The notes beneath the pieces are model-generated. The model worked only from the letters and a program-made list of their open reading frames with translations, was not told where the DNA came from and ran no database searches. This document shows positions 1 to 64,000 of a DNA stretch of 64,000 nt, one piece after another (the stretch's first letter is position 1; each line of letters begins with the position of its first letter). The stretch is from an uncultured Myroides sp. Its GTDB lineage: Bacteria; Bacteroidota; Bacteroidia; Flavobacteriales; Flavobacteriaceae. The stretch lies in contig CAJYTF010000034.1 in the NCBI GenBank assembly GCA_913777665.1, positions 124,001 to 188,000 on the forward strand, given 5' to 3'. The translations under genes and the position numbers were made by a program.

Positions 1-1
1 A

Positions 2-466
2 GCTAATAACGAAGATCGTTTAATGACGTATGAATCGTTGGCAGATGGTGGTTTTGCAACAGGATCATCATTAGGTTCAGGCGGATTCATCGTTTATAAT
101 GATACAGCTTGTATCGTTCGAAACACATGGAATTTCTCAAGATTCTATCACCATGAAAGCTGCGGTCAATGTTCACCTTGTCGTGAAGGAACCGGTTGGA
201 TGGAAAAAATCTTGTGGAGAATAGAAAACGGTCAGGGTACAGAAGAAGATATCGATGTATTATGGAGCATTCAGGCAAAAATTGAAGGAAACACAATTTG
301 TCCGTTAGGCGACGCTGCTGCTTGGCCAGTTGCTGCTGCTATTCGTCATTTTAGAGACGAGTTTGAATACCACATTCGTTTCCCTGAAAAAATTAAAAAC
401 AGAGATCATTTTGTAAATGAGCCTTTTGAAAAAGTGAAACATTTATTAAACACAGTAACAATATAA
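2..466 (+). CDS. nuoF: NADH-quinone oxidoreductase subunit F, 3' part (5' end outside window)
   Basis: This is the C-terminal part of the FMN and NADH-binding subunit of respiratory complex I. The reading frame is open to the left edge, so the ORF-track ATG at 23 is internal and the true start lies outside the window. The motif SCGQCSPCREGT and the later cysteine in NTICPLGDAAAWP are the four ligands of the N3 [4Fe-4S] cluster, which takes electrons from FMN. It is the first visible gene of a same-strand nuoF-N run. nuoG follows after a 78-bp gap that holds an imperfect inverted repeat. Confidence 0.96.
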   Translation, partial: ANNEDRLMTYESLADGGFATGSSLGSGGFIVYNDTACIVRNTWNFSRFYHHESCGQCSPCREGTGWMEKILWRIENGQGTEEDIDVLWSIQAKIEGNTICPLGDAAAWPVAAAIRHFRDEFEYHIRFPEKIKNRDHFVNEPFEKVKHLLNTVTI

Positions 467-544
467 TTTTGTTTAAGTTTTAAAGTTTAAGGTTTCAAGT
501 GCATAACCTTAAACGTTAAACATCAAACTTTAAACTACAAAACG
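467..544. repeat. AT-rich imperfect inverted repeat between nuoF and nuoG
   Basis: The only sizeable gap inside the nuo operon. Left segment AGTTTTAAAGTTTAAGGTTT is roughly complementary to the right segments CCTTAAAC and AAACTTTAAACT, so the RNA could form a long weak hairpin without a T-tract. It could be an mRNA processing or stability element, or simply low-complexity filler. The function is not shown by the sequence. Confidence 0.4.
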
Positions 545-1567
545 ATGAAAGTTACAATAGACGGAATAGAACTAGAAGTAGAACCAGGTACAACCGTACT
601 ACAGGCTGCGCGTATGATTGGCGGCGATGTGGTACCACCTGCAATGTGCTACTATTCAAAATTAAAAGACACTGGTGGAAACTGCCGTGCCTGTTTGGTA
701 GAAGTATCAAAAGGTAGCGAAGCAGATCCGCGCCCTATGCCTAAAATGATGCCATCGTGTAAAACGGGCGTTATGGATGGAATGGAGGTTAAAGTGAAGA
801 CTTCAGACAGAGCATTAGATGCCCGTAAAGCGGTTACAGAATTTTTATTGATCAATCACCCGTTAGATTGCCCTGTTTGTGATCAGGCTGGTGAGTGCGA
901 TCTACAAAACTTATCATTTAAACACGGTTTAGGCAAAACTCGTTTCAAAGAAGAAAAAAGAACGTTTGAGCCTGAAAATATTGGCGATAAAATACAGCTT
1001 CACATGAACCGTTGTATTTTGTGCTATCGTTGTGTGCATACGGCAGAACAAGTTTGTGGCAGCAGAAATCACGGTGTTTTAAATCGTGGCGATCACGCTC
1101 AGATTTCAACATATATTTCGGCTTCTATAGATCATGAAATGTCTGGAAACATGATTGATGTTTGTCCGGTTGGTGCGTTAACAGATAAAACCTTCCGTTT
1201 TAAATCGCGTGTTTGGTTTAACAAACCGTTCAACGCACACAGAAACTGTGACAAATGTTGCGGAAAAACGACTGTTTGGATGTTTGGTAACGAAATTCAG
1301 CGTGTTACGGCTCGTAAAGATGAGTATCATGAAGTAGAAGAATTTATCTGCAACGAATGTCGTTTTGATCATAAAGAAGTTTCTGACTGGGTTATTGAAG
1401 GTCCACGAAAATTCGAAAAATTCTCGGTTATCAATCAAAACAACTATACCCGTAAAATGGATAAGGTTAAAATTGATACTGAAAAGCATATTTTAGAAGG
1501 TCGCGATCAAGATCGTAAAAAAATTAGTATGACAGAAGTTCCATATAAAAACACAGAAAACAGTTAA
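545..1567 (+). CDS. nuoG: NADH-quinone oxidoreductase subunit G, short form
   Basis: Iron-sulfur subunit of complex I that carries electrons from NuoF to NuoI. An N-terminal ferredoxin-like [2Fe-2S] domain is visible (PAMCYY, GGNCRACLVEV, PSCKTGV). A His-Cys [4Fe-4S] segment follows (HPLDCPVCDQAGECDLQ), then a NRCILCYRC cluster segment ending in DVCPVGALTDK, and a C-terminal cysteine set (NCDKCCG, ICNEC). At 340 aa it lacks the long molybdopterin-oxidoreductase-like domain of the ~900-aa E. coli NuoG. Short NuoG proteins are usual in Flavobacteriia, so this is probably complete and not truncated. nuoH starts 2 bp after its stop. Confidence 0.95.
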   Translation: MKVTIDGIELEVEPGTTVLQAARMIGGDVVPPAMCYYSKLKDTGGNCRACLVEVSKGSEADPRPMPKMMPSCKTGVMDGMEVKVKTSDRALDARKAVTEFLLINHPLDCPVCDQAGECDLQNLSFKHGLGKTRFKEEKRTFEPENIGDKIQLHMNRCILCYRCVHTAEQVCGSRNHGVLNRGDHAQISTYISASIDHEMSGNMIDVCPVGALTDKTFRFKSRVWFNKPFNAHRNCDKCCGKTTVWMFGNEIQRVTARKDEYHEVEEFICNECRFDHKEVSDWVIEGPRKFEKFSVINQNNYTRKMDKVKIDTEKHILEGRDQDRKKISMTEVPYKNTENS

Positions 1568-1569
1568 TT

Positions 1570-2601
1570 ATGGAAGAAGCAATTATTATAGAAAAAAGCG
1601 TAATTATTGTCGCTGTTTTTGCAATTACCATGCTTTTTGCCATGTATTGTACCTTGGCAGAACGTAAAATTGCTGCTTGGATTCAAGACCGTAGAGGTCC
1701 AAACCGTGCGGGTCCAGGTGGAATGTTACAACCTTTGGCAGATGGTTTAAAACTTTTTGCGAAAGAAGAATTCATGCCAAACACACCAAATACGTTCTTA
1801 TTCGTATTTGGTCCGTTCATATCTATGACTATGGCATTAATGACGTCGGCGGTAATTCCGTGGGGCGATACTTTAGAAATTGGTGGCAGAAAAGTAATTT
1901 TACAAGCCGCTGATATCAACGTAGCAATGCTTTATGTTTTTGCAGTATTATCGGTAAGTGTGTACGGAATTATGATTGGTGGTTGGGCATCAAACAACAA
2001 ATATTCATTGATTAGTGCTATGCGTGTGGCATCTCAAATGATTTCGTACGAAATTGCTATGGGATTGTCCATAGTTGCTATTTTAATGATGCACAGCTCT
2101 ATGAGTTTGCGCGAAATTGCAGCAGGTCAGCACGAAATGCACTGGAACATCTTTTATCAACCTTTAGGCTTTTTCATATTTTTGATTTGTTCGTTTGCAG
2201 AAACCAACAGAACACCTTTTGATTTGGCAGAATGTGAACAAGAGTTAATTGGTGGATACCACACAGAATATTCGTCTATGAGAATGGGATTCTTCCTGTT
2301 TGCAGAATATGCAGCAATGTTTATCTCTTCTACCCTATTGGCGGTTCTTTATTTGGGAGCTTACAATTATCCGGGTATGACGTGGGCTGCCGAAAATTGG
2401 GGCGAAAATATTGCCAACATTATTGGTATTGCGGTACTGTTTGGTAAAATCTGTTTCTTTATTTTCTTGTACATGTGGGTACGTTGGACCATTCCACGTT
2501 TCCGTTATGACCAGTTAATGAATTTAGGTTGGAAAACGTTAATTCCGTTAGCAATATTAAACATTGTGGTTACTGCGGTTGTATTATTATTAAATCGCTA
2601 A
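1570..2601 (+). CDS. nuoH: NADH-quinone oxidoreductase subunit H
   Basis: Membrane subunit that connects the peripheral arm to the proton-pumping arm and helps form the quinone chamber. The 343-aa protein is strongly hydrophobic, with about eight predicted membrane segments. Family signatures are visible: ERKIAAWIQDRRGPNRAGP near residue 30 and AETNRTPFDLAECEQELIGG near residue 215. The latter is the acidic loop implicated in coupling. It sits tightly between nuoG and nuoI and is presumably co-transcribed with them. Confidence 0.97.
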   Translation: MEEAIIIEKSVIIVAVFAITMLFAMYCTLAERKIAAWIQDRRGPNRAGPGGMLQPLADGLKLFAKEEFMPNTPNTFLFVFGPFISMTMALMTSAVIPWGDTLEIGGRKVILQAADINVAMLYVFAVLSVSVYGIMIGGWASNNKYSLISAMRVASQMISYEIAMGLSIVAILMMHSSMSLREIAAGQHEMHWNIFYQPLGFFIFLICSFAETNRTPFDLAECEQELIGGYHTEYSSMRMGFFLFAEYAAMFISSTLLAVLYLGAYNYPGMTWAAENWGENIANIIGIAVLFGKICFFIFLYMWVRWTIPRFRYDQLMNLGWKTLIPLAILNIVVTAVVLLLNR

Positions 2602-2614
2602 AAAAACAGAAATT

Positions 2615-3154
2615 ATGTCAATTCAAAATACATCCTTATCGGGAAGAAAAAAACAAGTTTCTAATAAAGAAATGACACTTGGCGAACGTTTGTATATTGG
2701 TGCAATTGCAGGCGGTATGGCAACTACTTTTAAGCATTTGTTTAAAAAGAAGGTTACCATTAGTTACCCGGAAGAAACACGTCCGTTCAGTCCGGTTTAT
2801 CGTGGTCAGCACATGCTAATGCGCGATGAAGAAGGCAGAGAACGTTGTACAGCTTGTGGTTTGTGTGCGTTATCATGCCCTGCCGAAGCTATTACCATGA
2901 AAGCTGCCGAACGCACTGCAGACGAATTGCACTTATATCGCGAAGAAAAATACGCAGAGATTTACGAGATTAATATGTTGCGTTGCATTTACTGCGGTTT
3001 GTGCGAAGAAGCTTGCCCTAAACAAGCGATTTATCTTACAACATCTAAAAAAATTGTAAAAGCTGATACTAATCGCGAACATTTTATTTTTGGTAAAGAA
3101 CAATTGGTTATGCCTTTAGATCAAGCTATTAACAACACAGCTAAATCAGAATAA
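2615..3154 (+). CDS. nuoI: NADH-quinone oxidoreductase subunit I
   Basis: Peripheral-arm ferredoxin subunit carrying the N6a and N6b [4Fe-4S] clusters. Two typical motifs are present, CTACGLCALSCPAEAI (about residue 88) and CIYCGLCEEACPKQAI (about residue 127). Length (179 aa) fits the family, and the N-terminal amphipathic stretch (ERLYIGAIAGGMATTFKHLFKKK) matches the usual membrane-associated start. It lies 13 bp after nuoH and 2 bp before nuoJ. Confidence 0.97.
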   Translation: MSIQNTSLSGRKKQVSNKEMTLGERLYIGAIAGGMATTFKHLFKKKVTISYPEETRPFSPVYRGQHMLMRDEEGRERCTACGLCALSCPAEAITMKAAERTADELHLYREEKYAEIYEINMLRCIYCGLCEEACPKQAIYLTTSKKIVKADTNREHFIFGKEQLVMPLDQAINNTAKSE

Positions 3155-3156
3155 AA

Positions 3157-3663
3157 ATGATAGAGATTTTATTTTACATTCTTTCGGCTGTTACTTTAGG
3201 AAGCGCGTTTTTAACCATTCTTTCTAAAAACCCTATACACAGTGCCATTTGGTTGGTTATCTGTTTCTTTAGTATTGCAGGTCATTACGCTTTATTGAAC
3301 TCTCAGTTCTTGGCAATGGTTCACATCATTGTATATTCTGGAGCGATTATGATTTTGATGCTCTTTACCATCATGTTAATGAACCTGAACATAAGTGATG
3401 AAATTGCAAAACCTATCGTAACCAAAATTATTGCGACGGTTTGTTTTTGTTTGATCGGATTCTTTTTAGTGAGTTCATTGGCACAAACGGCTCCGGCATT
3501 AGAAACTTATACACAAACAGGAGTAGATTTTCAAACCATTCAGGTTTTAGGAAAAGTGTTATTGAACGAATTTGTACTTCCGTTTGAAATGGCTGCCATT
3601 TTATTGTTAATGGCAATGATTGGTGCCGTATTAATATCTAAAAAAGAGAAAAAAACAGCATAA
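3157..3663 (+). CDS. nuoJ: NADH-quinone oxidoreductase subunit J
   Basis: Small membrane subunit of complex I. The 168-aa protein has five hydrophobic segments. The conserved region IYSGAIMILMLFTIMLMN around residue 60 corresponds to the helix with a pi-bulge that changes during turnover in related enzymes. Placement between nuoI and nuoK is the standard order. nuoK starts 1 bp after its stop codon. Confidence 0.95.
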   Translation: MIEILFYILSAVTLGSAFLTILSKNPIHSAIWLVICFFSIAGHYALLNSQFLAMVHIIVYSGAIMILMLFTIMLMNLNISDEIAKPIVTKIIATVCFCLIGFFLVSSLAQTAPALETYTQTGVDFQTIQVLGKVLLNEFVLPFEMAAILLLMAMIGAVLISKKEKKTA

Positions 3664-3664
3664 T

Positions 3665-3985
3665 ATGGAAAACGTTTTACAACAAATTGGTATAGACCAA
3701 TACATTTACTTAGCCATATTACTGTTTTGTATTGGTGCATTTGGTATTTTATATCGTAGAAATGCAATTGTTATGTTCATGTCGATCGAAATTATGCTGA
3801 ACGCTGCAAACTTACTTTTAGTTGCTTTTTCTACGTATCACGAAGATGCAAACGGACAAGTATTCGTATTCTTTACAATGGCTGTTGCTGCTGCAGAAGT
3901 AGCGATTGGATTGGCAATTTTGGTGGCGATTTATAGAAATATAGGATCGATTGATATTGATAAACTTAAAAAATTAAAAGGATAG
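3665..3985 (+). CDS. nuoK: NADH-quinone oxidoreductase subunit K
   Basis: MrpC-like membrane subunit of 106 aa with three transmembrane helices. Conserved stretches are IGAFGILYRRNAIVMFMSIEIMLNAANLLLVAFS and FFTMAVAAAEVAIGLAILV. They contain the membrane-embedded glutamates (the E of SIEIMLN and of AAAEVAIG) used in proton transfer. It is packed between nuoJ and nuoL with single-base gaps, as expected for translational coupling. Confidence 0.96.
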   Translation: MENVLQQIGIDQYIYLAILLFCIGAFGILYRRNAIVMFMSIEIMLNAANLLLVAFSTYHEDANGQVFVFFTMAVAAAEVAIGLAILVAIYRNIGSIDIDKLKKLKG

Positions 3986-3986
3986 C

Positions 3987-5855
3987 ATGAGTACAACTAT
4001 ATTACTACTTACATTGATTTTCCCTTTGGTTGGTACATTAATCAACGGATTTTGGGGCAAACATTTAAGCAAAAAAGTATCGGGTACTATTGCAACAATG
4101 GCTATTGCAGCTTCATTTGTAACTTCATGCTTATTTTTCGCTTACATTCAAGATGGTGAACCTGTAAAAGTGGTTTTGTTCGAATGGATGAAATTCAATT
4201 ATTTTTCTATTGATTTCGGATTTTATTTTGATCAGTTAGCTGCTTTATGGTTGATGTTCATTACAGGTATCGGAACATTGATCCATCTGTATTCAACAAG
4301 TTATATGAGTCATGATGAGAATTTCTCTAAATTCTTTACCTACCTGAATTTCTTCGTTTTCTTTATGTTGATTTTAGTAACAGGAAGCAACTTAGTCATG
4401 ATGTTCATTGGTTGGGAAGGTGTTGGTTTATGCTCGTACCTATTGATTGGTTTCTGGTATAAAAACCAAGATTACAACAATGCAGCAAAGAAAGCATTCA
4501 TCATGAACCGTATCGGAGATTTAGGTTTCTTGGTCGGAATTTTCGTAACAGGATATTTATTTCACACATTAGATTTTATCGAATTGAAAGATCAAAGTTT
4601 CCTTGCTCCTACTTTAGGCATTGCAACTATGGCATTCTTTATAGCGGCAACAGGTAAAAGTGCGCAATTACCGCTTTACACTTGGTTACCGGATGCAATG
4701 GCAGGACCAACGCCTGTATCGGCTTTAATCCACGCGGCTACTATGGTTACAGCAGGTATCTTTATGATTACGCGTTTAAACTTTTTGTTCGATTTAACTC
4801 CGGATGTGCAACATATCATTGCAATAATTGGAGCTGTAACCTCTTTAGTTGCTGCAACCATTGCCTTGGTACAAAACGATATTAAAAAAGTATTGGCATA
4901 TTCTACCGTATCGCAATTAGGTTTAATGTTTTTGGCATTAGGTTTAGGTGCTTACGAAGTTGCGGTTTTCCACGTAATTACACACGCGTTCTTTAAAGCA
5001 TGTTTGTTCTTAGGATCGGGATCGGTTATACACGCTGTTGGTGGCGAACAAGATATGCGACACATGGGCGGATTGAAAAAACACATGAAAATTACGTATG
5101 CTACGTTTTTTATATCAACCTTAGCAATATCAGGTTTCCCACCGTTATCAGGTTTCTTCTCTAAAGATGAAATTTTATTAACAGCATTCCACCACAATAC
5201 CGTTTTATGGGTTGTAGCAAGTTTAGCATCGATATTAACAGCTTTTTATATGTTCCGTTTATTGTTCTTAACCTTCTCTAACAAATTCAGAGGAACCGAA
5301 GAACAAGAGCATCATTTACACGAAAGTCCGTCTGCAATGACCATGCCTTTGATTATTTTAGCAGTATTGGCAGCAGTTGGCGGATTAATCAGTATTCCGG
5401 GTAACAGCTGGTTAAACGAATTTTTAAAACCGGTAATTAAAAACAGTGCAACATTACATCATCATGAATTAGGCACAACCGAATACCTATTAATGGGCTT
5501 AGCTGTTGTGGGTGCATTGGTTGGTTTATTTGTAGCTTACTTTAAGTACATTAAAAACAAACAAGTACCTGTGAACGACAACAATGTATCGGGCTTACAG
5601 AAATTGTTTGCGAACAAATATTATTTAGATGAGATTTATATGTTGATTATTGTTAATCCGTTAAATTTCTTTGGATCTTTCTTTAAAAAACAAATCGACG
5701 GTTTGATCAACGGTGTTGTTTTAAGTGTAGGAAGAATTCCTGCAGAACTTTCTTATCAGGGTAAAAAAGCACAAAACGGAAACATTGGCTTGTACTTATT
5801 TGCCTTTGTAATTGGTGTTTGTGGCTTGTTGTATTATTTATTTATGTGTTACTAA
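3987..5855 (+). CDS. nuoL: NADH-quinone oxidoreductase subunit L
   Basis: Largest antiporter-like proton-pumping subunit of complex I (622 aa). Visible signatures include GWEGVGLCSYLLIGFWY (about residue 145), LPDAMAGPTPVSALIHAATMV (about residue 235), and the broken-helix region with VAYSTVSQLG-like sequence. The C-terminus has extra hydrophobic segments consistent with the lateral helix of NuoL. This separates it from the shorter NuoM and NuoN that follow. Confidence 0.97.
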   Translation: MSTTILLLTLIFPLVGTLINGFWGKHLSKKVSGTIATMAIAASFVTSCLFFAYIQDGEPVKVVLFEWMKFNYFSIDFGFYFDQLAALWLMFITGIGTLIHLYSTSYMSHDENFSKFFTYLNFFVFFMLILVTGSNLVMMFIGWEGVGLCSYLLIGFWYKNQDYNNAAKKAFIMNRIGDLGFLVGIFVTGYLFHTLDFIELKDQSFLAPTLGIATMAFFIAATGKSAQLPLYTWLPDAMAGPTPVSALIHAATMVTAGIFMITRLNFLFDLTPDVQHIIAIIGAVTSLVAATIALVQNDIKKVLAYSTVSQLGLMFLALGLGAYEVAVFHVITHAFFKACLFLGSGSVIHAVGGEQDMRHMGGLKKHMKITYATFFISTLAISGFPPLSGFFSKDEILLTAFHHNTVLWVVASLASILTAFYMFRLLFLTFSNKFRGTEEQEHHLHESPSAMTMPLIILAVLAAVGGLISIPGNSWLNEFLKPVIKNSATLHHHELGTTEYLLMGLAVVGALVGLFVAYFKYIKNKQVPVNDNNVSGLQKLFANKYYLDEIYMLIIVNPLNFFGSFFKKQIDGLINGVVLSVGRIPAELSYQGKKAQNGNIGLYLFAFVIGVCGLLYYLFMCY

Positions 5856-5859
5856 AATT

Positions 5860-7269
5860 ATGGCAATGAATTGTATTATTATTTTACTTATTTATGTTTT
5901 GGGAGCTGTTGCTACATTGGCATCAAACTCTAAAAATGCAGCTAAAATAGCTTTAGTAACCAGTTTAATTAATGCCGTAATTGTTTTAATTTTAACAGGT
6001 GAGTATTTAAACGGTAACGATATTTCGTTCACTCAGCAATGGATTTCTAACCCAAACATCTCTTTATCTTTTGTGGTTGACGGGTTAAGCTTAACTATGT
6101 TATTGCTTACAACATTGTTACTACCTATCATCATTTTAGCATCGTTCAATACGTTGTATTCAAAAGCAAATCAGTTGTACTCATTGGTTTTGTTCATGGC
6201 ATTTGCTATGGCAGGAACATTCTTGGCACAAGACGGTTTGGTTTACTATATTTTCTGGGAATTAGCGTTGTTGCCAATTTTCTTTATAGGATTGTTATGG
6301 GGAAGCGACGAATGGAAAGTACGCAAACGCGTAATGGTAACATTTTTCATGTACACTTTCGCAGGATCGTTGTTTATGTTGGCTGCTTTTGCTTACTTAT
6401 ACACATTAACCGGAAGTTTTGCTTGGAGCGATCTTTCTAAAGTAGTATTATCAACCAAAGAAGCTAACTATATTTTCTTGGCATTTTTCTTTGCATACGG
6501 AATCAAGATTCCGGTTTTCCCGTTACACACATGGCAGGCAAATACCTACGAAAAATCTCCAACGATTGGTACCATGTTACTTTCGGGTATCATGCTAAAA
6601 ATGGGTATTTATTCTATTTTACGCTGGCAAATGCCGATTGCAGGAAATGTATCAGAAAACATCTTAAAAACAGTAATTGTTCTTTGCATCGTCGGAATTA
6701 TCTATGCATCGTTAATCGCATTACGCTCTAACAACTTAAAACGTTTATTGGCATATTCGTCAATGGCGCACGTTGGTTTAGTTGCTGCTGGTGCGTATGT
6801 TGGAAATAGCACAGGTTATCAAGGTGCAATTATTCAAATGGTTGCTCACGGTTTTGTAGTGGTTGGTTTATTCTATTTGGCAGATATCATTTACAAAAGA
6901 TACGATACGTACGAAATTAAGGAAATGGGCGGTATCCGTTCACAAGCTCCTAAATTCACGACATTCTTTTTAATCATCATGTTTGCATCAATCGGTTTAC
7001 CGGGAACTTTCGGATTCATCGGAGAATTTACCTTGTTGTTCGCATTATCAGAAAAAGAATTACTATATGCTGTTTTTGCAGGAACATCGATCATTCTTGG
7101 AGCGTATTACATGCTTAAAATGTTTCAGAATGCCGTTTTAGGAAGCACAGAAAACAAGGTTTTTGCCGAAGTAACTACAAAAGAATATTTTGTTTTAGCG
7201 GTTATTTGTGTGGTTTTAATTGGTTTGGGAATCTATCCAAAATTACTAACCGATTTATTTATTCAATAG
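5860..7269 (+). CDS. nuoM: NADH-quinone oxidoreductase subunit M
   Basis: Second antiporter-like proton-pumping subunit. The ORF track starts at 5812 inside nuoL. I chose the ATG at 5860, 4 bp after the nuoL stop, because it gives a normal length of about 469 aa and the hydrophobic start NCIIILLIYVLGAVATL. Conserved segments include IFWELALLPIFFIGLLWG, the loop FPLHTWQANTYEKSPTIGTMLLSGIMLKMG, and the YSSMAHVGLV region that holds a pumping lysine neighbourhood. ATG at 5866 is an alternative start. Confidence 0.95.
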   Translation: MAMNCIIILLIYVLGAVATLASNSKNAAKIALVTSLINAVIVLILTGEYLNGNDISFTQQWISNPNISLSFVVDGLSLTMLLLTTLLLPIIILASFNTLYSKANQLYSLVLFMAFAMAGTFLAQDGLVYYIFWELALLPIFFIGLLWGSDEWKVRKRVMVTFFMYTFAGSLFMLAAFAYLYTLTGSFAWSDLSKVVLSTKEANYIFLAFFFAYGIKIPVFPLHTWQANTYEKSPTIGTMLLSGIMLKMGIYSILRWQMPIAGNVSENILKTVIVLCIVGIIYASLIALRSNNLKRLLAYSSMAHVGLVAAGAYVGNSTGYQGAIIQMVAHGFVVVGLFYLADIIYKRYDTYEIKEMGGIRSQAPKFTTFFLIIMFASIGLPGTFGFIGEFTLLFALSEKELLYAVFAGTSIILGAYYMLKMFQNAVLGSTENKVFAEVTTKEYFVLAVICVVLIGLGIYPKLLTDLFIQ

Positions 7270-7288
7270 AACATAGAAAAATTAAACT

Positions 7289-8662
7289 ATGAGTACATTA
7301 ATAGCTTTAGCATCTTTAGCGGTTCTTATATTAGTATTAGAAATTTTTAACCTGCGCAAAACCATTGTACCACTAACGTTGGTTGGTTTATTGGTTGCGT
7401 TGGGTTTAAATATATGCGATTTTAATTCGATCGATTCTTTCTACAACAACATGATTGTGGTAAATAAATCAACAGTTTTATTCAACTCGCTTTTTATTGT
7501 TTTAACGTTTTTCATTGTTGCTTTGGGACAATCGTTCTACAAGGAACATTACGATAAAATATCTGACTACACTTCTTTAAAAATATTTTTATTGATTGGT
7601 GCATACTGTATGGTTTCTTTCGGAAATCTGGTAATGTTCTTCTTAGGATTGGAAATTTTATCGATCACGCTATACATTTTAGCAGGAAGCGACAGAACAA
7701 ACATCAAAAGCAACGAAGCCGGAATGAAGTATTTCTTAATGGGATCTTTCGCATCAGGGTTTATTTTGTTCGGAATTGCCTTAATTTACGGCGCAACAGC
7801 TGCATTTGATCTAGATCAGATTGTTTTGGCAAGCACACAGTTGGCAATGCCAAAATGGTTCACAGTAGGTTTTACGTTAATGTTGGTTGGTTTACTGTTT
7901 AAAATAGCAGCATTCCCATTCCATTTCTGGGCTCCTGATGTTTATCAAGGATCGCCTTTGCTTACAACAACTACCATGAGTACGTTGGCAAAAGTTGCTG
8001 CAGTTGCTACATTTTATAAATTAAGTGTAGTATTTTTCCCGGCAATGCCAACAAACTTTGTAAACTTAATTGCCTTTTTAATTGTTGCCACATTGATAAT
8101 TGGTAACGTAATGGCATTAAAACAAAACAACATTAAACGCCTTATGGCATATTCGGGTATTTCGCATGCCGGTTTCATGTTAATGGCGATTTTGTTGGGC
8201 AAAACGGCTGAACCTTATCTATTCTATTACATGGCAGCGTATGCTATTGCAGGTATTGCAGCATTTAGTGTTATTTTATATGTATGTCAGGATAAAAAAG
8301 AAGAGTTGGTTATTCATTTCCGCGGATTTGCAAAACACAAACCGGTCTTGGCAGTTACCCTATCGTTAGCATTATTGTCAATGGCGGGAATACCAATTTT
8401 AGCAGGATTCTTTGGAAAATTGTTCTTGTTTACCGAAGCGTTAAAACAAGGTTTCTACATTACGGTTATTACAGCGGTAATTACATCAATCATTAGTATT
8501 TACTATTACATTAAAGTAATTATTGTAATGTTTACTTATAAAAATGCCGATGCCAATACGGTTTATCAAAAGAACTTTATGTATTCGGCGGTTGCAGTTG
8601 CAGCCATCATCATTAATCTAATTATCGGATTTTGCCCATCAATAATAATAGATTTATTTTAA
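7289..8662 (+). CDS. nuoN: NADH-quinone oxidoreductase subunit N
   Basis: Third antiporter-like subunit of complex I, 457 aa with about 13-14 hydrophobic helices. FPFHFWAPDVYQGSPLLTTTTMSTLAKVAA and RLMAYSGISHAGFMLMA are the NuoN versions of the antiporter motifs. It is the last gene of the nuo run. A strong stem-loop follows 24 bp downstream of the stop, so this is the probable end of the operon. Confidence 0.96.
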   Translation: MSTLIALASLAVLILVLEIFNLRKTIVPLTLVGLLVALGLNICDFNSIDSFYNNMIVVNKSTVLFNSLFIVLTFFIVALGQSFYKEHYDKISDYTSLKIFLLIGAYCMVSFGNLVMFFLGLEILSITLYILAGSDRTNIKSNEAGMKYFLMGSFASGFILFGIALIYGATAAFDLDQIVLASTQLAMPKWFTVGFTLMLVGLLFKIAAFPFHFWAPDVYQGSPLLTTTTMSTLAKVAAVATFYKLSVVFFPAMPTNFVNLIAFLIVATLIIGNVMALKQNNIKRLMAYSGISHAGFMLMAILLGKTAEPYLFYYMAAYAIAGIAAFSVILYVCQDKKEELVIHFRGFAKHKPVLAVTLSLALLSMAGIPILAGFFGKLFLFTEALKQGFYITVITAVITSIISIYYYIKVIIVMFTYKNADANTVYQKNFMYSAVAVAAIIINLIIGFCPSIIIDLF

Positions 8663-8686
8663 TTTTAGTTAATTGATTACTTTACT

Positions 8687-8720
8687 AAAGGTTGATTTGA
8701 AGTTCAAATCAACCTTTTTT
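8687..8720 (+). terminator. Rho-independent-type terminator after nuoN
   Basis: Perfect 14-bp arms AAAGGTTGATTTGA and TCAAATCAACCTTT with a 3-nt loop, followed by T residues. Its position directly after nuoN fits the end of the complex I operon. Confidence 0.85.
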
Positions 8721-8766
8721 CATATCTTTAAACTGTCGTACAGTACAGGAAATATTATGTGATTCA

Positions 8767-8797
8767 GACCTCACAGGTTTTAAAAACCTGTGAGGTC
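8767..8797. repeat. Palindromic repeat, CTCACAGG type (copy 1)
   Basis: 31-nt near-perfect palindrome with 14-nt arms GACCTCACAGGTTT and AAACCTGTGAGGTC and a 3-nt centre. A second copy with the same 27-nt core (CCTCACAGG...CCTGTGAGG) lies at 45419-45449. Repetition in two unrelated intergenic regions suggests a dispersed repeat family, not a gene-specific terminator. Confidence 0.85.
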
Positions 8798-8816
8798 TTG
8801 ACGAAAGATATAAGGT

Positions 8817-8824
8817 TAAATTTG
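8817..8824 (+). promoter_or_regulatory. Putative -7 box of the DUF2236 gene
   Basis: TAAATTTG matches the Bacteroidota -7 consensus TAnnTTTG and lies 25 nt before the start codon at 8850. A TTG at 8798-8800, at the edge of the palindromic repeat, could be the -33 element, although the 16-nt spacing is short. Confidence 0.5.
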
Positions 8825-8849
8825 TGTTGTACACTGAATTATTTAAACT

Positions 8850-10034
8850 ATGAAAACTCCCGAAAGATATCAGCCCGAAAACAACCATTCTTTTTCAAGT
8901 TACTGGAAACCTACCAACGATAATTTACTTCCAAAATTATTGACTGATGTTTCTTTGGAAGAAAGCGAACAGCTGATTCCGTTGTATTTTCAGGTTGATG
9001 AATTGGGCGATACTGTAGCAAAAGAATATTTCACCAACAAACAGTTTGGCGAAGCTATTGGAAACCTGCATCGCGATTTTTCTATGTATCCTTCCAACAA
9101 AGAAAATCTTTCTGAAGTTACACAACAACTTTTCAAACAACTGACCGATATTCCGACTTGGGTAAATTTCGATTTAATAAATCTAGCGGCGACTTATTGT
9201 AATCGTTGCGGAACATCCGCTTTATCGGTTTTGCGGAATTACTGTTTAATGGGCGGCTATGAATCATCGGCAATTAACAAACCGCTTATTTTTACGCAGG
9301 CATTGCACAAAGGTGCCGTAAAACGTTTGGCAGATACGGTTGATTTTTGGATGCATGTTACAACCGTTAACGGACTAAAACCTCAACAAAAAGGAATTTA
9401 TTCGATATTGACTACCCGATTGATTCACTCGTATTCTCGTTTACAGATTGAAAAATCGACCGATTGGAAACCGGAACTTTGGGGCAGACCAATTAATTTG
9501 TGGGATATGTTGGCTACCAATTTAGGTTTTTCGATTGCTTTTATGGACGGATTATCGAAATTAAAACTCCCGCCGACAAATGACGAACTTACCGCCGTTT
9601 TACACCTTTGGAAATATGTAGGCTATCTATTAGGCATTCCGTTGGAATTATTGCCTGATACTGGCGAAGAAGCTGCAAAACAATTGTATTTGTGGAGTAA
9701 AACCCAAAAAGGCATCGATCAAGATTCAAAAGATTTGGCTTACGCGTTGTACGAAGAACCCAAACTAGTAACGTTTACCAACAATTCGTTTATGAAATGG
9801 TTTGTACAAAAAACAAATGTAGGTTACAACGAAGTTTTATTGGGAGCCGAAAGTAGATCTGCATTAGGACTTCCCTACTCTAAAGGTAAATATTGGATTT
9901 TACTGTTAAACAACATCAACCAATACTTCGATAAAAAAGCGAAGAGCAATCCAAAATCATATATAAAAGTCGCTTTAAGAGGAAGAAAACAACAGGAAGA
10001 CGTTTGGGATTTGTACCGAAAAGAGAAGAGATAA
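8850..10034 (+). CDS. MpaB/rubber-oxygenase-like heme oxygenase family protein (DUF2236)
   Basis: 394-aa protein with the helical fold signature of the family that includes latex-clearing protein Lcp and the fungal ER-bound oxygenase MpaB. Indicative segments are the LRNYCLMGGYESSAINKPL region near residue 130, RLADTVDFWMHVTTVNGL near 170, and TTRLIHSYSR near 190, where family members have heme-contacting His and Arg residues. The segment LWKYVGYLLGIPLELLPDT is also typical. No signal peptide is evident. The substrate is unknown; characterised relatives oxidatively cleave isoprenoid double bonds. It is monocistronic and convergent with the next gene. Confidence 0.75.
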   Translation: MKTPERYQPENNHSFSSYWKPTNDNLLPKLLTDVSLEESEQLIPLYFQVDELGDTVAKEYFTNKQFGEAIGNLHRDFSMYPSNKENLSEVTQQLFKQLTDIPTWVNFDLINLAATYCNRCGTSALSVLRNYCLMGGYESSAINKPLIFTQALHKGAVKRLADTVDFWMHVTTVNGLKPQQKGIYSILTTRLIHSYSRLQIEKSTDWKPELWGRPINLWDMLATNLGFSIAFMDGLSKLKLPPTNDELTAVLHLWKYVGYLLGIPLELLPDTGEEAAKQLYLWSKTQKGIDQDSKDLAYALYEEPKLVTFTNNSFMKWFVQKTNVGYNEVLLGAESRSALGLPYSKGKYWILLLNNINQYFDKKAKSNPKSYIKVALRGRKQQEDVWDLYRKEKR

Positions 10035-10037
10035 AGT

Positions 10038-10574
10038 TTAATATTTTATCTTTTCGTCTTTATTATGCTTCTTGTCAAGATCATATAAAATTCTATCTGC
10101 AAGAAGAAAATCAATTTTCTTATAGTGACAAACTTCTCTTAACTTTTCTAAATATTCCAAGTATAATTCTATTTGAATATCTATTGAAGAAAAATATTTT
10201 GGCATAATCTTTCCATAAATGAAACGATAAACTCTTTGATCAATGATCTGATAAATGTTAGGGTTTTTAAATCTTAAAATAGTTGAAGCCATCGCTAATT
10301 GTACGCCTTTCGTAGATAAGAGATTTCTTAAAATTTTTTCTGTTAAGTCAGCATTTAAAACCAAATCATTCTTATCAACTTGATTTAAAAGCAATAATGT
10401 ACTTTCGTTAAACTGTGAGTAACGATTGACTTTCCAAAGAACAATCTGATTAATTATACTTTGATCGAAATCAACATTAATATTGTCTAAGATTGATGTT
10501 AATTCTGGCTGAAATTTATAATCATCATTTGATAGTTCTTGTTCTGTTAAGTTTAAATCATAAACTGTTTTCAT
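10038..10574 (-). CDS. Hypothetical protein with a helix-hairpin-helix-like segment
   Basis: 178-aa soluble, helix-rich protein. The central sequence LLSTKGVQLAMASTILRFKNPNIYQIIDQRVYRFIYG resembles the helix-hairpin-helix and following acidic position of HhH-GPD DNA glycosylase-like proteins. The fold assignment is tentative and no iron-sulfur loop is seen. The stop lies 3 bp from the end of the convergent DUF2236 gene. I do not recognise a specific function. Confidence 0.6.
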   Translation of the reverse strand: MKTVYDLNLTEQELSNDDYKFQPELTSILDNINVDFDQSIINQIVLWKVNRYSQFNESTLLLLNQVDKNDLVLNADLTEKILRNLLSTKGVQLAMASTILRFKNPNIYQIIDQRVYRFIYGKIMPKYFSSIDIQIELYLEYLEKLREVCHYKKIDFLLADRILYDLDKKHNKDEKIKY

Positions 10575-10588
10575 TAAAATATATCGTT

Positions 10589-10613
10589 AAAAAAGATGCT
10601 TTTCAGCATCTTT
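10589..10613 (-). terminator. Terminator of the tandem outer membrane protein genes
   Basis: Stem AAAAGATGC/GCATCTTTT with a short loop just past the stop of the 192-aa gene. On the minus strand it ends in a T-run. It also separates this pair from the HhH-like gene downstream. Confidence 0.7.
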
Positions 10614-11191
10614 TATTTATTAAACTTATAGGTTAAACCAACCTGGAAAACACTGTTGTAATTAATATCTGAAAAGAACCAGAGAATCATTTGATCATCA
10701 ACCGCATCTCTAACACCCATTTTATAACGTGCTTCAACCGACAAATTATCAGTAATATCATAGCCCACACCAAAATTCATGGCTAAATCAACATTATTGC
10801 GGTTATACATTGAATCGCTCATTAAAAAATCTAAAGTTGGACCTACCTGTAAATTAAACGATTTAAAATGAAACTTGTTGATAACACTTAAACCCAAATA
10901 ATTTAAAGGAATGTCAGCTTTACCACCATCTGTTTCAGGAAAGTATCTTGCACTTAAATACACATCATTTGCGCCCTGCATAGAAAAATTCAATTCGGGC
11001 TGTAACGAATAAAACTTTGCAAACCTGAAATTACCAAAAACACCTGCGTACATTCCTGCCTTGCTTGATGCTTCAATATCTTCAATTGTAGAAATATTGA
11101 AACCTGCTCTTACGCCGCTTGTGAATTCTGTTTGCGCTTGGGCAGCAGTAAAACCAAATACCATCAACCCTAAAAAAATAACTTTACGCAT
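10613..11191 (-). CDS. Outer membrane beta-barrel protein (PorT/OmpW-like)
   Basis: 192-aa exported protein. The signal peptide MRKVIFLGLMVFGFTAAQAQ precedes a series of alternating amphipathic strands (SGVRAGFNIS, YAGVFGNFRF, FNLQVGPTLDFL, VDLAMNFGVGYDI, FQVGLTYKFNK). The final aromatic-terminated strand is typical of barrels handled by the BAM complex. It is a paralog of the gene immediately upstream (11197-11829) and starts 5 bp after that gene ends, so the two look like a tandem duplication in one transcript. The precise function is unknown; this fold is commonly annotated as porin-family or PorT. Confidence 0.8.
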   Translation of the reverse strand: MRKVIFLGLMVFGFTAAQAQTEFTSGVRAGFNISTIEDIEASSKAGMYAGVFGNFRFAKFYSLQPELNFSMQGANDVYLSARYFPETDGGKADIPLNYLGLSVINKFHFKSFNLQVGPTLDFLMSDSMYNRNNVDLAMNFGVGYDITDNLSVEARYKMGVRDAVDDQMILWFFSDINYNSVFQVGLTYKFNK

Positions 11192-11196
11192 GGCTT

Positions 11197-11829
11197 TTAT
11201 TTAAAAGTGTATGTTGCACCAACCATAAACGAACGGTTTAAATTAGCTGAATAATTTGAATAATAGCTTGCGTTAGAATAAATAGGCTCAATAATTCCCT
11301 GACGCATACGTGCTTCAATGCCAAAATTTTCGGTAATGCTGTACCCTAATCCAAAGTTAAAAGTTAAATCAACTCCGTTATTATGTGAATACAAAGGCTA
11401 ATAATAATTACCTCCTGTGGTATTATAACTATTGGTTGCTGTGTGTTCTGACACCAAAATATCAAGCCCGGGACCCACATGCATACTGAATTTATCAAAA
11501 TTAAACTTGTTGATAAGATTTAAAGACAAATAATCTAACGGCACACTGCCTTGTCTTCCTTGAACATATTGGTAGGTATTATCATCATATCGGTAAGACT
11601 GAATATTATCAACACCTTGGCGTAAATACATCATCTCAAACTGCATATTGTAAACACGCGTTAATTTTAAATTTCCGTATAACCCCACATAAAAATTGTT
11701 TCTATACTCGCCGCCCATTCCCGTAACGGTAGAGGCAGAATATCCCGCTTTAACTCCCGGTTTAAAAGAAACCTGCGCATTTGCCGATCCAAAAGCACAA
11801 ACTGCTAACAGCATCATAACTTTTTTCAT
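11197..11829 (-). pseudogene. Outer membrane beta-barrel protein interrupted by an in-frame amber codon
   Basis: The ORF track gives two ORFs (143 aa, 11398-11829; 65 aa, 11197-11394), but both are in the same frame and separated only by TAG at 11398-11400. Read through, they give one ~210-aa barrel that aligns along its length with the adjacent 192-aa paralog. The N-terminus has a signal peptide (MKKVMMLLAVCAFGSANAQ). The part after the stop continues the barrel (VDLTFNFGLGYSITENFGIEAR, FMVGATYTFK). Losing the last strands should prevent barrel closure, so I call a pseudogene. A sequencing error or rare readthrough is the alternative. Confidence 0.8.
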
Positions 11830-11966
11830 AAGTAGTATTTTAATGTTAATAAATGTTTATGAGCCGAATATACTATTTTCTTTTGATATAACAACAAAGA
11901 AACTTCTTGCACTACATTAAGCAGAAACCACAACTATTTTACGAACTTTACTAAAAATTAGAAAGT

Positions 11967-13004
11967 ATGGAATTAGGAATATCGATGTTTGGCGATTTAA
12001 GGTTCAATCCTCAAACGCAACAGCGCAAAGCACCTCATCAACGGTTTACCGAAATGTTGGAACAGGTTAAACTGGCAGATGAAGTTGGTTTAGATGTTTT
12101 TGAAATGGGCGAACACCACCGTGCAGACTACAGCGTAACAAATCCGCAGTTGTTTTTAAGCGCAGCAGCGGCAGTTACAAAAAATATAAAATTAGGATCG
12201 GCAGTTACGGTTTTAAGTTCGAGTGATCCCGTGCGTTTGTTCGAAGATTTTAGTATGTTGGATCAACTATCTAAAGGTCGTGCGCAAATTATGGCGGGTC
12301 GCGGCAGTTTTATAGAATCGTTTCCGCTTTTTGGATTTAGTTTAGATGATTACGATGCGTTGTTTGAAGACAAGTTGATGCTTTTGCTGGATTTGATTGA
12401 TAAAAACGGTACAGACATTAACTGGAACGGACGTTTGACTCAAAACCTGCAGAATGTAAATCTGTACCCGAAACCATTTCAGGACAAATTACCTGTTTGG
12501 ATTGCGGTTGGCGGTACTCCGGCATCGGTTCTTCGTGCAGCTCGATTGGGATTACCGATCATGTTTGCCATTATCGGTGGAATGCCTATTAACTTTAAAC
12601 CTTTGGTTGATTATTACAAAGAGAATTATTTGGCGGCGGGTCACGATGCAGCAAAAATGCAGTTGGGAATTAATTCGCACACTTTTGTAGGAGCTAACAG
12701 TAATATAAAAGACGAATATTTTCCGTTTTATGCCGCACAGATGGATCATATTGGGAAAGATCGCGGTTGGGCACCTTTTAGCAAAGAAGTATTTTTAAAC
12801 ACCACCCGACCAGAAGGTGCGTATTTTATGGGTGAACCAAATGCGGTGATCGATAAAATTCTGCAACAGCACGAATGGTTTGGTCATACCCGTTTTGTAG
12901 GACAGATGGATGTTGGTGACCCAGATCACACTATGCTTATGAAATCGATTGAATTGTTTGGAACTAAAGTTGCTCCGGAAGTTAGAAAGGCTTTGGGGAA
13001 ATAA
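11967..13004 (+). CDS. LLM class flavin-dependent oxidoreductase
   Basis: 345-aa member of the bacterial luciferase-like monooxygenase superfamily, a TIM barrel using reduced flavin. Features are the N-terminal strand ELGISMFGD, VGLDVFEMGEHHRADYSVTNPQ (active-site loop after strand 2), IKLGSAVTVLSSSDPVRLFEDFSMLDQLSKGRA, and VWIAVGGTPASVLRAARLGLP near residue 175 (phosphate-binding region). The substrate cannot be told from sequence. It is a single gene with its own upstream region; the next gene starts 65 bp downstream. Confidence 0.88.
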   Translation: MELGISMFGDLRFNPQTQQRKAPHQRFTEMLEQVKLADEVGLDVFEMGEHHRADYSVTNPQLFLSAAAAVTKNIKLGSAVTVLSSSDPVRLFEDFSMLDQLSKGRAQIMAGRGSFIESFPLFGFSLDDYDALFEDKLMLLLDLIDKNGTDINWNGRLTQNLQNVNLYPKPFQDKLPVWIAVGGTPASVLRAARLGLPIMFAIIGGMPINFKPLVDYYKENYLAAGHDAAKMQLGINSHTFVGANSNIKDEYFPFYAAQMDHIGKDRGWAPFSKEVFLNTTRPEGAYFMGEPNAVIDKILQQHEWFGHTRFVGQMDVGDPDHTMLMKSIELFGTKVAPEVRKALGK

Positions 13005-13069
13005 TAACACACATTTTTGCCAACATCTTAACTTTAAGCATTCTAAAATTAAAATTTTAACTTTGTACT

Positions 13070-13732
13070 ATGGATAAGTTGACCAAAGAGCAAAGAAAAA
13101 AAAATATGCAAGCTAATAAATCAACGGGTACAAAACCTGAACTTTTATTAGCCAAAACGCTGTTTGCCCGCGGTCACCGCTACAGAAAAAACAATAAAAC
13201 GGTTTTTGGAAAACCCGATTTAACTTTTAAAAAGATAAAACTCGCCATTTTTGTTGATGGAGAATTTTGGCATGGAAAAGATTGGTTTGAACGCAAAAAT
13301 GACCATAAGACTAACCAAGAGTTCTGGAACAAAAAAATTGAGAGAAATATTGCACGCGATAAAGAAGTAAATGAAGAACTTACCAAACAAGGTTGGTCTA
13401 TCTTGCGATTTTGGAGTAATGATATCAACAAAAATTTACTAACTTGCGTGTTGCAAATTGAAAGTGAGATTAAAAATTTAAAAATGAATTTAAAAGAAAA
13501 AATTTCTTTAGAAACGTTTGGAAACAAGCAATTTAGAATAAAATTAGTTGAGCCCGAAAATAACCAAGAAGCGGTTTTAACACACTATTTGCATAATTCA
13601 AAAAACGGAATATCTAAATTTTACAAAGAAGATGCCGTTACGTTTACCAAAGAAATTTTGGAACAAAAATATCCTGAAGAAGAAATTACCAACAAAGTTG
13701 CCGAAGAAGCATTGCAATATGGAATTTTTTAG
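13070..13732 (+). CDS. Vsr-like very-short-patch-repair endonuclease with C-terminal extension
   Basis: Residues 1-135 match the Vsr fold. RKKNMQANKSTGTKPELLLAK matches the conserved start, GKPDLTF holds the catalytic Asp, FVDGEFWHG is the His-containing core, and FWNKKIERNIARDKEV with LTKQGWSILRFW closes the domain. Classical Vsr nicks beside T:G mismatches created by deamination of 5-methylcytosine. Residues ~140-220 form an extra charged region not found in the ~150-aa E. coli Vsr. No cytosine methyltransferase is present nearby. It is followed by a repeat element, an unknown gene and an HNH nuclease. Confidence 0.8.
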   Translation: MDKLTKEQRKKNMQANKSTGTKPELLLAKTLFARGHRYRKNNKTVFGKPDLTFKKIKLAIFVDGEFWHGKDWFERKNDHKTNQEFWNKKIERNIARDKEVNEELTKQGWSILRFWSNDINKNLLTCVLQIESEIKNLKMNLKEKISLETFGNKQFRIKLVEPENNQEAVLTHYLHNSKNGISKFYKEDAVTFTKEILEQKYPEEEITNKVAEEALQYGIF

Positions 13733-13737
13733 CTTTT

Positions 13738-13822
13738 AGGCGTTCCCTTCGGTCGGGCTTTTCGCTGTAATCTTTTTGCTCGTTCCTCTCAAAAAAGTAT
13801 TTCCGCTGCAATCCCTAACGCA
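13738..13822. repeat. Tandem imperfect ~41-bp repeat with GCGTT/AACGC ends
   Basis: Unlike the surrounding AT-rich sequence, this 85-bp stretch is richer in GC and internally repetitive. CGTTCCCTTC and CGTTCCTCTC start two half-units; CGCTGTAATC (13763) and CGCTGCAATC (13804) end them, 41 bp apart. The outer ends form a short inverted repeat (GGCGTT near 13739, TAACGC near 13816). It lies between the Vsr gene and the 119-aa gene. It may be a mobile or recombination-site element. Confidence 0.6.
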
Positions 13823-13833
13823 AATATCCCGTA

Positions 13834-14193
13834 ATGAATAAAGTCTATTTTAAATACACAGAACATCCTGGAGATTTTTTTAGAAATACAGATGTTGTAA
13901 TACTACCAAATCCTCAAGAAGATATGGAAAATTTTTTAATTCAATTTCTAAAAAATTATCAATCTGACGAAAGAGTAACTTATGTTGATGACTTATATAA
14001 ACTTCTTGATGATGATTTTTTTAACGAAGAAGATAAAAACAATTTTGTTAAAATAATTGGTAAAAAATCGGAATTAGAAATCAAAACTGCAATACAGCAT
14101 ATGGAAATGGAACTAAGAAACGAAGCATATAAAAATTTTTACAATCTTGTCAGAACTAAACAAATTCAAATAATTGATAATGGCAAAAAGTAA
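13834..14193 (+). CDS. Hypothetical protein, 119 aa, in the nuclease island
   Basis: Small acidic, lysine-rich protein with no signal peptide or membrane segment. Charged helical stretches are visible (NEEDKNNFVKIIGKKSELEIKTAIQHMEMELRNEAY). I do not recognise its family. The stop overlaps the ATG of the HNH gene by 14 bp, which implies co-expression. A helper role for the nuclease (immunity or targeting) is possible but only inferred from position. Confidence 0.65.
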   Translation: MNKVYFKYTEHPGDFFRNTDVVILPNPQEDMENFLIQFLKNYQSDERVTYVDDLYKLLDDDFFNEEDKNNFVKIIGKKSELEIKTAIQHMEMELRNEAYKNFYNLVRTKQIQIIDNGKK

Positions 14194-14947
14194 TAATTGG
14201 ACAAAAAAAGAAACTATTGTTGCCTTTAATGTTTATTGTAAAATTCCTTTCAAAAGTAGTAGCAAGACCAATCCTACGATTATAAAATATGCCAATATTA
14301 TTGGTAGAAGTCCTTCTGCATTAAATATGAAAGTTGGAAATTTTGGAAGACTTGATCCAGAATTGAAAAAACAAGGAATTGTTGGATTAGGAAATGGAAG
14401 CAAGTTAGATGAAATTGTATGGAATGAATTTCATGGCAATTGGGAAAAATTAGCTTATGAAAGTGAGTTGTTAATCGCTGAATTTCAAAATAAAAAAGTA
14501 GAAGAAATAATTGATAATGAAGTTTTTGACTTTCCACTTGGAACGGAAAGAGAAACTATCATAAAGCAAAGAGTTAATCAAAACTTTTTCCGTTCTACAA
14601 TACTTTCATCTTATAACTTAAAATGTTGTATCACAGGTTTATCAATTTCTGAATTTTTAGTTGCAAGTCATATAAAACCTTGGAAAGCAGATGAATTAAA
14701 TCGTTTAAATCCTCACAATGGTTTATGCTTGAACTCAATTCACGACAAAGCCTTTGATAAAGGTTTTATAACTGTTACACCCGATTATAAAATAAAAGTT
14801 TCAAAATATCTTGATGAGTATAGAAAAGATCAAGCTGTTCCCGATTTTTTTCTAAAATACGACAATCAATCTATTATTTTACCTGATAGATTTCTTCCTT
14901 CCAAAGATTTTTTAGATTGGCATTACACAACTTTATTTAAAAAATAA
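14180..14947 (+). CDS. HNH endonuclease (putative restriction endonuclease)
   Basis: The ORF track starts at a TTG (14174); the ATG at 14180 (MAKSNNWTKKE) is the likely start, giving 255 aa. The N-terminal ~90 residues are an unassigned putative DNA-recognition part. The C-terminal half has the HNH pattern CCITGLSISEFLVASHIKPW, then LNPHNGLCLNSIHDKAFDKGFI, as in COG3440-type restriction endonucleases. The zinc-holding cysteines are degenerate (KCCITG only). Its partner methyltransferase is missing, so it may be a solitary or modification-dependent nuclease or a remnant of a system. Confidence 0.78.
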   Translation: MAKSNNWTKKETIVAFNVYCKIPFKSSSKTNPTIIKYANIIGRSPSALNMKVGNFGRLDPELKKQGIVGLGNGSKLDEIVWNEFHGNWEKLAYESELLIAEFQNKKVEEIIDNEVFDFPLGTERETIIKQRVNQNFFRSTILSSYNLKCCITGLSISEFLVASHIKPWKADELNRLNPHNGLCLNSIHDKAFDKGFITVTPDYKIKVSKYLDEYRKDQAVPDFFLKYDNQSIILPDRFLPSKDFLDWHYTTLFKK

Positions 14948-15000
14948 AATAAATACGTTTTAAATAAACACTAAATCATAAACCATAAAAATTAAAAAAA

Positions 15001-15726
15001 CTAAACTTGTATTTTATTCCATGCAATAACCTGAACACCGATTGAATACTGAACTTTTAAAGGAAGTTCGTTCAAATTTAAATCGCCCAAAATATAATCT
15101 GTCTGTAATTCGTAAAGCGTTAGTTGGTACAACGGCCAGGGAATATGATGAATATCGTATCTGTACAAAACCTCATCGGCATCAACATACAAGCAATATC
15201 GCTCGGTTAAAAAACAATCCAAATCTGTTTTATTGGTTATTTCGGTTCCGATTTCGTACTTCACTTCAAATGAAAAATTCTTCTTTTTAAAGACCGATTG
15301 AAAATAATCTTTATTGTTTCGATACATATCGGCATGTTCATAAGGTAAAACCGACAATAATTTTGAAACAGCAACCGAAATGATCTTACTTGCTTCGATG
15401 TTTAAAAAATACACGCCCGGAATATCGTCTTTTACAACATAAGTCCGCAAATTGATCTCTTCAAAATTAGAAATTGGCGCAAACGGAGGCAAAAATCGCG
15501 GTCGGATTTTTTCCATAGTAAATGCCACCAATGACACGTAGGCTTCCTCATTAAACAAATCAATTGTTAAACCATCGGGAATTAATTCCTGCAAAATAGC
15601 TGCATCAGCCTTCCAATGAAAAAACAAGGCACGGTTCCATTCCTGATAAAAACTATAAGGGTGTTTTGGGTAATCCCAAGTTCGGTGATCGGTTTGTTTC
15701 AGTATTTTTTTGATTGATAAACTCAT
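15001..15726 (-). CDS. DUF2071 (YqjF-like) family protein
   Basis: 241-aa protein matching the DUF2071 pattern: WNRALFFHWKADAAILQELIPDGLTIDLFNEEAYVSLVAFTMEKIRPRFLPP, followed by FEEINLRTYVVKDDIPGVYFLNIEAS. Members have an acetoacetate-decarboxylase-like beta fold, and their function is undefined. Its start is 1 bp from the stop of the upstream DUF1572 gene, so the two are probably an operon with the DUF72 gene further upstream. Confidence 0.82.
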   Translation of the reverse strand: MSLSIKKILKQTDHRTWDYPKHPYSFYQEWNRALFFHWKADAAILQELIPDGLTIDLFNEEAYVSLVAFTMEKIRPRFLPPFAPISNFEEINLRTYVVKDDIPGVYFLNIEASKIISVAVSKLLSVLPYEHADMYRNNKDYFQSVFKKKNFSFEVKYEIGTEITNKTDLDCFLTERYCLYVDADEVLYRYDIHHIPWPLYQLTLYELQTDYILGDLNLNELPLKVQYSIGVQVIAWNKIQV

Positions 15727-15727
15727 A

Positions 15728-16303
15728 TCATTCCTTGTTTTTATCGTTCAATAAATCATCGGTAAAATGCCTGCGCTGCTTTTCTGCTGAAAATTTTACC
15801 GCATTGTATTGGTTTGATTTATTTCGGGGAATTGATAACGATTGCCACTTTTCATTTTGAATCATTTTGCCGATAAAAACAATCTGCCCAACGTGATATG
15901 GGTAATGAGCCAATTGTCGGTTAATGGCTTCGTGCACCGTATGCCCTTCGTTACGAATATAGATGATTTTGTTCAAATCGCTTTCAGACAAACTGTTCAA
16001 GGTATTAAACAAGCAGCTCCAACCGGCTTCCCATTTTTCCAGAACTTCGGTAGCAGAATTTAAATCGGCTTCAAATTCACTGTCACGGTTTCGCCATTCT
16101 TTTTCGCCATCGGTTGTAAAAATATCCGTCCAACGCGAAAGCATGTTTCCCCACAAATGTTTCACAATAACGGCAATGCTGTTGCTTTCCGCATTAAACT
16201 GCCAAAAGAAATCGTGTTCTTGCAACTGTTCAAACGTTTTATCGCCCAAATGCTTGTAATAGGCAAACTGTTTTTTTACACTTTCTATAAATGTTGATTC
16301 CAT
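15728..16303 (-). CDS. DUF1572 / DinB-superfamily protein
   Basis: 191-aa four-helix-bundle protein of the DinB/YfiT-like superfamily. SIAVIVKHLWGNMLSRWTDIFTTDGEKEWRNRDSEF near residue 45 and HTVHEAINRQLAHYPYHVGQIVFIGKMI near residue 125 supply histidines that bind a metal in related proteins. Some relatives are thiol-dependent S-transferases; the role here is unknown. It sits between the DUF72 and DUF2071 genes on the same strand. Confidence 0.82.
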   Translation of the reverse strand: MESTFIESVKKQFAYYKHLGDKTFEQLQEHDFFWQFNAESNSIAVIVKHLWGNMLSRWTDIFTTDGEKEWRNRDSEFEADLNSATEVLEKWEAGWSCLFNTLNSLSESDLNKIIYIRNEGHTVHEAINRQLAHYPYHVGQIVFIGKMIQNEKWQSLSIPRNKSNQYNAVKFSAEKQRRHFTDDLLNDKNKE

Positions 16304-16315
16304 TTTGTTTCGATT

Positions 16316-17197
16316 TTAAAATAGTGACAAATCATTTTTTCCGGGATACGGAAGATCTAACTTAAACTCGGCATTCAATTGTTTAATAAAATGAGTTGCC
16401 AGCAAAGGCGATTCTAATTCGGTATTTTGATGGACAAAAAAATACAGTTTCTGCAAACCGCTTTTGCGCCAGTCTTTAAGAATTGTAAGCCAATCATTTA
16501 ACCTGTCGTAATCTGCAGCGGTATTTGCACCAACGTATCGCACAAAAGCCGTGTTGCTTGTTAAACGCATGTGTAGCATGTCACGGCGACCGGCTGTATC
16601 AACAATAATATTTGCCACGTTATGCTTTTGCAACAAATTACAATATTGATTGAAAACGGTTTTATCTGCAAACCATTCTTTGTTACGAACCTCAACAGCC
16701 AACGGAAAACCTTTTGGAAATTCTTCAATGAATTTTTGCAATCGATCAAAATCTTTTGGTTTGAAATTTTCGTGCATTTGTAGGAAAATCATTCCCAGCT
16801 TATCTTCGAAAAACGCCAAAGCATCGGTAAACGCCAACACTTTTTCATTGGTGTTTAACAACCTGCTGTAATGACTGATTGATTGCGGAATTTTAGGAAA
16901 AAACTTAAAGGTTTCGGGTGTTTTATCATTCCAAATCTGCACCTGATCTTTAGATGGCGAACTGTAATAGGTAGCATTCAGCTCGATACTATTGAACTGT
17001 TGCGAATAGTACGTCAATTCGTCTTTTGTGCCTTTGGGATAGAAGTTTTTTAAATCGGTTTTGTTCCATTTTGCGCAACCTACAAAAACCTCGAAATTGC
17101 CTTTTGCATTTTTATCTAAAACGGCATAGGTTTCGGGCGCAGTTGGCGGTAAGGTAAAATCGACCAAAGACGGATCGGCAACTTTTCCAAATTTCAT
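16316..17197 (-). CDS. DUF72 (YecE-like) family protein
   Basis: 293-aa protein with the TIM-barrel DUF72 pattern. It has FEVFVGCAKWNKTDLKNFYPKGTKDELTYYSQQFNSIELNATYY at the start, then FFPKIPQSISHYSRL, FLQMHENFKPKDFDRL and PLAVEVRNKEWF. The biochemical function is unproven; some DUF72 members are linked to nucleic acid or Fe-S contexts. It begins a three-gene minus-strand run with the DUF1572 and DUF2071 genes (12-bp and 1-bp gaps). Confidence 0.85.
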   Translation of the reverse strand: MKFGKVADPSLVDFTLPPTAPETYAVLDKNAKGNFEVFVGCAKWNKTDLKNFYPKGTKDELTYYSQQFNSIELNATYYSSPSKDQVQIWNDKTPETFKFFPKIPQSISHYSRLLNTNEKVLAFTDALAFFEDKLGMIFLQMHENFKPKDFDRLQKFIEEFPKGFPLAVEVRNKEWFADKTVFNQYCNLLQKHNVANIIVDTAGRRDMLHMRLTSNTAFVRYVGANTAADYDRLNDWLTILKDWRKSGLQKLYFFVHQNTELESPLLATHFIKQLNAEFKLDLPYPGKNDLSLF

Positions 17198-17270
17198 TTT
17201 TTATTTAAAGATAGCTTTTTTATTAAAAACTGTCGATAATAATTGTTGATAATTACAGATCTAGTTATAT

Positions 17271-17957
17271 TTAATCTACCGGAAAAACAACATGAAAACC
17301 CACACCGCGAATTGACTGGATTTTTATACGATCGTCATTCTGGAAGTATTTTCGTAAGCGGCTTATAAAAACATCCATGCTTCTGCCTGTGAAATAATCG
17401 GTATTTTTCCAAACGTGCTGTAAAATAACTTCGCGGGTTACAACCTGATTGTTGTATTGCGTAAGCAGTGAAAGCAGCGAAACTTCGCGTTCGGTTAACT
17501 GATAATTGGTGCTATTATGCTGTAATATTAATTGTCTTGGTTTGAAAATATAACTACCAATTAGTATTTCTTCACTTGTTGATTTATAGCCTTTTCGGTT
17601 TAGAATATTTTTTATTCGAAGGATTAGTTCTTCTGGATCGCAAGGTTTTGAGATGTAATCATCGGCACCAAGTTTTAATCCTAAAATACGGTCGATCTGC
17701 TGATTTTTTGCTGTGAGAAACAAAAACGGAAAGTCAATCTTTTCTTGTAATTTTTTTGCCAATGTAAATCCGTCCATTTCTGGCAGCATTACATCTAAAA
17801 TAGCAATATCGCATTGATTTATTATGGAAAAATCATCTAAAGCCTGCATAGGATTTTGGTACCAATACACATTAAAATCAGACATTTCAAGGTATTGCTT
17901 CAATATAAAACCAAAATCGTATTCGTCTTCAACCAATAAAACCGTAACTTTTTTCAT
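17271..17957 (-). CDS. OmpR-family response regulator
   Basis: 228-aa two-domain regulator. The receiver domain (1-120) has the acidic pair VEDE, phospho-acceptor Asp55 (AILDVMLPEMDGF), and the conserved LTAK lysine. The C-terminal winged-helix domain carries YQLTEREVSLLSLLTQYNNQVVTREVI and FISRLRKYFQNDDRIKIQSIRGVGF. The start overlaps the kinase stop by 4 bp (ATGA), so the two are translationally coupled. A triple TTAACC direct repeat upstream of the kinase is a likely binding site. Confidence 0.95.
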   Translation of the reverse strand: MKKVTVLLVEDEYDFGFILKQYLEMSDFNVYWYQNPMQALDDFSIINQCDIAILDVMLPEMDGFTLAKKLQEKIDFPFLFLTAKNQQIDRILGLKLGADDYISKPCDPEELILRIKNILNRKGYKSTSEEILIGSYIFKPRQLILQHNSTNYQLTEREVSLLSLLTQYNNQVVTREVILQHVWKNTDYFTGRSMDVFISRLRKYFQNDDRIKIQSIRGVGFHVVFPVD

Positions 17958-19318
17958 AGTTCAATACTTAAATGACATCCTTTGCCTAAACTGCTTTTAA
18001 CCTGTATGTTTCCATGATATTTCTGCACAACTTTGCTTACCAGATACAAACCTACGCCCAAACCTTTTACGCTGTGAATGTTGTTTATGGGAACGCGGTA
18101 ATATTTATCGAAAATATATTTTTGTTCATTCATTGCAATACCGATTCCGTCATCAATAACATCAATTTTTAAAGAATTTTCTGTTTGAAGGATCTGAAGT
18201 TGTATGTTTTTACCGCCATATTTAATGCTGTTATCAATCAGATTTCCTAGAATAGTTTCGATATCGGCAGCATTTATCGGTAATTCATCGGTAAAAGTTT
18301 CAATAGAAATATGCCAGTTCATATTTGGATACAGCATTTTATAATCATCAATAAATTCTACAATCTGCTTTTTTGTTGCATTGTTGTTTTGATAATCATC
18401 CGTATTCAAAGGCTTTAAAAGATGTTCCAATCGGTTTATTTGTCGATCCATTAATATTAGCGTTTCTGTACTGTACGATTTTTGAATTTGCTTTGAAGCG
18501 ATTTTCAATGTTGCCAAAGGCGTTTTAAATTCGTGTGAGATATTGTCAATGGTATCATGCAGCAATAAAACCTGCTTTCGTTGTTCGCTATACTTTTTGT
18601 ATGATTGAAAATACAGCACAAGCACCATGATCATTATGAAAATAGACACTGCAAACAACCCCCAAAGTTCTTTAAACAGAATGGTATTCATATTTAAAAT
18701 ATCGTAATAAATTGCCTGTTTAATTACATAACTTCGCTCATCGGTTTTAGAAACAGATTTTTCGTAAGTGCGGGCGATATTAATTTTATCGTCAAAACTT
18801 TTTGTATTCAGCGTATCTCGTTGTGTTTCAGTTGTTGAATTAGATTGGGTAGATTCCCATTTTGATTCGCTAAACAGAAAATTTTCAACTGGTTCAGGGT
18901 TGGTCGTATAAATAACAATAGGTTTTGAAACTATTTGCTGATTATTGGTTTTATCGTAAACGCCCAATAATTCTTTTTTAAACGCTAATTCTAAACCGCT
19001 TTCTTTATATTGTTGTTGTACATACGCGCGCAACTCTTTGGTAAGGCTGTCGTTTTTCAATTTCATTTCTGTTTCAAAATGCTGTCGGGCAGCTGCCTTA
19101 CTATCAAACTCTTGCCACAGATATAAACTTTCATCCCAACGGGTATCTTCCAAAAACGAATAATCAACGGTTGTTTTTTCAAATATATCGTGGGCTTTAC
19201 CTTTAATCTCGTTCTTTTTCAGCAAAACGGTATTGTACAAAAAGTACGACTGTATTGCAGCCAAAACCACAAACAGCAACGAAAAATAAAGGATAGGATG
19301 TTTTCTCAAGTTTTTCAT
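17954..19318 (-). CDS. Sensor histidine kinase
   Basis: The ORF track starts at 19357; I chose the ATG at 19318 (MKNLRKHPILYFSLLF), since it puts a short basic segment before the first transmembrane helix. A ~200-residue periplasmic domain of unknown ligand follows, then a second helix (LWGLFAVSIFIMIMVLVLYF). The kinase core has an H-box (NISHEFKTPLATL), N-box (LIDNSIKYGG), and G-boxes (DDGIGIA, KGLGVGLYLVSK). It is co-transcribed with the response regulator and divergent from the outer membrane protein at 19430. Confidence 0.94.
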   Translation of the reverse strand: MKNLRKHPILYFSLLFVVLAAIQSYFLYNTVLLKKNEIKGKAHDIFEKTTVDYSFLEDTRWDESLYLWQEFDSKAAARQHFETEMKLKNDSLTKELRAYVQQQYKESGLELAFKKELLGVYDKTNNQQIVSKPIVIYTTNPEPVENFLFSESKWESTQSNSTTETQRDTLNTKSFDDKINIARTYEKSVSKTDERSYVIKQAIYYDILNMNTILFKELWGLFAVSIFIMIMVLVLYFQSYKKYSEQRKQVLLLHDTIDNISHEFKTPLATLKIASKQIQKSYSTETLILMDRQINRLEHLLKPLNTDDYQNNNATKKQIVEFIDDYKMLYPNMNWHISIETFTDELPINAADIETILGNLIDNSIKYGGKNIQLQILQTENSLKIDVIDDGIGIAMNEQKYIFDKYYRVPINNIHSVKGLGVGLYLVSKVVQKYHGNIQVKSSLGKGCHLSIEL

Positions 19319-19358
19319 CAATAGCAAATATAGGCAAACTATTATGTGTAAAAACACG

Positions 19359-19386
19359 TTAACCGCCCATTAACCGTTCGTTAACC
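19359..19386. promoter_or_regulatory. Triple TTAACC direct repeat, likely response-regulator operator
   Basis: TTAACC occurs three times at 19359, 19370 and 19381, exactly 11 bp apart (one helical turn), in the 111-bp region between the divergent kinase and outer membrane protein genes. OmpR-family proteins bind tandem direct repeats with this spacing. Control of both directions by the neighbouring response regulator is inferred. Confidence 0.65.
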
Positions 19387-19429
19387 CACACACTGTAAAA
19401 ATAGCCACACATTTGTAAAAAATAATCAC

Positions 19430-21787
19430 ATGAAAAATACTATACTCTTTTTAATGCTTTTATGTTGTACGCAGATTTGGGCACAGCAACAAAATATTAA
19501 AGGAACGGTTTATACAAAAGATGATATTCCTGTTTCATATTTAGAAATTAGAATTCTTGATGTTTCAAAAAACTATCAGCAATCGGTGGCGACAGATTCA
19601 CTGGGAATCTTCGAAATTATTACAGATCAGCCGGAAATTATTTTGGATATTAATGATGATTTTCATCAACCGTTTCAACAGCAAATTTCTACCGAAGATC
19701 AAAAAAATGGATTAAAACTGTATCTGATTCCGTTAGAAGAGCAACTATCAGAACTAACCATCAGCGTTAAACGTCCAAAAGTAAAACAGAAAATAGACCG
19801 TATGGTATTTGATGTTGAAAACAGCTCGTTAAGCAACTTAAATACGTGGGAAATTTTAAAACGAACGCCTAACATCACCGTTAAAAACAGCAGTTTGCAG
19901 GTACGCAATAACAGCAGTGTTTTGGTTACTATTAACGATAAAAGATGGATGATGTCATCGCAAGAACTACAAACTCTGTTAGAAAACACACCGGGTAACG
20001 AATTGCAGGCTATAGAAGTTATTACAAATCCGCCGGCACAGTACGAAGCATCGGGCGCTGCCATTGTAAATATCAAACTAAAACAGAACAAATTGTTGGG
20101 TTACAAAGGAACCCTTTTTGGCAAGTACGAGCAAAGTATGTATGCCAAAGGTGTAGCCGGAATAAGTAATTTTTACAATGTTGGGAAATGGAATTTTGCT
20201 GCAAGTTATTATCACGGTGGCGGAAATTACGTTCGTAAAAGCAAAGATTACGTTTTTTACGAAGAAGATGCTACAACTTGGCGAACCGTTACAAACCGCA
20301 AAGACACCAGCAAATCGCAGAACACATGGAATGCTATGATTGGTTATGAAAAAGATTCGTTAACCAGCTTTAATTTAGGAATTAACGGATTTTATCAGCC
20401 AAATTCGCACGGTTTATACAACATTCCAACCGTAATTACGAACAGCACAAACGATGTAATTTCGCAGTTTAATACGATTAATGATCATAACGAAAACAAC
20501 AACCAGATCAATGCGTATGCACAATTTCAGAAGAAAATAAACGATCATACTTTATCATCAACCGCACAATTTACCAACAATTCAAAAAACAAGTTTCAGG
20601 ATATCATCACTCAATATCCAACTTCAAGAAATCAATTTACGAATGATGAAGAAAGCAGTACGCAGGTTTTTGCCGTTCAGGTTGATGATTCTTACAAAAA
20701 AGACAAATTTATGTGGGACAACGGGTTAAAATTCAGCACCATTTCGTCTGATTTCACGATGCTCTTTTCTGATGATGAGAATGAAAATCTACAGTTGAAT
20801 CCCGATAAAAGCAACGATTTTAATTATACCGAAAAAAATTACGCGGCTTACAGCAGTTTTAGTTACGATTTGGAAAAGTGGTCTTTTAAAGCAGGTTTGC
20901 GTGCGGAATACACCGAATTAGAAGGAATTGTAAAGCAACCTGCCGATGTGAACAAACAATCGTACTTACAATTGTTTCCTACATTGTATGCGCAATATAA
21001 TTTTCAGAATTCGCACCAGTTGGGTATTTCGTACGGAAAAAGAATTACACGACCTTATTATTCGTGGTTAAATCCGGCAAAATCATATTACAACGAATTT
21101 TCTTATTTTCAGGGCGATCCACGTTTGCGACCAACCATTACGCACAATATCGAATTAAATTACAGTTTTAAAAATGCAATCATTACGTCGTATTACCGTT
21201 ACGAGAAATTTCCTGCAATGGAAATCAACTTTCAAATCCCCGAAACTAAAAATTTAATGTATCGATTCACCAATATAAAATCTGAAAATGCTGCCGGTTT
21301 ACAACTTTACAAAAACTTTGAAATTTCTGAAAAGTTATCTGTCGATTTTAGTACCAATACCGAATACCGCCAACAATACTTTTGGGATTTAAAAAACCAA
21401 TTGTACGAAAATAAAAAACTGACATTTAACGGAAGAACCAACGTACAGATTCAATTAAACCAAACTACCGACTGGGTTTTAAACGCGAGTTTCTTTTATT
21501 CGTCGCCAACCATTCAAGGAACTTTTAACATATCAAGTTTTTCAAGTACATCGTTACAAATGACGCGGAAGTTTTTTAGCAAGAAGTTGGATGCATCGAT
21601 TGCTTTTAACGATATTTTTTACAGTGAAAAAATGAAGATCAGTACAAAATACGCCAACCAGAACAATTACTTTTTAGACGCTGCCGACACTCGAAACTTT
21701 ATGATTACGTTACGCTATCAATTTGGAAACCAATCGTTGAAAACAGCTGAAAAAGTAGAAAAAACCGACGAACAAAACCGCTTATGA
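19430..21787 (+). CDS. Outer membrane beta-barrel family protein with carboxypeptidase-regulatory-like domain
   Basis: 785-aa exported protein. The signal peptide MKNTILFLMLLCCTQIWAQ is followed by an N-terminal carboxypeptidase-regulatory-like domain (NIKGTVYTKDDIPVSYLEIRI). A plug-like region (QVRNNSSVLVTINDKRWMMSSQELQTLLENTPGNELQAIEVITNPPAQYEASG) precedes a ~600-residue 22-strand-type barrel resembling the TonB-receptor-like PF14905 family. A clear TonB box is not evident. It is divergent from the two-component genes with the TTAACC repeats between them, and is probably their regulated target. Confidence 0.85.
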   Translation: MKNTILFLMLLCCTQIWAQQQNIKGTVYTKDDIPVSYLEIRILDVSKNYQQSVATDSLGIFEIITDQPEIILDINDDFHQPFQQQISTEDQKNGLKLYLIPLEEQLSELTISVKRPKVKQKIDRMVFDVENSSLSNLNTWEILKRTPNITVKNSSLQVRNNSSVLVTINDKRWMMSSQELQTLLENTPGNELQAIEVITNPPAQYEASGAAIVNIKLKQNKLLGYKGTLFGKYEQSMYAKGVAGISNFYNVGKWNFAASYYHGGGNYVRKSKDYVFYEEDATTWRTVTNRKDTSKSQNTWNAMIGYEKDSLTSFNLGINGFYQPNSHGLYNIPTVITNSTNDVISQFNTINDHNENNNQINAYAQFQKKINDHTLSSTAQFTNNSKNKFQDIITQYPTSRNQFTNDEESSTQVFAVQVDDSYKKDKFMWDNGLKFSTISSDFTMLFSDDENENLQLNPDKSNDFNYTEKNYAAYSSFSYDLEKWSFKAGLRAEYTELEGIVKQPADVNKQSYLQLFPTLYAQYNFQNSHQLGISYGKRITRPYYSWLNPAKSYYNEFSYFQGDPRLRPTITHNIELNYSFKNAIITSYYRYEKFPAMEINFQIPETKNLMYRFTNIKSENAAGLQLYKNFEISEKLSVDFSTNTEYRQQYFWDLKNQLYENKKLTFNGRTNVQIQLNQTTDWVLNASFFYSSPTIQGTFNISSFSSTSLQMTRKFFSKKLDASIAFNDIFYSEKMKISTKYANQNNYFLDAADTRNFMITLRYQFGNQSLKTAEKVEKTDEQNRL

Positions 21788-21814
21788 TTACATTTTTTTA
21801 GAATTAGTTAATTG

Positions 21815-21842
21815 AAAAAGCCACTCAATTGAGTGGCTTTTT
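21815..21842. terminator. Bidirectional terminator
   Basis: Perfect palindrome AAAAAGCCACTCAATTGAGTGGCTTTTT lies between the convergent barrel-protein gene and the DUF6891 gene. A-run and T-run on either side allow termination in both directions. Confidence 0.85.
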
Positions 21843-21843
21843 G

Positions 21844-22497
21844 TTATTTATTCAATAAAATAGCATCGATTACATAGTTGTAATTCAACAGATCGCGATC
21901 TTCTTCGTTATAAATTCGTTCCCATTTAAATTCTGGCAGAAAAATGCGGGTAGCTGCTTTTCCATTCCAATCAACTTTTAAATTGTGTTTTTCTAAAACT
22001 TCCACAATTTTTTTGGCAATTTCTCTGCTAACCACATCGCTTACGTTGTCTATTTTCTGAAAACTAATGTACAAACCTTCGCCACGAACGGCACGTTCCA
22101 TATCCTGACCATGGTAAAAACAGTATCCTTCCGATTTTTCGTCGTTATCAATCAAAGTACGCTCTACTTCAGTAACCTCATATTCACCGTCATCATTGGT
22201 AAATCCTGTATAATGAAGGGCAATAATTTTAGATTCTGCCAATTCATCAAAAGCCGCAATTAAACGATTGGTTTGTGTATCATCGCCCCAAGATTCACTT
22301 TCTTTTAAAAGTTCCTCGTTCACACGATCAATCTGTTCGTATGCCCAATCTTCGGAAATTTCGTCTTCAAAACCATTATCTTCAATTTCTTCGATAATAT
22401 TGTTCTGAATATCCTCTAAACTGTAAAATCCGGAACGTACCTGCGTGTAAATAGAATCAAAAATAAATTGCTGATCTTCAGACATACTCTGTTTCAT
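21844..22497 (-). CDS. DUF6891-like protein
   Basis: 217-aa acidic cytosolic protein without membrane segments. The arrangement DELAESKIIALHYTGFT, EGYCFYHGQDMERAVRGEGLYISF, and EIAKKIVEVLEKHNLKVDWNGKAATRIFL matches my recollection of the DUF6891 pattern. Its function is unknown. ATG codons at residues 1 and 5 could both serve as start. It is monocistronic and ends in the shared terminator. Confidence 0.7.
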   Translation of the reverse strand: MKQSMSEDQQFIFDSIYTQVRSGFYSLEDIQNNIIEEIEDNGFEDEISEDWAYEQIDRVNEELLKESESWGDDTQTNRLIAAFDELAESKIIALHYTGFTNDDGEYEVTEVERTLIDNDEKSEGYCFYHGQDMERAVRGEGLYISFQKIDNVSDVVSREIAKKIVEVLEKHNLKVDWNGKAATRIFLPEFKWERIYNEEDRDLLNYNYVIDAILLNK

Positions 22498-22689
22498 ATT
22501 AAATGTGCTTTTTAGCCTTTTAAGTATTTTAAATTTTTAATAGTACGAATATATTAATTCCATTTAAATTTTATACACCGCCTATTAATTTTTTATGTTT
22601 TTTTTCTAATTAATACAAATGATAACGTTAAAACAACACAGCCTTTAAAAGAAGTTTATTTGGGAAAGGCGGTTTTGTAAAGTAAGCAC

Positions 22690-22697
22690 TACCTTTG
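22690..22697 (+). promoter_or_regulatory. -7 box upstream of the MFS gene
   Basis: TACCTTTG matches TAnnTTTG and lies 20 nt before the ATG at 22718. No well-spaced TTTG -33 element is clear; TTTG at 22659-22662 is about 27 nt away. Confidence 0.5.
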
Positions 22698-22717
22698 CAA
22701 ATTGATATTTTAAGATA

Positions 22718-23866
22718 ATGAATAAAGGATTAATTGCTTTGGCATTTGGCGGATTAGCCATTGGTATGACCGAATTTACCATGATGGGAATTTTGCAGGA
22801 TATTGCCAAAGACCAGCAGATTGAAATTACCCAGGCAGCTCATTTTATTGCGTTGTATGCATTAGGTGTTGTGGTTGGCGCACCTATTTTAACCATTTTT
22901 ACAGGAAAGATCGCTCCGAAAAAAGTGTTGCTGCTATTAATGTTACTTTTTATAGTTTTCAACGGATTGTTTGCTATTGCACCCGAATACAATACTTTAG
23001 CTATTAGCCGATTTATGTCGGGCTTGCCACACGGCGCTTTCTTTGGAGTAGGATCGGTAGTTGCTGCACAATTGGTTCAAAAAGGAAAAGAAGCACAGGC
23101 AATTGCCTTTATGTTCACCGGTATGACCATTGCAAATTTAGCCGGTGTTCCGCTTGGCACCTACATTGGGCATCATTATTCGTGGCGAATTACCTACGGA
23201 ATTATTGCCGCTTTAGGATTAATCACCATTGCAAGCATTTACTTTTGGTTGCCAAATATGAACAACAAGGCAAACGGCGATTTAAAACAGCAGCTTTCGT
23301 ACTTTAAACAGGCAAAGGCTTGGTTAATTGTTGCTGTTATTTCTATTGGAACAGGCGGATTGTTTTCGTGGATTACCTACATTTCGCCAATGGTTACGAA
23401 AGTGGGCGATTTAAATGAAGACCGAGTTCCGTTTATTATGATATTGGTTGGATTGGGAATGTTCTTCGGGAACATTTTAGGCGGAAAACTGGCAGATACC
23501 ATTTCTCCGACAAAAGCAGCGATTGCTTGTTTTACCACGATGGCACTTACTTTAGTTACGGTTTACTTCACGGCACACATTACATCGTTAGCTTATGTAA
23601 TGGCATTTGTTACGGGATTGGTTGCTTTTACCATTGGATCTCCGTTGCAAATGATGCTGATTACATCGGCAAAAGGATCCGAAAATATTGCAGCTGCAGC
23701 CGGTCAGGCAAGTTTTAACATTGGTAATACTTTAGGAGCTTATTTAGGCGGAATCCCAATCACACTTGGTTATGCCTATAATTCGCCGGTGCTGGTTGGT
23801 GTGGGTATGGCTGGTATTGGTGCGATGCTTGCTACTGTTTATTTGAAAAGATATTTGGCACGATAA
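22718..23866 (+). CDS. MFS transporter, AraJ/YdhP-like efflux type
   Basis: 382-aa integral membrane protein with 12 predicted helices. Start ALAFGGLAIGMTEFTMMGILQDIAKD is typical of the arabinose-efflux (AraJ/YdhP) drug-export branch. MFS loop motif GAPILTIFTGKIAPKKVLL is between helices 2 and 3, and SRFMSGLPHGAFFGVGSVVAA is helix 4. Helix 5 has the antiporter-like LAGVPLGTYIGHHYSWR. The substrate is unknown. It stands alone in its transcription unit. Confidence 0.9.
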   Translation: MNKGLIALAFGGLAIGMTEFTMMGILQDIAKDQQIEITQAAHFIALYALGVVVGAPILTIFTGKIAPKKVLLLLMLLFIVFNGLFAIAPEYNTLAISRFMSGLPHGAFFGVGSVVAAQLVQKGKEAQAIAFMFTGMTIANLAGVPLGTYIGHHYSWRITYGIIAALGLITIASIYFWLPNMNNKANGDLKQQLSYFKQAKAWLIVAVISIGTGGLFSWITYISPMVTKVGDLNEDRVPFIMILVGLGMFFGNILGGKLADTISPTKAAIACFTTMALTLVTVYFTAHITSLAYVMAFVTGLVAFTIGSPLQMMLITSAKGSENIAAAAGQASFNIGNTLGAYLGGIPITLGYAYNSPVLVGVGMAGIGAMLATVYLKRYLAR

Positions 23867-23997
23867 AATACACTTTTTGTAGAAAAAATAAACATATTTT
23901 ACGTTTTCTGTAATTTAAATACGGTTTAATTAGCGATATATCAGCAGTGGCACAATGCTTGTTTTAAGTTAAGTGTAACAATAATATTTTAAGAGCT

Positions 23998-24372
23998 ATG
24001 AAAAGTATTTTAAAGATTTTCGGAATTTTATGTTTATCAATCTTTGTTTTTACAGCATGTAGTGATGATGACGATCCAGCAAACAACGATTTTTTTGTTG
24101 GCAGATACAACGGTAAAGTAACATTTGCCAACGGCGACGAAAGTAAATCGAACGATAACGGACACGTACAAGTTGTAAAAGTAGGCGATAAATACAACTT
24201 CTTATTTTCGGACAGTATCCCGGATATTACCGGAATTGAAATTGAGAAAAATGATAATACCGCAGTAATGATTGGTTCTAACGAAACACATTACATAAGA
24301 ATTACAGCAAGTAAATTAACCATGCTGTATTTAAAAGATGGTGCAACTTGGACAGCAGATGCTAATAGATAA
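23998..24372 (+). CDS. Small secreted lipoprotein
   Basis: 124-aa protein with a lipoprotein signal (MKSILKIFGILCLSIFVFTAC), followed directly by the acidic tract SDDDDPANND. Acidic residues after the lipidated Cys act as a surface-export signal in several Bacteroidota, so surface location is possible. The rest is beta-rich (VGRYNGKVTFANGDES...) with no recognised domain. A terminator follows. Confidence 0.75.
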   Translation: MKSILKIFGILCLSIFVFTACSDDDDPANNDFFVGRYNGKVTFANGDESKSNDNGHVQVVKVGDKYNFLFSDSIPDITGIEIEKNDNTAVMIGSNETHYIRITASKLTMLYLKDGATWTADANR

Positions 24373-24391
24373 AATAAATAGTATTTTTTTT

Positions 24392-24426
24392 AAGAGTCAT
24401 ATTTTTTAATATGGCTCTTTTTTTTA
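24392..24426 (+). terminator. Terminator after the small lipoprotein gene
   Basis: Stem AAGAGTCATATT / AATATGGCTCTT (one T-G wobble) with a short T loop, followed by a run of T. Confidence 0.8.
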
Positions 24427-24482
24427 TATTTACTCAATTTATTAAGTTATTTTTAACATATTTTCTACTAAACACTACATTT

Positions 24483-27400
24483 ATGAAAAACAGATATTTA
24501 GCTTTTTTGGCTATAATCTCTCTACCTTCATTTGGTCAGACCTATTCGGCTGAAGAGTTTATCTCTACTGGAATCCAACAACATCAAGAGGAGTCTTACG
24601 ATAAAGCAATAGAAACTTTTAAAAAAGTAAACTTAAGCGATCCCAAATATTTAACTGCGCAATATGAAATCATAAATTCACTTGTTGCTCAGAAAAATTT
24701 CGAAGAAGCGCTAATACTTTCTTCCAAACTTTATAATGACAAAAAATTTACAGAACTTCCTGAATTACTTGCATTACATGGAATTGTATTAAGTGAAAAC
24801 AATAAATTGGAAGAAGCTTTAAAAACCTTTGATTTTGGGTTGGAACGTCAGCCTCTATCAGCACATTTATTAGCAAATAAGGCAGTTGTGCTTCGCAAAC
24901 AAAACAAGAATCAGGAAGCCTTAGATATTTATAAAAAAATTATTTCAATTGATCCCACACATACAAGTGCTGTTTACAATTTAGGAATTATGGCTCTTGA
25001 AGACGGTAAAATTGTAGAAGGAAGTATGGCGTTAATGACCTACCTTATGTTTGAACCTCTTACCGGAACATCTGCAAATGCATTGGTTGCCTTAAATAAA
25101 AAATACCACCAGAACTATTCAAACAAACCAAAGTTAAAATATTCTGAATCGGGAGATAATTTTAAAGAGCTGGAAGAATTGTTAAATGCCCAAGTGCAGT
25201 ATCACCAAAACTTTTCCTTGAAAATAGGAATTGATGATGTTGCAACAAGAAATATGCCGGCAATAGTTGATTATTTTGAAACACACGAAATAAAAGACGG
25301 CTATTTTGAGAATCAATTTGGTAAAAATTTTAAAGAAATTGCAACTGCCGGTCAAACTAAAAATTATCTTTATTTCTCATTGGCATCTGTAAGTGCTAAT
25401 TTTGAAAAAGAGTATAATAAAAATGAAAAAGAGTTAAAAAATTATATTGATAATTTTCTAACTACTAAAATTTCAGAGCAATACTTTATAAGTTATCGGG
25501 AAGGTAAGAAATATAAAATCTTTAGAGAAAACAGTGAAAAAGTTATACTACCACTTAATCAGAAAAACGAATTAGAAGGAATTGGTATTGTAGAAAATCT
25601 TTTAGGAACAAAAAAAGCAGATATTACCTACAAAAACAACAACCTTAACGGTATAAAAAATTATTACGATCCGAACGGAAACCTTAGTCTTTCAGAAAAT
25701 TATTTAGATGGAGAAATAACAGGCGCAGTAAAAGATTATATTTTAGACAATAAGCTTATTTTAGATATAGAATCTAAAAACGGTAAAGCAAACGGCAAAT
25801 ACACTACTTATTACCCAACATCGGGCAAAAACTGTGAAGGTACTTATGTAGACGATTTTTATGATGGGCTGTCAGAATGCTTTTTCCCAGACGGTACTAA
25901 AAGAATTATTGCTAATTATAAAAATGGTAATTTCAACGGCGAGTACAAACGTTTTAACGAAACCGGAACTTTAGTATTACACACAAACTACACAGAGAAT
26001 GAGATTGATGGTGATTTTCTTGAATATTACGACAACGGCAATTTAAAAGTAGAATCTAAATATATTAAAGGCAAACCTTTAACTTATACAACCTATCATC
26101 CCAACAAAAAAGTAGAAAACCAAATTACTTATCAAGATCATAAAATTGTTTCCAGCGAGCTTTTTTCTGTTGATGGAAAATTACTTGAAAAAGAAAATTA
26201 TGATGCAAAAGAGAATTTAATTTCTGCAGAAAGCTTTGATGAAAGCGGACATAAATATCAAACACACTTTTTCAAGAATGGAAAATACAGCAATTCAGAG
26301 TTTCAATTTACAAACGCACCTGTCTTAAAAAACAAAGATAAAACGCAGTATCAAAATTACAATGCATTAGGAAACCTTATTGCAGAAGGATCGTTCGAAA
26401 AAAGTAAACCTGTTGGCGAATGGAACTATTATGACGAGTTAGGATATTTAAAAAGTAAAACAACTTTTGACAACGATGGAAATTATCTAAAAGTTGAAGC
26501 ATTCTTAAACAACGGTCAAAAAGATTATAAAATTTCTTACAAAGAAAATCTTTACAATGGTTTGTTTGAAGATTTTTGGAACAACAAAATAAAATACACA
26601 CAATACTATGATGAGAATGGCTTAAACGGTCCGGAAATTTTGTACTACGATAATGGTAAAGTTTATACAAACTCATTTTACGCAAGCAATAATTTAGAAA
26701 ACGAAAAATATATTTACACTCAAAATCAAAAGCTTTATCGTAAAGATATATTAAGTACTAACTTAACAGTGGCTTCTACATTTTATTTGTTAGATACCCC
26801 AATAACTTTTGAATATGCTGAAAAAAACGGAAAGTTCACCATTAAAGAAACTGCAGCAATTTCTAAAACGTTTGAACTAAAGAACGGACAATTACACGGA
26901 ACTTCAACAAAGCAAGCAGGTAGTTTAGTGTTGAACAAAGAAAACTATGTAAATAACGTATTGCACGGAAAACAAATTTATAATGCCCCTACCGGCAAAC
27001 CTATTATTGAAACAGATTATTTTACAGGTAAACGCCACGGTATATCTAAGCAATACGATCATTTGGGCAATCCTATTATAAACTCGCAGTTTGAATGGGG
27101 TAAAGAAAATGCGGTAAGAATAGTTTTTATTCCGGGAATTAATAAAAAATCTAACGAAATAAATTTTATTAACGACCAACGCCACGGAACAAATACCATT
27201 TTTGGAACAAATGGCGAAACACTTGCCGTTATTCATTATTATTATGATACACCTACAAGCTATCAAACGGTTGATAAAAAGGGTAAATTATCAGACAAAA
27301 TACCATTTACAAAAGAAATTAATAAAATTGAATCACATTATAAAAACGGAAATAAGGCATTAGAAATTAATTTGAAAAACTTTTTATACAATGGTGATTA

Positions 27401-27686
27401 CAAGTTAAATTTTGAAGACGGATCTTTAGCATACCATGTTCAATATAATTTCGGCAGATTAAATGGCAGTCAACTTATTAATTACGAAAATGGTCAGCGT
27501 TATATGCAAACATCGTTTATAAATGGTAGACAAGAAGGAAATACCATCTACTTTGATAAAAACGGAGACAAACTGATTGAAGCCAATTATTCTGAAGATG
27601 AACTTCACGGAAACTATAAAATTTATGAAAACAATAAAATTAAACATAACTATACCCTTGATTCAGATATTTTGGTGGCGCTTTAG
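24483..27686 (+). CDS. Large exported TPR and MORN-repeat protein
   Basis: The ORF track starts at 24411 within the terminator; the ATG at 24483 gives a proper signal peptide (MKNRYLAFLAIISLPSFGQ) and 1067 aa. Residues ~25-200 are TPR repeats (EESYDKAIETFKKVN, NKLEEALKTFDFGLERQP, NKNQEALDIYKKIISIDP). From ~370 to the end there are many MORN/YwqK-like units of the form NG-x-G-x-Y (NGNFNGEYKRFNETG, DGDFLEYYDNGNLK, NGPEILYYDNGK). This repeat type is often labelled YwqK-family antitoxin by similarity only. It is the first gene of an overlapping three-gene operon; its 3' end overlaps the next gene by 62 bp. Confidence 0.85.
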   Translation: MKNRYLAFLAIISLPSFGQTYSAEEFISTGIQQHQEESYDKAIETFKKVNLSDPKYLTAQYEIINSLVAQKNFEEALILSSKLYNDKKFTELPELLALHGIVLSENNKLEEALKTFDFGLERQPLSAHLLANKAVVLRKQNKNQEALDIYKKIISIDPTHTSAVYNLGIMALEDGKIVEGSMALMTYLMFEPLTGTSANALVALNKKYHQNYSNKPKLKYSESGDNFKELEELLNAQVQYHQNFSLKIGIDDVATRNMPAIVDYFETHEIKDGYFENQFGKNFKEIATAGQTKNYLYFSLASVSANFEKEYNKNEKELKNYIDNFLTTKISEQYFISYREGKKYKIFRENSEKVILPLNQKNELEGIGIVENLLGTKKADITYKNNNLNGIKNYYDPNGNLSLSENYLDGEITGAVKDYILDNKLILDIESKNGKANGKYTTYYPTSGKNCEGTYVDDFYDGLSECFFPDGTKRIIANYKNGNFNGEYKRFNETGTLVLHTNYTENEIDGDFLEYYDNGNLKVESKYIKGKPLTYTTYHPNKKVENQITYQDHKIVSSELFSVDGKLLEKENYDAKENLISAESFDESGHKYQTHFFKNGKYSNSEFQFTNAPVLKNKDKTQYQNYNALGNLIAEGSFEKSKPVGEWNYYDELGYLKSKTTFDNDGNYLKVEAFLNNGQKDYKISYKENLYNGLFEDFWNNKIKYTQYYDENGLNGPEILYYDNGKVYTNSFYASNNLENEKYIYTQNQKLYRKDILSTNLTVASTFYLLDTPITFEYAEKNGKFTIKETAAISKTFELKNGQLHGTSTKQAGSLVLNKENYVNNVLHGKQIYNAPTGKPIIETDYFTGKRHGISKQYDHLGNPIINSQFEWGKENAVRIVFIPGINKKSNEINFINDQRHGTNTIFGTNGETLAVIHYYYDTPTSYQTVDKKGKLSDKIPFTKEINKIESHYKNGNKALEINLKNFLYNGDYKLNFEDGSLAYHVQYNFGRLNGSQLINYENGQRYMQTSFINGRQEGNTIYFDKNGDKLIEANYSEDELHGNYKIYENNKIKHNYTLDSDILVAL

Positions 27687-29589
27687 CTTAACTGTTTTAT
27701 TGTTATCAGGATTTTTTTGTAATGCACAGCCTGTTTCCAACTTGCAACAAAAATATCCGGGACAATCAGAAATTGTAACAGATTATGTAGAACATTATCA
27801 TATAGATGTCAACAAAAACAATCAGTTGGTTATCTCACAAGACAATCATGAAGAGTCTATGATTATTAGTGACAAAGGTGGATTTAGTGCCGTAGAAAGC
27901 ATTGTTTTCTCTGATCTTTCACCAATAAAATCATACGAAGCTTACACGATAAACACTATAAACGGCAAACAAAAAAAAACCGACGTTGTGCATATTGCAG
28001 ATAAAAAACTAGACCGCCAAAGTGTTTTTGATAGCGATGTAAAGCTTAAAACCTTTAATTATGCCAATCTAACAAATGGCAGCAAGAAAGTTTTAAAATA
28101 TAAAATTGAATTTGCTGATCCTTTTTTATTGCATAGATTCATGTTTGCAACAGGTTATGTAAACGAAAAAAGAACCTTAAAAATAAGTCACCCGGAAACT
28201 GTAAAAATAGATTATAGGTTGTTTAATATTGATAAAAATGCGTTGGATATTAGTACCGAATCTAAAAAAGGCATTACTACCATAACATTAAAAAAGGAAA
28301 ACATACCTGCTATGAAAAGCGACGGAGGTGCTGCCGGAAATATGTATGAAGCTCCTCACCTTCACTTTTGGATTTCAGAATACAAAACCAAAGATCAACT
28401 GATACCTGTTTTAGGATCTGTAGATAAACTATATGCGTACTATCGCAACTTTATATTAAAAATAAACCAAAAAGAAAGTCATGATTTAAAAGCATTTACT
28501 TTAGATCTTACAAAAAACTGTACTACCGATGATGAAAAAATGAAAACCATTTTTAAGTGGGTTCAAAAAAACATTAAATATGTAGCGTTTGAAAGTGGTT
28601 ATGAAGGCTTTATTCCCAGAGAAGCAACAATGATTTTTGAACGAAAATTTGGAGATTGTAAAGATATGACAAGCATTATTACCGAAATGGCTAAATATGT
28701 GAATGTACCAAATGTAAATTTTACTTGGATTGGCACGCGCGAATTACCTTACACCTATCAGCAACTTCCAACTCCTGCGGTAGATAATCACATGATTGCT
28801 ACATATATTAAAGACGGAAAAAAAATATACCTTGATGCAACAGATGCAAATGTGCCATTTGGTATGCCTTCCGGTTTTATTCAAGGTAAAGAAGCGCTTA
28901 TTGCACAAGGCAGTTCGTACATTATAGCAACAGTTCCAGAAGTTGACGCACAATTAAACAACATTACAGACGTAACTGATATTTCATTATCAGAGCAAAA
29001 AATTATTGGCAAAGGCACGTACGCAGCAAACGGTTTAGTTGCAACACAATATCGCAATGTAATTGGTGATAACACGCGCCATAGAAAAGAGTATGTTTTT
29101 TCTTTGTTAGAAAAAGGAAATAACAAGTTTAAGCTTTCTGATTTTACCGAAAAAGATTTCGACAATAATGAGCAACCTTATACCATAACTTATAATTTTG
29201 AATTAGACAATTATATAGTGAGTTCTGGTGACGAAATGTATGTAAACCTTACATTAGATAAGCCTTTTCAAAACGATGTTTTTGAGCCTACCCGTTCACA
29301 AACATTCAGCCACAATTTTTTAAGCAATCAGTCATACCGTGTTACACTAAACATTTCGGAAGGAACCAAAGTAACACATTTACCAGAAAACGCTTCTTTT
29401 TCAAACGATTTAATAGCTTTTAATTTTAGCTATTCTAAAAAAGAAACCACGGTAGAACTAAATTACAATATTCAAATAAAACAAATGTTAATTGCACCTC
29501 AGCAATTTGCGTTATGGAACGAATCATTAAAAAGACTAAAAGAAAATTATTTAGAAACCATTATAATCAAAAAAAATGACAAAAATTAA
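27625..29589 (+). CDS. DUF3857 / transglutaminase-like protein with intact triad
   Basis: I chose the ATG at 27625 (MKTIKLNITIPLIQIFWWRF), which supplies the basic n-region of a signal peptide ending FFCNAQ; this makes a 62-bp overlap with the TPR-MORN gene. An N-terminal DUF3857 beta domain (~60-260) is followed by a transglutaminase-like domain (~300-420). Its catalytic residues can be read: Cys in RKFGDCKDMTSII, His in VDNHMIA, Asp in KIYLDATD. A C-terminal DUF3858-like beta region follows. Such proteins are periplasmic or surface cysteine-protease-fold enzymes with unknown substrates. Confidence 0.85.
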   Translation: MKTIKLNITIPLIQIFWWRFSLTVLLLSGFFCNAQPVSNLQQKYPGQSEIVTDYVEHYHIDVNKNNQLVISQDNHEESMIISDKGGFSAVESIVFSDLSPIKSYEAYTINTINGKQKKTDVVHIADKKLDRQSVFDSDVKLKTFNYANLTNGSKKVLKYKIEFADPFLLHRFMFATGYVNEKRTLKISHPETVKIDYRLFNIDKNALDISTESKKGITTITLKKENIPAMKSDGGAAGNMYEAPHLHFWISEYKTKDQLIPVLGSVDKLYAYYRNFILKINQKESHDLKAFTLDLTKNCTTDDEKMKTIFKWVQKNIKYVAFESGYEGFIPREATMIFERKFGDCKDMTSIITEMAKYVNVPNVNFTWIGTRELPYTYQQLPTPAVDNHMIATYIKDGKKIYLDATDANVPFGMPSGFIQGKEALIAQGSSYIIATVPEVDAQLNNITDVTDISLSEQKIIGKGTYAANGLVATQYRNVIGDNTRHRKEYVFSLLEKGNNKFKLSDFTEKDFDNNEQPYTITYNFELDNYIVSSGDEMYVNLTLDKPFQNDVFEPTRSQTFSHNFLSNQSYRVTLNISEGTKVTHLPENASFSNDLIAFNFSYSKKETTVELNYNIQIKQMLIAPQQFALWNESLKRLKENYLETIIIKKNDKN

Positions 29590-31537
29590 AAAAGTACTTT
29601 TAACCCTTTTCATTAGCGTAAGCGTATGGAATGTGCAATCACAAAAGGTTGAGTTTAAAAACTACGAATTTTCATCAGCAGAATATAAAATAGATCCAAA
29701 ATTTCAAAAAGAAGAAGAAATTATTTTAGAACGCCACATTAAATCTGAATTTGTATTTGAAGATAATGCGGCGTCGGAATACCGACTTGTTCACGAAAAA
29801 AAATTAATAAATTCTGATAATGCCATTGAACGTAACAACAAAGTTTACATTCCGGCTGGTATGAACGATAATCTTATTGCCAATAAACTACGTGTTATAC
29901 TTAAAAATGGTAAAATCATTGAGTTGAAACAATCTGATATTAAAGAAGAAATTGACGAACAAAGGCAAACAAAGTATAATTATTTTGCAGTAAACGGTCT
30001 AGAAAAAGGAGCAATTATTGAAAAATTTTACATTATAAAAAAAGAGCCTGAAATTTCGGGTAGCAGCTTAAAATTACAAGGCAGCGAACCTGTTCTAAGA
30101 ACCACAGTGGAACTTATCTATCCAGAACGTTTACTATTCACGTCTGCATCGTACAACGGATTTCCTAATGCAGAAAGCAAGCTAAAAAGCTACAAAGAAA
30201 AAAATTCACTTTTTGTAGAAGCTCTCAATATTCCGTCGGTTCCAGATAACGAGCGTCAAAGTAATATTCTAAAAAACAGTCAACGCTTTAGTTATAAATT
30301 AGACGAAAATATTTCAACCAATACTAAAAATATTCACAACCATTCCGATTATGCTAAAAGCTTATACGAAGCTTATCACCGTGAACTTTCAAAAGCAGAA
30401 GAAAAAGCGTTAGATAATTTTGTAAAGAAATTCCAAAAAACATCGGATCCACTTGCTCAAATTCAAAATATCGAAAAAAACATCAAAGAAAACATACAGT
30501 ATAACCGTTATTTTTCTGCAAATGAAAATTTAGCAGACATTATTAACAACAAACAAGGAAATCTGTTTGATTTACTAAAACTATACGCCAATGCGTATAA
30601 GAAGATGAATGTTCCTTACGAAATTGTTTTTACTACAGATCGTTTTCAGAATATTTTTGATCCAAATTTTGAATCGTATCTTAATTTTAAAGAAGTACTT
30701 TTCTACTTTCCAACAGCAGATGTTTATGTAGAACCAGGAGCACCAGCCTACAGAACACCAATGTTTGATGACCAATTTGCAGGAAATCATGGCTTATTTG
30801 TAAAAACAAAAACCTTTGGTGGTATTAAAGTACCTGTTTCAGAAGTAAAAGCAATTGATTTCCCTAAAAACCAAAGTATGTCTGTTATGGATATTCATGT
30901 TGATTTTTCTAACAGCGTTACCGATCCAGCATTGGTTTCAAAAATTAAATTTAATGGTTACGAATCATTAAATTTTCAACCAGCAAAAGATTTTTCTGAT
31001 CCAACAGAATATCAAGAGATGTTAACATACATAGCAAAAAACTATACATTTGAATCAGAAATTGCATCGGTAGAAGCTAAAAATGAAGGATTAGAATTTG
31101 TAGGTAAAGAACATTTTGTGATAGATGTTAAAGCCAATGCAAAAGATTTAATTACCAAAGCCGGAAACAATTACATTTTTAAAGTGGGCGAAGTAATTGG
31201 CAAACAAATGGAAATGTACGAAGAAAAAGAACGTGTTTTTCCTATAGAAATAGACAATCCACATTCGTATGACAGAACCATAACATTAACGCTTCCGTCA
31301 GATTATAAGATTAAAAACCCAGAAGTTTTTAATATGAACCAATCATTAACTTATCAAGGAAAAGTTGTTGCCGATTTCATATCATCGTACGAGATTAAAG
31401 GCAACCAGTTAATTGTAAAAAATACCGAACATTACGAATTTGTAGAACTGCCAGCAAGCGTGTATCCGCAATATCAAAAAATTATAAATGCAGCCGCAGA
31501 TTTTAATAAACTGTCTGTGATATTAGAAAAAAAATAA
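29576..31537 (+). CDS. DUF3857 protein with a degenerate transglutaminase-like domain
   Basis: 653-aa exported paralog of the preceding protein; it overlaps that gene by 14 bp. The signal peptide MTKIKKVLLTLFISVSVWNVQSQ is followed by a DUF3857-like domain (LERHIKSEFVFEDNAASEYRLVHEK). In the transglutaminase-like region the catalytic positions are changed. Where the neighbour has GDCKD this one has GNLFD, the His position reads NFKEVLFYF, and the Asp position reads YVEPG. It is therefore probably a non-catalytic binding or structural partner of the active paralog. A terminator follows. Confidence 0.8.
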   Translation: MTKIKKVLLTLFISVSVWNVQSQKVEFKNYEFSSAEYKIDPKFQKEEEIILERHIKSEFVFEDNAASEYRLVHEKKLINSDNAIERNNKVYIPAGMNDNLIANKLRVILKNGKIIELKQSDIKEEIDEQRQTKYNYFAVNGLEKGAIIEKFYIIKKEPEISGSSLKLQGSEPVLRTTVELIYPERLLFTSASYNGFPNAESKLKSYKEKNSLFVEALNIPSVPDNERQSNILKNSQRFSYKLDENISTNTKNIHNHSDYAKSLYEAYHRELSKAEEKALDNFVKKFQKTSDPLAQIQNIEKNIKENIQYNRYFSANENLADIINNKQGNLFDLLKLYANAYKKMNVPYEIVFTTDRFQNIFDPNFESYLNFKEVLFYFPTADVYVEPGAPAYRTPMFDDQFAGNHGLFVKTKTFGGIKVPVSEVKAIDFPKNQSMSVMDIHVDFSNSVTDPALVSKIKFNGYESLNFQPAKDFSDPTEYQEMLTYIAKNYTFESEIASVEAKNEGLEFVGKEHFVIDVKANAKDLITKAGNNYIFKVGEVIGKQMEMYEEKERVFPIEIDNPHSYDRTITLTLPSDYKIKNPEVFNMNQSLTYQGKVVADFISSYEIKGNQLIVKNTEHYEFVELPASVYPQYQKIINAAADFNKLSVILEKK

Positions 31538-31540
31538 CAT

Positions 31541-31570
31541 AAAAACCAACCTTTTACCGGTTGGTTTTTT
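31541..31570. terminator. Bidirectional terminator
   Basis: AAAAACCAACC TTTTACC GGTTGGTTTTTT lies between convergent genes and has A and T tracts on both sides. Confidence 0.85.
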
Positions 31571-32521
31571 TTATGATTCAATATTAATTTTGATTGATTT
31601 TAGTAATCGCTTTTCAAAGTCGGAAATAATTTTTTCAGCCCAAAAATTTGCGTACGAATTCATTTTAGAATTCAATAAATAATCGCACGATAAAATAACT
31701 TTTGTTTTATTGGTATCAACTTCAATCAACTTATAGCTTATTTTTCCAAACTTAAAATAATCACTCTTAACCAAATGAATATCCGTAGGTTGATTTCTTA
31801 AGTGCGATTTATCTAAATGTATCTGAAAACTTACAAATTCATTTCCTATTGATTGGTCAATACTTTCATATAATTTAAAATTGTCTGTGAAATATCCTAT
31901 CCTATATGAATTTTCTCCATCGTTATACATTTTTGAGTTGATTGGTTGTGGGATACCAATGATTTGAAAGAAACCATTGCCGTATTGTTTCTCGTTTATG
32001 GTTTGAACTTCAAGCAAATTAGGAAAAATCTCTGTTCTGCTTTTGTTGATAATGATTGAATGTTCTACCTTAAATTCTTCTGATTTATTCGGGATAAGGT
32101 TTTCAACAGGATTTAATATCAATGGCAATAAAAAGATCGAATATATCTTTTTGTTACTTATTTTATCCTTCATATAAGCTCCCAATAAAATACCAACTAC
32201 TCCAGCTGCAATAAAAAATGGAATTCCTATAATCAATAAGCAGAAAAAATCTTCAAGTCCCGTTACCAATGTGGTAATTAAGAATAAACAGATTGTTATA
32301 ATTGGATACAAAACTAATTTAAGTGGCGATAAATAAAGTTTACTTGACGAAAACATAATAGGGAACAATCCTATTAAAGTTGGAATAATCCAAATAAAAG
32401 TTATACTGTAAACATTATAATATCCGTCTAGATATTCTACATCAGAAATCAGTCTGAATACGAGTCCGTAAATTATTCCCAATATAAACCCAAGGTATTG
32501 AGAAACTGTTTTTATCATCAT
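31571..32521 (-). CDS. Membrane protein with C-terminal SRPBCC/START-like domain
   Basis: 316-aa protein. The first ~140 residues hold four to five hydrophobic segments (VSQYLGFILGIIYGLVF, YSITFIWIIPTLIGLFPIMF, LVLYPIITICLFLITTLV, FFIAAGVVGILLGAY). The C-terminal ~170 residues are soluble and resemble a polyketide-cyclase/START-like lipid-binding fold (VEHSIIINKSRTEIFPNLLEVQTI...). The domain assignment is tentative and no function is known. Its start is 10 bp after brnQ ends, so it is likely in the same transcript. Confidence 0.6.
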   Translation of the reverse strand: MMIKTVSQYLGFILGIIYGLVFRLISDVEYLDGYYNVYSITFIWIIPTLIGLFPIMFSSSKLYLSPLKLVLYPIITICLFLITTLVTGLEDFFCLLIIGIPFFIAAGVVGILLGAYMKDKISNKKIYSIFLLPLILNPVENLIPNKSEEFKVEHSIIINKSRTEIFPNLLEVQTINEKQYGNGFFQIIGIPQPINSKMYNDGENSYRIGYFTDNFKLYESIDQSIGNEFVSFQIHLDKSHLRNQPTDIHLVKSDYFKFGKISYKLIEVDTNKTKVILSCDYLLNSKMNSYANFWAEKIISDFEKRLLKSIKINIES

Positions 32522-32531
32522 TACATAAAAT

Positions 32532-33827
32532 CTACTTTCTATTCAAATTTCTACCCAATGCAAAACACGTAATTACAAATGTTAATATGGCAGGTAGCAC
32601 CCATTCTAAATTAAATCGGGCTAAAGGTAACATATTTAAAAGCTGGTCAAAAAAATCTTCTTTAGGAAACCAATTTGCTAACAATCTAATCAACGATATA
32701 ACCATGGTTACCATTAGTGTTATGAAATATGGTTTTTGGTTTTGAATGGTTCTGCCGAACAATAAAACCGAAAGTATCAATACCAAAGTTACAGGATAAA
32801 TAAAATTTAGCAAAGCAGCAGCGTATTCAATAATACCATCAACTCCGGTAATTGCTAAAAGAGTAGAGACCAATGTGATCGATATTACGCCTTCGATATA
32901 TCCTAATTTTCCTTTAGTTAATCGTTCAAAAAAGTTGGCCGAACCTGCCGTTAATGCAATTGCTGTTGTGATACACGCCAAAATCATTAAGATCGATATT
33001 AAATAAACTCCGTTAGATCCAAAATACTGTGTGGCAAGATAGATCAATAAAGAAGATCTTGTTGTGTTTGCAGTATCAACCGTAGCGTGTGCACCTAGAT
33101 AAAACAAACCACCATAAACCAAAAGCATACAAATTGCAGCTAGTATTGCCGATTTTACAACAACTTCAATCTTATCTTTTACATGCGTGTAACTCTTTCG
33201 GTTGGCTCCTGCAATCAATAAAACTGCAAATATCAATCCTGCCAAAACATCCATTGTTTGATAACCTTCCTGAAAACCGACATAAAAACGGTCTTCAATA
33301 ATTGTCGGATCAATGTTTACAGTCGATCCCATAAACAAGCCCGGTACAATTAACAAGGCAAGGAAGAAAAGTAAAATCGGAGCAAATATTTTTCCTAAAA
33401 TTCCGGTAATTCTATTTAAAGAAAACGACGCGCCCATTACAGCTCCAAAAAACAATACGCATACCCAAACCGGTTGTGCATCTGGAATAATTGGTTTAAT
33501 AGCAACTTCGTAAACCGATGCACCAGCACGTGGCAACGCAATTAACGGACCAATACATAAAACGTTTATCAATGACAAAATATAAGCCAACTTAACATTT
33601 GCGCGCGAACCTAAATCGGTAAAATAATTACCCGAAACAGCTACTGCAAAAATTGCCAAAACCGGAGCCAAAATTGCGGTTAGTGAAAAACCTGCAAATG
33701 TTGTCGTCCAATCTGTGCGGGTTTGCAAGCCTAAATAAGCAGGTAACAGTAGATTTCCTGCACCAAAAAACATAGCAAATAATGCCATTCCTAAAAAAAG
33801 AATGGTTTTACGTTTTCTTATATCCAT
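32532..33827 (-). CDS. brnQ: Branched-chain amino acid:cation symporter BrnQ
   Basis: 431-aa transporter of the LIVCS family, which imports leucine, isoleucine and valine with Na+ or H+. The conserved beginning TILFLGMALFAMFFGAGNLLLPAYLG is the family signature. About 12 hydrophobic helices follow, with LPRAGASVYEVAIKP and LTAGSANFFERLTKGKLGYIEG also matching. The gene starts a two-gene minus-strand unit and is divergent from aspS; the 257-bp gap holds the aspS promoter. Confidence 0.92.
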   Translation of the reverse strand: MDIRKRKTILFLGMALFAMFFGAGNLLLPAYLGLQTRTDWTTTFAGFSLTAILAPVLAIFAVAVSGNYFTDLGSRANVKLAYILSLINVLCIGPLIALPRAGASVYEVAIKPIIPDAQPVWVCVLFFGAVMGASFSLNRITGILGKIFAPILLFFLALLIVPGLFMGSTVNIDPTIIEDRFYVGFQEGYQTMDVLAGLIFAVLLIAGANRKSYTHVKDKIEVVVKSAILAAICMLLVYGGLFYLGAHATVDTANTTRSSLLIYLATQYFGSNGVYLISILMILACITTAIALTAGSANFFERLTKGKLGYIEGVISITLVSTLLAITGVDGIIEYAAALLNFIYPVTLVLILSVLLFGRTIQNQKPYFITLMVTMVISLIRLLANWFPKEDFFDQLLNMLPLARFNLEWVLPAILTFVITCFALGRNLNRK

Positions 33828-34026
33828 GAATTTTCAAATTAATTTTCAGTTTTTATCAAACATAAACATTTTTTTTAACAAAACCTTAAGTATTATATCA
33901 TAAAACATAATTTTTTAATACAAATAAAACGTTTTGTTCTTTTTAATCAATCATAGAAATTATTCCCTCTATTGTTATAATGTAACAGTAATTAAGTATA
34001 TTACTTTTTTTACACATTGTGTAAAT

Positions 34027-34061
34027 TTTGTGTAACAAACCGCACAAAAACAGTACATTTG
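34027..34061 (+). promoter_or_regulatory. aspS promoter
   Basis: TTTG (34027-34030), 23 nt, TACATTTG (34054-34061). It matches the Bacteroidota -33/-7 promoter pattern and sits 23 nt before the aspS ATG. The rest of the brnQ-aspS gap is AT-rich with no further signal I could identify. Confidence 0.75.
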
Positions 34062-34084
34062 CACAAACAATTTTTTTTATAAAA

Positions 34085-35839
34085 ATGTACAGAAGTCACA
34101 ATTGCGGCGAACTGCGTTTAGCCGATGTAAATAAAGAAATTACGCTTGCGGGATGGGTTCAAAAATCTCGTGATAAAGGTTTTATGATTTGGGTTGATTT
34201 ACGCGACCGTTACGGAATCACTCAGTTAATTTTTGATGAATCGCGCACTGAAGCAAATGTTATGCAGCTTGCAAAATCGTTAGGGCGTGAGTTTGTTATT
34301 CAGGTTAAAGGAACGGTGATTGAGCGTGAATCTAAAAACGCAAATATCCCAACGGGTGAAATTGAGGTTTTGGTTAAGGAATTAACGATTTTAAACCAAT
34401 CGCAATTGCCTCCATTCACTATTGAAGACGAAACCGACGGTGGTGAAGACATCCGTATGAAATACCGTTATTTGGATATCCGTCGTAATCCGGTTAAAAA
34501 CAGCTTGTTGTTCCGCCACAAAGTAACACAAGAGGTTCGTAATTATTTATCGAATTTAGATTTCTGCGAGGTTGAAACACCTTATTTAATAAAATCTACA
34601 CCAGAAGGTGCACGCGATTTTGTGGTGCCTTCACGTATGAATCCTGGTCAGTTTTACGCTTTGCCACAATCGCCACAAACATTTAAACAATTGTTGATGG
34701 TGGGGGGAATGGATAAATATTTCCAAATTGTGAAATGTTTCCGTGATGAAGATTTACGTGCCGACCGTCAGCCTGAATTTACGCAGATCGATTGCGAGAT
34801 GTCGTTCATTGAACAAGAAGATATTTTAAATGTTTTTGAAGGATTAACACGCCATTTACTAAAGAAAATCCACAACATAGAAATAGAGAAATTCCCACGT
34901 ATGACGTTTGATGAAGCGATGAAAACATACGGAAACGACAAACCGGACATTCGTTTCGGAATGAAATTCGGCGAATTGAATGCTGTGGCACAACACAAAG
35001 AATTCCTAGTTTTCAATTCAGCTGAATTAGTGGTTGGAATTGCCGTTCCGGGAGCTGCATCTTACACTCGTAAAGAAATTGATGCGTTGATTGACTGGGT
35101 GAAGCGTCCGCAGGTTGGTGCATCGGGCATGGTGTATGTAAAATGCGAAGCAAACAATCAGTACAAATCATCGGTAGATAAATTTTACGATCAGGAAGAT
35201 TTAGCGAAATGGGCAGCAGCAACCGAAGCAAAAGAAGGCGATTTAATTTTGGTTTTATCAGGTCCTGTAAACAAAACGCGCAGCCAGTTATCGGCATTGC
35301 GTATGGAATTAGGAAACCGTATGGGCTTGCGCAAACCAAACGAATTTGCGCCATTATGGGTTGTTGATTTTCCGTTGTTGGAATGGGACGAAGAATCGGA
35401 ACGTTTTCATGCAATGCACCATCCGTTTACATCGCCAAAACCAGAAGATATGCACTTGTTAGATACCGATCCGGGTAAAGTTCGTGCAAACGCTTACGAT
35501 TTGGTATTGAATGGTAACGAAATTGGCGGTGGATCGATCCGTATTCACGACAAAGACATACAGGCTTTAATGTTTAAGCATTTAGGTTTCACAACAGAAC
35601 AAGCACAAGAGCAGTTTGGCTTTTTAATGAACGCTTTCCAGTTTGGCGCGCCACCACACGGCGGTTTGGCTTTTGGATTGGATCGTTTAACAGCTATTTT
35701 AGGCGGACAAGAAACCATTCGCGATTTTATTGCGTTCCCTAAAAACAATTCGGGCAGAGATGTAATGATTGATGCACCTGCAACTATTGATAATGCGCAA
35801 CTTGATGAATTATCAATTATGCTAAATGTAAAGGCGTAA
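34085..35839 (+). CDS. aspS: Aspartate--tRNA ligase
   Basis: Class II aminoacyl-tRNA synthetase that charges tRNA-Asp. The ORF-track start at 34028 lies in the promoter; ATG at 34085 ([33 protein letters not shown]) is the usual bacterial start, giving 584 aa. An OB-fold anticodon-binding domain occupies the first ~110 residues. Catalytic motif 2 is [18 protein letters not shown] and motif 3 is [16 protein letters not shown]. The GAD insertion typical of bacterial AspRS fills ~290-410. A terminator follows. Confidence 0.97.
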
Positions 35840-35855
35840 TTTTTGATATAAAGTT

Positions 35856-35883
35856 AAAATCCCAGCCGAATGGTTGGGATTTT
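35856..35883 (+). terminator. Terminator after aspS
   Basis: Stem AAAATCCCA / TGGGATTTT with loop GCCGAATGGT, followed by T-rich sequence, 17 bp after the aspS stop. Confidence 0.75.
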
Positions 35884-35930
35884 GCTTTTTAGTACACTAT
35901 TATAAAAGTATTTTACAACAGCAGAAGATA

Positions 35931-36584
35931 CTATTCAAAACGTTCTAATTCTTTAATCAAATTTTGTAAATAATTATTATTTGGGTATTCACTCTTAAGA
36001 ATGTCAATTATTTCATCTATATCTTCTTGTATAAAAATTTCCTTTTGATGTTTAAGATAAAGTGCCACTGTTTTTACCGTATCTGATGTACTGAAATTAT
36101 TAACATAGGGAGTTATTCTCACTAAATGTAATAAATTATTTATTTCATAGTTTGAAGGTCCGTACTCAGGGTGTCTTTTTAATTTTGAAACCAACGATTT
36201 ATGTAAAGAATCATTATTTATTTTATCTAATTTGCTTTGAAAATCCTTTACAATTTTAATCTTTTCATCTTCAAATCTTTTTTCCAATTCTTTTGATAAC
36301 CTTTGTAATTCTTCTTTTATATGCTTTTTATGATCATAAGCATAATACAAATTTACTCCTATTAAACAAGTTAATATCAATCCTATTGAACTATAAAAAA
36401 TTGTAATGATTTTATCATTAGTTGCATTTAAAGTATCCACTTTATCTAAAATACTTTTGTTTGTTGCTTCATATTGTACTTGATTCTGTTTAAGTTCTAA
36501 GATTGCCACATCATCATTGGTTTGAGAATAAATATTACCCAAAAATGATATAAAGAAAACAAGAATTAAATAAAGTGATTTCAT
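35931..36584 (-). CDS. Hypothetical membrane-anchored coiled-coil protein
   Basis: 217-aa protein with a signal peptide (MKSLYLILVFFISFLGNIYSQ) and one transmembrane helix near residue 60-85 (IITIFYSSIGLILTCLIGVNLYYAY). A charged coiled coil follows (KKHIKEELQRLSKELEKRFEDEKIKIVKDFQSKLDK), then a helical C-terminal region. I do not recognise a family. It is a single gene between the aspS terminator and tRNA-Ser. Confidence 0.6.
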   Translation of the reverse strand: MKSLYLILVFFISFLGNIYSQTNDDVAILELKQNQVQYEATNKSILDKVDTLNATNDKIITIFYSSIGLILTCLIGVNLYYAYDHKKHIKEELQRLSKELEKRFEDEKIKIVKDFQSKLDKINNDSLHKSLVSKLKRHPEYGPSNYEINNLLHLVRITPYVNNFSTSDTVKTVALYLKHQKEIFIQEDIDEIIDILKSEYPNNNYLQNLIKELERFE

Positions 36585-36676
36585 AGTTATAGGTTTTTAG
36601 TTAATCTTTTAATATCGTTACTTCTATTTTTACTTAGATAAGAAACTTTTTCCATCAACTGTGGTGAATTTTCTCG

Positions 36677-36763
36677 CAGAGAGAAAGGGATTCGAACCCT
36701 CGATGCAGTTACCCACATACAAACTTTCCAGGCTTGCTCCTTCAACCACTCGGACACCTCTCT
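36677..36763 (-). tRNA. tRNA-Ser (anticodon GGA)
   Basis: Minus-strand 87-nt cloverleaf with a long variable arm. Acceptor 5' AGAGAGG pairs with 3' TCTCTCT (last pair G-U). The D-arm starts CCGAGTGG, the anticodon loop is CTGGAAA, and the T-arm contains GGTTCGAATCCC. The long variable arm and GGA anticodon identify tRNA-Ser for UCC/UCU codons. No CCA is encoded. Confidence 0.93.
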
Positions 36764-36808
36764 TTTTTAGGTTGACAAATTTATAGCAAATCGATTTTGA
36801 AAAAAGTT

Positions 36809-38302
36809 TTAAGGCTTATGAAAACCTTGTTTTAATATTTTTGCAACTACATTTTTATAGAAAATATCTTCGAACTGATTTCCATACATTTTAGCAAATG
36901 CCTGTTCTTTTGTTAGGAAATCATTCTCGCGTTCTTTAATAGCATCGTGTAGCGTATTTCTCTTTTTGAACATTGTTATGGCTTGTTCTGCTGTTTCAAA
37001 CTTAGTCTTGCTTAGGTTTTCTTTAATCCAACTTTCAAAATTATCATTTGCAAACGAAGCATTTTCTTCTCGCAATAAATCAGCAAATTTTCTTTTTACC
37101 GAACTATATTCCATGTATTCGTTAGATCCATAAAAAGCTGCAGCAGCCATTTCAAACGCTAGATATTCTTTATCATCTAAAATATTCTTAACCTTTTTTG
37201 GTACCACAACTTTTTTCTCTGCGATAAAATCAACAGGTAACATATCGGCAGTTTTTAAATCGGCAAAAAATCCACTAAAATATACATCATTCGGGTTTAC
37301 TAAATGTCCACCTTTTTGAATTAGCACACATTTTTGTTGAAAATACAATTGAGATTGCTCTTTAGTTTCTTTGTTAAAAACAACAAACGGCACTTCTATT
37401 TCGGCAGTATCTTTTTGCAATTTTGAATTTAAATTACCGCCTTTTATAACCACACCTGACAAATCGGGTCTTTTACGGGTTGGTTTTTTAATGATACAAA
37501 GTTTATAACCATCGTTTTCTGGTTCTACCTTAAAATATTCTTCTACAGGAACGCCCAAACCATTAACTGCGAGTATATAATCACAATTTTCAAGATTAGC
37601 TGTAGTTAAATCGTTAAAAAAAGCAACGCTTGAATTGTTATAGGTTTCATTTCTATTAGCGACTATCTTCTTGTTAGATTTTTCGTTTTCACTAAATAAA
37701 GAATATCCAAAATAATTGCTGTTCGTGTAATTTTTAGGATCTAACGTTTGATAATTGAACTGAACCTGAAATGATTCTAAGTGAAATTTTATGGTATATC
37801 CCAGATTTTCATTATTGATAACAATCGGATTATCAGAATGGGCAGATAACTGATTGGTTTTTGTATCGAAATAAAAATATAAATCGTTTTCGTTTAAGAT
37901 TTTTGTATGCTTGGCGTTTTTGGTGTTTCCTATGAAAAAGTGTTTAAATGCCTTGAGCATTTGTTTACGAGTAAAGACATTTTTATCGATCACTAACTCT
38001 TGTAAAACAGTTTCTTCAGGCTTTAGTCGGATTTTTAAATCAGTAGTTGAACCCGGATCTGACACAAGAAAATATTCATATCCAAAAGAACTTACAACTA
38101 ACTGATTTTTATTATTTGCCGGAATATTAATTTGGAAATATCCTTTTGCATCTGTTTCAGTTGCTATAGTAGTGTTATCTAAAAAAACCGATGCTGCTTC
38201 AACAGGTTTGCCGGTATCTGCACTTACAACAACTCCTTTTACAATTTGTGCGTTTGCAAGCATGCTTAAAAAACAACATATCAATACGTAAAAATGCCTC
38301 AT
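36809..38302 (-). CDS. Carboxypeptidase-regulatory-like domain protein
   Basis: 497-aa exported protein. Signal peptide MRHFYVLICCFLSMLANAQ is followed by a ~90-residue carboxypeptidase-regulatory-like domain (VKGVVVSADTGKPVEAASVFLD, TDAKGYFQINIPA). The remaining ~370 residues have no recognised domain; they are beta-rich, then helical at the C-terminus (EFMEYSSVKRKFADLLREENASF). It is 87 bp downstream of the B12-linked propeller gene on the same strand, so it could be the distal gene of that transcript, but this is uncertain. Confidence 0.7.
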   Translation of the reverse strand: MRHFYVLICCFLSMLANAQIVKGVVVSADTGKPVEAASVFLDNTTIATETDAKGYFQINIPANNKNQLVVSSFGYEYFLVSDPGSTTDLKIRLKPEETVLQELVIDKNVFTRKQMLKAFKHFFIGNTKNAKHTKILNENDLYFYFDTKTNQLSAHSDNPIVINNENLGYTIKFHLESFQVQFNYQTLDPKNYTNSNYFGYSLFSENEKSNKKIVANRNETYNNSSVAFFNDLTTANLENCDYILAVNGLGVPVEEYFKVEPENDGYKLCIIKKPTRKRPDLSGVVIKGGNLNSKLQKDTAEIEVPFVVFNKETKEQSQLYFQQKCVLIQKGGHLVNPNDVYFSGFFADLKTADMLPVDFIAEKKVVVPKKVKNILDDKEYLAFEMAAAAFYGSNEYMEYSSVKRKFADLLREENASFANDNFESWIKENLSKTKFETAEQAITMFKKRNTLHDAIKERENDFLTKEQAFAKMYGNQFEDIFYKNVVAKILKQGFHKP

Positions 38303-38389
38303 AATTAAAAACTTAACTTCTTTAAAAACAAAAAACTACCTTAGAATATCTAAGATAGCTTTTTTAACAAAGATTAACTCAAATTGATC

Positions 38390-39646
38390 TTATTTTTTTA
38401 CAAATTTTAAAGTAGCCGACCCTTTTGCTGTTTCAACTTTTAAAACGTATACACCTGTTTTTAAGTTTGATACATTAATTGTTTGTGTATTTGCTCGCAG
38501 TACTTTTTGACCTGCAATGTTGTATGCGGTTACATTTGTAATGCTTTCGGCAGTTTGAATGTTTAATATATCTGATGTTGGGTTTGGATATACCGAAACA
38601 GAAACCATTTCTGGATTTTTCACAGAAAGTGATGCTTTAGACTTGTAGAAATGGTTTGGAATTTTACCAACTGTAAAAGTATTCAACAAACTACCTTGTA
38701 AAGAATATACATACACTTTACCATCTAAAAAATATCCGTTAGCATCGGCAACATAAATAGTATTATTAATTACATTCATACCGTAAATACCCATGTAAAC
38801 ATCAGTAACAGGTGTAGCTACTAATGGGTTGGTAGTTAATGTGTTTGTTGAAACAGTGTATTTGTAAATATCGGCACCAGCAGTAATATAGAAATCAGTT
38901 CCATCTGTATCCATATGAAAAGCTTTAATACCTGAAGGAAATGTAAAAACATTTGTAGCAGTATCTGTACTTAAATTAATTTTATGCAAGCTTGCAATTG
39001 CTGTTGGAGATCCCCACGATGTTACGCCGCATAAAACATATAAATCGTTTCCTAAAGTAACCAACTCAGAAGGAGTATCCTCTACCTGAATTTGAGTTGA
39101 TTGTTGCGTAGCAATATTATAAACCGTAACAAAATCTGCGTTTTGATGTGCGATATACAATTTCCCGTTTATTTCTTTAATTTTTTCTGTACCATTAGGA
39201 ACTGGAATGGTAGTTTCTAACGTATTTGTATTTAAATCAATGACTGCTAAATAATCATTAACATCAGTCGTACCTCCCCAACAAGTTACGTATGCTTTAT
39301 TGTTATATACAGCGGAATATCTAGGGTTTACCATCCCAGAAATTGTTGCAATATGTTCAAATGTTTTGTTGTTTACAATTTTAACCTCGTTAGATATATT
39401 AAGAACAACTACAGCAAGATCATTATACATAGTAAGACTTTGAGCTGTATCGCCCAAATCCATCCCCTGATTTGCCAAACCAAAAACATTGTTTGTCACT
39501 GTATTGTTATTTATAAAAGAAATAGATGCGTTGTCAGACCCCGCACCTCCTTCATTCAGTACAATTACTCCGTCTAAATATTCTGTTTGAGAAAAACCTA
39601 GAAAGCTGAAAAGGACAAATAGTATTAATAAAATATTATTTTTCAT
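38390..39646 (-). CDS. BtuG-like beta-propeller surface protein with T9SS sorting domain
   Basis: 418-aa exported protein. After the signal peptide (MKNNILLILFVLFSFLGFSQ) come repeated propeller blades of the YncE/DUF5074 type: GVIVLNEGGAGSDNASISF, GDTAQSLTMYNDLAVVVLN, NPRYSAVYNNKAYVTCWGG, YLAVIDLNTNTLETTIPVPNG. This order of motifs resembles BtuG, the Bacteroides surface propeller that binds vitamin B12. The last ~75 residues are a type A T9SS sorting domain (VYPNPTSDILNIQ...GVYVLKV) in place of the lipid anchor of BtuG. It lies downstream of a cobalamin riboswitch, supporting a B12 role. Direct B12 binding is inferred. Confidence 0.75.
   Translation of the reverse strand: MKNNILLILFVLFSFLGFSQTEYLDGVIVLNEGGAGSDNASISFINNNTVTNNVFGLANQGMDLGDTAQSLTMYNDLAVVVLNISNEVKIVNNKTFEHIATISGMVNPRYSAVYNNKAYVTCWGGTTDVNDYLAVIDLNTNTLETTIPVPNGTEKIKEINGKLYIAHQNADFVTVYNIATQQSTQIQVEDTPSELVTLGNDLYVLCGVTSWGSPTAIASLHKINLSTDTATNVFTFPSGIKAFHMDTDGTDFYITAGADIYKYTVSTNTLTTNPLVATPVTDVYMGIYGMNVINNTIYVADANGYFLDGKVYVYSLQGSLLNTFTVGKIPNHFYKSKASLSVKNPEMVSVSVYPNPTSDILNIQTAESITNVTAYNIAGQKVLRANTQTINVSNLKTGVYVLKVETAKGSATLKFVKK
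38394..38593 (-). repeat. T9SS sorting-domain coding repeat, copy A
   Basis: About 200 bp at the 3' end of the propeller gene are nearly identical to 39681-39880 at the end of the next gene, at a constant 1287-bp offset. The encoded residues differ at only a few positions. Recent duplication or gene conversion of the sorting domain is the simplest explanation. Confidence 0.85.
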
Positions 39647-39676
39647 GTGTTAGTTGTATTTAGTAAGATATTATGA

Positions 39677-40792
39677 TTATTTTTTTACGAATTTTAAAGT
39701 AGCCGAACCTTTTGCTGTCTCAACTTTTAAAACATAAACTCCTGCTTTTAACCCAGAAACATTAAGTGTTTGTGTGTTTGCCTGTAGTACTTTTTGACCT
39801 GCAATGTTGTAAGCGGTTACATTTGTAATAGTTTCTGCAGTTTGAATGTTTAATATATCTGATGTGGGATTTGGATACACGTTTGCTGCGATAGCATTAT
39901 ATTTATTCGTAGATAATGAAGCCGTGATATCTTGCGGAGTAAATGGTCTTCTTTCACCAATGCTTAAACCTAACCAATCGTTATTATCTAGGTTAATTAA
40001 CGATAAATCGTTTTCTGTTTTCCAGCTAGAAAGATCGGTTCCACTGTATGCTTTCCATAAATTAGTTCCTGCTGTTTCGGTACGATTTCCGATAGTTACA
40101 GACGATAAAACATTTGCATTCATTACAAAATCAAATCCGCCGTTTAATTCTGTATTAATTAAATCTAAAGCATCTTCTGCTGTGATAGATCCGTTGTATT
40201 GAATTCCAAAAACGTAAGAATCTGCAACATTATTTGTATCAGTACCAAAATCAACAACCACTAAACTTTGGTTTGATCCTGTTCCCAACCATGTAATAAT
40301 GTCTGATTTTTTATACCATTGAGAGCTGTATGCAGGAATTGGTTCAACTGGAGCTTGTGATGTAGGGTTGCTAAAACCATAAGAGACACCATACCAATGA
40401 CCGTCTGTTAAGGCTGCAGAAACACCTCCGTTCATTGCGAATGTTTGTGCCGAAGTACCTGACCAAGTGCTCCACCAATCACTTCCGCCTATACTTGTGT
40501 GATCATTGAATGTGACGTGATTTAAGAAGGGACCACCTGTTGTTGGATTAATAGTAAAATTAGGTTCAGCCGCAGCAATTGCAACTAACATACTAGCAAA
40601 TGTTTGTCCTGTTCCGGGAGTGTAATGGTATCCCCAAGCATACGAACGATCATCTGTTCCATCTTTAAAATCTACAACTAAATAAGCTGTTTCAGTTCCT
40701 GTTCCAACATGAAACTTAACGTCACTTGGTGAAAATTGAGCAAAAATTATTTGCGTAAAAAATAGTAAGAATAACAAAGTAATTCTTTTCAT
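39677..40792 (-). CDS. Riboswitch-controlled secreted protein with two internal repeats and T9SS sorting domain
   Basis: 371-aa exported protein (signal peptide MKRITLLFLLFFTQIIFAQ). It contains two ~130-residue copies of one domain. Copy 1 reads ETAYLVVDFKDG...SYAWGYHY...ASMLVAIAAAEP...WWSTWSG...GHWYGVSYG, and copy 2 reads QSLVVVDFG...SYVFGIQY...EDALDLINTE...LWKAYSG...NDWLGLSIG. A T9SS type A sorting domain ends it. It is the first gene after the cobalamin riboswitch and is followed 30 bp later by the BtuG-like propeller. Similar repeat proteins occur in Bacteroidota B12-uptake loci as I recall them. A role in cobalamin or corrinoid capture is inferred. Confidence 0.72.
   Translation of the reverse strand: MKRITLLFLLFFTQIIFAQFSPSDVKFHVGTGTETAYLVVDFKDGTDDRSYAWGYHYTPGTGQTFASMLVAIAAAEPNFTINPTTGGPFLNHVTFNDHTSIGGSDWWSTWSGTSAQTFAMNGGVSAALTDGHWYGVSYGFSNPTSQAPVEPIPAYSSQWYKKSDIITWLGTGSNQSLVVVDFGTDTNNVADSYVFGIQYNGSITAEDALDLINTELNGGFDFVMNANVLSSVTIGNRTETAGTNLWKAYSGTDLSSWKTENDLSLINLDNNDWLGLSIGERRPFTPQDITASLSTNKYNAIAANVYPNPTSDILNIQTAETITNVTAYNIAGQKVLQANTQTLNVSGLKAGVYVLKVETAKGSATLKFVKK
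39681..39880 (-). repeat. T9SS sorting-domain coding repeat, copy B
   Basis: Partner of 38394-38593. It encodes the C-terminal sorting domain of the tandem-repeat protein. Confidence 0.85.
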
Positions 40793-40894
40793 AATATAAA
40801 AAATTTAAAGTTTTGTTCCCGAAACTTTATAGGAATATTTATGAAAAGATTATCAAATGAAGACCTTTTACCACTTTTATTCCCGAAAGTTAAA

Positions 40895-41072
40895 AAATGA
40901 TTTAGGCAGGTCTCCTGGCTTGCATCTTATTGTAGGTCTTCCCAGAAAAAAAATCCAGTGACGTTTTTAATTTACAATAAGTTTGGTAGCATACAGTTGC
41001 GGGTACAGCTCAAGATTCGATTATATCTTACTTGATTCCCTTTTAAAGAACATGACGAATGTTCTACCAAAA
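40895..41072 (-). ncRNA. Cobalamin riboswitch
   Basis: On the minus strand the leader of the 371-aa gene contains the conserved riboswitch core: GGGAATCAAG, then GAGCTGTACCCGCAACTGTATGC, and about 80 nt later the B12 box GCCAGGAGACCTGCC (40905-40919 on the plus strand). These are the hallmark elements of adenosylcobalamin-type riboswitches. About 100 nt separate the B12 box from the start codon. That stretch contains two short hairpins built on ACTTTCGGGAAT-like repeats that could serve as the expression platform. Cobalamin is expected to repress the downstream genes. Confidence 0.93.
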
Positions 41073-41078
41073 TCGGCA

Positions 41079-41086
41079 CGAAGATA
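41079..41086 (-). promoter_or_regulatory. Putative -7 box for the riboswitch transcript
   Basis: Minus-strand TATCTTCG is one base off TAnnTTTG and sits just upstream of the riboswitch, immediately after the stop codon of the TonB-like gene. Confidence 0.4.
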
Positions 41087-41092
41087 CAAAAT

Positions 41093-41542
41093 TTATTCTA
41101 AAGCTAAACGAATAGGTACACGGTAGCGCACACGTTCTGGCTTACCGTTAATTAAAACAGGATTTACACGTAATTTTTTAACTACGCGAACAGCTTCTGC
41201 ATCGCAAACTTTACACAAACCCTTTTCTATCAGTACATCACTAACAGATCCGTCTTTCTCTACTATAAACTGAATATAAATAGTTCCGGTGATTTCTAGT
41301 TCGAGTGCTTCGTCAGGAAAATTGTAGTTCTCGCCTAAAAACTGGGTTACCGATTTGCCTGATAGTGTTTTAATGCTTGTCGCATCTGCGTAAAATGACG
41401 GATCATCTGTATGAACTAATGTGTCGTTTACTGAATTTCCTGCAGGAGCTTCCACAACGCCTTTTTCTAAGGGAGTAGGAATATTTTGGGAAAATCCTGC
41501 CCAGGAAAATCCCATTATAAAAAGTGTAACAATTTTTTTCAT
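41093..41542 (-). CDS. TonB C-terminal-domain protein
   Basis: 149-aa secreted protein. Signal peptide MKKIVTLFIMGFSWAGFSQ is followed by a TonB-type C-terminal domain (ITGTIYIQFIVEKDGSVSDVLIEKGLCKVCDAEAVRVVKKL...PVLINGKPERVRYRVPIRLAL). Unlike classical TonB it lacks a long Pro-rich spanning region and a retained membrane anchor. In Bacteroidota such short forms are common and their role as true energy transducers is unclear. It lies just upstream of the B12 riboswitch on the same strand, but the riboswitch has its own leader. Confidence 0.82.
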   Translation of the reverse strand: MKKIVTLFIMGFSWAGFSQNIPTPLEKGVVEAPAGNSVNDTLVHTDDPSFYADATSIKTLSGKSVTQFLGENYNFPDEALELEITGTIYIQFIVEKDGSVSDVLIEKGLCKVCDAEAVRVVKKLRVNPVLINGKPERVRYRVPIRLALE

Positions 41543-41556
41543 AAATTAAATATACA

Positions 41557-41588
41557 AAAAAAAGATGTCTTTTTACCGACATCTTTTT
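41557..41588 (-). terminator. Terminator after the 174-aa lipoprotein gene
   Basis: Stem AAAGATGTC / GACATCTTT flanked by A and T runs. On the minus strand the T-run follows the stem, directly after the lipoprotein stop codon. Confidence 0.75.
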
Positions 41589-41593
41589 AAAAA

Positions 41594-42118
41594 TTATTCT
41601 ACAACAAACTCCACATTTTCTATGAGTGAAGTTTTTGGTGCCTTGAACGACAATTTTATTTTTGTTTGTTTGTCTGAATGATCTACCTTCAGCGTTCCTT
41701 GTGTTATTTTGTAGTAACCTGCTTCGCCTTTACAGTAGCAGTGTTTTCCGTAAACTAACTTTACATCTTGTAAAGCGGCATCTTTATATTCTTTTTTAAA
41801 TGCTTTTGCAGGAATTTCCAAGAACAATTCTTCTTTGTAAAAATCGTCGGCATAATTCCCTTCCGCTTTGTTTCTGTCGAAACTGTACTGTACCAAAACG
41901 GTTTCCGGATTATAGATCGTTTGCGGATAAAGTTGATCAAAACCGTTTAAGTTTAAAGCTTTTTCAGACTCGCGGGTTGCGGTTACTTTTCCGTTTTCAG
42001 GCGCAACCGAAACCATTGTTACCTTTTTGCCTAACCAGTTGGTAGATTCAACGCCTTTTGTGGTTGAACAGCTTATTGCTACAGCCGAGAAAGCCAATAG
42101 CGCAATCATTTTTTTCAT
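41594..42118 (-). CDS. Hypothetical lipoprotein, 174 aa
   Basis: Lipoprotein signal MKKMIALLAFSAVAISC followed by STTKG. The mature part is mostly beta, with two close cysteines (KHCYCKGEAGYYKITQG). I do not recognise a family. Only 4 bp separate its start from the end of pth, so it is probably co-transcribed from the pth promoter. Confidence 0.68.
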   Translation of the reverse strand: MKKMIALLAFSAVAISCSTTKGVESTNWLGKKVTMVSVAPENGKVTATRESEKALNLNGFDQLYPQTIYNPETVLVQYSFDRNKAEGNYADDFYKEELFLEIPAKAFKKEYKDAALQDVKLVYGKHCYCKGEAGYYKITQGTLKVDHSDKQTKIKLSFKAPKTSLIENVEFVVE

Positions 42119-42122
42119 ATAT

Positions 42123-42689
42123 TTATTTACCGTTATAATTATTCATTGCATTGTTTAAACCCGCCAAAGCAAATTCTTTCACCGCCTTAGAAACCATGTC
42201 TAAACGTTCTTTTAAAGCTGTTGTTTCTTCATCGTTCCAATCACCCAAAACATAATCAACTTGCTGCCCTTTTTTAAATTCGTCTGATATTCCGAAACGC
42301 AAACGCGGATATTCTGAACTATTCAAAATAAGCTGGATATTCTTCAAACCGTTGTGTCCACCGTCTGATCCTTTTGGTTTAATTCGGATTGATCCGAAAG
42401 GTAAATTTAAATCATCTGTAATAATTAAAATATTTTCTTTGGCAATTTTTTCTTTATCCATCCAATATTGTACCGCCTTACCAGATAAATTCATGTAAGT
42501 ATTTGGTTTTAAAAGAAATAAAACTTTGTTCTTTACTTTTATCTGAGTTAACGATCCCAATTTCACGGTTTCAAAAGTTGCACCGGCTTCATTTGCCATA
42601 AAATCAACCGCTTTAAAACCAATATTGTGGCGCGTGTTTACATATTCGGCTCCAATGTTTCCCAATCCAACAATTAAATATTTAGTCAT
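42123..42689 (-). CDS. pth: Peptidyl-tRNA hydrolase
   Basis: Releases tRNA from stalled peptidyl-tRNA. Conserved features are YLIVGLGNIGAEYVNTRHNIGF (catalytic His in RHNIG), LLKPNTYMNLSGKAV, ITDDLNLPFGSIRIKPKGSDGGHNGLKNI, and YVLGDW. The ORF extends upstream to 42809. I chose the ATG at 42689 (MTKYLIVGLG, 188 aa, normal length), because a good promoter -7 box lies at 42749-42756. That box would put transcription initiation at or after the alternative ATG at 42746. Some annotations may prefer 42746 (207 aa). Confidence 0.9.
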   Translation of the reverse strand: MTKYLIVGLGNIGAEYVNTRHNIGFKAVDFMANEAGATFETVKLGSLTQIKVKNKVLFLLKPNTYMNLSGKAVQYWMDKEKIAKENILIITDDLNLPFGSIRIKPKGSDGGHNGLKNIQLILNSSEYPRLRFGISDEFKKGQQVDYVLGDWNDEETTALKERLDMVSKAVKEFALAGLNNAMNNYNGK

Positions 42690-42748
42690 AATGTCTATGT
42701 TTGCTTGCGTGCGCGGCTTTGAAAACCACTTTGTTAAAAAATTCATTG

Positions 42749-42782
42749 CAAATGTATTAACTAATGGGTAATTTAGAACAAA
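42749..42782 (-). promoter_or_regulatory. pth promoter
   Basis: Minus-strand TTTG (42779-42782), 22 nt, TACATTTG (42749-42756). The spacing is almost the same as in the aspS and tRNA-Gly promoters of this window. It lies in the short gap between pth and the divergent cardiolipin synthase gene. Confidence 0.7.
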
Positions 42783-42794
42783 ACAACGTAAATT

Positions 42795-44261
42795 ATGGAT
42801 CACATACAAATAATTTGGGAATTTGTAAAAGAATGGTATTGGATTCCTTTAACGCTGATAAATACCACCGCTTTTATTACCATTTTAGTTGAAAACGGCA
42901 AACCCGAAAAAACCATTGCCTGGTTAATGGTTATTGTGTTCCTGCCTTTTTTTGGGGTTGGTTTGTATTATTTTTTCGGACAGAAATTTCAAAAAGAAAA
43001 ATATTTTAAAAAGTTAGACAACCGCTACAAAGTTAAATTAGAAGAACGCTGGAACGATTTAAAACCTTTCATAAGCAACGAAATTAAGCTTACCGAAACG
43101 TACGATGCTCATTTAAACGATGTTTTTGAATATCTGGTGCATACACAAACATCAATTCCTACATCAAACAACGGCGTTGAACTTTTAATTAATGGCGAAG
43201 AAAAATTTGTATTGTTGTTGGAAGATCTTAAAAACGCCAAACACCACATTCATATTGAATATTATATTTTTGATGAAGATGAAATTGGATCGCAGATTTT
43301 AAACATTTTGGTTGATAAAGTAAAAGAATGCATTGAAGTCCGTTTGATTATTGATGATTTTGGATCATCACCTTTTGCAAAACGCAAAGCACATTATGAA
43401 AATTTAGGCATTCAGTTTGAAATTTTCCTTCCCGTACGTTTTTCGTCACTCGCAAACAGCAATTACCGCAACCACAGAAAAATCATTGTTATTGATGGAT
43501 TAATCGGTTACGTTGGCGGTATTAATGTTTCAGACAAATACATTAATCCAAACAAATTTAACCTATATTGGCGCGATACAGCTATTAGAATTTATGGCGA
43601 TGCCACTAAAATGTTACAAGCACAATTTTGGCTGCACTGGCAAAGTATTTCGGTAAATTCGTTTACATTGAATTACAACTATCTTCCGGAAATGCAAACG
43701 GTTTTTGAAAAGAAACTACCAATGACGTTTGCTTTTTCATCACCTGGAAACACTCCGCCGTATGTTATGGAATCAATGATTTTAAGTATTTCGGCAGCGC
43801 AAAAAAGCATTCAGTTGTGCACGCCTTATTTTATTCCGACAGATTCTTTTAAAACCGCTTTGTTAATCGCGGTTTCAAAAGGTGTCGATGTTTCACTGAT
43901 GCTTCCATCAAGAGGCGATTCATCGGTTGTTCAGGCAGCGTCGCTATCATTCTTAAAACCTTTTATGGAACGCGGAATGAATGTTTTTTTGTACGAAAAA
44001 GGATTTATGCACGCAAAAACAATCTGCATTGACGGATTGTTGAGTTACATTGGAACCACCAATTTAGACTCAAGAAGTTTCTTGATAAACTTTGAACTTT
44101 CTGCCGTTGTTTTAGATAAAACCATTGCCCAACAATTAACAGATCAATTTGAAAAAGATGTTTTGGTAAGTAAACGTTTTACCGCCGATTTATGGAAAAA
44201 CGAAAAATGGTATTACAAAGCATTTGCATCAGTTTGTAGATTGCTAGCACCTTTGTTATAA
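42795..44261 (+). CDS. cls: Cardiolipin synthase
   Basis: 488-aa phospholipase D-superfamily enzyme of the inner membrane that joins two phosphatidylglycerols into cardiolipin. Two N-terminal transmembrane helices (WYWIPLTLINTTAFITILV, TIAWLMVIVFLPFFGVGLYYFF) precede two HKD motifs: NYRNHRKIIVIDG...GGINVSD near residue 230 and FMHAKTICIDG...GTTNLDSRSF near 410. Length and order match bacterial Cls. The 3' end overlaps the convergent gene by 6 bp. Confidence 0.93.
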   Translation: MDHIQIIWEFVKEWYWIPLTLINTTAFITILVENGKPEKTIAWLMVIVFLPFFGVGLYYFFGQKFQKEKYFKKLDNRYKVKLEERWNDLKPFISNEIKLTETYDAHLNDVFEYLVHTQTSIPTSNNGVELLINGEEKFVLLLEDLKNAKHHIHIEYYIFDEDEIGSQILNILVDKVKECIEVRLIIDDFGSSPFAKRKAHYENLGIQFEIFLPVRFSSLANSNYRNHRKIIVIDGLIGYVGGINVSDKYINPNKFNLYWRDTAIRIYGDATKMLQAQFWLHWQSISVNSFTLNYNYLPEMQTVFEKKLPMTFAFSSPGNTPPYVMESMILSISAAQKSIQLCTPYFIPTDSFKTALLIAVSKGVDVSLMLPSRGDSSVVQAASLSFLKPFMERGMNVFLYEKGFMHAKTICIDGLLSYIGTTNLDSRSFLINFELSAVVLDKTIAQQLTDQFEKDVLVSKRFTADLWKNEKWYYKAFASVCRLLAPLL

Positions 44262-44825
44262 TAGTTTTTCAATCCGCATGCCTGCAATTTGTTGCATCCC
44301 GGTTGGTTTAGTTACGTGATCGTATTTCGGACTTTTATTGATATCGATATTCGATGTAGGAAGAATTTTAACCCAAAGAGAAATTTCATCGTTTTTCTGA
44401 AGTTGTACTTCGGTTGGCGCAATTAAAAGTCCGGCGGCAACATCAAAATTTCCAAAACTGAAGCGGAATTCGGTTTTACCAAGAATTTCTTCGTTTGGCG
44501 ACTGCGGATTTTTAATCAGATACAATTCCATATGAATACTGTCTTTAGACGAGCTGCCCATTACGCCCGGATTGATATTTGCAAAGGCAGAAACTTCATA
44601 CGTGCCCGATGATGAAATAGTGATTTTATCGTTTAAAAACTGGGTGATTTTATTGTAAACTACATCAACCGGCTGAAACTTTAACTGTTGCATTACCGAT
44701 GGTGTATTTTCCAGATGAATACTTCGGATACTTCGAATATAAAACGATTTTTCCTGAGCAAATGCGCTAAATCCAACCAAAAAAATTAAAACCTTAATAA
44801 TATCTTTGAAACCCATCTTGATCAC
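44256..44825 (-). CDS. Secreted beta-rich protein, 189 aa
   Basis: Exported protein (MGFKDIIKVLIFLVGFSAFAQ; start may be the third-codon-later ATG at 44816). The body is a beta sandwich-like pattern with KITISSSGTYEVSAFANINP and a long stretch of alternating residues, reminiscent of C1q/TNF-like folds, but this is only a visual judgement. It is a distant paralog of the upstream gene, which it overlaps by 32 bp. Function unknown. Confidence 0.62.
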   Translation of the reverse strand: MIKMGFKDIIKVLIFLVGFSAFAQEKSFYIRSIRSIHLENTPSVMQQLKFQPVDVVYNKITQFLNDKITISSSGTYEVSAFANINPGVMGSSSKDSIHMELYLIKNPQSPNEEILGKTEFRFSFGNFDVAAGLLIAPTEVQLQKNDEISLWVKILPTSNIDINKSPKYDHVTKPTGMQQIAGMRIEKLL

Positions 44826-45381
44826 TGATTAATTTTATGTTCATAGAAAACGATGTGCAGTTTTTGTTTTTACGGTTACAGCCAATTTCGCAACTCAACA
44901 ACACATTTCCCAACAAACCGGCACTAATTGCAGGTGCTACAACGGCATCTTTTTGCAGATAAACAATGGTTGGATACACTTCAATACGTGAAAACTCATC
45001 CTGATTATCTTGATCGAACGATTTTCGCGTGGCTGCAACATATTCTTCTACACCATCGAAAATTTGAACAATACCAAAATTTACGCCACCTCTATTAAAC
45101 TTTATTACGCTTGTACTTGGATTAAAATGAAACGATGCGGTTATTTCGTAATAGCCGTTTTCGGGGATTGTCAATTTTTGTGTGGTTTCATCGATCACGA
45201 ATAAAGTGTTTGATACAATATCCTGTTTATCCATTTTCAAGTAATGAAACGTTTTATCGGTTCCCGGACGCAAGTTAAAAAACTGCTGTTTATTGGTTTT
45301 GTAACTGAACGATTCTTGCGAAAAACCTATCAACGGAAAAAGCATCAAAAACAAAAAAAATCTCATGCTATTTTCTTTCAA
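44794..45381 (-). CDS. Secreted beta-rich protein, 195 aa
   Basis: Exported protein (MRFFLFLMLFPLIGFSQ; start at 45366 or 45381). It shares with the downstream gene the pattern QKLTIPENGYYEITASFHFNPS, which resembles the core strand pair of C1q-like domains. A cysteine cluster CEIGCNRKNKNCTSF lies near the C-terminus. The two genes overlap and should be co-expressed. Function unknown. Confidence 0.62.
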   Translation of the reverse strand: MKENSMRFFLFLMLFPLIGFSQESFSYKTNKQQFFNLRPGTDKTFHYLKMDKQDIVSNTLFVIDETTQKLTIPENGYYEITASFHFNPSTSVIKFNRGGVNFGIVQIFDGVEEYVAATRKSFDQDNQDEFSRIEVYPTIVYLQKDAVVAPAISAGLLGNVLLSCEIGCNRKNKNCTSFSMNIKLISDQDGFQRYY

Positions 45382-45418
45382 AGATACAAAAAAATAAAAA
45401 CTCGTTTATTTCCGGGAA

Positions 45419-45449
45419 CACCTCACAGGTTTTAAAAACCTGTGAGGTG
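45419..45449. repeat. Palindromic repeat, CTCACAGG type (copy 2)
   Basis: CACCTCACAGGTTTT...AAAACCTGTGAGGTG. The 27-nt core is identical to the repeat at 8767-8797; only the outermost bases differ and they co-vary to keep pairing. Confidence 0.85.
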
Positions 45450-45463
45450 TGACAATTAAAAAC

Positions 45464-45490
45464 TAATGCAGCTAAAAATTAGCTGCATTA
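45464..45490 (-). terminator. Terminator of the efflux operon
   Basis: Perfect arms TAATGCAGCTAA / TTAGCTGCATTA around a 3-nt loop, followed on the minus strand by TTTTTAATT. It lies 23 bp past the stop of the outer membrane factor gene. Confidence 0.75.
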
Positions 45491-45513
45491 ATCACTTATA
45501 TAAATAGAAAAAA

Positions 45514-46914
45514 TTACTCTACTCCGCCACCCATAGCTTTGTACAACTGTATGTTGGCATTCCATAAATTATACTGCGTGGTAATAATGTTCAATTGCGC
45601 GTTTAATTCGCTTTCTGTTGCCGTTAAAACCTCTAAATAATTTGCCATCCCGTTGTTTAGCAACTCTTGCGAATAGGTAACCGCCGTTGTATAAGCTTCG
45701 GCTTCTTGCTGCTTTAACACCAATTTCTTTTTGTTGATGTCGATGGCGTATAACGCATCAGAAATTTCTTTGCTTGCATTTAGAACAGTTTGCTTATAGT
45801 TTAAGAATGCTTTTTCCTGATTAGACAAACTGATTTCATATTGCGTACGAATTTGTCTGCCGTTTAAAATTGGTTGTGCAATTCCGGCTACAATGCTTGC
45901 AAAAAACGAAGTAGGATCGAACAATTTTTCAAATTCAACCGATTGTAATCCGCCGCTTGCCGTTAATTTTAATGTTGGATAAAAACTTGCTTTGGCAACA
46001 TTCGTCAATTCAAAAGCGTTTCTAAAACCTAATTCGGCAGCCTGAATATCGGGTCTGTTGTTTAATGTTTCAATCGATACACCTTCTTCCGCATCAACAT
46101 TCAACTGTAAATCTGCAAAGGTTGATCGTTCAATTTCTTTAGGAAACAATCCTTCTAAAATACTTAACGAATTTTCTTGAATTTTGATATTATTTTCAAT
46201 ATCCAACAACAATGCTTGTGCACTTAAAGCTTGTGCTTCGGTTTGTTTTACCGCAACTTCGGTAACACGTCCGGCATCTTTTAACGCTTTATTTGTTTCT
46301 AGACTTTTGTTGCGATTTTCTATTGTTTTTTGGGCAAGTTGCTTTTGCGCATCTAACGCCAATAAATTGTAATAGGTTGATGCTACTTGCGATATCAATT
46401 GCGTTTTTACTGCCTGATGAGCCGCAACGGTTTGCAGATAAGTAGCTTCGGCAGCTAGTTTTTTACTGGTGATTTTTCCCCAGATATCGGCTTCCCAACC
46501 TAAACTTCCGGTAATGTCAAACTGATCTAATCGCTGACGCTGACCTAAAATTCGACCAAATTGTGTATTGATCGAGTTTACCGAATGGGTATAGTTTGTA
46601 CCGATTGTAAATGTTGGCAAATGCCCCATTCTGCCTTGCGACAGATACGATTGCGCCTGATTGATGTTTTCTAACGCTACACGAATATCCAGGTTATTAT
46701 CTAACGCGGTTTGAATGTGCTGTTGCAAAGCGGCGTCGGTAAAAACCTGTTGCCAAGGCAATACACTTTGTACGGTACTGTCTTTAACAACCTCGTTTGT
46801 ATTGAACGATGCGTTTTCCCAAGCATTAGGTTTTTGATAATCTTTTGTAGCAATACATGATTGTAACGAAACAGCTGTAATTGCCACAAAGGCTGTTTTA
46901 TATATAGTTTTCAT
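45514..46914 (-). CDS. Efflux outer membrane factor (NodT/OprM family)
   Basis: 466-aa outer membrane lipoprotein of the TolC family. Lipobox VSLQSC is followed by IATKDYQKP. Two OEP repeats of ~190 residues carry long coiled coils (YLSQGRMGHLPTFTIG, and TASGGLQSVEFEKLFDPTSFFASIVAGIAQPILNGRQIRTQYEISLSNQEKAFLNYKQTVLNASKEISDAL). It forms the exit channel for the RND pump encoded upstream; last gene of the operon. Confidence 0.93.
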   Translation of the reverse strand: MKTIYKTAFVAITAVSLQSCIATKDYQKPNAWENASFNTNEVVKDSTVQSVLPWQQVFTDAALQQHIQTALDNNLDIRVALENINQAQSYLSQGRMGHLPTFTIGTNYTHSVNSINTQFGRILGQRQRLDQFDITGSLGWEADIWGKITSKKLAAEATYLQTVAAHQAVKTQLISQVASTYYNLLALDAQKQLAQKTIENRNKSLETNKALKDAGRVTEVAVKQTEAQALSAQALLLDIENNIKIQENSLSILEGLFPKEIERSTFADLQLNVDAEEGVSIETLNNRPDIQAAELGFRNAFELTNVAKASFYPTLKLTASGGLQSVEFEKLFDPTSFFASIVAGIAQPILNGRQIRTQYEISLSNQEKAFLNYKQTVLNASKEISDALYAIDINKKKLVLKQQEAEAYTTAVTYSQELLNNGMANYLEVLTATESELNAQLNIITTQYNLWNANIQLYKAMGGGVE

Positions 46915-47009
46915 ATGAAAAATATTATTTTGTTTTGGATCATATGGAATCGCTATTTCTTAATGGTGTTTGCTTTCGCAAACTTTAAGTTTTTAGTGCG
47001 ATTTCATAT

Positions 47010-50000
47010 TTATTCTTGAATTGCTTTTTGATCGAATTTTACTGGTTTGATTTTTTCTTGCAATGATTGGAAAATTACAAACAATACAGGAATTACAAAC
47101 ACTCCTAAAATGGTTCCAATTAACAAACCAAACGCTGCACCCGTACCAATTGATCGGTTACCAATGTATCCAACACCACCTGCGAAAACCAATGGCATCA
47201 ATCCTAAAATAAAGGCGAACGATGTCATTAAGATCGGGCGTAAACGTGCTTTTGCTCCGTCAATTGCTGCTTGCACAATGGTTTCGCCGTGTTTTCTTCG
47301 CTGCAACGCAAATTCCACAATTAAAATGGCATTCTTGGCGAGCAATCCCACGAGCATTACCAGTGCGATCTGGAAATAGATGTTGTTTTCTAATCCTGCT
47401 ACTTTTTGCGATAAGAACGCTCCCATGATACCTGTTGGCAACGATAAAATTACCGCGAATGGCAACATATAACTTTCATACTGTGCTGCTAAAATGAAAT
47501 AAACAAATACGATACACAAAGCAAAAATTAAAATGGTTTGCGAACCTGCATTGATTTCTTCACGCGTTAAACCTGTAAAATCAACTCCGTAATTTGCAGA
47601 TAACTTTTGTTGAGCAACTTCTTGTACTGCTTTAATAGCATCACCGGAAGAATAGCCCGGTTTTGGTGCGCCCGACACGTTTGCCGATGTAAATAAGTTG
47701 AAACGGTTAACAGATTGTGGTCCGTACACTTTTTCTAACGTTACAAACTGACTTAAAGGTGCCATTGCGCCCGATGTTGTACGAACGAACATTCCGTTTA
47801 GGCTCGAAATATTTTTACGATCGCCCGGTAAAGCCTGCAACATTACGCGGTATTGCTTACCAAAACGGGTAAAATCGCTTACGTAATTACCACCAATGTA
47901 TCCTTGTAAAGCAGAAAATATGTTACTTACCGATACTCCCGATTGTTTTGCACGAACAATATCTAACTTAATTTCATATTGCGCATAATTGGTGTTAAAC
48001 GGCGTTTGCGCGTACATAATTTCTGGGCGTTGCATTAAGGCTGCAATATATTCTTGTGTGGTTTTATCGAAATCTTTTAAGTTTCCGCCCGATTTATCTA
48101 ACAATTTCAATTCAAATCCACCAGAAAAACCAAATCCCGGAATACTTGGCGGTTGAAAGAAAATCATTTTGGCTTCAGGGAAATTTTTACCGGCTAAACC
48201 AAAAAGTTGTCCAATTGCAGCATCGGTTGATGTTTCGTCGGTTTTACGTTCAGAAAAAGGTTTCATTTTAATCATAAGGAAACCGTAGTTAGATCCTGAT
48301 CCTGAAATAATGCTTCGACCCGAAATAACCGTTACCGATTCTACTCCAGGAATTTTTTCTGCCTGTTTAGAAAATTCTTTTTCCAATTTATACACACGGT
48401 CAACCGAAGCACCTGCAGGTAATTCTACGTTACCCATGATAAATCCACGGTCTTCACTAGGTACAAAACCTGCCGGCATTGTTTTATTTGCCAAATATGT
48501 TCCGCCTAAACAAGCTAATAAAATAGCAAACGATACCCATTTATGTTTGAATAAAAACTTGAATGATCTTCCGTATTTATTGGTCATTGCATTGAACGAA
48601 TTGTTGAATGCATCAAAAAAGCGTTGAATAAAATTACGTTTTTTACCGTGTGTAGCATCATGTTGTTTAAGGAACAATGCGCACAACGCCGGACTTAACG
48701 TTAATGCGTTTACTGCCGATATAGCAATTGCAACGATCAGTGTTACACCAAACTGTTTGTAGAAAACTCCGGTCGGTCCGCTGATAAACGTTACCGGAAT
48801 AAACACGGCGCACATTACCAAGGTTATGGAAACAATGGCTCCAGAGATTTCGCTCATGGCGTTGTTTGTTGCTGTGTGGGCATCCTGACCGGTTTCTTCC
48901 ATTTTTGCGTGCACTGCTTCAACTACCACAATGGCATCATCTACCACAATACCAATGGCGAGTACAAGCGCGAATAGGGTTAAAAGGTTTAACGAGTATC
49001 CGAACAAATTCAAGAAGAAAAATGTTCCGATGATCGATACCGGCACCGCAATTAATGGTACTAATGTTGATCTAAAATCTTGTAAAAATATATAAACCAC
49101 CAAGAAAACCAAGATAAATGCTTCAATTAAAGTAGTTACAACTTTATCGATCGAAGCGTCTAAGAACTCGTTAGAATCCAGATTGATTTTATACTTAACA
49201 CCTTCAGGTAAATTTTTCTCAATGATGTTTAATTCCTTCTTAATATCGTTGATGATATCTTGCGCGTTTGATCCCGGCGTTTGATAAATTGCCATTGCCA
49301 CCGCAGGATTTCCGTTTAATTCGGAATATCCACCATAAGTTTGCGAACCTAATTCAATTTCGGCAACATCTTGCAAACGCAACACCTGACCATTGTCTAA
49401 CGATTTTATAACGATATCGCCATATTGCTCTTCGGTTTTATACTTTCCGCTATATTTGATGATGTATTGGAACGATTCACCTGAATTTTCACCTAACTGA
49501 CCCGCAGCTGCTTCTAACGACTGTTCGTTAATTGCTGCACTAACATCGGCAGGAACCAAACCGTGCGCTGCCATTTTTGTAGGATTCAACCATATACGCA
49601 TTGAGTAGTTTCGTGCCCCGAAAACCGACGCATCTCCTACTCCGTTAACCCTTTTAATTTCAGGAATAACGTTAATATTCATATAGTTTTGAATATATGT
49701 TGCATCGTAATTTTTACTTTCTGAATAGAACGATAAAAACATTAACGACGACGTTTGCTGCTTTTGCGTGGTAACACCAGAACGCGTAACCTCTGTTGGT
49801 AACAAAGGTGTAGCACGCGCCACACGGTTTTGTACGTTTACTGCAGCAATATCGGGATCGATTCCTTGTTTAAAAACTACCTGAATTGATGCAGAACCAT
49901 CGTTACTGGCTGTTGATGTGATATAATCCATACCTTCAACACCATTAATTTGCTCTTCAATAGGTACAATAACACTCTCTAACACCGTTTGCGCATTTGC

Positions 50001-50153
50001 TCCGGGATACGAAGCTGCTACCTGAACGGTTGGCGGTGCAATATCCGGGTATTGAGTTACGGGCAATACCGTCAAGCCCAAAACACCCAGAATTACTATT
50101 AAAATAGAAATAACTGTAGATAATACAGGTCTTTCAATAAACGTTTTTAGCAT
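47010..50153 (-). CDS. RND multidrug efflux permease (AcrB/HAE1 type)
   Basis: 1047-aa inner membrane pump, the standard length for the HAE1 family. N-terminal MLKTFIERPVLSTVISILIVILGVLGL is followed by a porter domain. TM4 contains AIGIVVDDAIVVVEAV with the paired Asp residues for proton relay. GGNYVSDFTRFGKQYRVMLQA is in the second porter half, and the TM9-12 region has LVGLLAKNAILIVEFA. It exports drugs or other hydrophobic compounds using the proton gradient. It lies 11 bp after the membrane fusion gene. Confidence 0.96.
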   Translation of the reverse strand: MLKTFIERPVLSTVISILIVILGVLGLTVLPVTQYPDIAPPTVQVAASYPGANAQTVLESVIVPIEEQINGVEGMDYITSTASNDGSASIQVVFKQGIDPDIAAVNVQNRVARATPLLPTEVTRSGVTTQKQQTSSLMFLSFYSESKNYDATYIQNYMNINVIPEIKRVNGVGDASVFGARNYSMRIWLNPTKMAAHGLVPADVSAAINEQSLEAAAGQLGENSGESFQYIIKYSGKYKTEEQYGDIVIKSLDNGQVLRLQDVAEIELGSQTYGGYSELNGNPAVAMAIYQTPGSNAQDIINDIKKELNIIEKNLPEGVKYKINLDSNEFLDASIDKVVTTLIEAFILVFLVVYIFLQDFRSTLVPLIAVPVSIIGTFFFLNLFGYSLNLLTLFALVLAIGIVVDDAIVVVEAVHAKMEETGQDAHTATNNAMSEISGAIVSITLVMCAVFIPVTFISGPTGVFYKQFGVTLIVAIAISAVNALTLSPALCALFLKQHDATHGKKRNFIQRFFDAFNNSFNAMTNKYGRSFKFLFKHKWVSFAILLACLGGTYLANKTMPAGFVPSEDRGFIMGNVELPAGASVDRVYKLEKEFSKQAEKIPGVESVTVISGRSIISGSGSNYGFLMIKMKPFSERKTDETSTDAAIGQLFGLAGKNFPEAKMIFFQPPSIPGFGFSGGFELKLLDKSGGNLKDFDKTTQEYIAALMQRPEIMYAQTPFNTNYAQYEIKLDIVRAKQSGVSVSNIFSALQGYIGGNYVSDFTRFGKQYRVMLQALPGDRKNISSLNGMFVRTTSGAMAPLSQFVTLEKVYGPQSVNRFNLFTSANVSGAPKPGYSSGDAIKAVQEVAQQKLSANYGVDFTGLTREEINAGSQTILIFALCIVFVYFILAAQYESYMLPFAVILSLPTGIMGAFLSQKVAGLENNIYFQIALVMLVGLLAKNAILIVEFALQRRKHGETIVQAAIDGAKARLRPILMTSFAFILGLMPLVFAGGVGYIGNRSIGTGAAFGLLIGTILGVFVIPVLFVIFQSLQEKIKPVKFDQKAIQE

Positions 50154-50164
50154 AATAATTTAAA

Positions 50165-51319
50165 TTAAAAAACAGGTTTTACAGCGTTAACAATGGTATC
50201 GAAATTTACTTGTTTAGGCTTAATAGCCGTTTTGTTTCTTAAAGATCCAACACCGCTAACCACAATAACATCGCCTTCTTTAATTCCTTGTTTTACAATA
50301 ATCATGTTGTCTACACGCGCTGTAACATCTACAACTGTTGAAACGGCTGTATCTTTTACCACTTTGTACACATTAATTTTTCCTTGTTGTTCGTACGATG
50401 CTACTTCTGGCACCACCAAAACATTAGTATATTTTTTAGGTAAACGAATGGTTCCGCTGTTTCCGTTGCTCAACAATTTATTTGGATTTGTAAAAGCCAC
50501 GCGAAATTGAACCGTTCCGGTTGCAGCATCAATCTGACCTGATACGGTTTCAATTTTTCCTTTTTCAGAATAAATACTTCCGTCTGCCAATTCTAATTCA
50601 ACCTGTGGTAAATTTTTAATTTTTTCTCCTAACGATGCTCCCGGTGCTTCGTTCAAAAACTGAAAATATTCTTTTTCGTTCATTGAAAAATACGCATAAA
50701 CCGAACTAATATCAGCAATCGTTGTTAATGCCATTTGATCTGTTGGTCCAACCAAACTTCCTTTCTTTAAAGGTAATTGACCAACAATTCCGCTTATCGG
50801 CGCACGCACAACCGAATAATCTACATTGGCGCTTGCAGATCCAAAATTAGCTTTTGCCTGAGCCAGCATACTTTTTGCCGATGCCAAGTTTGCCTTCGCC
50901 GTTTCTAACTGCACGTTGCTTATAATGTTCTTTTGCACCAAAGGAATCAGTTTATCAACTTCAACTTGCGCTACGTTTACATTTGCCTGTGCCACCGCAA
51001 TGCCCGATTTAGCCGCACTTGCCGTTTCTGCCAAATTATTAGCTTCCAGCTTAAATAAAGGCTGACCTTTACTTACTACCTGACCTTCGTGCACGTAAAC
51101 TTCTTGTATATATCCTTGAATTTTTGCACGAACATCGTTATTTATTTTTCCTTGAATGGTTGCCGGAAACAAAGTGTATCCAACCACATCTTTAGTAGTT
51201 GCCTGAACCACATCTAAAGCAGGGGCAGCTGCTTGTGGAGCTTCTTCTTTTTTAGAACAACCTATTGTGGCTGTTCCTATAAGCACCATAAAAAGGGCTT
51301 TTAGCGTATTATTCTTCAT
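50165..51319 (-). CDS. RND efflux periplasmic adaptor (membrane fusion protein)
   Basis: 384-aa lipoprotein (ATIGC lipobox, then SKKEEAPQ). It has a barrel-hybrid layout: lipoyl-like halves around IQGYIQEVYVHEGQVVSKGQPLFKLEANNLAE and YSVVRAPISGIVGQLPLKKGSLV, a helical hairpin between them, and a beta-barrel domain. It links the RND pump to the outer membrane channel. Its start overlaps the regulator gene by 11 bp. Confidence 0.94.
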   Translation of the reverse strand: MKNNTLKALFMVLIGTATIGCSKKEEAPQAAAPALDVVQATTKDVVGYTLFPATIQGKINNDVRAKIQGYIQEVYVHEGQVVSKGQPLFKLEANNLAETASAAKSGIAVAQANVNVAQVEVDKLIPLVQKNIISNVQLETAKANLASAKSMLAQAKANFGSASANVDYSVVRAPISGIVGQLPLKKGSLVGPTDQMALTTIADISSVYAYFSMNEKEYFQFLNEAPGASLGEKIKNLPQVELELADGSIYSEKGKIETVSGQIDAATGTVQFRVAFTNPNKLLSNGNSGTIRLPKKYTNVLVVPEVASYEQQGKINVYKVVKDTAVSTVVDVTARVDNMIIVKQGIKEGDVIVVSGVGSLRNKTAIKPKQVNFDTIVNAVKPVF

Positions 51320-51791
51320 TTGGTTTAATATGGAGTTTTAGGTTTTGAATTGTTTTTTCTATTGAATTTATTGCATCATCTAAATGCAAAATGTAAAAAT
51401 TAAATGCTTCGGGCTTAAAAAGTGTGGTGGCGTTTGTTTTTTTGTATTCGCGAATTTTGGTGTACACCTTTTTTTCTTCGGTTAATCGTTCCTTAACATC
51501 TTCCATTCGTTTTAAGAAAAGGTTACGGTTGATTCTGAAATACCTTTTACGCTCGTTTTCCTTTTTGTATTGTTCGATAAAATTCATCTCGATCAACGTA
51601 TTCAAACTATGCGAAATGGAACTTTTGCTTGATTGAAGTAATTCCAACAGATCATCAAACGATAAACCGTCTGTACAATTATTGAACACCAGTAGCGCAT
51701 AAAGGCGTGCCGTTAAGGGTTGCATTTTATGAAATCGCTCGTAATGTGCAGAAGTTTCTTTAAACAAATCGAGTTCTAATACCTTATGCAT
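51309..51791 (-). CDS. GbsR/MarR-family transcriptional regulator
   Basis: 160-aa winged-helix protein. LTARLYALLVFNNCTDGLSFDDLLELLQSSKSSISHSLNTLIEMNFIEQYKKENERKRYFRIN is the DNA-binding domain, followed by a helical C-terminal dimerisation part. It is the first gene of the efflux operon. A perfect palindrome overlaps the promoter region just upstream, so autoregulation and control of the pump are likely. Confidence 0.88.
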   Translation of the reverse strand: MHKVLELDLFKETSAHYERFHKMQPLTARLYALLVFNNCTDGLSFDDLLELLQSSKSSISHSLNTLIEMNFIEQYKKENERKRYFRINRNLFLKRMEDVKERLTEEKKVYTKIREYKKTNATTLFKPEAFNFYILHLDDAINSIEKTIQNLKLHIKPNEE

Positions 51792-51805
51792 GTTAATTTT
51801 TTGTG

Positions 51806-51813
51806 CAAATTTA
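51806..51813 (-). promoter_or_regulatory. -7 box of the efflux operon
   Basis: Minus-strand TAAATTTG matches TAnnTTTG and lies 14 nt before the regulator ATG. Confidence 0.6.
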
Positions 51814-51843
51814 GTTTTAGTTCGGCAACCACCGAACTAAAAC
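51814..51843. promoter_or_regulatory. Palindromic operator at the efflux promoter
   Basis: Perfect 12-bp arms GTTTTAGTTCGG and CCGAACTAAAAC separated by 6 bp, immediately upstream of and abutting the -7 box. This placement, covering the -33 to -13 region, would let a bound dimer block RNA polymerase. The adjacent GbsR/MarR protein is the obvious candidate ligand. Confidence 0.75.
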
Positions 51844-51957
51844 TTGTTAATTTTTTATTAAATCTAAATTAACCAACTACGTTTAACTCTTAATTATTTG
51901 ATTATTTTAGCATTACACACAAACCACTATTTATTCCATAAAAAACATTAAAAAAAA

Positions 51958-51990
51958 TTTGTATGTACTATTTTTTTATAGCTATATTTG
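51958..51990 (+). promoter_or_regulatory. tRNA-Gly promoter
   Basis: TTTG (51958-51961), 21 nt, TATATTTG (51983-51990), about 37 nt before the tRNA. It is a close match to the Bacteroidota housekeeping promoter. The 184 nt between the efflux operator and this tRNA otherwise hold only AT-rich sequence. Confidence 0.75.
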
Positions 51991-52027
51991 CAAACACAAA
52001 ATCAGACGCAGATTTAAAAACGTATAT

Positions 52028-52100
52028 GCGGAAGTAGCTCAGTTGGTAGAGCGTCAGCCTTCCAAGCTGAATGTCGCGAGTTCGACCCTCGTCTTCCGCT
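52028..52100 (+). tRNA. tRNA-Gly (anticodon TCC)
   Basis: 73-nt cloverleaf. Acceptor GCGGAAG pairs with CTTCCGC (discriminator T), the D-arm has AGCTCAGTTGGTAGAGC, the anticodon loop is CTTCCAA, and the T-arm is GCGAGTTCGACCCTCGT. CCA is not encoded. An ORF-track protein across it (51959-52162) is a shadow. Confidence 0.95.
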
Positions 52101-52110
52101 CTTGGAAACA

Positions 52111-52140
52111 AAAAACCTCATCAAACGATGAGGTTTTTTT
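52111..52140 (+). terminator. Terminator after tRNA-Gly
   Basis: AAAAACCTCATC AAAC GATGAGGTTTTTTT, a strong stem with a long T-run. Confidence 0.85.
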
Positions 52141-52168
52141 TACACTTAGATTTTCTTTTTAATACAGA

Positions 52169-52555
52169 TTATATCTTTCTCTTTACTTCAATTATCAATT
52201 CGTCTAAAACAGTATCCATAAGTTCTAAACCAACATTCCCTATGTTCATGTTTCTAACATCTTTTAGATTTACAGTTTTACTATAGCAATTATAAGCTAC
52301 ATTTTGAATGGTAAACTCTAAAACTTCACTTGGTAAATTTTTAAGTTTAAAAGAACCGTCTTGGTTTACAAAGGTTTTGGCTATTACCACTCCTTTTTTA
52401 GAAACGGTAACCAAAGCATTATCTATCACTTCTTTGCTAGAAGATTCTACAACCTTGCCTGAAACAGTACAATTTTTATCGTTCTGAGATAAAACTACCA
52501 TAGTGGTTAACACTATAGCTATGGTACACAATAATAAGTAAAAAGTTTTTTTCAT
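52169..52555 (-). CDS. Small exported carboxypeptidase-regulatory-like domain protein
   Basis: 128-aa protein with a signal peptide (MKKTFYLLLCTIAIVLTTMVVLSQ). A single carboxypeptidase-regulatory-like beta domain follows (CTVSGKVVESSSKEVIDNALVTVSKKGVVIAKTFVNQDGSFKLKNLP). In Bacteroidota this domain normally heads a TonB receptor; here it stands alone. No barrel follows, so it is either a small periplasmic binding module or a remnant. Confidence 0.7.
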   Translation of the reverse strand: MKKTFYLLLCTIAIVLTTMVVLSQNDKNCTVSGKVVESSSKEVIDNALVTVSKKGVVIAKTFVNQDGSFKLKNLPSEVLEFTIQNVAYNCYSKTVNLKDVRNMNIGNVGLELMDTVLDELIIEVKRKI

Positions 52556-52687
52556 GATTCGTTATTTTATATTGTTAATTTATATCCTTACTTGTTTACA
52601 TAGCAAAGATACAAACAAAATAAAGTACCTTGCAATACAAAGTACTTAAATTTAACTAAATATTAACAAATAAAAATTGATTATAAA

Positions 52688-52711
52688 AAAACCCAATCTT
52701 TTAGGATTGAG
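52688..52711 (-). terminator. Terminator after mscL
   Basis: On the minus strand CTCAATC CTAAAA GATTGGG, followed by TTTTTTTAT; 9 bp past the mscL stop codon. Confidence 0.65.
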
Positions 52712-52719
52712 CTGTTTTG

Positions 52720-53106
52720 TTATTGTTGTTTTCTTAATAAATCGCGAATTTCTGCTAAAAGTTGTTCTTGTGTTGGTCCGGTCGGTGCAGCAGGCTTAGG
52801 TTCTTCTTTTCGTTTTAAACGGTTGATTCCTTTAATCATAATAAACAAAGCAAATGCTACAATGATAAATGAAATGGCAGCCGATAAAAAGTTACCATAC
52901 TTAATTGCCGTTCCCGGAACAACCAATTCTGATAAATTTTGAAGGTTTGCCGCCTTTAGAGCAGGCGTTAAAATAGCAGGAGTAATAATATCTTCTACTA
53001 ACGATGTTACAATTTTACCAAATGCACCACCAATTACAACCCCCACAGCAAGGTCGATTACGTTGCCTTTTACAGCAAACTCTTTAAATTCTTTTAAAAT
53101 TCCCAT
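52720..53106 (-). CDS. mscL: Large-conductance mechanosensitive channel
   Basis: 128-aa osmotic emergency valve of the inner membrane. N-terminal [44 protein letters not shown] contains the amphipathic helix and pore-lining TM1. TM2 is [30 protein letters not shown], and the cytoplasmic tail ends in an acidic/basic helix ([14 protein letters not shown]). Length and order are standard. Confidence 0.96.
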
Positions 53107-53163
53107 AACAATTTTATTTTTTATTTTACTTGATACGAAAATACAATTTTATGTTAACAAAAT

Positions 53164-55590
53164 TTACTCTTTATAAAAAATTCGTTTCACACGTTGCGAA
53201 ATCGATGTCATAACTTCGTACGGAATGGTTTCCCAGATCTTCGCAATTTCGGTAATTCGCAAATCGTTTCCAAACACAATTACCTCATCGCCAATCTTTA
53301 CATCAATATTAGTAACATCAATCATTAACATATCCATACAGATTGTTCCGGCAATAAACGCTTTTTGATTATTTACTAAAACATAGCCTTTTCCGTTGCC
53401 ATAACTTCTGCGGATACCATCGGCATAACCAATGGCTATTGTTGCGATTTTACTTTTTTTAACTGCTTTAAATCGGCGACCATAACCAACTGTAGCATCT
53501 TTTTCAACATCGTTAATCTGTAAAACAACCGTTTTTAATGTTGCTACATTTTGAAGTTGCGCATCTTCGTTTGTATCGTTGCCAACACCATATAAACCAA
53601 TTCCCACGCGAACCATATCCATTTGATATTCGCCAAAATTATAAATGCCCGACGTGTTTAAAATATGCAACGTTGGATTGATGTGTAACTGATTTTTGAT
53701 ATAAGCAGCCCATTTTTGAAATGTTTGAATTTGTTGCAATGTAAACTCACGTTCTTCGGGCATATCGCTTGTTGCCAAATGTGAAAACATACTTGCAACT
53801 TCAACCAAATTAGTTTGCTTCAACAGATTTATCAAACCATCAAAATCTTTTTCAACAAAACCCAAACGGTTCATGCCCGTGTTCAGTTTTAAATGGATTG
53901 GGTAATTATATAAATTCTGATTTTCTGCGATCTGCAAAAAAGCATTCAGTTCGTTAATATTGTAAATTTCGGGTTCTAAATTATAAGCAATCATGGTAGA
54001 AAAAGCCGAATTTTCGGGATTCATTACCACAATAGGAATTTTAATCCCGGCTTTTCGCAGTTCCACACCTTCATCGGCAAAAGCAACACCCAAATACGAA
54101 ACCTGATGATGTGCCAGCAATTTTGCGATTTCATAACTACCGTTTCCATAGCCAAAAGCCTTAACCATTACCATAACTTTTGTGGTTGGTTTTAGTTTTG
54201 ATTTATAGAAGTTGAGGTTATGACTAATAGCATCTAAATTAATTTCCAGAACAGTTTCGTGTGTTTTTTCTTCTAATTCGGCAACAATTTTTTCGAACTG
54301 AAAACTGCGCGATCCTTTAATTAAAATAGTCTCACTACGGAAAGATCTTAAATTAAAATCGTTCAAAAATGTTTCGGTATCAGGATAACTTTGAAACTGC
54401 GGAACATTTGTTAAGTGCGATCCGATTTTATTTCCGATACCAATTACACGCGTTACATGATTTTGATTTAACAATTGCGCCACTTTTTGATACAGAACTT
54501 CGGGTGTAAATCCGCTTTGAAAAATATCTGATAAAATAACGGTTTTCTGCTGATGCGTTTTTTGTTGTTCCAGAAAATCCAGCGCAATTTTTAACGACTG
54601 ATAATCGCTGCTGTAACTGTCATCGATCAACAAACAATCGTTCAATCCTTTTTTAACCTGCAAGCGCATTTGTACGGTTTGCAGTTGCGGAATTGCTTCT
54701 ACAATATAATTTGTATCGATCTTTAAAAACAATAACGTTGTAATACAGGTTGCAATGTTTTCAACCGAAGCTAAATCGGTAAAAGGCAGATCGACAGAAA
54801 ATTCGGTATTTTCAAAGTTTACTTTTAAAACAGTATCGATCTTTTTAAACTGAACATTGGCAGTTTGGTTGAAACTCCACGTGAACCATTTTACTTTTTC
54901 GGATTTGCTTGCTGCAATTAAATCGGTTTTTTCGCTAATTAAAACATCGGCATTTTTAAAAAGCTTTATTTTTTCTTGTAATTTTTCTTCTTTGGTAGAA
55001 AATCCTTCGTTATGTGCCGGACCTATATTGGTTAAAATTCCTATAGTTGGCTGAATAACTTCCTCCAAAAAATCCATTTCGTTGGGTTGTGATATTCCTG
55101 CTTCAAAAATTCCTAAATCATGTTCATCGTTAATTGCGATAACAGAAAGCGGCACACCAACTTGCGAATTGTAACTTTTCGGACTTTTAATAATGTTGTA
55201 AAAAGGCAAAAGTAACTGGTTTAACCACTCTTTTACAATAGTTTTTCCGTTGCTGCCTGTGATTCCAATAACCGGAAATGTATATTTTTTTCTGTAAAAA
55301 GCCACAAAACGCTGTAAAGCCCGCAACGTATCATCAACCTTAAAAACAACGGCATCGCCAGGTAACGAAACATCTTGCGAAACCACAAAGTAACGCACGC
55401 CTTTTGCATATAAATCATTCAAAAAATCATGTGCATTGTGATTGTTTCCTTTTAAAGTAAAAAACAGCGTGTTTTCTGTATTTCGCAACGATCGGGAATC
55501 AATCGAAATATCTAAAACATTCAATTCTTTTTTCGTTACGGAATCAATAGTGTGTAAAACGTCGCTTAAAACGCTTGTTTCAATTTTCAT
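53164..55590 (-). CDS. Bifunctional MurF ligase / alanine racemase
   Basis: 808-aa fusion typical of Bacteroidota. The N-terminal half is a Mur ligase (UDP-MurNAc-tripeptide:D-Ala-D-Ala ligase) with ATP-binding GITGSNGKTIVKEWL near residue 105 and FEAGISQPNEMDFL. The C-terminal ~360 residues are alanine racemase: LMVMVKAFGYGNG has the PLP lysine, VRVGIGLYGVG follows, and VGYGRRFKAVKKSKIATIAIGYADG carries the catalytic Tyr region. One polypeptide thus makes D-Ala and uses D-Ala-D-Ala. The start was set at ATG 55590 (MKIETSVL); 55599 is an alternative. Confidence 0.94.
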   Translation of the reverse strand: MKIETSVLSDVLHTIDSVTKKELNVLDISIDSRSLRNTENTLFFTLKGNNHNAHDFLNDLYAKGVRYFVVSQDVSLPGDAVVFKVDDTLRALQRFVAFYRKKYTFPVIGITGSNGKTIVKEWLNQLLLPFYNIIKSPKSYNSQVGVPLSVIAINDEHDLGIFEAGISQPNEMDFLEEVIQPTIGILTNIGPAHNEGFSTKEEKLQEKIKLFKNADVLISEKTDLIAASKSEKVKWFTWSFNQTANVQFKKIDTVLKVNFENTEFSVDLPFTDLASVENIATCITTLLFLKIDTNYIVEAIPQLQTVQMRLQVKKGLNDCLLIDDSYSSDYQSLKIALDFLEQQKTHQQKTVILSDIFQSGFTPEVLYQKVAQLLNQNHVTRVIGIGNKIGSHLTNVPQFQSYPDTETFLNDFNLRSFRSETILIKGSRSFQFEKIVAELEEKTHETVLEINLDAISHNLNFYKSKLKPTTKVMVMVKAFGYGNGSYEIAKLLAHHQVSYLGVAFADEGVELRKAGIKIPIVVMNPENSAFSTMIAYNLEPEIYNINELNAFLQIAENQNLYNYPIHLKLNTGMNRLGFVEKDFDGLINLLKQTNLVEVASMFSHLATSDMPEEREFTLQQIQTFQKWAAYIKNQLHINPTLHILNTSGIYNFGEYQMDMVRVGIGLYGVGNDTNEDAQLQNVATLKTVVLQINDVEKDATVGYGRRFKAVKKSKIATIAIGYADGIRRSYGNGKGYVLVNNQKAFIAGTICMDMLMIDVTNIDVKIGDEVIVFGNDLRITEIAKIWETIPYEVMTSISQRVKRIFYKE

Positions 55591-55699
55591 AATCGGCAAA
55601 ATATACCCAAAGGTAACAAGATATTTTATGAAAAATCACTGAAATTTTAGCTTTGTTAAGCAATGATATTATCGTAATTTGCAAGGTCTTAAATTATAT

Positions 55700-56500
55700 A
55701 TGCACGACATACATTTTTATATCGGGTTGATACTTGCCTTGTTTATCGGGGTAACATTGGGGTTGATTGGCAGTGGCGGATCAATCTTAACGGTGCCTAT
55801 TTTGGTATATGTTGTAGGTATTGATCCTTTAATTGCAACGGCTTACTCGCTTTTTATTGTGGGCAGTACATCGGCAGTGGGCAGTGTTAAAAACACGATT
55901 GATAAAAATGTAAATTTTAAAATAGTGCTGCTTTTTGGCATTCCGTCGTTATTAGCAGTATTCTTTACACGATCGCAATTATTGCCTTTATTACCCGATG
56001 CCTTTACGCTGAGTAATAACGTAAGTATTTCAAAATCGAAATTGATCATGATTATTTTTGCAATCGTAATGTTTGCGGCATCATCAAAAATGATCAAAAA
56101 ACCACGGCAGAAAAATCTTGCATCAAATCAAATAGTAACATCGGCAACGCCACTAATCACACAAGGCTTACTGATTGGAACCGTTTCTGGACTAGTTGGT
56201 GCAGGCGGCGGATTTTTAATCATTCCTGTTTTGGTATTTTTTGCCAATTTACCAATGAAACAGGCAATAGGAACATCGTTAACTATTATCGCCATTCAAT
56301 GTTTGATCGGTTTTACGGGCGATTTAACACAACATTCCATTGATTGGGTTTTGGTATTATCATTTTCGGCTATATCGATATTGGGATTATTTATAGGAAA
56401 TCGACTGTCAAAAAGAATTATCGACGGAAATTTACGCATAATTTTCGGCTGGTTTATACTAATCATGTCGCTGTATATTATGTTTAAGGAATTGTTTTAA
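55700..56500 (+). CDS. Sulfite exporter TauE/SafE-family permease
   Basis: 266-aa membrane protein (the ORF-track start at 55679 is a TTG; ATG at 55700 preferred). The two-fold repeat typical of TauE/SafE is visible: LGLIGSGGSILTVPILVYVVGIDPLIATAYSLFIVG and VSGLVGAGGGFLIIPVLVFFANLPMKQAIGTSLTIIA. Members export sulfite, sulfoacetate or thiosulfate. The next gene encodes a persulfide-dioxygenase-like enzyme whose product would be sulfite, so the pair makes functional sense. Confidence 0.88.
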   Translation: MHDIHFYIGLILALFIGVTLGLIGSGGSILTVPILVYVVGIDPLIATAYSLFIVGSTSAVGSVKNTIDKNVNFKIVLLFGIPSLLAVFFTRSQLLPLLPDAFTLSNNVSISKSKLIMIIFAIVMFAASSKMIKKPRQKNLASNQIVTSATPLITQGLLIGTVSGLVGAGGGFLIIPVLVFFANLPMKQAIGTSLTIIAIQCLIGFTGDLTQHSIDWVLVLSFSAISILGLFIGNRLSKRIIDGNLRIIFGWFILIMSLYIMFKELF

Positions 56501-56540
56501 CGGATATGATCGTTATCATTTCCATCAATTAAGAATTTAG

Positions 56541-56548
56541 TACTTTTG
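56541..56548 (+). promoter_or_regulatory. -7 box of the MBL-rhodanese gene
   Basis: TACTTTTG matches TAnnTTTG, 28 nt before the ATG at 56577. This suggests the gene has its own promoter in addition to any readthrough from the permease gene. Confidence 0.5.
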
Positions 56549-56576
56549 CAATTACGAATGTTTATCGTTTTAAGTT

Positions 56577-57986
56577 ATGAAGATAGAACAAATTTATACC
56601 GGATGTCTGGCTCAAGGCGCTTACTATATTGAAAGCGACGGCGAAGTTGCCATCATTGACCCGTTAAGGGAAGTTCAGCAATATATTGATAAAGCACAAG
56701 CAAACAACGCAACCATAAAATATATTTTCGAAACACATTTTCATGCCGATTTTGTAAGTGGGCACGTAACACTTTCGCAAAAAACAGGCGCACCAATTAT
56801 TTACGGACCAACAGCTGAACCAAGCTTTAAAGCGCACATTGCAACCGATGGCGAGGCATTTAAAATTGGCAAGCTAACCATTATTGCGTTGCATACTCCG
56901 GGACACACCATGGAAAGTACAACCTATTTGTTGCGCGACGAAAACGGTAAAGACCATGCTATTTTTAGTGGCGATACGTTGTTTTTGGGAGATGTAGGCA
57001 GACCCGATTTGGCTCAAAAAGCAGCAAGTATGACACAAGAACAGTTGGCTGCAACCTTATTTCACAGCTTACGCACCAAAATTATGCCGTTGGCAGATGA
57101 TGTAATTGTGTATCCGGCGCATGGTGCAGGATCGGCTTGTGGAAAAAATTTAAGTAAAGAAACAGTTGGAACTTTAGGCGAACAAAAACGTACCAATTAT
57201 GCGTTGCGTGCCGATATGACCGAAGCAGAATTTGTAGCTGAAGTTACCGATGGATTATTACCACCTCCGATTTATTTCCCTGAAAATGTTCGATTGAATA
57301 AAAACGGCTACGAAGCTATTGATACCATTATAGAAAAAAACAAGGCGTTTACACCGGCAGAATTTAAACAAGCTGCAGACGATGCGTTAATTTTAGACGT
57401 TCGCGATGCCGACAGTTTTGGAAAAGCACATATACCTAACGCTATTTTTATTGGGATTGATGGTGGATTTGCTCCTTGGGTTGGATCGTTGATTACCGAT
57501 ATTAACCAACCGATTATTTTGGTAACGCCAGAAGGGCGTGAGCAGGAAACCATTACACGTTTGGCTCGTGTTGGTTACGATAATACTTTAGGATATTTGG
57601 CAGGCGGAATGCAAGCTTGGATTGATACCGGTTTAGAAACCGCGTCTATTGGCAGAATTACCGCGAATGAATTAGAAACATTGATGAACAATGGAGAAGA
57701 ATCGGTTATTGATGTTCGTAAACCGGGTGAATACAGTTCGGCGCATATTGCCAACGTACCAAACCTTCCGTTAGATTTTATTAACGATCATGTTGGTGAT
57801 TTTCCATCTCAGAAAACAACCTATCTGCATTGTGCAGGCGGTTACCGATCTATGATTGCAGCTTCTATTTTAAAAGCACGCGGTTTCCATAATATGATTG
57901 ATGTAATTGGCGGTTTTGGTAAAATTAAAGAAACCAACTTACCAATTGTAACACAAGAATGCGAAAGCAGTTGTAGTACGAAATAA
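56577..57986 (+). CDS. Persulfide dioxygenase-like MBL-fold protein with two rhodanese domains
   Basis: 469-aa protein. Residues 1-215 form an ETHE1/BlhA-like metallo-beta-lactamase domain (ETHFHADFVSGH, HTPGHTMEST, FSGDTLFLGDVGRPDL, VYPAHGAGSACG). Two rhodanese domains follow. The first (~250-350) lacks the catalytic Cys (LVTPEGREQET); the second (~365-460) has it (YLHCAGGYRSM). Family members oxidise glutathione or protein persulfides to sulfite and transfer sulfane sulfur. It follows a sulfite-exporter-type permease by 76 bp. Confidence 0.88.
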   Translation: MKIEQIYTGCLAQGAYYIESDGEVAIIDPLREVQQYIDKAQANNATIKYIFETHFHADFVSGHVTLSQKTGAPIIYGPTAEPSFKAHIATDGEAFKIGKLTIIALHTPGHTMESTTYLLRDENGKDHAIFSGDTLFLGDVGRPDLAQKAASMTQEQLAATLFHSLRTKIMPLADDVIVYPAHGAGSACGKNLSKETVGTLGEQKRTNYALRADMTEAEFVAEVTDGLLPPPIYFPENVRLNKNGYEAIDTIIEKNKAFTPAEFKQAADDALILDVRDADSFGKAHIPNAIFIGIDGGFAPWVGSLITDINQPIILVTPEGREQETITRLARVGYDNTLGYLAGGMQAWIDTGLETASIGRITANELETLMNNGEESVIDVRKPGEYSSAHIANVPNLPLDFINDHVGDFPSQKTTYLHCAGGYRSMIAASILKARGFHNMIDVIGGFGKIKETNLPIVTQECESSCSTK

Positions 57987-58006
57987 AGAATATTTATATA
58001 ACTTAT

Positions 58007-58043
58007 AAACCCCGAAAGAGTTTTTGAACTCTTTCGGGGTTTT
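58007..58043. terminator. Palindromic terminator/repeat, CCGAAAGAG type
   Basis: Arms AAACCCCGAAAGAGTT and AACTCTTTCGGGGTTT around a short centre. It lies after the MBL-rhodanese gene and before dnaG. Its design (GC outer stem, AGTTT inner stem) is like the other long palindromes in this window. Confidence 0.8.
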
Positions 58044-58084
58044 ACAATTTAGTAAAACTTTATTTAACTAAATTGTCAAACTCT

Positions 58085-58092
58085 TATATTTG
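58085..58092 (+). promoter_or_regulatory. Possible -7 box just before dnaG
   Basis: TATATTTG matches TAnnTTTG but ends only 4 nt before the ATG and lacks a clear TTTG -33. If used, the dnaG mRNA would be almost leaderless; chance occurrence is possible. Confidence 0.35.
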
Positions 58093-58096
58093 CAGT

Positions 58097-60064
58097 ATGA
58101 TTAAAAAAGAAACTATAGACGCAATTTTTGAGGCTGCCCGTGTGGAAGAAGTCATTGGCGACTTTGTGCAGCTTAAAAAAGCGGGCAGTAATTACAAAGG
58201 ATTAAGCCCCTTTGTAAACGAAAAATCGCCGTCGTTTATGGTTTCGCCTGCAAAACAAATCTGGAAAGATTTCTCGTCGGGCAAAGGCGGAAATGCCATC
58301 AGCTTTATTATGGAACACGAACATTTTTCGTATCCCGAAGCCTTGCGTTACCTTGCCAATAAGTATCAGATCGAAATTGAAGAAACCGAACAAACCGATT
58401 TAGAAAAGCAAGCCTTAAACGAACGCGAAAGTTTGTTTGTAGTTTCAGAATTCGCCAAGAAATACTTTCATGATGTATTGCTAAAAACCGATGAAGGCTT
58501 GGCAATTGGTCATTCGTACTTTAAAGAACGTGGCTTTACCGAAGAAACCATTAAAAAGTTTCAATTGGGATATTCGCCCGATCAATGGGATGCTTTTACA
58601 ACAGAAGCCTTGGCAAAAGGTTACAAATTGGAATTTCTTGAAAAAACCGGACTCACGATTGTAAAAGACGATAAAAAATTCGATCGCTTTAAAGGTCGAG
58701 TTATGTTTCCTATTGAAAGTATGAGTGGGCGAGTATTGGGTTTTGGTGGGCGAATTTTAACCAACGATAAAAAAGCAGCGAAATATTTGAATTCGCCCGA
58801 AAGCGACATCTATCATAAAAGCAAGGTTTTGTACGGAATTTTCCATGCAAAACAAGAAATCGCATCAAAAGACAACTGTTATTTGGTGGAAGGTTATACC
58901 GATGTGATTCAGATGTATCAGGCAGGAATTAAAAACGTGGTAGCTTCGTCGGGAACGGCTTTAACGCCCGATCAAATTCGATTGATTAACCGTTTAACGA
59001 AAAATATTACGGTTTTGTTTGATGGCGATGCTGCGGGAATGCGCGCGTCGTTACGCGGTATTGATCTGATTTTGGAAGCCGGAATGAATGTACGTGTTTG
59101 TACATTTCCCGATGGCGATGATCCCGACAGTTTTGCCCGAAAAACTCCGATTGACGAATTACAGCATTATTTAAAAGAAAACGCTACCGATTTTATTCGA
59201 TTTAAAGCGAATTTGTTGATGAAAGATGCCGGAAATGATCCTATTAAAAAAGCCGATGTAATTCGTGATATCGTAGTTTCAATTTCTAAAGTGCCCGATC
59301 ATATCCAGCGTGAAGTTTATGTGCAGGAATGTGCATCGATCATGGATATTTCAGAAGATGTTTTGTTCAGCACTTTGGCACAGATCGGTAAAAAGGAACT
59401 GCAGGAAGCCAACAAAAAATTTGTTCAAGATAAAAAAATGGAGGTTGTAAAAGCAACTCCTGAAGAAACCAAAGAAAAAGTCAATATTATTTATCTTTTG
59501 GAACGAAAAATCATTGAGATTTTGTTGATTTACGGTAATTACGAAGAACTTTTTGACGAGTATGAACTTACGGTTGAAGACGATAAAGTAGTTACACAGG
59601 AAAAACGTGTAAAACGTAAAGTGTTTGATAAAGTTTTTTTAAGCTTGCAAGAAGATGAAATTGAAATGAGCAATGCTCATTTTCAGGCAATTTTAAAAGA
59701 TATACTTAACTTTTATCATACCAACGAAACCTGGAATTTAGAGAGTTATTTGCAGCAAGTTAAACCCGAATTGACAGATGAAATTACATCGATTATTATG
59801 GATGATGAGCGATACAACCTGCATAATTGGGAAAAACAGAACATTTTGGTAAAAGGCAAAGATTCGGGCGTGCAGCAATATGTAAACGAAACTATTTTAA
59901 CGCTTCGTTCGTATTTAATTTTTGAGATTATTGAAGGGTTAAAAAAACAAATACAGGAAAATCCTGAAAAAGCCAGAGATTTACTGACCGATGTTGTTGA
60001 TTACAACAATTTAAAACATACTTTTTCAAGCGAATTGGGAAGAGTAATGTCGAGGTTTAGTTAG
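58097..60064 (+). CDS. dnaG: DNA primase without the usual zinc cysteines
   Basis: 655-aa primase that makes RNA primers for replication. ATG at 58097 (MIKKETIDAIFEAARVEEVIGDFVQLKKAGSNYKG) fits the family better than 58073. In most DnaG the N-terminal domain reads CPFH...CFGCG; here the corresponding stretch is LSPFVNEKSPSFMVSPAKQIWKDFSSGKGGNAISF, with no Cys. A TOPRIM catalytic core follows (NCYLVEGYTDVIQMYQ, LFDGDAAGMRAS, FPDGDDPDSFARK), then a C-terminal helicase-interaction region. Loss of the zinc ligands is, to my knowledge, common to Flavobacteriia. Confidence 0.94.
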   Translation: MIKKETIDAIFEAARVEEVIGDFVQLKKAGSNYKGLSPFVNEKSPSFMVSPAKQIWKDFSSGKGGNAISFIMEHEHFSYPEALRYLANKYQIEIEETEQTDLEKQALNERESLFVVSEFAKKYFHDVLLKTDEGLAIGHSYFKERGFTEETIKKFQLGYSPDQWDAFTTEALAKGYKLEFLEKTGLTIVKDDKKFDRFKGRVMFPIESMSGRVLGFGGRILTNDKKAAKYLNSPESDIYHKSKVLYGIFHAKQEIASKDNCYLVEGYTDVIQMYQAGIKNVVASSGTALTPDQIRLINRLTKNITVLFDGDAAGMRASLRGIDLILEAGMNVRVCTFPDGDDPDSFARKTPIDELQHYLKENATDFIRFKANLLMKDAGNDPIKKADVIRDIVVSISKVPDHIQREVYVQECASIMDISEDVLFSTLAQIGKKELQEANKKFVQDKKMEVVKATPEETKEKVNIIYLLERKIIEILLIYGNYEELFDEYELTVEDDKVVTQEKRVKRKVFDKVFLSLQEDEIEMSNAHFQAILKDILNFYHTNETWNLESYLQQVKPELTDEITSIIMDDERYNLHNWEKQNILVKGKDSGVQQYVNETILTLRSYLIFEIIEGLKKQIQENPEKARDLLTDVVDYNNLKHTFSSELGRVMSRFS

Positions 60065-60077
60065 TTTTAACTTAAGT

Positions 60078-60110
60078 AACTCTAACAGAGTTTGAAACTC
60101 TGTTAGAGTT
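60078..60110. repeat. Palindromic repeat, CTAACAGAG type
   Basis: Perfect palindrome of 16-bp arms, AACTCTAACAGAGTTT / AAACTCTGTTAGAGTT, with a single central base. It lies between convergent dnaG and nadE and could terminate both. It is structurally like the CTCACAGG and CCGAAAGAG elements. Confidence 0.85.
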
Positions 60111-60138
60111 TTATTTAATAGAGTTAAAAAACATCAAC

Positions 60139-60945
60139 CTAAAACTTTACCTCATCAGAAATTTCACAAACCGGAATCGGGTTCATTTTATGCTGGTTAA
60201 TTGTATGTAAGCGTTTGTAAATTTTAAAAACCTCTAATTCTCGACCCATAAAATCAGCCTCCGTTTTGCCAGCATCAAAAGCTTTCATAGCAAACTCTAA
60301 CTCATCATAATTTGCTCCTAATTGATCTTCGTCTGATCTGTCATCACCAAACAAACCATCGGTAGGTTTTGCCTTGATAATATTCTGGGTAATTCCTAAA
60401 TAAGCTGCCAACGCTCTAACTTCAGACTTCATTAAATCTGCAATCGGACTTAAATCAACACCGCCATCGCCGTATTTCGTAAAAAATCCAACCCCGAAAT
60501 CTTCCACTTTATTACCTGTTCCTGCTACCAAAAAACCGTTGATTCCTGCAAAATAATACAAAGTTGTCATGCGTAAGCGTGCGCGCGTATTTGCCAATGT
60601 TAAGTTTAAAACCGGTAAATTATCAACTTTTGGCAATGCGTTTGCCATTAAATCAAACGTAGCGGTTAAATCGGCAATGGTATTTGTTACGTTTTTGTAA
60701 CTGTCTTTTAAAAACTGAATATGCTCCTGTCCACGTGAAACCTGACTTGGTGCCTGATGTATCGGCATTTCGACACACAACGTAGGCAAACCGGTTTTGG
60801 CACATAAGGTAGAAACCAATGCAGAATCTATTCCGCCCGAAATTCCTACCACAAAGCCTTTCACTTTTGCGTTTTCGGCATAGGTTTTTAGCCAGTTAAC
60901 AATGTGGTTTACTATTTTTTCAGAATTTATCTTTTTATCTTCCAT
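60139..60945 (-). CDS. nadE: NH3-dependent NAD synthetase
   Basis: 268-aa enzyme that amidates nicotinate adenine dinucleotide to NAD using ATP. The PP-loop FVVGISGGIDSALVSTL is near residue 35. NTRARLRMTTLYYFA and GTGNKVEDFGVGFFTKYGDGGVDLSPIADLMKSEVRALA are hallmark segments, as is KAKPTDGLFGDDRSDEDQLG. There is no glutaminase domain, so it is the ammonia-dependent short form. It is divergent from gldB, an arrangement I recall from other flavobacteria. Confidence 0.95.
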   Translation of the reverse strand: MEDKKINSEKIVNHIVNWLKTYAENAKVKGFVVGISGGIDSALVSTLCAKTGLPTLCVEMPIHQAPSQVSRGQEHIQFLKDSYKNVTNTIADLTATFDLMANALPKVDNLPVLNLTLANTRARLRMTTLYYFAGINGFLVAGTGNKVEDFGVGFFTKYGDGGVDLSPIADLMKSEVRALAAYLGITQNIIKAKPTDGLFGDDRSDEDQLGANYDELEFAMKAFDAGKTEADFMGRELEVFKIYKRLHTINQHKMNPIPVCEISDEVKF

Positions 60946-60963
60946 TGCAAATTTTTGATTAAC

Positions 60964-60971
60964 TATATTTG
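60964..60971 (+). promoter_or_regulatory. -7 box of the gldB operon
   Basis: TATATTTG matches TAnnTTTG, 34 nt before gldB in the short region shared with divergent nadE. No convincing -33 was seen. Confidence 0.5.
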
Positions 60972-61005
60972 TGACTTAAAATTATAAAATCTATCGCTCT
61001 TTACG

Positions 61006-61965
61006 ATGAAAAACACGTTTTATTTACTGCTTTGTTCGATATTTTTTGTAGCATGCCAAAAAGAAAATGCTGTAAACAAAGAGGTTTTAAATATTCCTGT
61101 TGAAGCACAAATCGATCGTTTTGATCAGGAATTCATGCAGACAACACCGGAAAATTTCAATACGTTGAAACAAAAATATCCTTTGTTATTAAGCGAAAAT
61201 GTACCTGATTCGGTTTGGTTCAACAAAAAAAATGATACCTTATTTAACGAATTGTACAGCGAAACGCAAAAGCAATTCAAAGATATATCTGCCTTAAAAG
61301 CCGATTTAACTTCACTATTCAAACACATAAAATATTATTACCCTAACGAAAATCCGGGTAGGGTAATCACTGTTTTATCTGAAGTTGATATTACCAGTCG
61401 TGCCATTTACACCGATTCTGTTTCAATTATTTCGTTGGATACTTATTTAGGTAAAAACCATAAATTTTATGTAGATTTTGACTCGTACACTTTAGGCGAT
61501 TTTGAACCTAACAGAATTGTTGTTGATTTGGCAGGGAATTTCGCTTTACAGAAAGTTCCGCAACCGCAAGATCGTCAGTTTTTAAGTCAGATGATTTACT
61601 GGGGAAAAATTATGTACATGAAGGAAATGCTGTTGCCGGAAGTTAGCGATGCGTTAAAAATAAATTATACCGAAGACCAATTAAAATGGATTGAAGCCAA
61701 CGAAACGCAGGTTTGGAAAAATTTTATTGAAAGTAAATATCTGTATGATAATGATCCTAAATTAGTTGCACGTTTTATTCAGCGTGCGCCGTTTTCTAAA
61801 TTTTATTTGGAATTGGATCAAGAATCGCCAGGAAGCGTTGGTGTTTACATTGGTTGGCAAATTGTGCGTTCGTACATGAAAAATAATAACGTAACTTTGC
61901 AGGAACTAACATTAAAAGATGCTAAAACTATTTTTGAGCAATCTAAATACAAACCTAAAAAGTAA
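61006..61965 (+). CDS. gldB: Gliding motility lipoprotein GldB
   Basis: 319-aa lipoprotein (MKNTFYLLLCSIFFVAC lipobox). The region IPVEAQIDRFDQEFMQTTPENFNTLKQKYPLLLSENVPDSVW and the C-terminal PFSKFYLELDQESPGSVGVYIGWQIVRSYMKNN match GldB of gliding Bacteroidota. GldB is required for gliding in Flavobacterium johnsoniae; its molecular role is unclear. Its last base overlaps the gldC start (TAATG), indicating translational coupling. Confidence 0.93.
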   Translation: MKNTFYLLLCSIFFVACQKENAVNKEVLNIPVEAQIDRFDQEFMQTTPENFNTLKQKYPLLLSENVPDSVWFNKKNDTLFNELYSETQKQFKDISALKADLTSLFKHIKYYYPNENPGRVITVLSEVDITSRAIYTDSVSIISLDTYLGKNHKFYVDFDSYTLGDFEPNRIVVDLAGNFALQKVPQPQDRQFLSQMIYWGKIMYMKEMLLPEVSDALKINYTEDQLKWIEANETQVWKNFIESKYLYDNDPKLVARFIQRAPFSKFYLELDQESPGSVGVYIGWQIVRSYMKNNNVTLQELTLKDAKTIFEQSKYKPKK

Positions 61966-62300
61966 TGGCTAACAACAAATCTACAATTAAAATAAACGTA
62001 TCGGTTGACGAAAATAAAGTCCCTGACGATATTAGATGGACTGCAACCGACGGCGGTATTGAAAACGAACAAGCAAAGGCAATGTTGCTATCAATCTGGG
62101 ACAGTAAAGTTCAAGAAACACTACGAATTGATTTATGGACGAAAGAAATGCCGGTTGACGAAATGAAGGTATTCTTTCACCAGACTTTAGTGGCAATGGC
62201 TGATACTTTTGAACGTGCTACCGACGATAAAAAAATGAGCGATACCATGCGCGATTTTTGTGCTTATTTTGCCGAAAAATTAGAACTTCACAAAAAGTAA
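61965..62300 (+). CDS. gldC: Gliding motility protein GldC
   Basis: 111-aa soluble protein. KSTIKINVSVDENKVPDDIRWTATDGGIENEQAKAMLLSIWD and TLRIDLWTKEMPVDEMKVFFHQTLVAMADTFERATDD match GldC. In F. johnsoniae gldB and gldC form an operon, and loss of GldC weakens gliding and stabilisation of GldB-type functions. It is translationally coupled to gldB and followed 16 bp later by a small membrane protein gene. Confidence 0.93.
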   Translation: MANNKSTIKINVSVDENKVPDDIRWTATDGGIENEQAKAMLLSIWDSKVQETLRIDLWTKEMPVDEMKVFFHQTLVAMADTFERATDDKKMSDTMRDFCAYFAEKLELHKK

Positions 62301-62316
62301 GATCCATAAAGCAATT

Positions 62317-62604
62317 ATGAAAAATCAGGCTTCAAAGATGAAACTTTCGCAGATTGTTTTCATTATAAGCGTATTTACAACTGTTTACTGGCTGGTTGCG
62401 TTTAACACAAACGTTTACCGTTATGCATTTACAGGAGCTATCTTCGATATGACTTCTTTCTTGCTTATGATTAGTTTATACACACTGCCTTTTTTAATAA
62501 TTGCGTTGATTTTACGTCTAAAACAAAGAACTCCTAAATTACATTATGTTAGTTTAGGACTTCTTTTATTTATGCTGATTTTAATATTTGCTGTTTATCA
62601 ATAA
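62317..62604 (+). CDS. Small hypothetical membrane protein
   Basis: 95-aa protein with three hydrophobic helices (IVFIISVFTTVYWLVAFNTNVY, FDMTSFLLMISLYTLPFLIIALILRL, YVSLGLLLFMLILIFAVYQ). The start may be 62317 or the internal ATG at 62338 (MKLSQIVF). No family was recognised. Position after gldC suggests co-transcription. Confidence 0.65.
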   Translation: MKNQASKMKLSQIVFIISVFTTVYWLVAFNTNVYRYAFTGAIFDMTSFLLMISLYTLPFLIIALILRLKQRTPKLHYVSLGLLLFMLILIFAVYQ

Positions 62605-62657
62605 CATTTTCACAGATTTTTATAAAACAGTTCAATTTTCGGGTGAAAATAACTTCG

Positions 62658-62665
62658 TATCTTTG
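62658..62665 (+). promoter_or_regulatory. -7 box of rpe
   Basis: TATCTTTG matches TAnnTTTG, 18 nt before the rpe ATG at 62684. Confidence 0.55.
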
Positions 62666-62683
62666 CACAAACAACACACAACA

Positions 62684-63346
62684 ATGAAAAATACATTAAT
62701 TGCGCCTTCGGTTCTTGCAGCCGATTTTGCAAACTTACAACGCGATGTAGAAATGATTAACAACAGCGCTGCCGATTGGTTTCATATCGATATCATGGAC
62801 GGTGTTTTTGTGCCAAACATCTCTTTTGGAATGCCGGTTTTGGCTGCCATTAACAAACATGCAAAAAAAACAATCGATGTACATTTAATGATTGTTGATC
62901 CTGACCGATATATTGAAACTTTTAAGAATTTGGGTGCCGATATTTTAACGGTTCATTACGAAGCTTGCACACATTTACACCGCTCGTTACAAGCCATTAA
63001 AGCTGCGGGAATGAAAGCAGGTGTTGCCATTAATCCGCACACAAATGTTGCTTTGTTAGAGGATGTAATCAACGATATTGATTTGGTTTGTATTATGAGT
63101 GTGAATCCTGGTTTTGGCGGACAATCATTCATTGAAAACACGTATAAAAAAGTACAACAGCTTAAAGAAATTATTGTTAGAAACAATGCTACAACTTTAA
63201 TTGAAATTGATGGTGGTGTTACCGATAAAAACGCTGCAGATTTAGTAAAAGCGGGTGCAGATGTTTTAGTTGCCGGCAGTTTTGTGTTCACGGCACAAGA
63301 CCCGATTGCAACGATAGAGAATTTAAAAAATATTACTTCTATATAA
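62684..63346 (+). CDS. rpe: Ribulose-phosphate 3-epimerase
   Basis: 220-aa TIM-barrel enzyme that interconverts ribulose 5-phosphate and xylulose 5-phosphate. The ORF track extends to 62588, but the ATG at 62684 follows a promoter box and matches the family start (LIAPSVLAADFANLQRDVEMI). Catalytic motifs include WFHIDIMDGVFVPNISFG (metal His and Asp), DVHLMIVDP, CIMSVNPGFGGQSF, IEIDGGV and VAGSFVF. Confidence 0.96.
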   Translation: MKNTLIAPSVLAADFANLQRDVEMINNSAADWFHIDIMDGVFVPNISFGMPVLAAINKHAKKTIDVHLMIVDPDRYIETFKNLGADILTVHYEACTHLHRSLQAIKAAGMKAGVAINPHTNVALLEDVINDIDLVCIMSVNPGFGGQSFIENTYKKVQQLKEIIVRNNATTLIEIDGGVTDKNAADLVKAGADVLVAGSFVFTAQDPIATIENLKNITSI

Positions 63347-63347
63347 C

Positions 63348-63377
63348 AAAAAAGACTTCCTATTCGGAAGTCTTTTT
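63348..63377. terminator. Bidirectional terminator overlapping the TonB-receptor stop codon
   Basis: AAAAAGACTTCC TATT GGAAGTCTTTTTT-type stem between rpe and the convergent receptor gene. The receptor stop codon (63360-63362) lies within the loop side of this hairpin. Confidence 0.8.
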
Positions 63378-64000
63378 TAAATTTAAACGGTAGTTTACAC
63401 CCAGCTGTATCCAGCGACTTGGCATAGGCACAGCGGCAACTTCCTTATAAGTACTGTTAAATAAATTGGTTGCCTGTGTATAGATTTGGAACGATGGAAA
63501 CTGATACATCAATCGTAAATCTGATACAAAATAACCGTCGTTCAATTCGCGCTTTAAATATCGGTTTTGAAACTGAATTCCAAAATCATTTATCGTGTAG
63601 TTAATTCCTGCAATTGCCTGATGTTTTAAACTTTCAATAGTATATTTTGAAATGATTTCGCTTGCAGCATCTTGTTTTTTCGGACTTAAATATTGATAGC
63701 TTAACGAATAGCCTAATTTTTGATTGGCTGCAATCTGAATATCCTGATTATATCGAACATTAAACCCGCGCATTACCTGATTTCCTAAATTTTGCGGTTG
63801 GTACGGAACATCGGTAGAAATTCTTGTCCAATCAATAAAATCAGAAATATTTCGTTCAAAAACACTCGCAACAAATCGTTTGTTTTGCTTGGTATAATTC
63901 ACACCAACTTCGTACTGCCAAGCTGCTTCGGGTTTTAGATCAGGATTTCCTATATTTCCTGGTCTTTGATTTACATACAAATCGGTAAACGATGGAATAC
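63360..64000 (-). CDS. TonB-dependent receptor, C-terminal part (cut by window edge), BtuB-like
   Basis: The frame stays open to the right edge; upstream residues IPSFTDLYVNQRPGN and the segment GNPDLKPEAAWQYEVGVNY are the classic extracellular-strand signature of TonB-dependent receptors. About 213 C-terminal residues are visible, ending in barrel strands (IYTQATNLFNSTYKEVAAVPMPSRWIQLGVNYRL). The NLFN..Y.E.A.VPMP.RW ending resembles BtuB-like vitamin B12 receptors of Bacteroidota, but the diagnostic N-terminal part is outside the window. The stop codon lies within a terminator hairpin shared with rpe. Confidence 0.85.
   Translation of the reverse strand, partial: IPSFTDLYVNQRPGNIGNPDLKPEAAWQYEVGVNYTKQNKRFVASVFERNISDFIDWTRISTDVPYQPQNLGNQVMRGFNVRYNQDIQIAANQKLGYSLSYQYLSPKKQDAASEIISKYTIESLKHQAIAGINYTINDFGIQFQNRYLKRELNDGYFVSDLRLMYQFPSFQIYTQATNLFNSTYKEVAAVPMPSRWIQLGVNYRLNLKKTSE

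Follow-up and report, generated by a model that had tools for sequence, protein, structure and literature searches.

In the window (the whole 64,000-nucleotide stretch analyzed here), an open reading frame (ORF) with an ATG start at 39677–40792 of the minus strand encodes a secreted tandem-repeat protein of 371 aa (P0001), with relatives at 49 further loci. A full-length cobalamin riboswitch aptamer (RF00174; cmscan, 99 bits, E = 1.6e-23, model positions 1–189 of 189) that includes the B12 box AGCCAGGAGACCTGCC is located at 40888–41086 on the same strand. The start codon lies 95 bases past the aptamer with no gene between them, and the first-pass annotation was therefore correct in naming 39677–40792 as the gene nearest the B12 riboswitch. 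After a gap of 30 bases, a second minus-strand gene (38390–39646) encodes a 418-aa protein with a BtuG-like β-propeller (DUF5074; PF16819, E = 1.6e-9) and a T9SS tail. Residues 25–333 of this product match the BtuG2 and BtuG3 crystal structures (E ~1e-21), indicating a full-length BtuG homologue. A third gene on the same strand (36809–38302), separated by 87 bases, encodes a 497-aa CarboxypepD_reg-like domain protein (PF13715, E = 4e-16); such a gene is likewise found downstream in loci L038 and L045, and its inclusion in the B12 operon is uncertain. Just upstream of the riboswitch, a same-strand gene for a small TonB C-terminal-domain protein was observed (41093–41542, minus strand; PF03544, E = 8e-13). 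The window also contains a Flavo-1 RNA (RF01705, 46.7 bits) at 13747–13826 (minus strand) and two tRNA genes at 36677–36763 (minus strand) and 52028–52100 (plus strand).

The 371-aa protein begins with a putative signal peptide (residues 1–18, MKRITLLFLLFFTQIIFA; 40739–40792, minus strand), recognized by eye from its hydrophobic core, and ends with a T9SS type A sorting domain (residues 305–368, also given as 305–371; 39689–39880, minus strand), for which both PF18962 (E = 5.3e-14) and TIGR04183 (E = 1.4e-14) score above cut-off. With this pair of features the protein has the makeup of a T9SS type A cargo. The region between them is occupied by repeat A (residues 19–155; 40328–40738, minus strand), which is the better-conserved copy, and the more diverged repeat B (residues 156–290; 39923–40327, minus strand). 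The two copies of ~135 aa are 26% identical over ~110 residues (E = 1e-8 for a single comparison), which bears out the earlier description of the protein as two copies of one domain. Conservation peaks in repeat A along a WSTWSG strand (mean ~98%), whose tryptophans are residues 107 and 110 of the window protein, whereas the conserved W-x-x-W strand is largely gone from repeat B in Flavobacteriaceae. The relatives show A-B, A-B-A-B (684 aa, L037), three-copy (579 aa, L068) and single-domain (L084, L085 and L111) layouts.

The host genome (Flavobacteriaceae, 2.9 Mb) is close to Paenimyroides ummariense, whose copy shares 96% identity over the repeats. Three cobalamin riboswitch matches were found in the host genome, and two of these exceed the cut-off of the family; the second riboswitch governs a btuB–btuG pair, made up of a gene for a TonB-dependent receptor and one related to the BtuG-like second gene. 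The B12-dependent methionine synthase MetH was found in this genome (E = 1e-123) and CobD/CbiB was not detected in it, so that dependence on B12 scavenging is plausible. The P. ummariense locus (L038, 7944–9059), the closest relative, is without the BtuG-like second gene. The tail of its repeat protein is a mosaic, the 5′ part resembling the first gene of the window and the 3′ part the second, and within 38390–40792 of the window the T9SS-tail stretches of these two genes are 79% identical in DNA. A deletion in L038 by recombination between the tails is therefore likely.

All surveys of the distribution of the repeat were made within Bacteroidota. When the whole protein was used as query within the family, 215 of 251 genomes matched, nearly all through residues 290–371. 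The genome is rich in T9SS tails, and most of the raw similarity matches come from the tail by itself, as would be expected if a generic, adhesin-like T9SS-secreted protein happened to sit in B12 operons by chance. Because the tail swamped the whole-protein search, later searches were performed with the repeats only. The repeat pair alone, searched against one genome per species, returned 49 loci from Paenimyroides, Chryseobacterium, Flavobacterium, Psychroflexus, Mesonia, Crocinitomicaceae and many Flavobacteriales MAGs. In 43 of these loci the same strand carries a B12 box (three mismatches or fewer) ahead of the domain, and in 39 the box is no more than 300 bases from the domain start; an Rfam search showed the aptamer to be full-length in all submitted loci with a box and contributed one more locus (L068), so that 44 of the 49 relatives are preceded by a cobalamin riboswitch or a B12 box. 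Among the five others, three (L046, L062 and L086) are cut by contig ends near the gene, and two (L084 and L085), which encode near-identical single-domain proteins with neither a riboswitch nor B12 neighbors, are genuine or probable exceptions. A class-wide search with a single-repeat profile matched 14 of 395 genomes, 13 of which carried RF00174 either immediately before the gene or at the start of the operon; in the fourteenth (G788) the contig starts within the operon, a short way ahead of the repeat gene. The two surveys are not fully independent, because some genomes were present in both collections. The riboswitch was also present in all 10 Bacteroidales loci examined, and genomes with the gene contained one to five cobalamin riboswitch matches each. 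By comparison, none of 27 control loci with the T9SS tail as their sole shared feature had a B12 box. Given how few genomes match once the tail is removed, their position in riboswitch loci, the controls, and the occurrence of lipoprotein and propeller-fused forms likewise in B12 loci, a chance passenger is extremely improbable. A search of a plasmid collection found no relatives. In Flavobacterium rivuli (L069, 7932–9071), two separate ORFs (171 aa and 179 aa) take the place of an intact repeat gene, with the riboswitch retained, which represents either a pseudogene or a sequencing error.

Pfam and NCBIfam searches found no model covering the repeats in any of 34 members, and none over the domain in the Bacteroidales lipoprotein form. 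The first-pass annotation had proposed an undescribed corrinoid-binding or B12-handling domain and had suggested counting how often matches lie downstream of cobalamin riboswitches; the proposal is supported, with corrinoid binding as its predicted part: the matches are concentrated almost wholly in riboswitch-controlled B12 operons by each of the counts given above, and no known family includes the repeat. Three candidate parent families were rejected. DUF4430 was ruled out, as PF14478 gave no match at E ≤ 1 among the 34 members (0/34). For DUF4465/BtuJ, no member matched PF14717 and the predicted fold differs from the augmented β-jelly-roll. For BtuH, searches at E ≤ 5 and E ≤ 10 gave no sequence match to 7biz. 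Sequence profiles compared with the PDB yielded chance matches only (viral-capsid and other proteins, E ≥ 0.03), and among the papers covered by a literature search no description of a transcobalamin-like B12 protein from bacteria was found. A weak similarity to NCBIfam NF040672 (SCO2322 family) over WWSTWSG...VDFG was observed in 4 of the 34 members (best E = 0.0013) and also in L155, with the window protein scoring 18 against a cut-off of 85 bits; as a lead only, the SCO2322 family is a possible distant relative outside Bacteroidota.

The AlphaFold models of the tandem (pLDDT 91.5, pTM 0.87) and of repeat A alone (pLDDT 91.5, pTM 0.88) show a β-β-α-β-β-β-β order in the repeat. In a Foldseek search with a single repeat, the first 17 PDB matches were transcobalamin, its isolated β domain, intrinsic factor and the bacterial structure 3u7z (probability 0.72–1.00), and all other matches had a probability of 0.4 or less. 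The tandem model matched the same proteins at 0.92–1.00, the others among the matches listed being at 0.60 or less. Against transcobalamin and intrinsic factor, the probability was 0.91–1.00, with a TM-score of 0.60–0.67 on 5no0; the Foldseek E-values were modest (0.008–0.1) despite probabilities near 1. The match to 3u7z, which we take to be a DUF4430-type structure, had a probability of 0.72–0.80. PF14478 itself also matches the transcobalamin β domain (E = 1e-5), but is nearly absent from Bacteroidota (1 of 297 genomes). For a profile–profile comparison, PDB chain sequences of transcobalamin and intrinsic factor β domains were used; hhalign against the transcobalamin/DUF4430 alignment was full-length and co-linear and not significant (P 0.69 for repeat A and 0.10 for repeat B, both profiles being shallow). 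Common descent is for this reason not claimed, and the evidence carries fold likeness together with B12 context. Co-linear landmarks recognized by eye were GPYLTSV/GPFLNHV, FWQLL/WWSTW and GIADYRPKDGETIELRLVSW/GVSAALTDGHWYGVSYGF. The β domain of rat transcobalamin is ordered hairpin, helix, hairpin, hairpin; in animal carriers the β domain is the first to bind cobalamin, after which the unrelated α domain closes over it (PMC11107200). The conserved WSTWSG strand of repeat A falls in the half of the fold with which transcobalamin contacts cobalamin. On these models, each repeat is predicted with high confidence to adopt a β-grasp of the transcobalamin/intrinsic factor β-domain type.

The C-terminal β domain of transcobalamin, intrinsic factor and haptocorrin (5no0, 5np4, 2bb6 and 2pmv) is thus alike in predicted fold, strand order and B12 context. 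In contrast to transcobalamin, the window protein is bacterial and T9SS-exported and has two β-like domains in tandem, with more in some relatives, without the α (six-hairpin) domain; signal peptide, two repeats and tail account for the 371 aa, leaving an N-terminal α6-α6 barrel absent. Among the B12 proteins of Bacteroidota, BtuJ (DUF4465, PF14717) is similar in being a secreted, B12-regulated surface protein, with T9SS tails in some family members, but it is an augmented β-jelly-roll, unlike the order modeled for the window repeats. The BtuH C-terminal domain (7biz, ~270 aa) likewise belongs to riboswitch-controlled B12 loci, but 7biz is absent from the 50 best fold matches listed for the repeats. 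BtuG, a DUF5074 propeller, has a different fold and is a partner rather than a relative of the repeat domain, the two being joined in one polypeptide in L155. Identity with BtuK (BT_1486/BT_1487) is less likely, because the domain occurs in only 8 of 201 genomes of the family of G469; synteny in Bacteroidaceae-like loci revealed no operon that places BtuK. The best reading is that the repeat-domain proteins form a family apart from BtuG, BtuH and BtuJ.

Control by the riboswitch shows that the 371-aa protein is involved in the B12 economy and is not proof of binding: no cobalamin binding was seen for the B12-regulated BtuL or for BtuK2, whereas BtuK1, the paralogue of BtuK2, did bind it (PMC12751083). 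These precedents would suit a B12-regulated accessory with no corrinoid binding of its own, for example a surface scaffold for BtuG/BtuB or a promoter of vesicle release like BtuL, in which the fold is a generic β-grasp. The β-grasp serves many protein–protein contacts, USP7 ubiquitin-like tandems were among the Foldseek matches of the tandem model at lower probability, and repeat B has lost much of its W-x-x-W strand in Flavobacteriaceae. Among PDB β-grasp proteins, however, only the B12-binding transcobalamin type and one bacterial DUF4430-type structure score high, and repeat A retains its near-invariant strand in the cobalamin-touching half of the fold, which makes a non-binding accessory unlikely. 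Taking genomic context and fold together, we infer that the 371-aa protein is probably a surface vitamin B12 (cobamide) capture protein with tandem transcobalamin-β-like domains.

The neighbors of the domain bear on what it might capture. Recurrent operon partners are a TonB-dependent receptor, a DUF5074/BtuG-like propeller and a third secreted family, joined in Bacteroidales by BtuH. In L152 a BtuH homologue (matching 7biz at 7e-41) lies immediately upstream of the domain, whose protein is lipoprotein-like in this locus, and in L155 one polypeptide combines the domain with a DUF5074 propeller and a series of Big_2 Ig domains. The isolated transcobalamin β domain binds cobinamide as well as cobalamin (PMC5599065) and the function of the repeats is read from context, so that the ligand might instead be a cobalamin precursor, another B12 carrier protein, haem or cobalt, tied to B12 supply without being a cobamide. 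With cobamide-specific partners (BtuG, BtuH and BtuB-type receptors) and none of the operons seen pointing to cobalt or haem transport, such a ligand is quite improbable.

For the cobamide capture protein, a working scheme can be proposed. When cellular B12 is low, the riboswitch, if it switches in the direction of known cobalamin riboswitches, would permit expression of the 371-aa gene and the BtuG-like gene. The signal peptide would direct export across the inner membrane, after which the T9SS, judging from the sorting domain, would deliver the protein to the cell surface or release it. Each of the two linked β-like domains might hold its own corrinoid, or the pair might clamp a single one; repeat A would catch the corrinoid, and repeat B would perhaps serve as a lid or a second site. 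The BtuG-like propeller could then take over the captured corrinoid and hand it to the BtuB-type TonB-dependent receptor under the other strong cobalamin riboswitch of the genome. We suggest, tentatively, that Bacteroidota may hold a distinct corrinoid-binding family, in which tandem transcobalamin-β-type domains without an α domain act as a self-contained clamp on one ligand, the module being common to animal carriers by descent or convergence. If so, the same gripping module would serve B12 carriers in animals and B12 scavengers in bacteria.

Competition among bacteria is decided by surface B12 capture, and the known Bacteroidota B12 binders BtuG, BtuH, BtuJ and BtuK were characterized in gut Bacteroides. 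The unnamed domain described here, absent from Pfam and NCBIfam, is a signature of B12 loci under riboswitch control in Flavobacteriales and Bacteroidales. As a cobamide-binding domain, it would give many genes annotated as “hypothetical T9SS protein” a function, serve as a quick genomic marker of B12 scavenging, and provide a bacterial counterpart of the β domain of mammalian B12 carriers, with which one-domain and two-domain binding could be compared.

The domain also occurs in other architectures. In L158–L160 it is part of proteins of ~555–570 aa with an N-terminal region of no assigned family, and in L161 it sits behind an Ig-like domain. Very large surface proteins of Bacteroidales (1100–1440 aa) that start with the domain were observed in B12 riboswitch loci (L153, 2238–6566; L154, 5704–11695; L155, 2674–6621; L156, 4156–7473). 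The third secreted family noted above (~320 aa) is found repeatedly in B12 operons under riboswitch control. Its proteins usually carry a T9SS tail, outside which no Pfam or NCBIfam model covers them. Its members begin with the pattern “(P)PAAGQ.GSTAI..DS” and carry the motif “PPAAGQEGSTAI.KDS..F..WA”. This family, represented at L046 (1238–2215), L068 (5190–6173), L070 (9038–9982), L158 (4753–5736) and L204 (10872–11864), is a candidate for another B12-handling protein.
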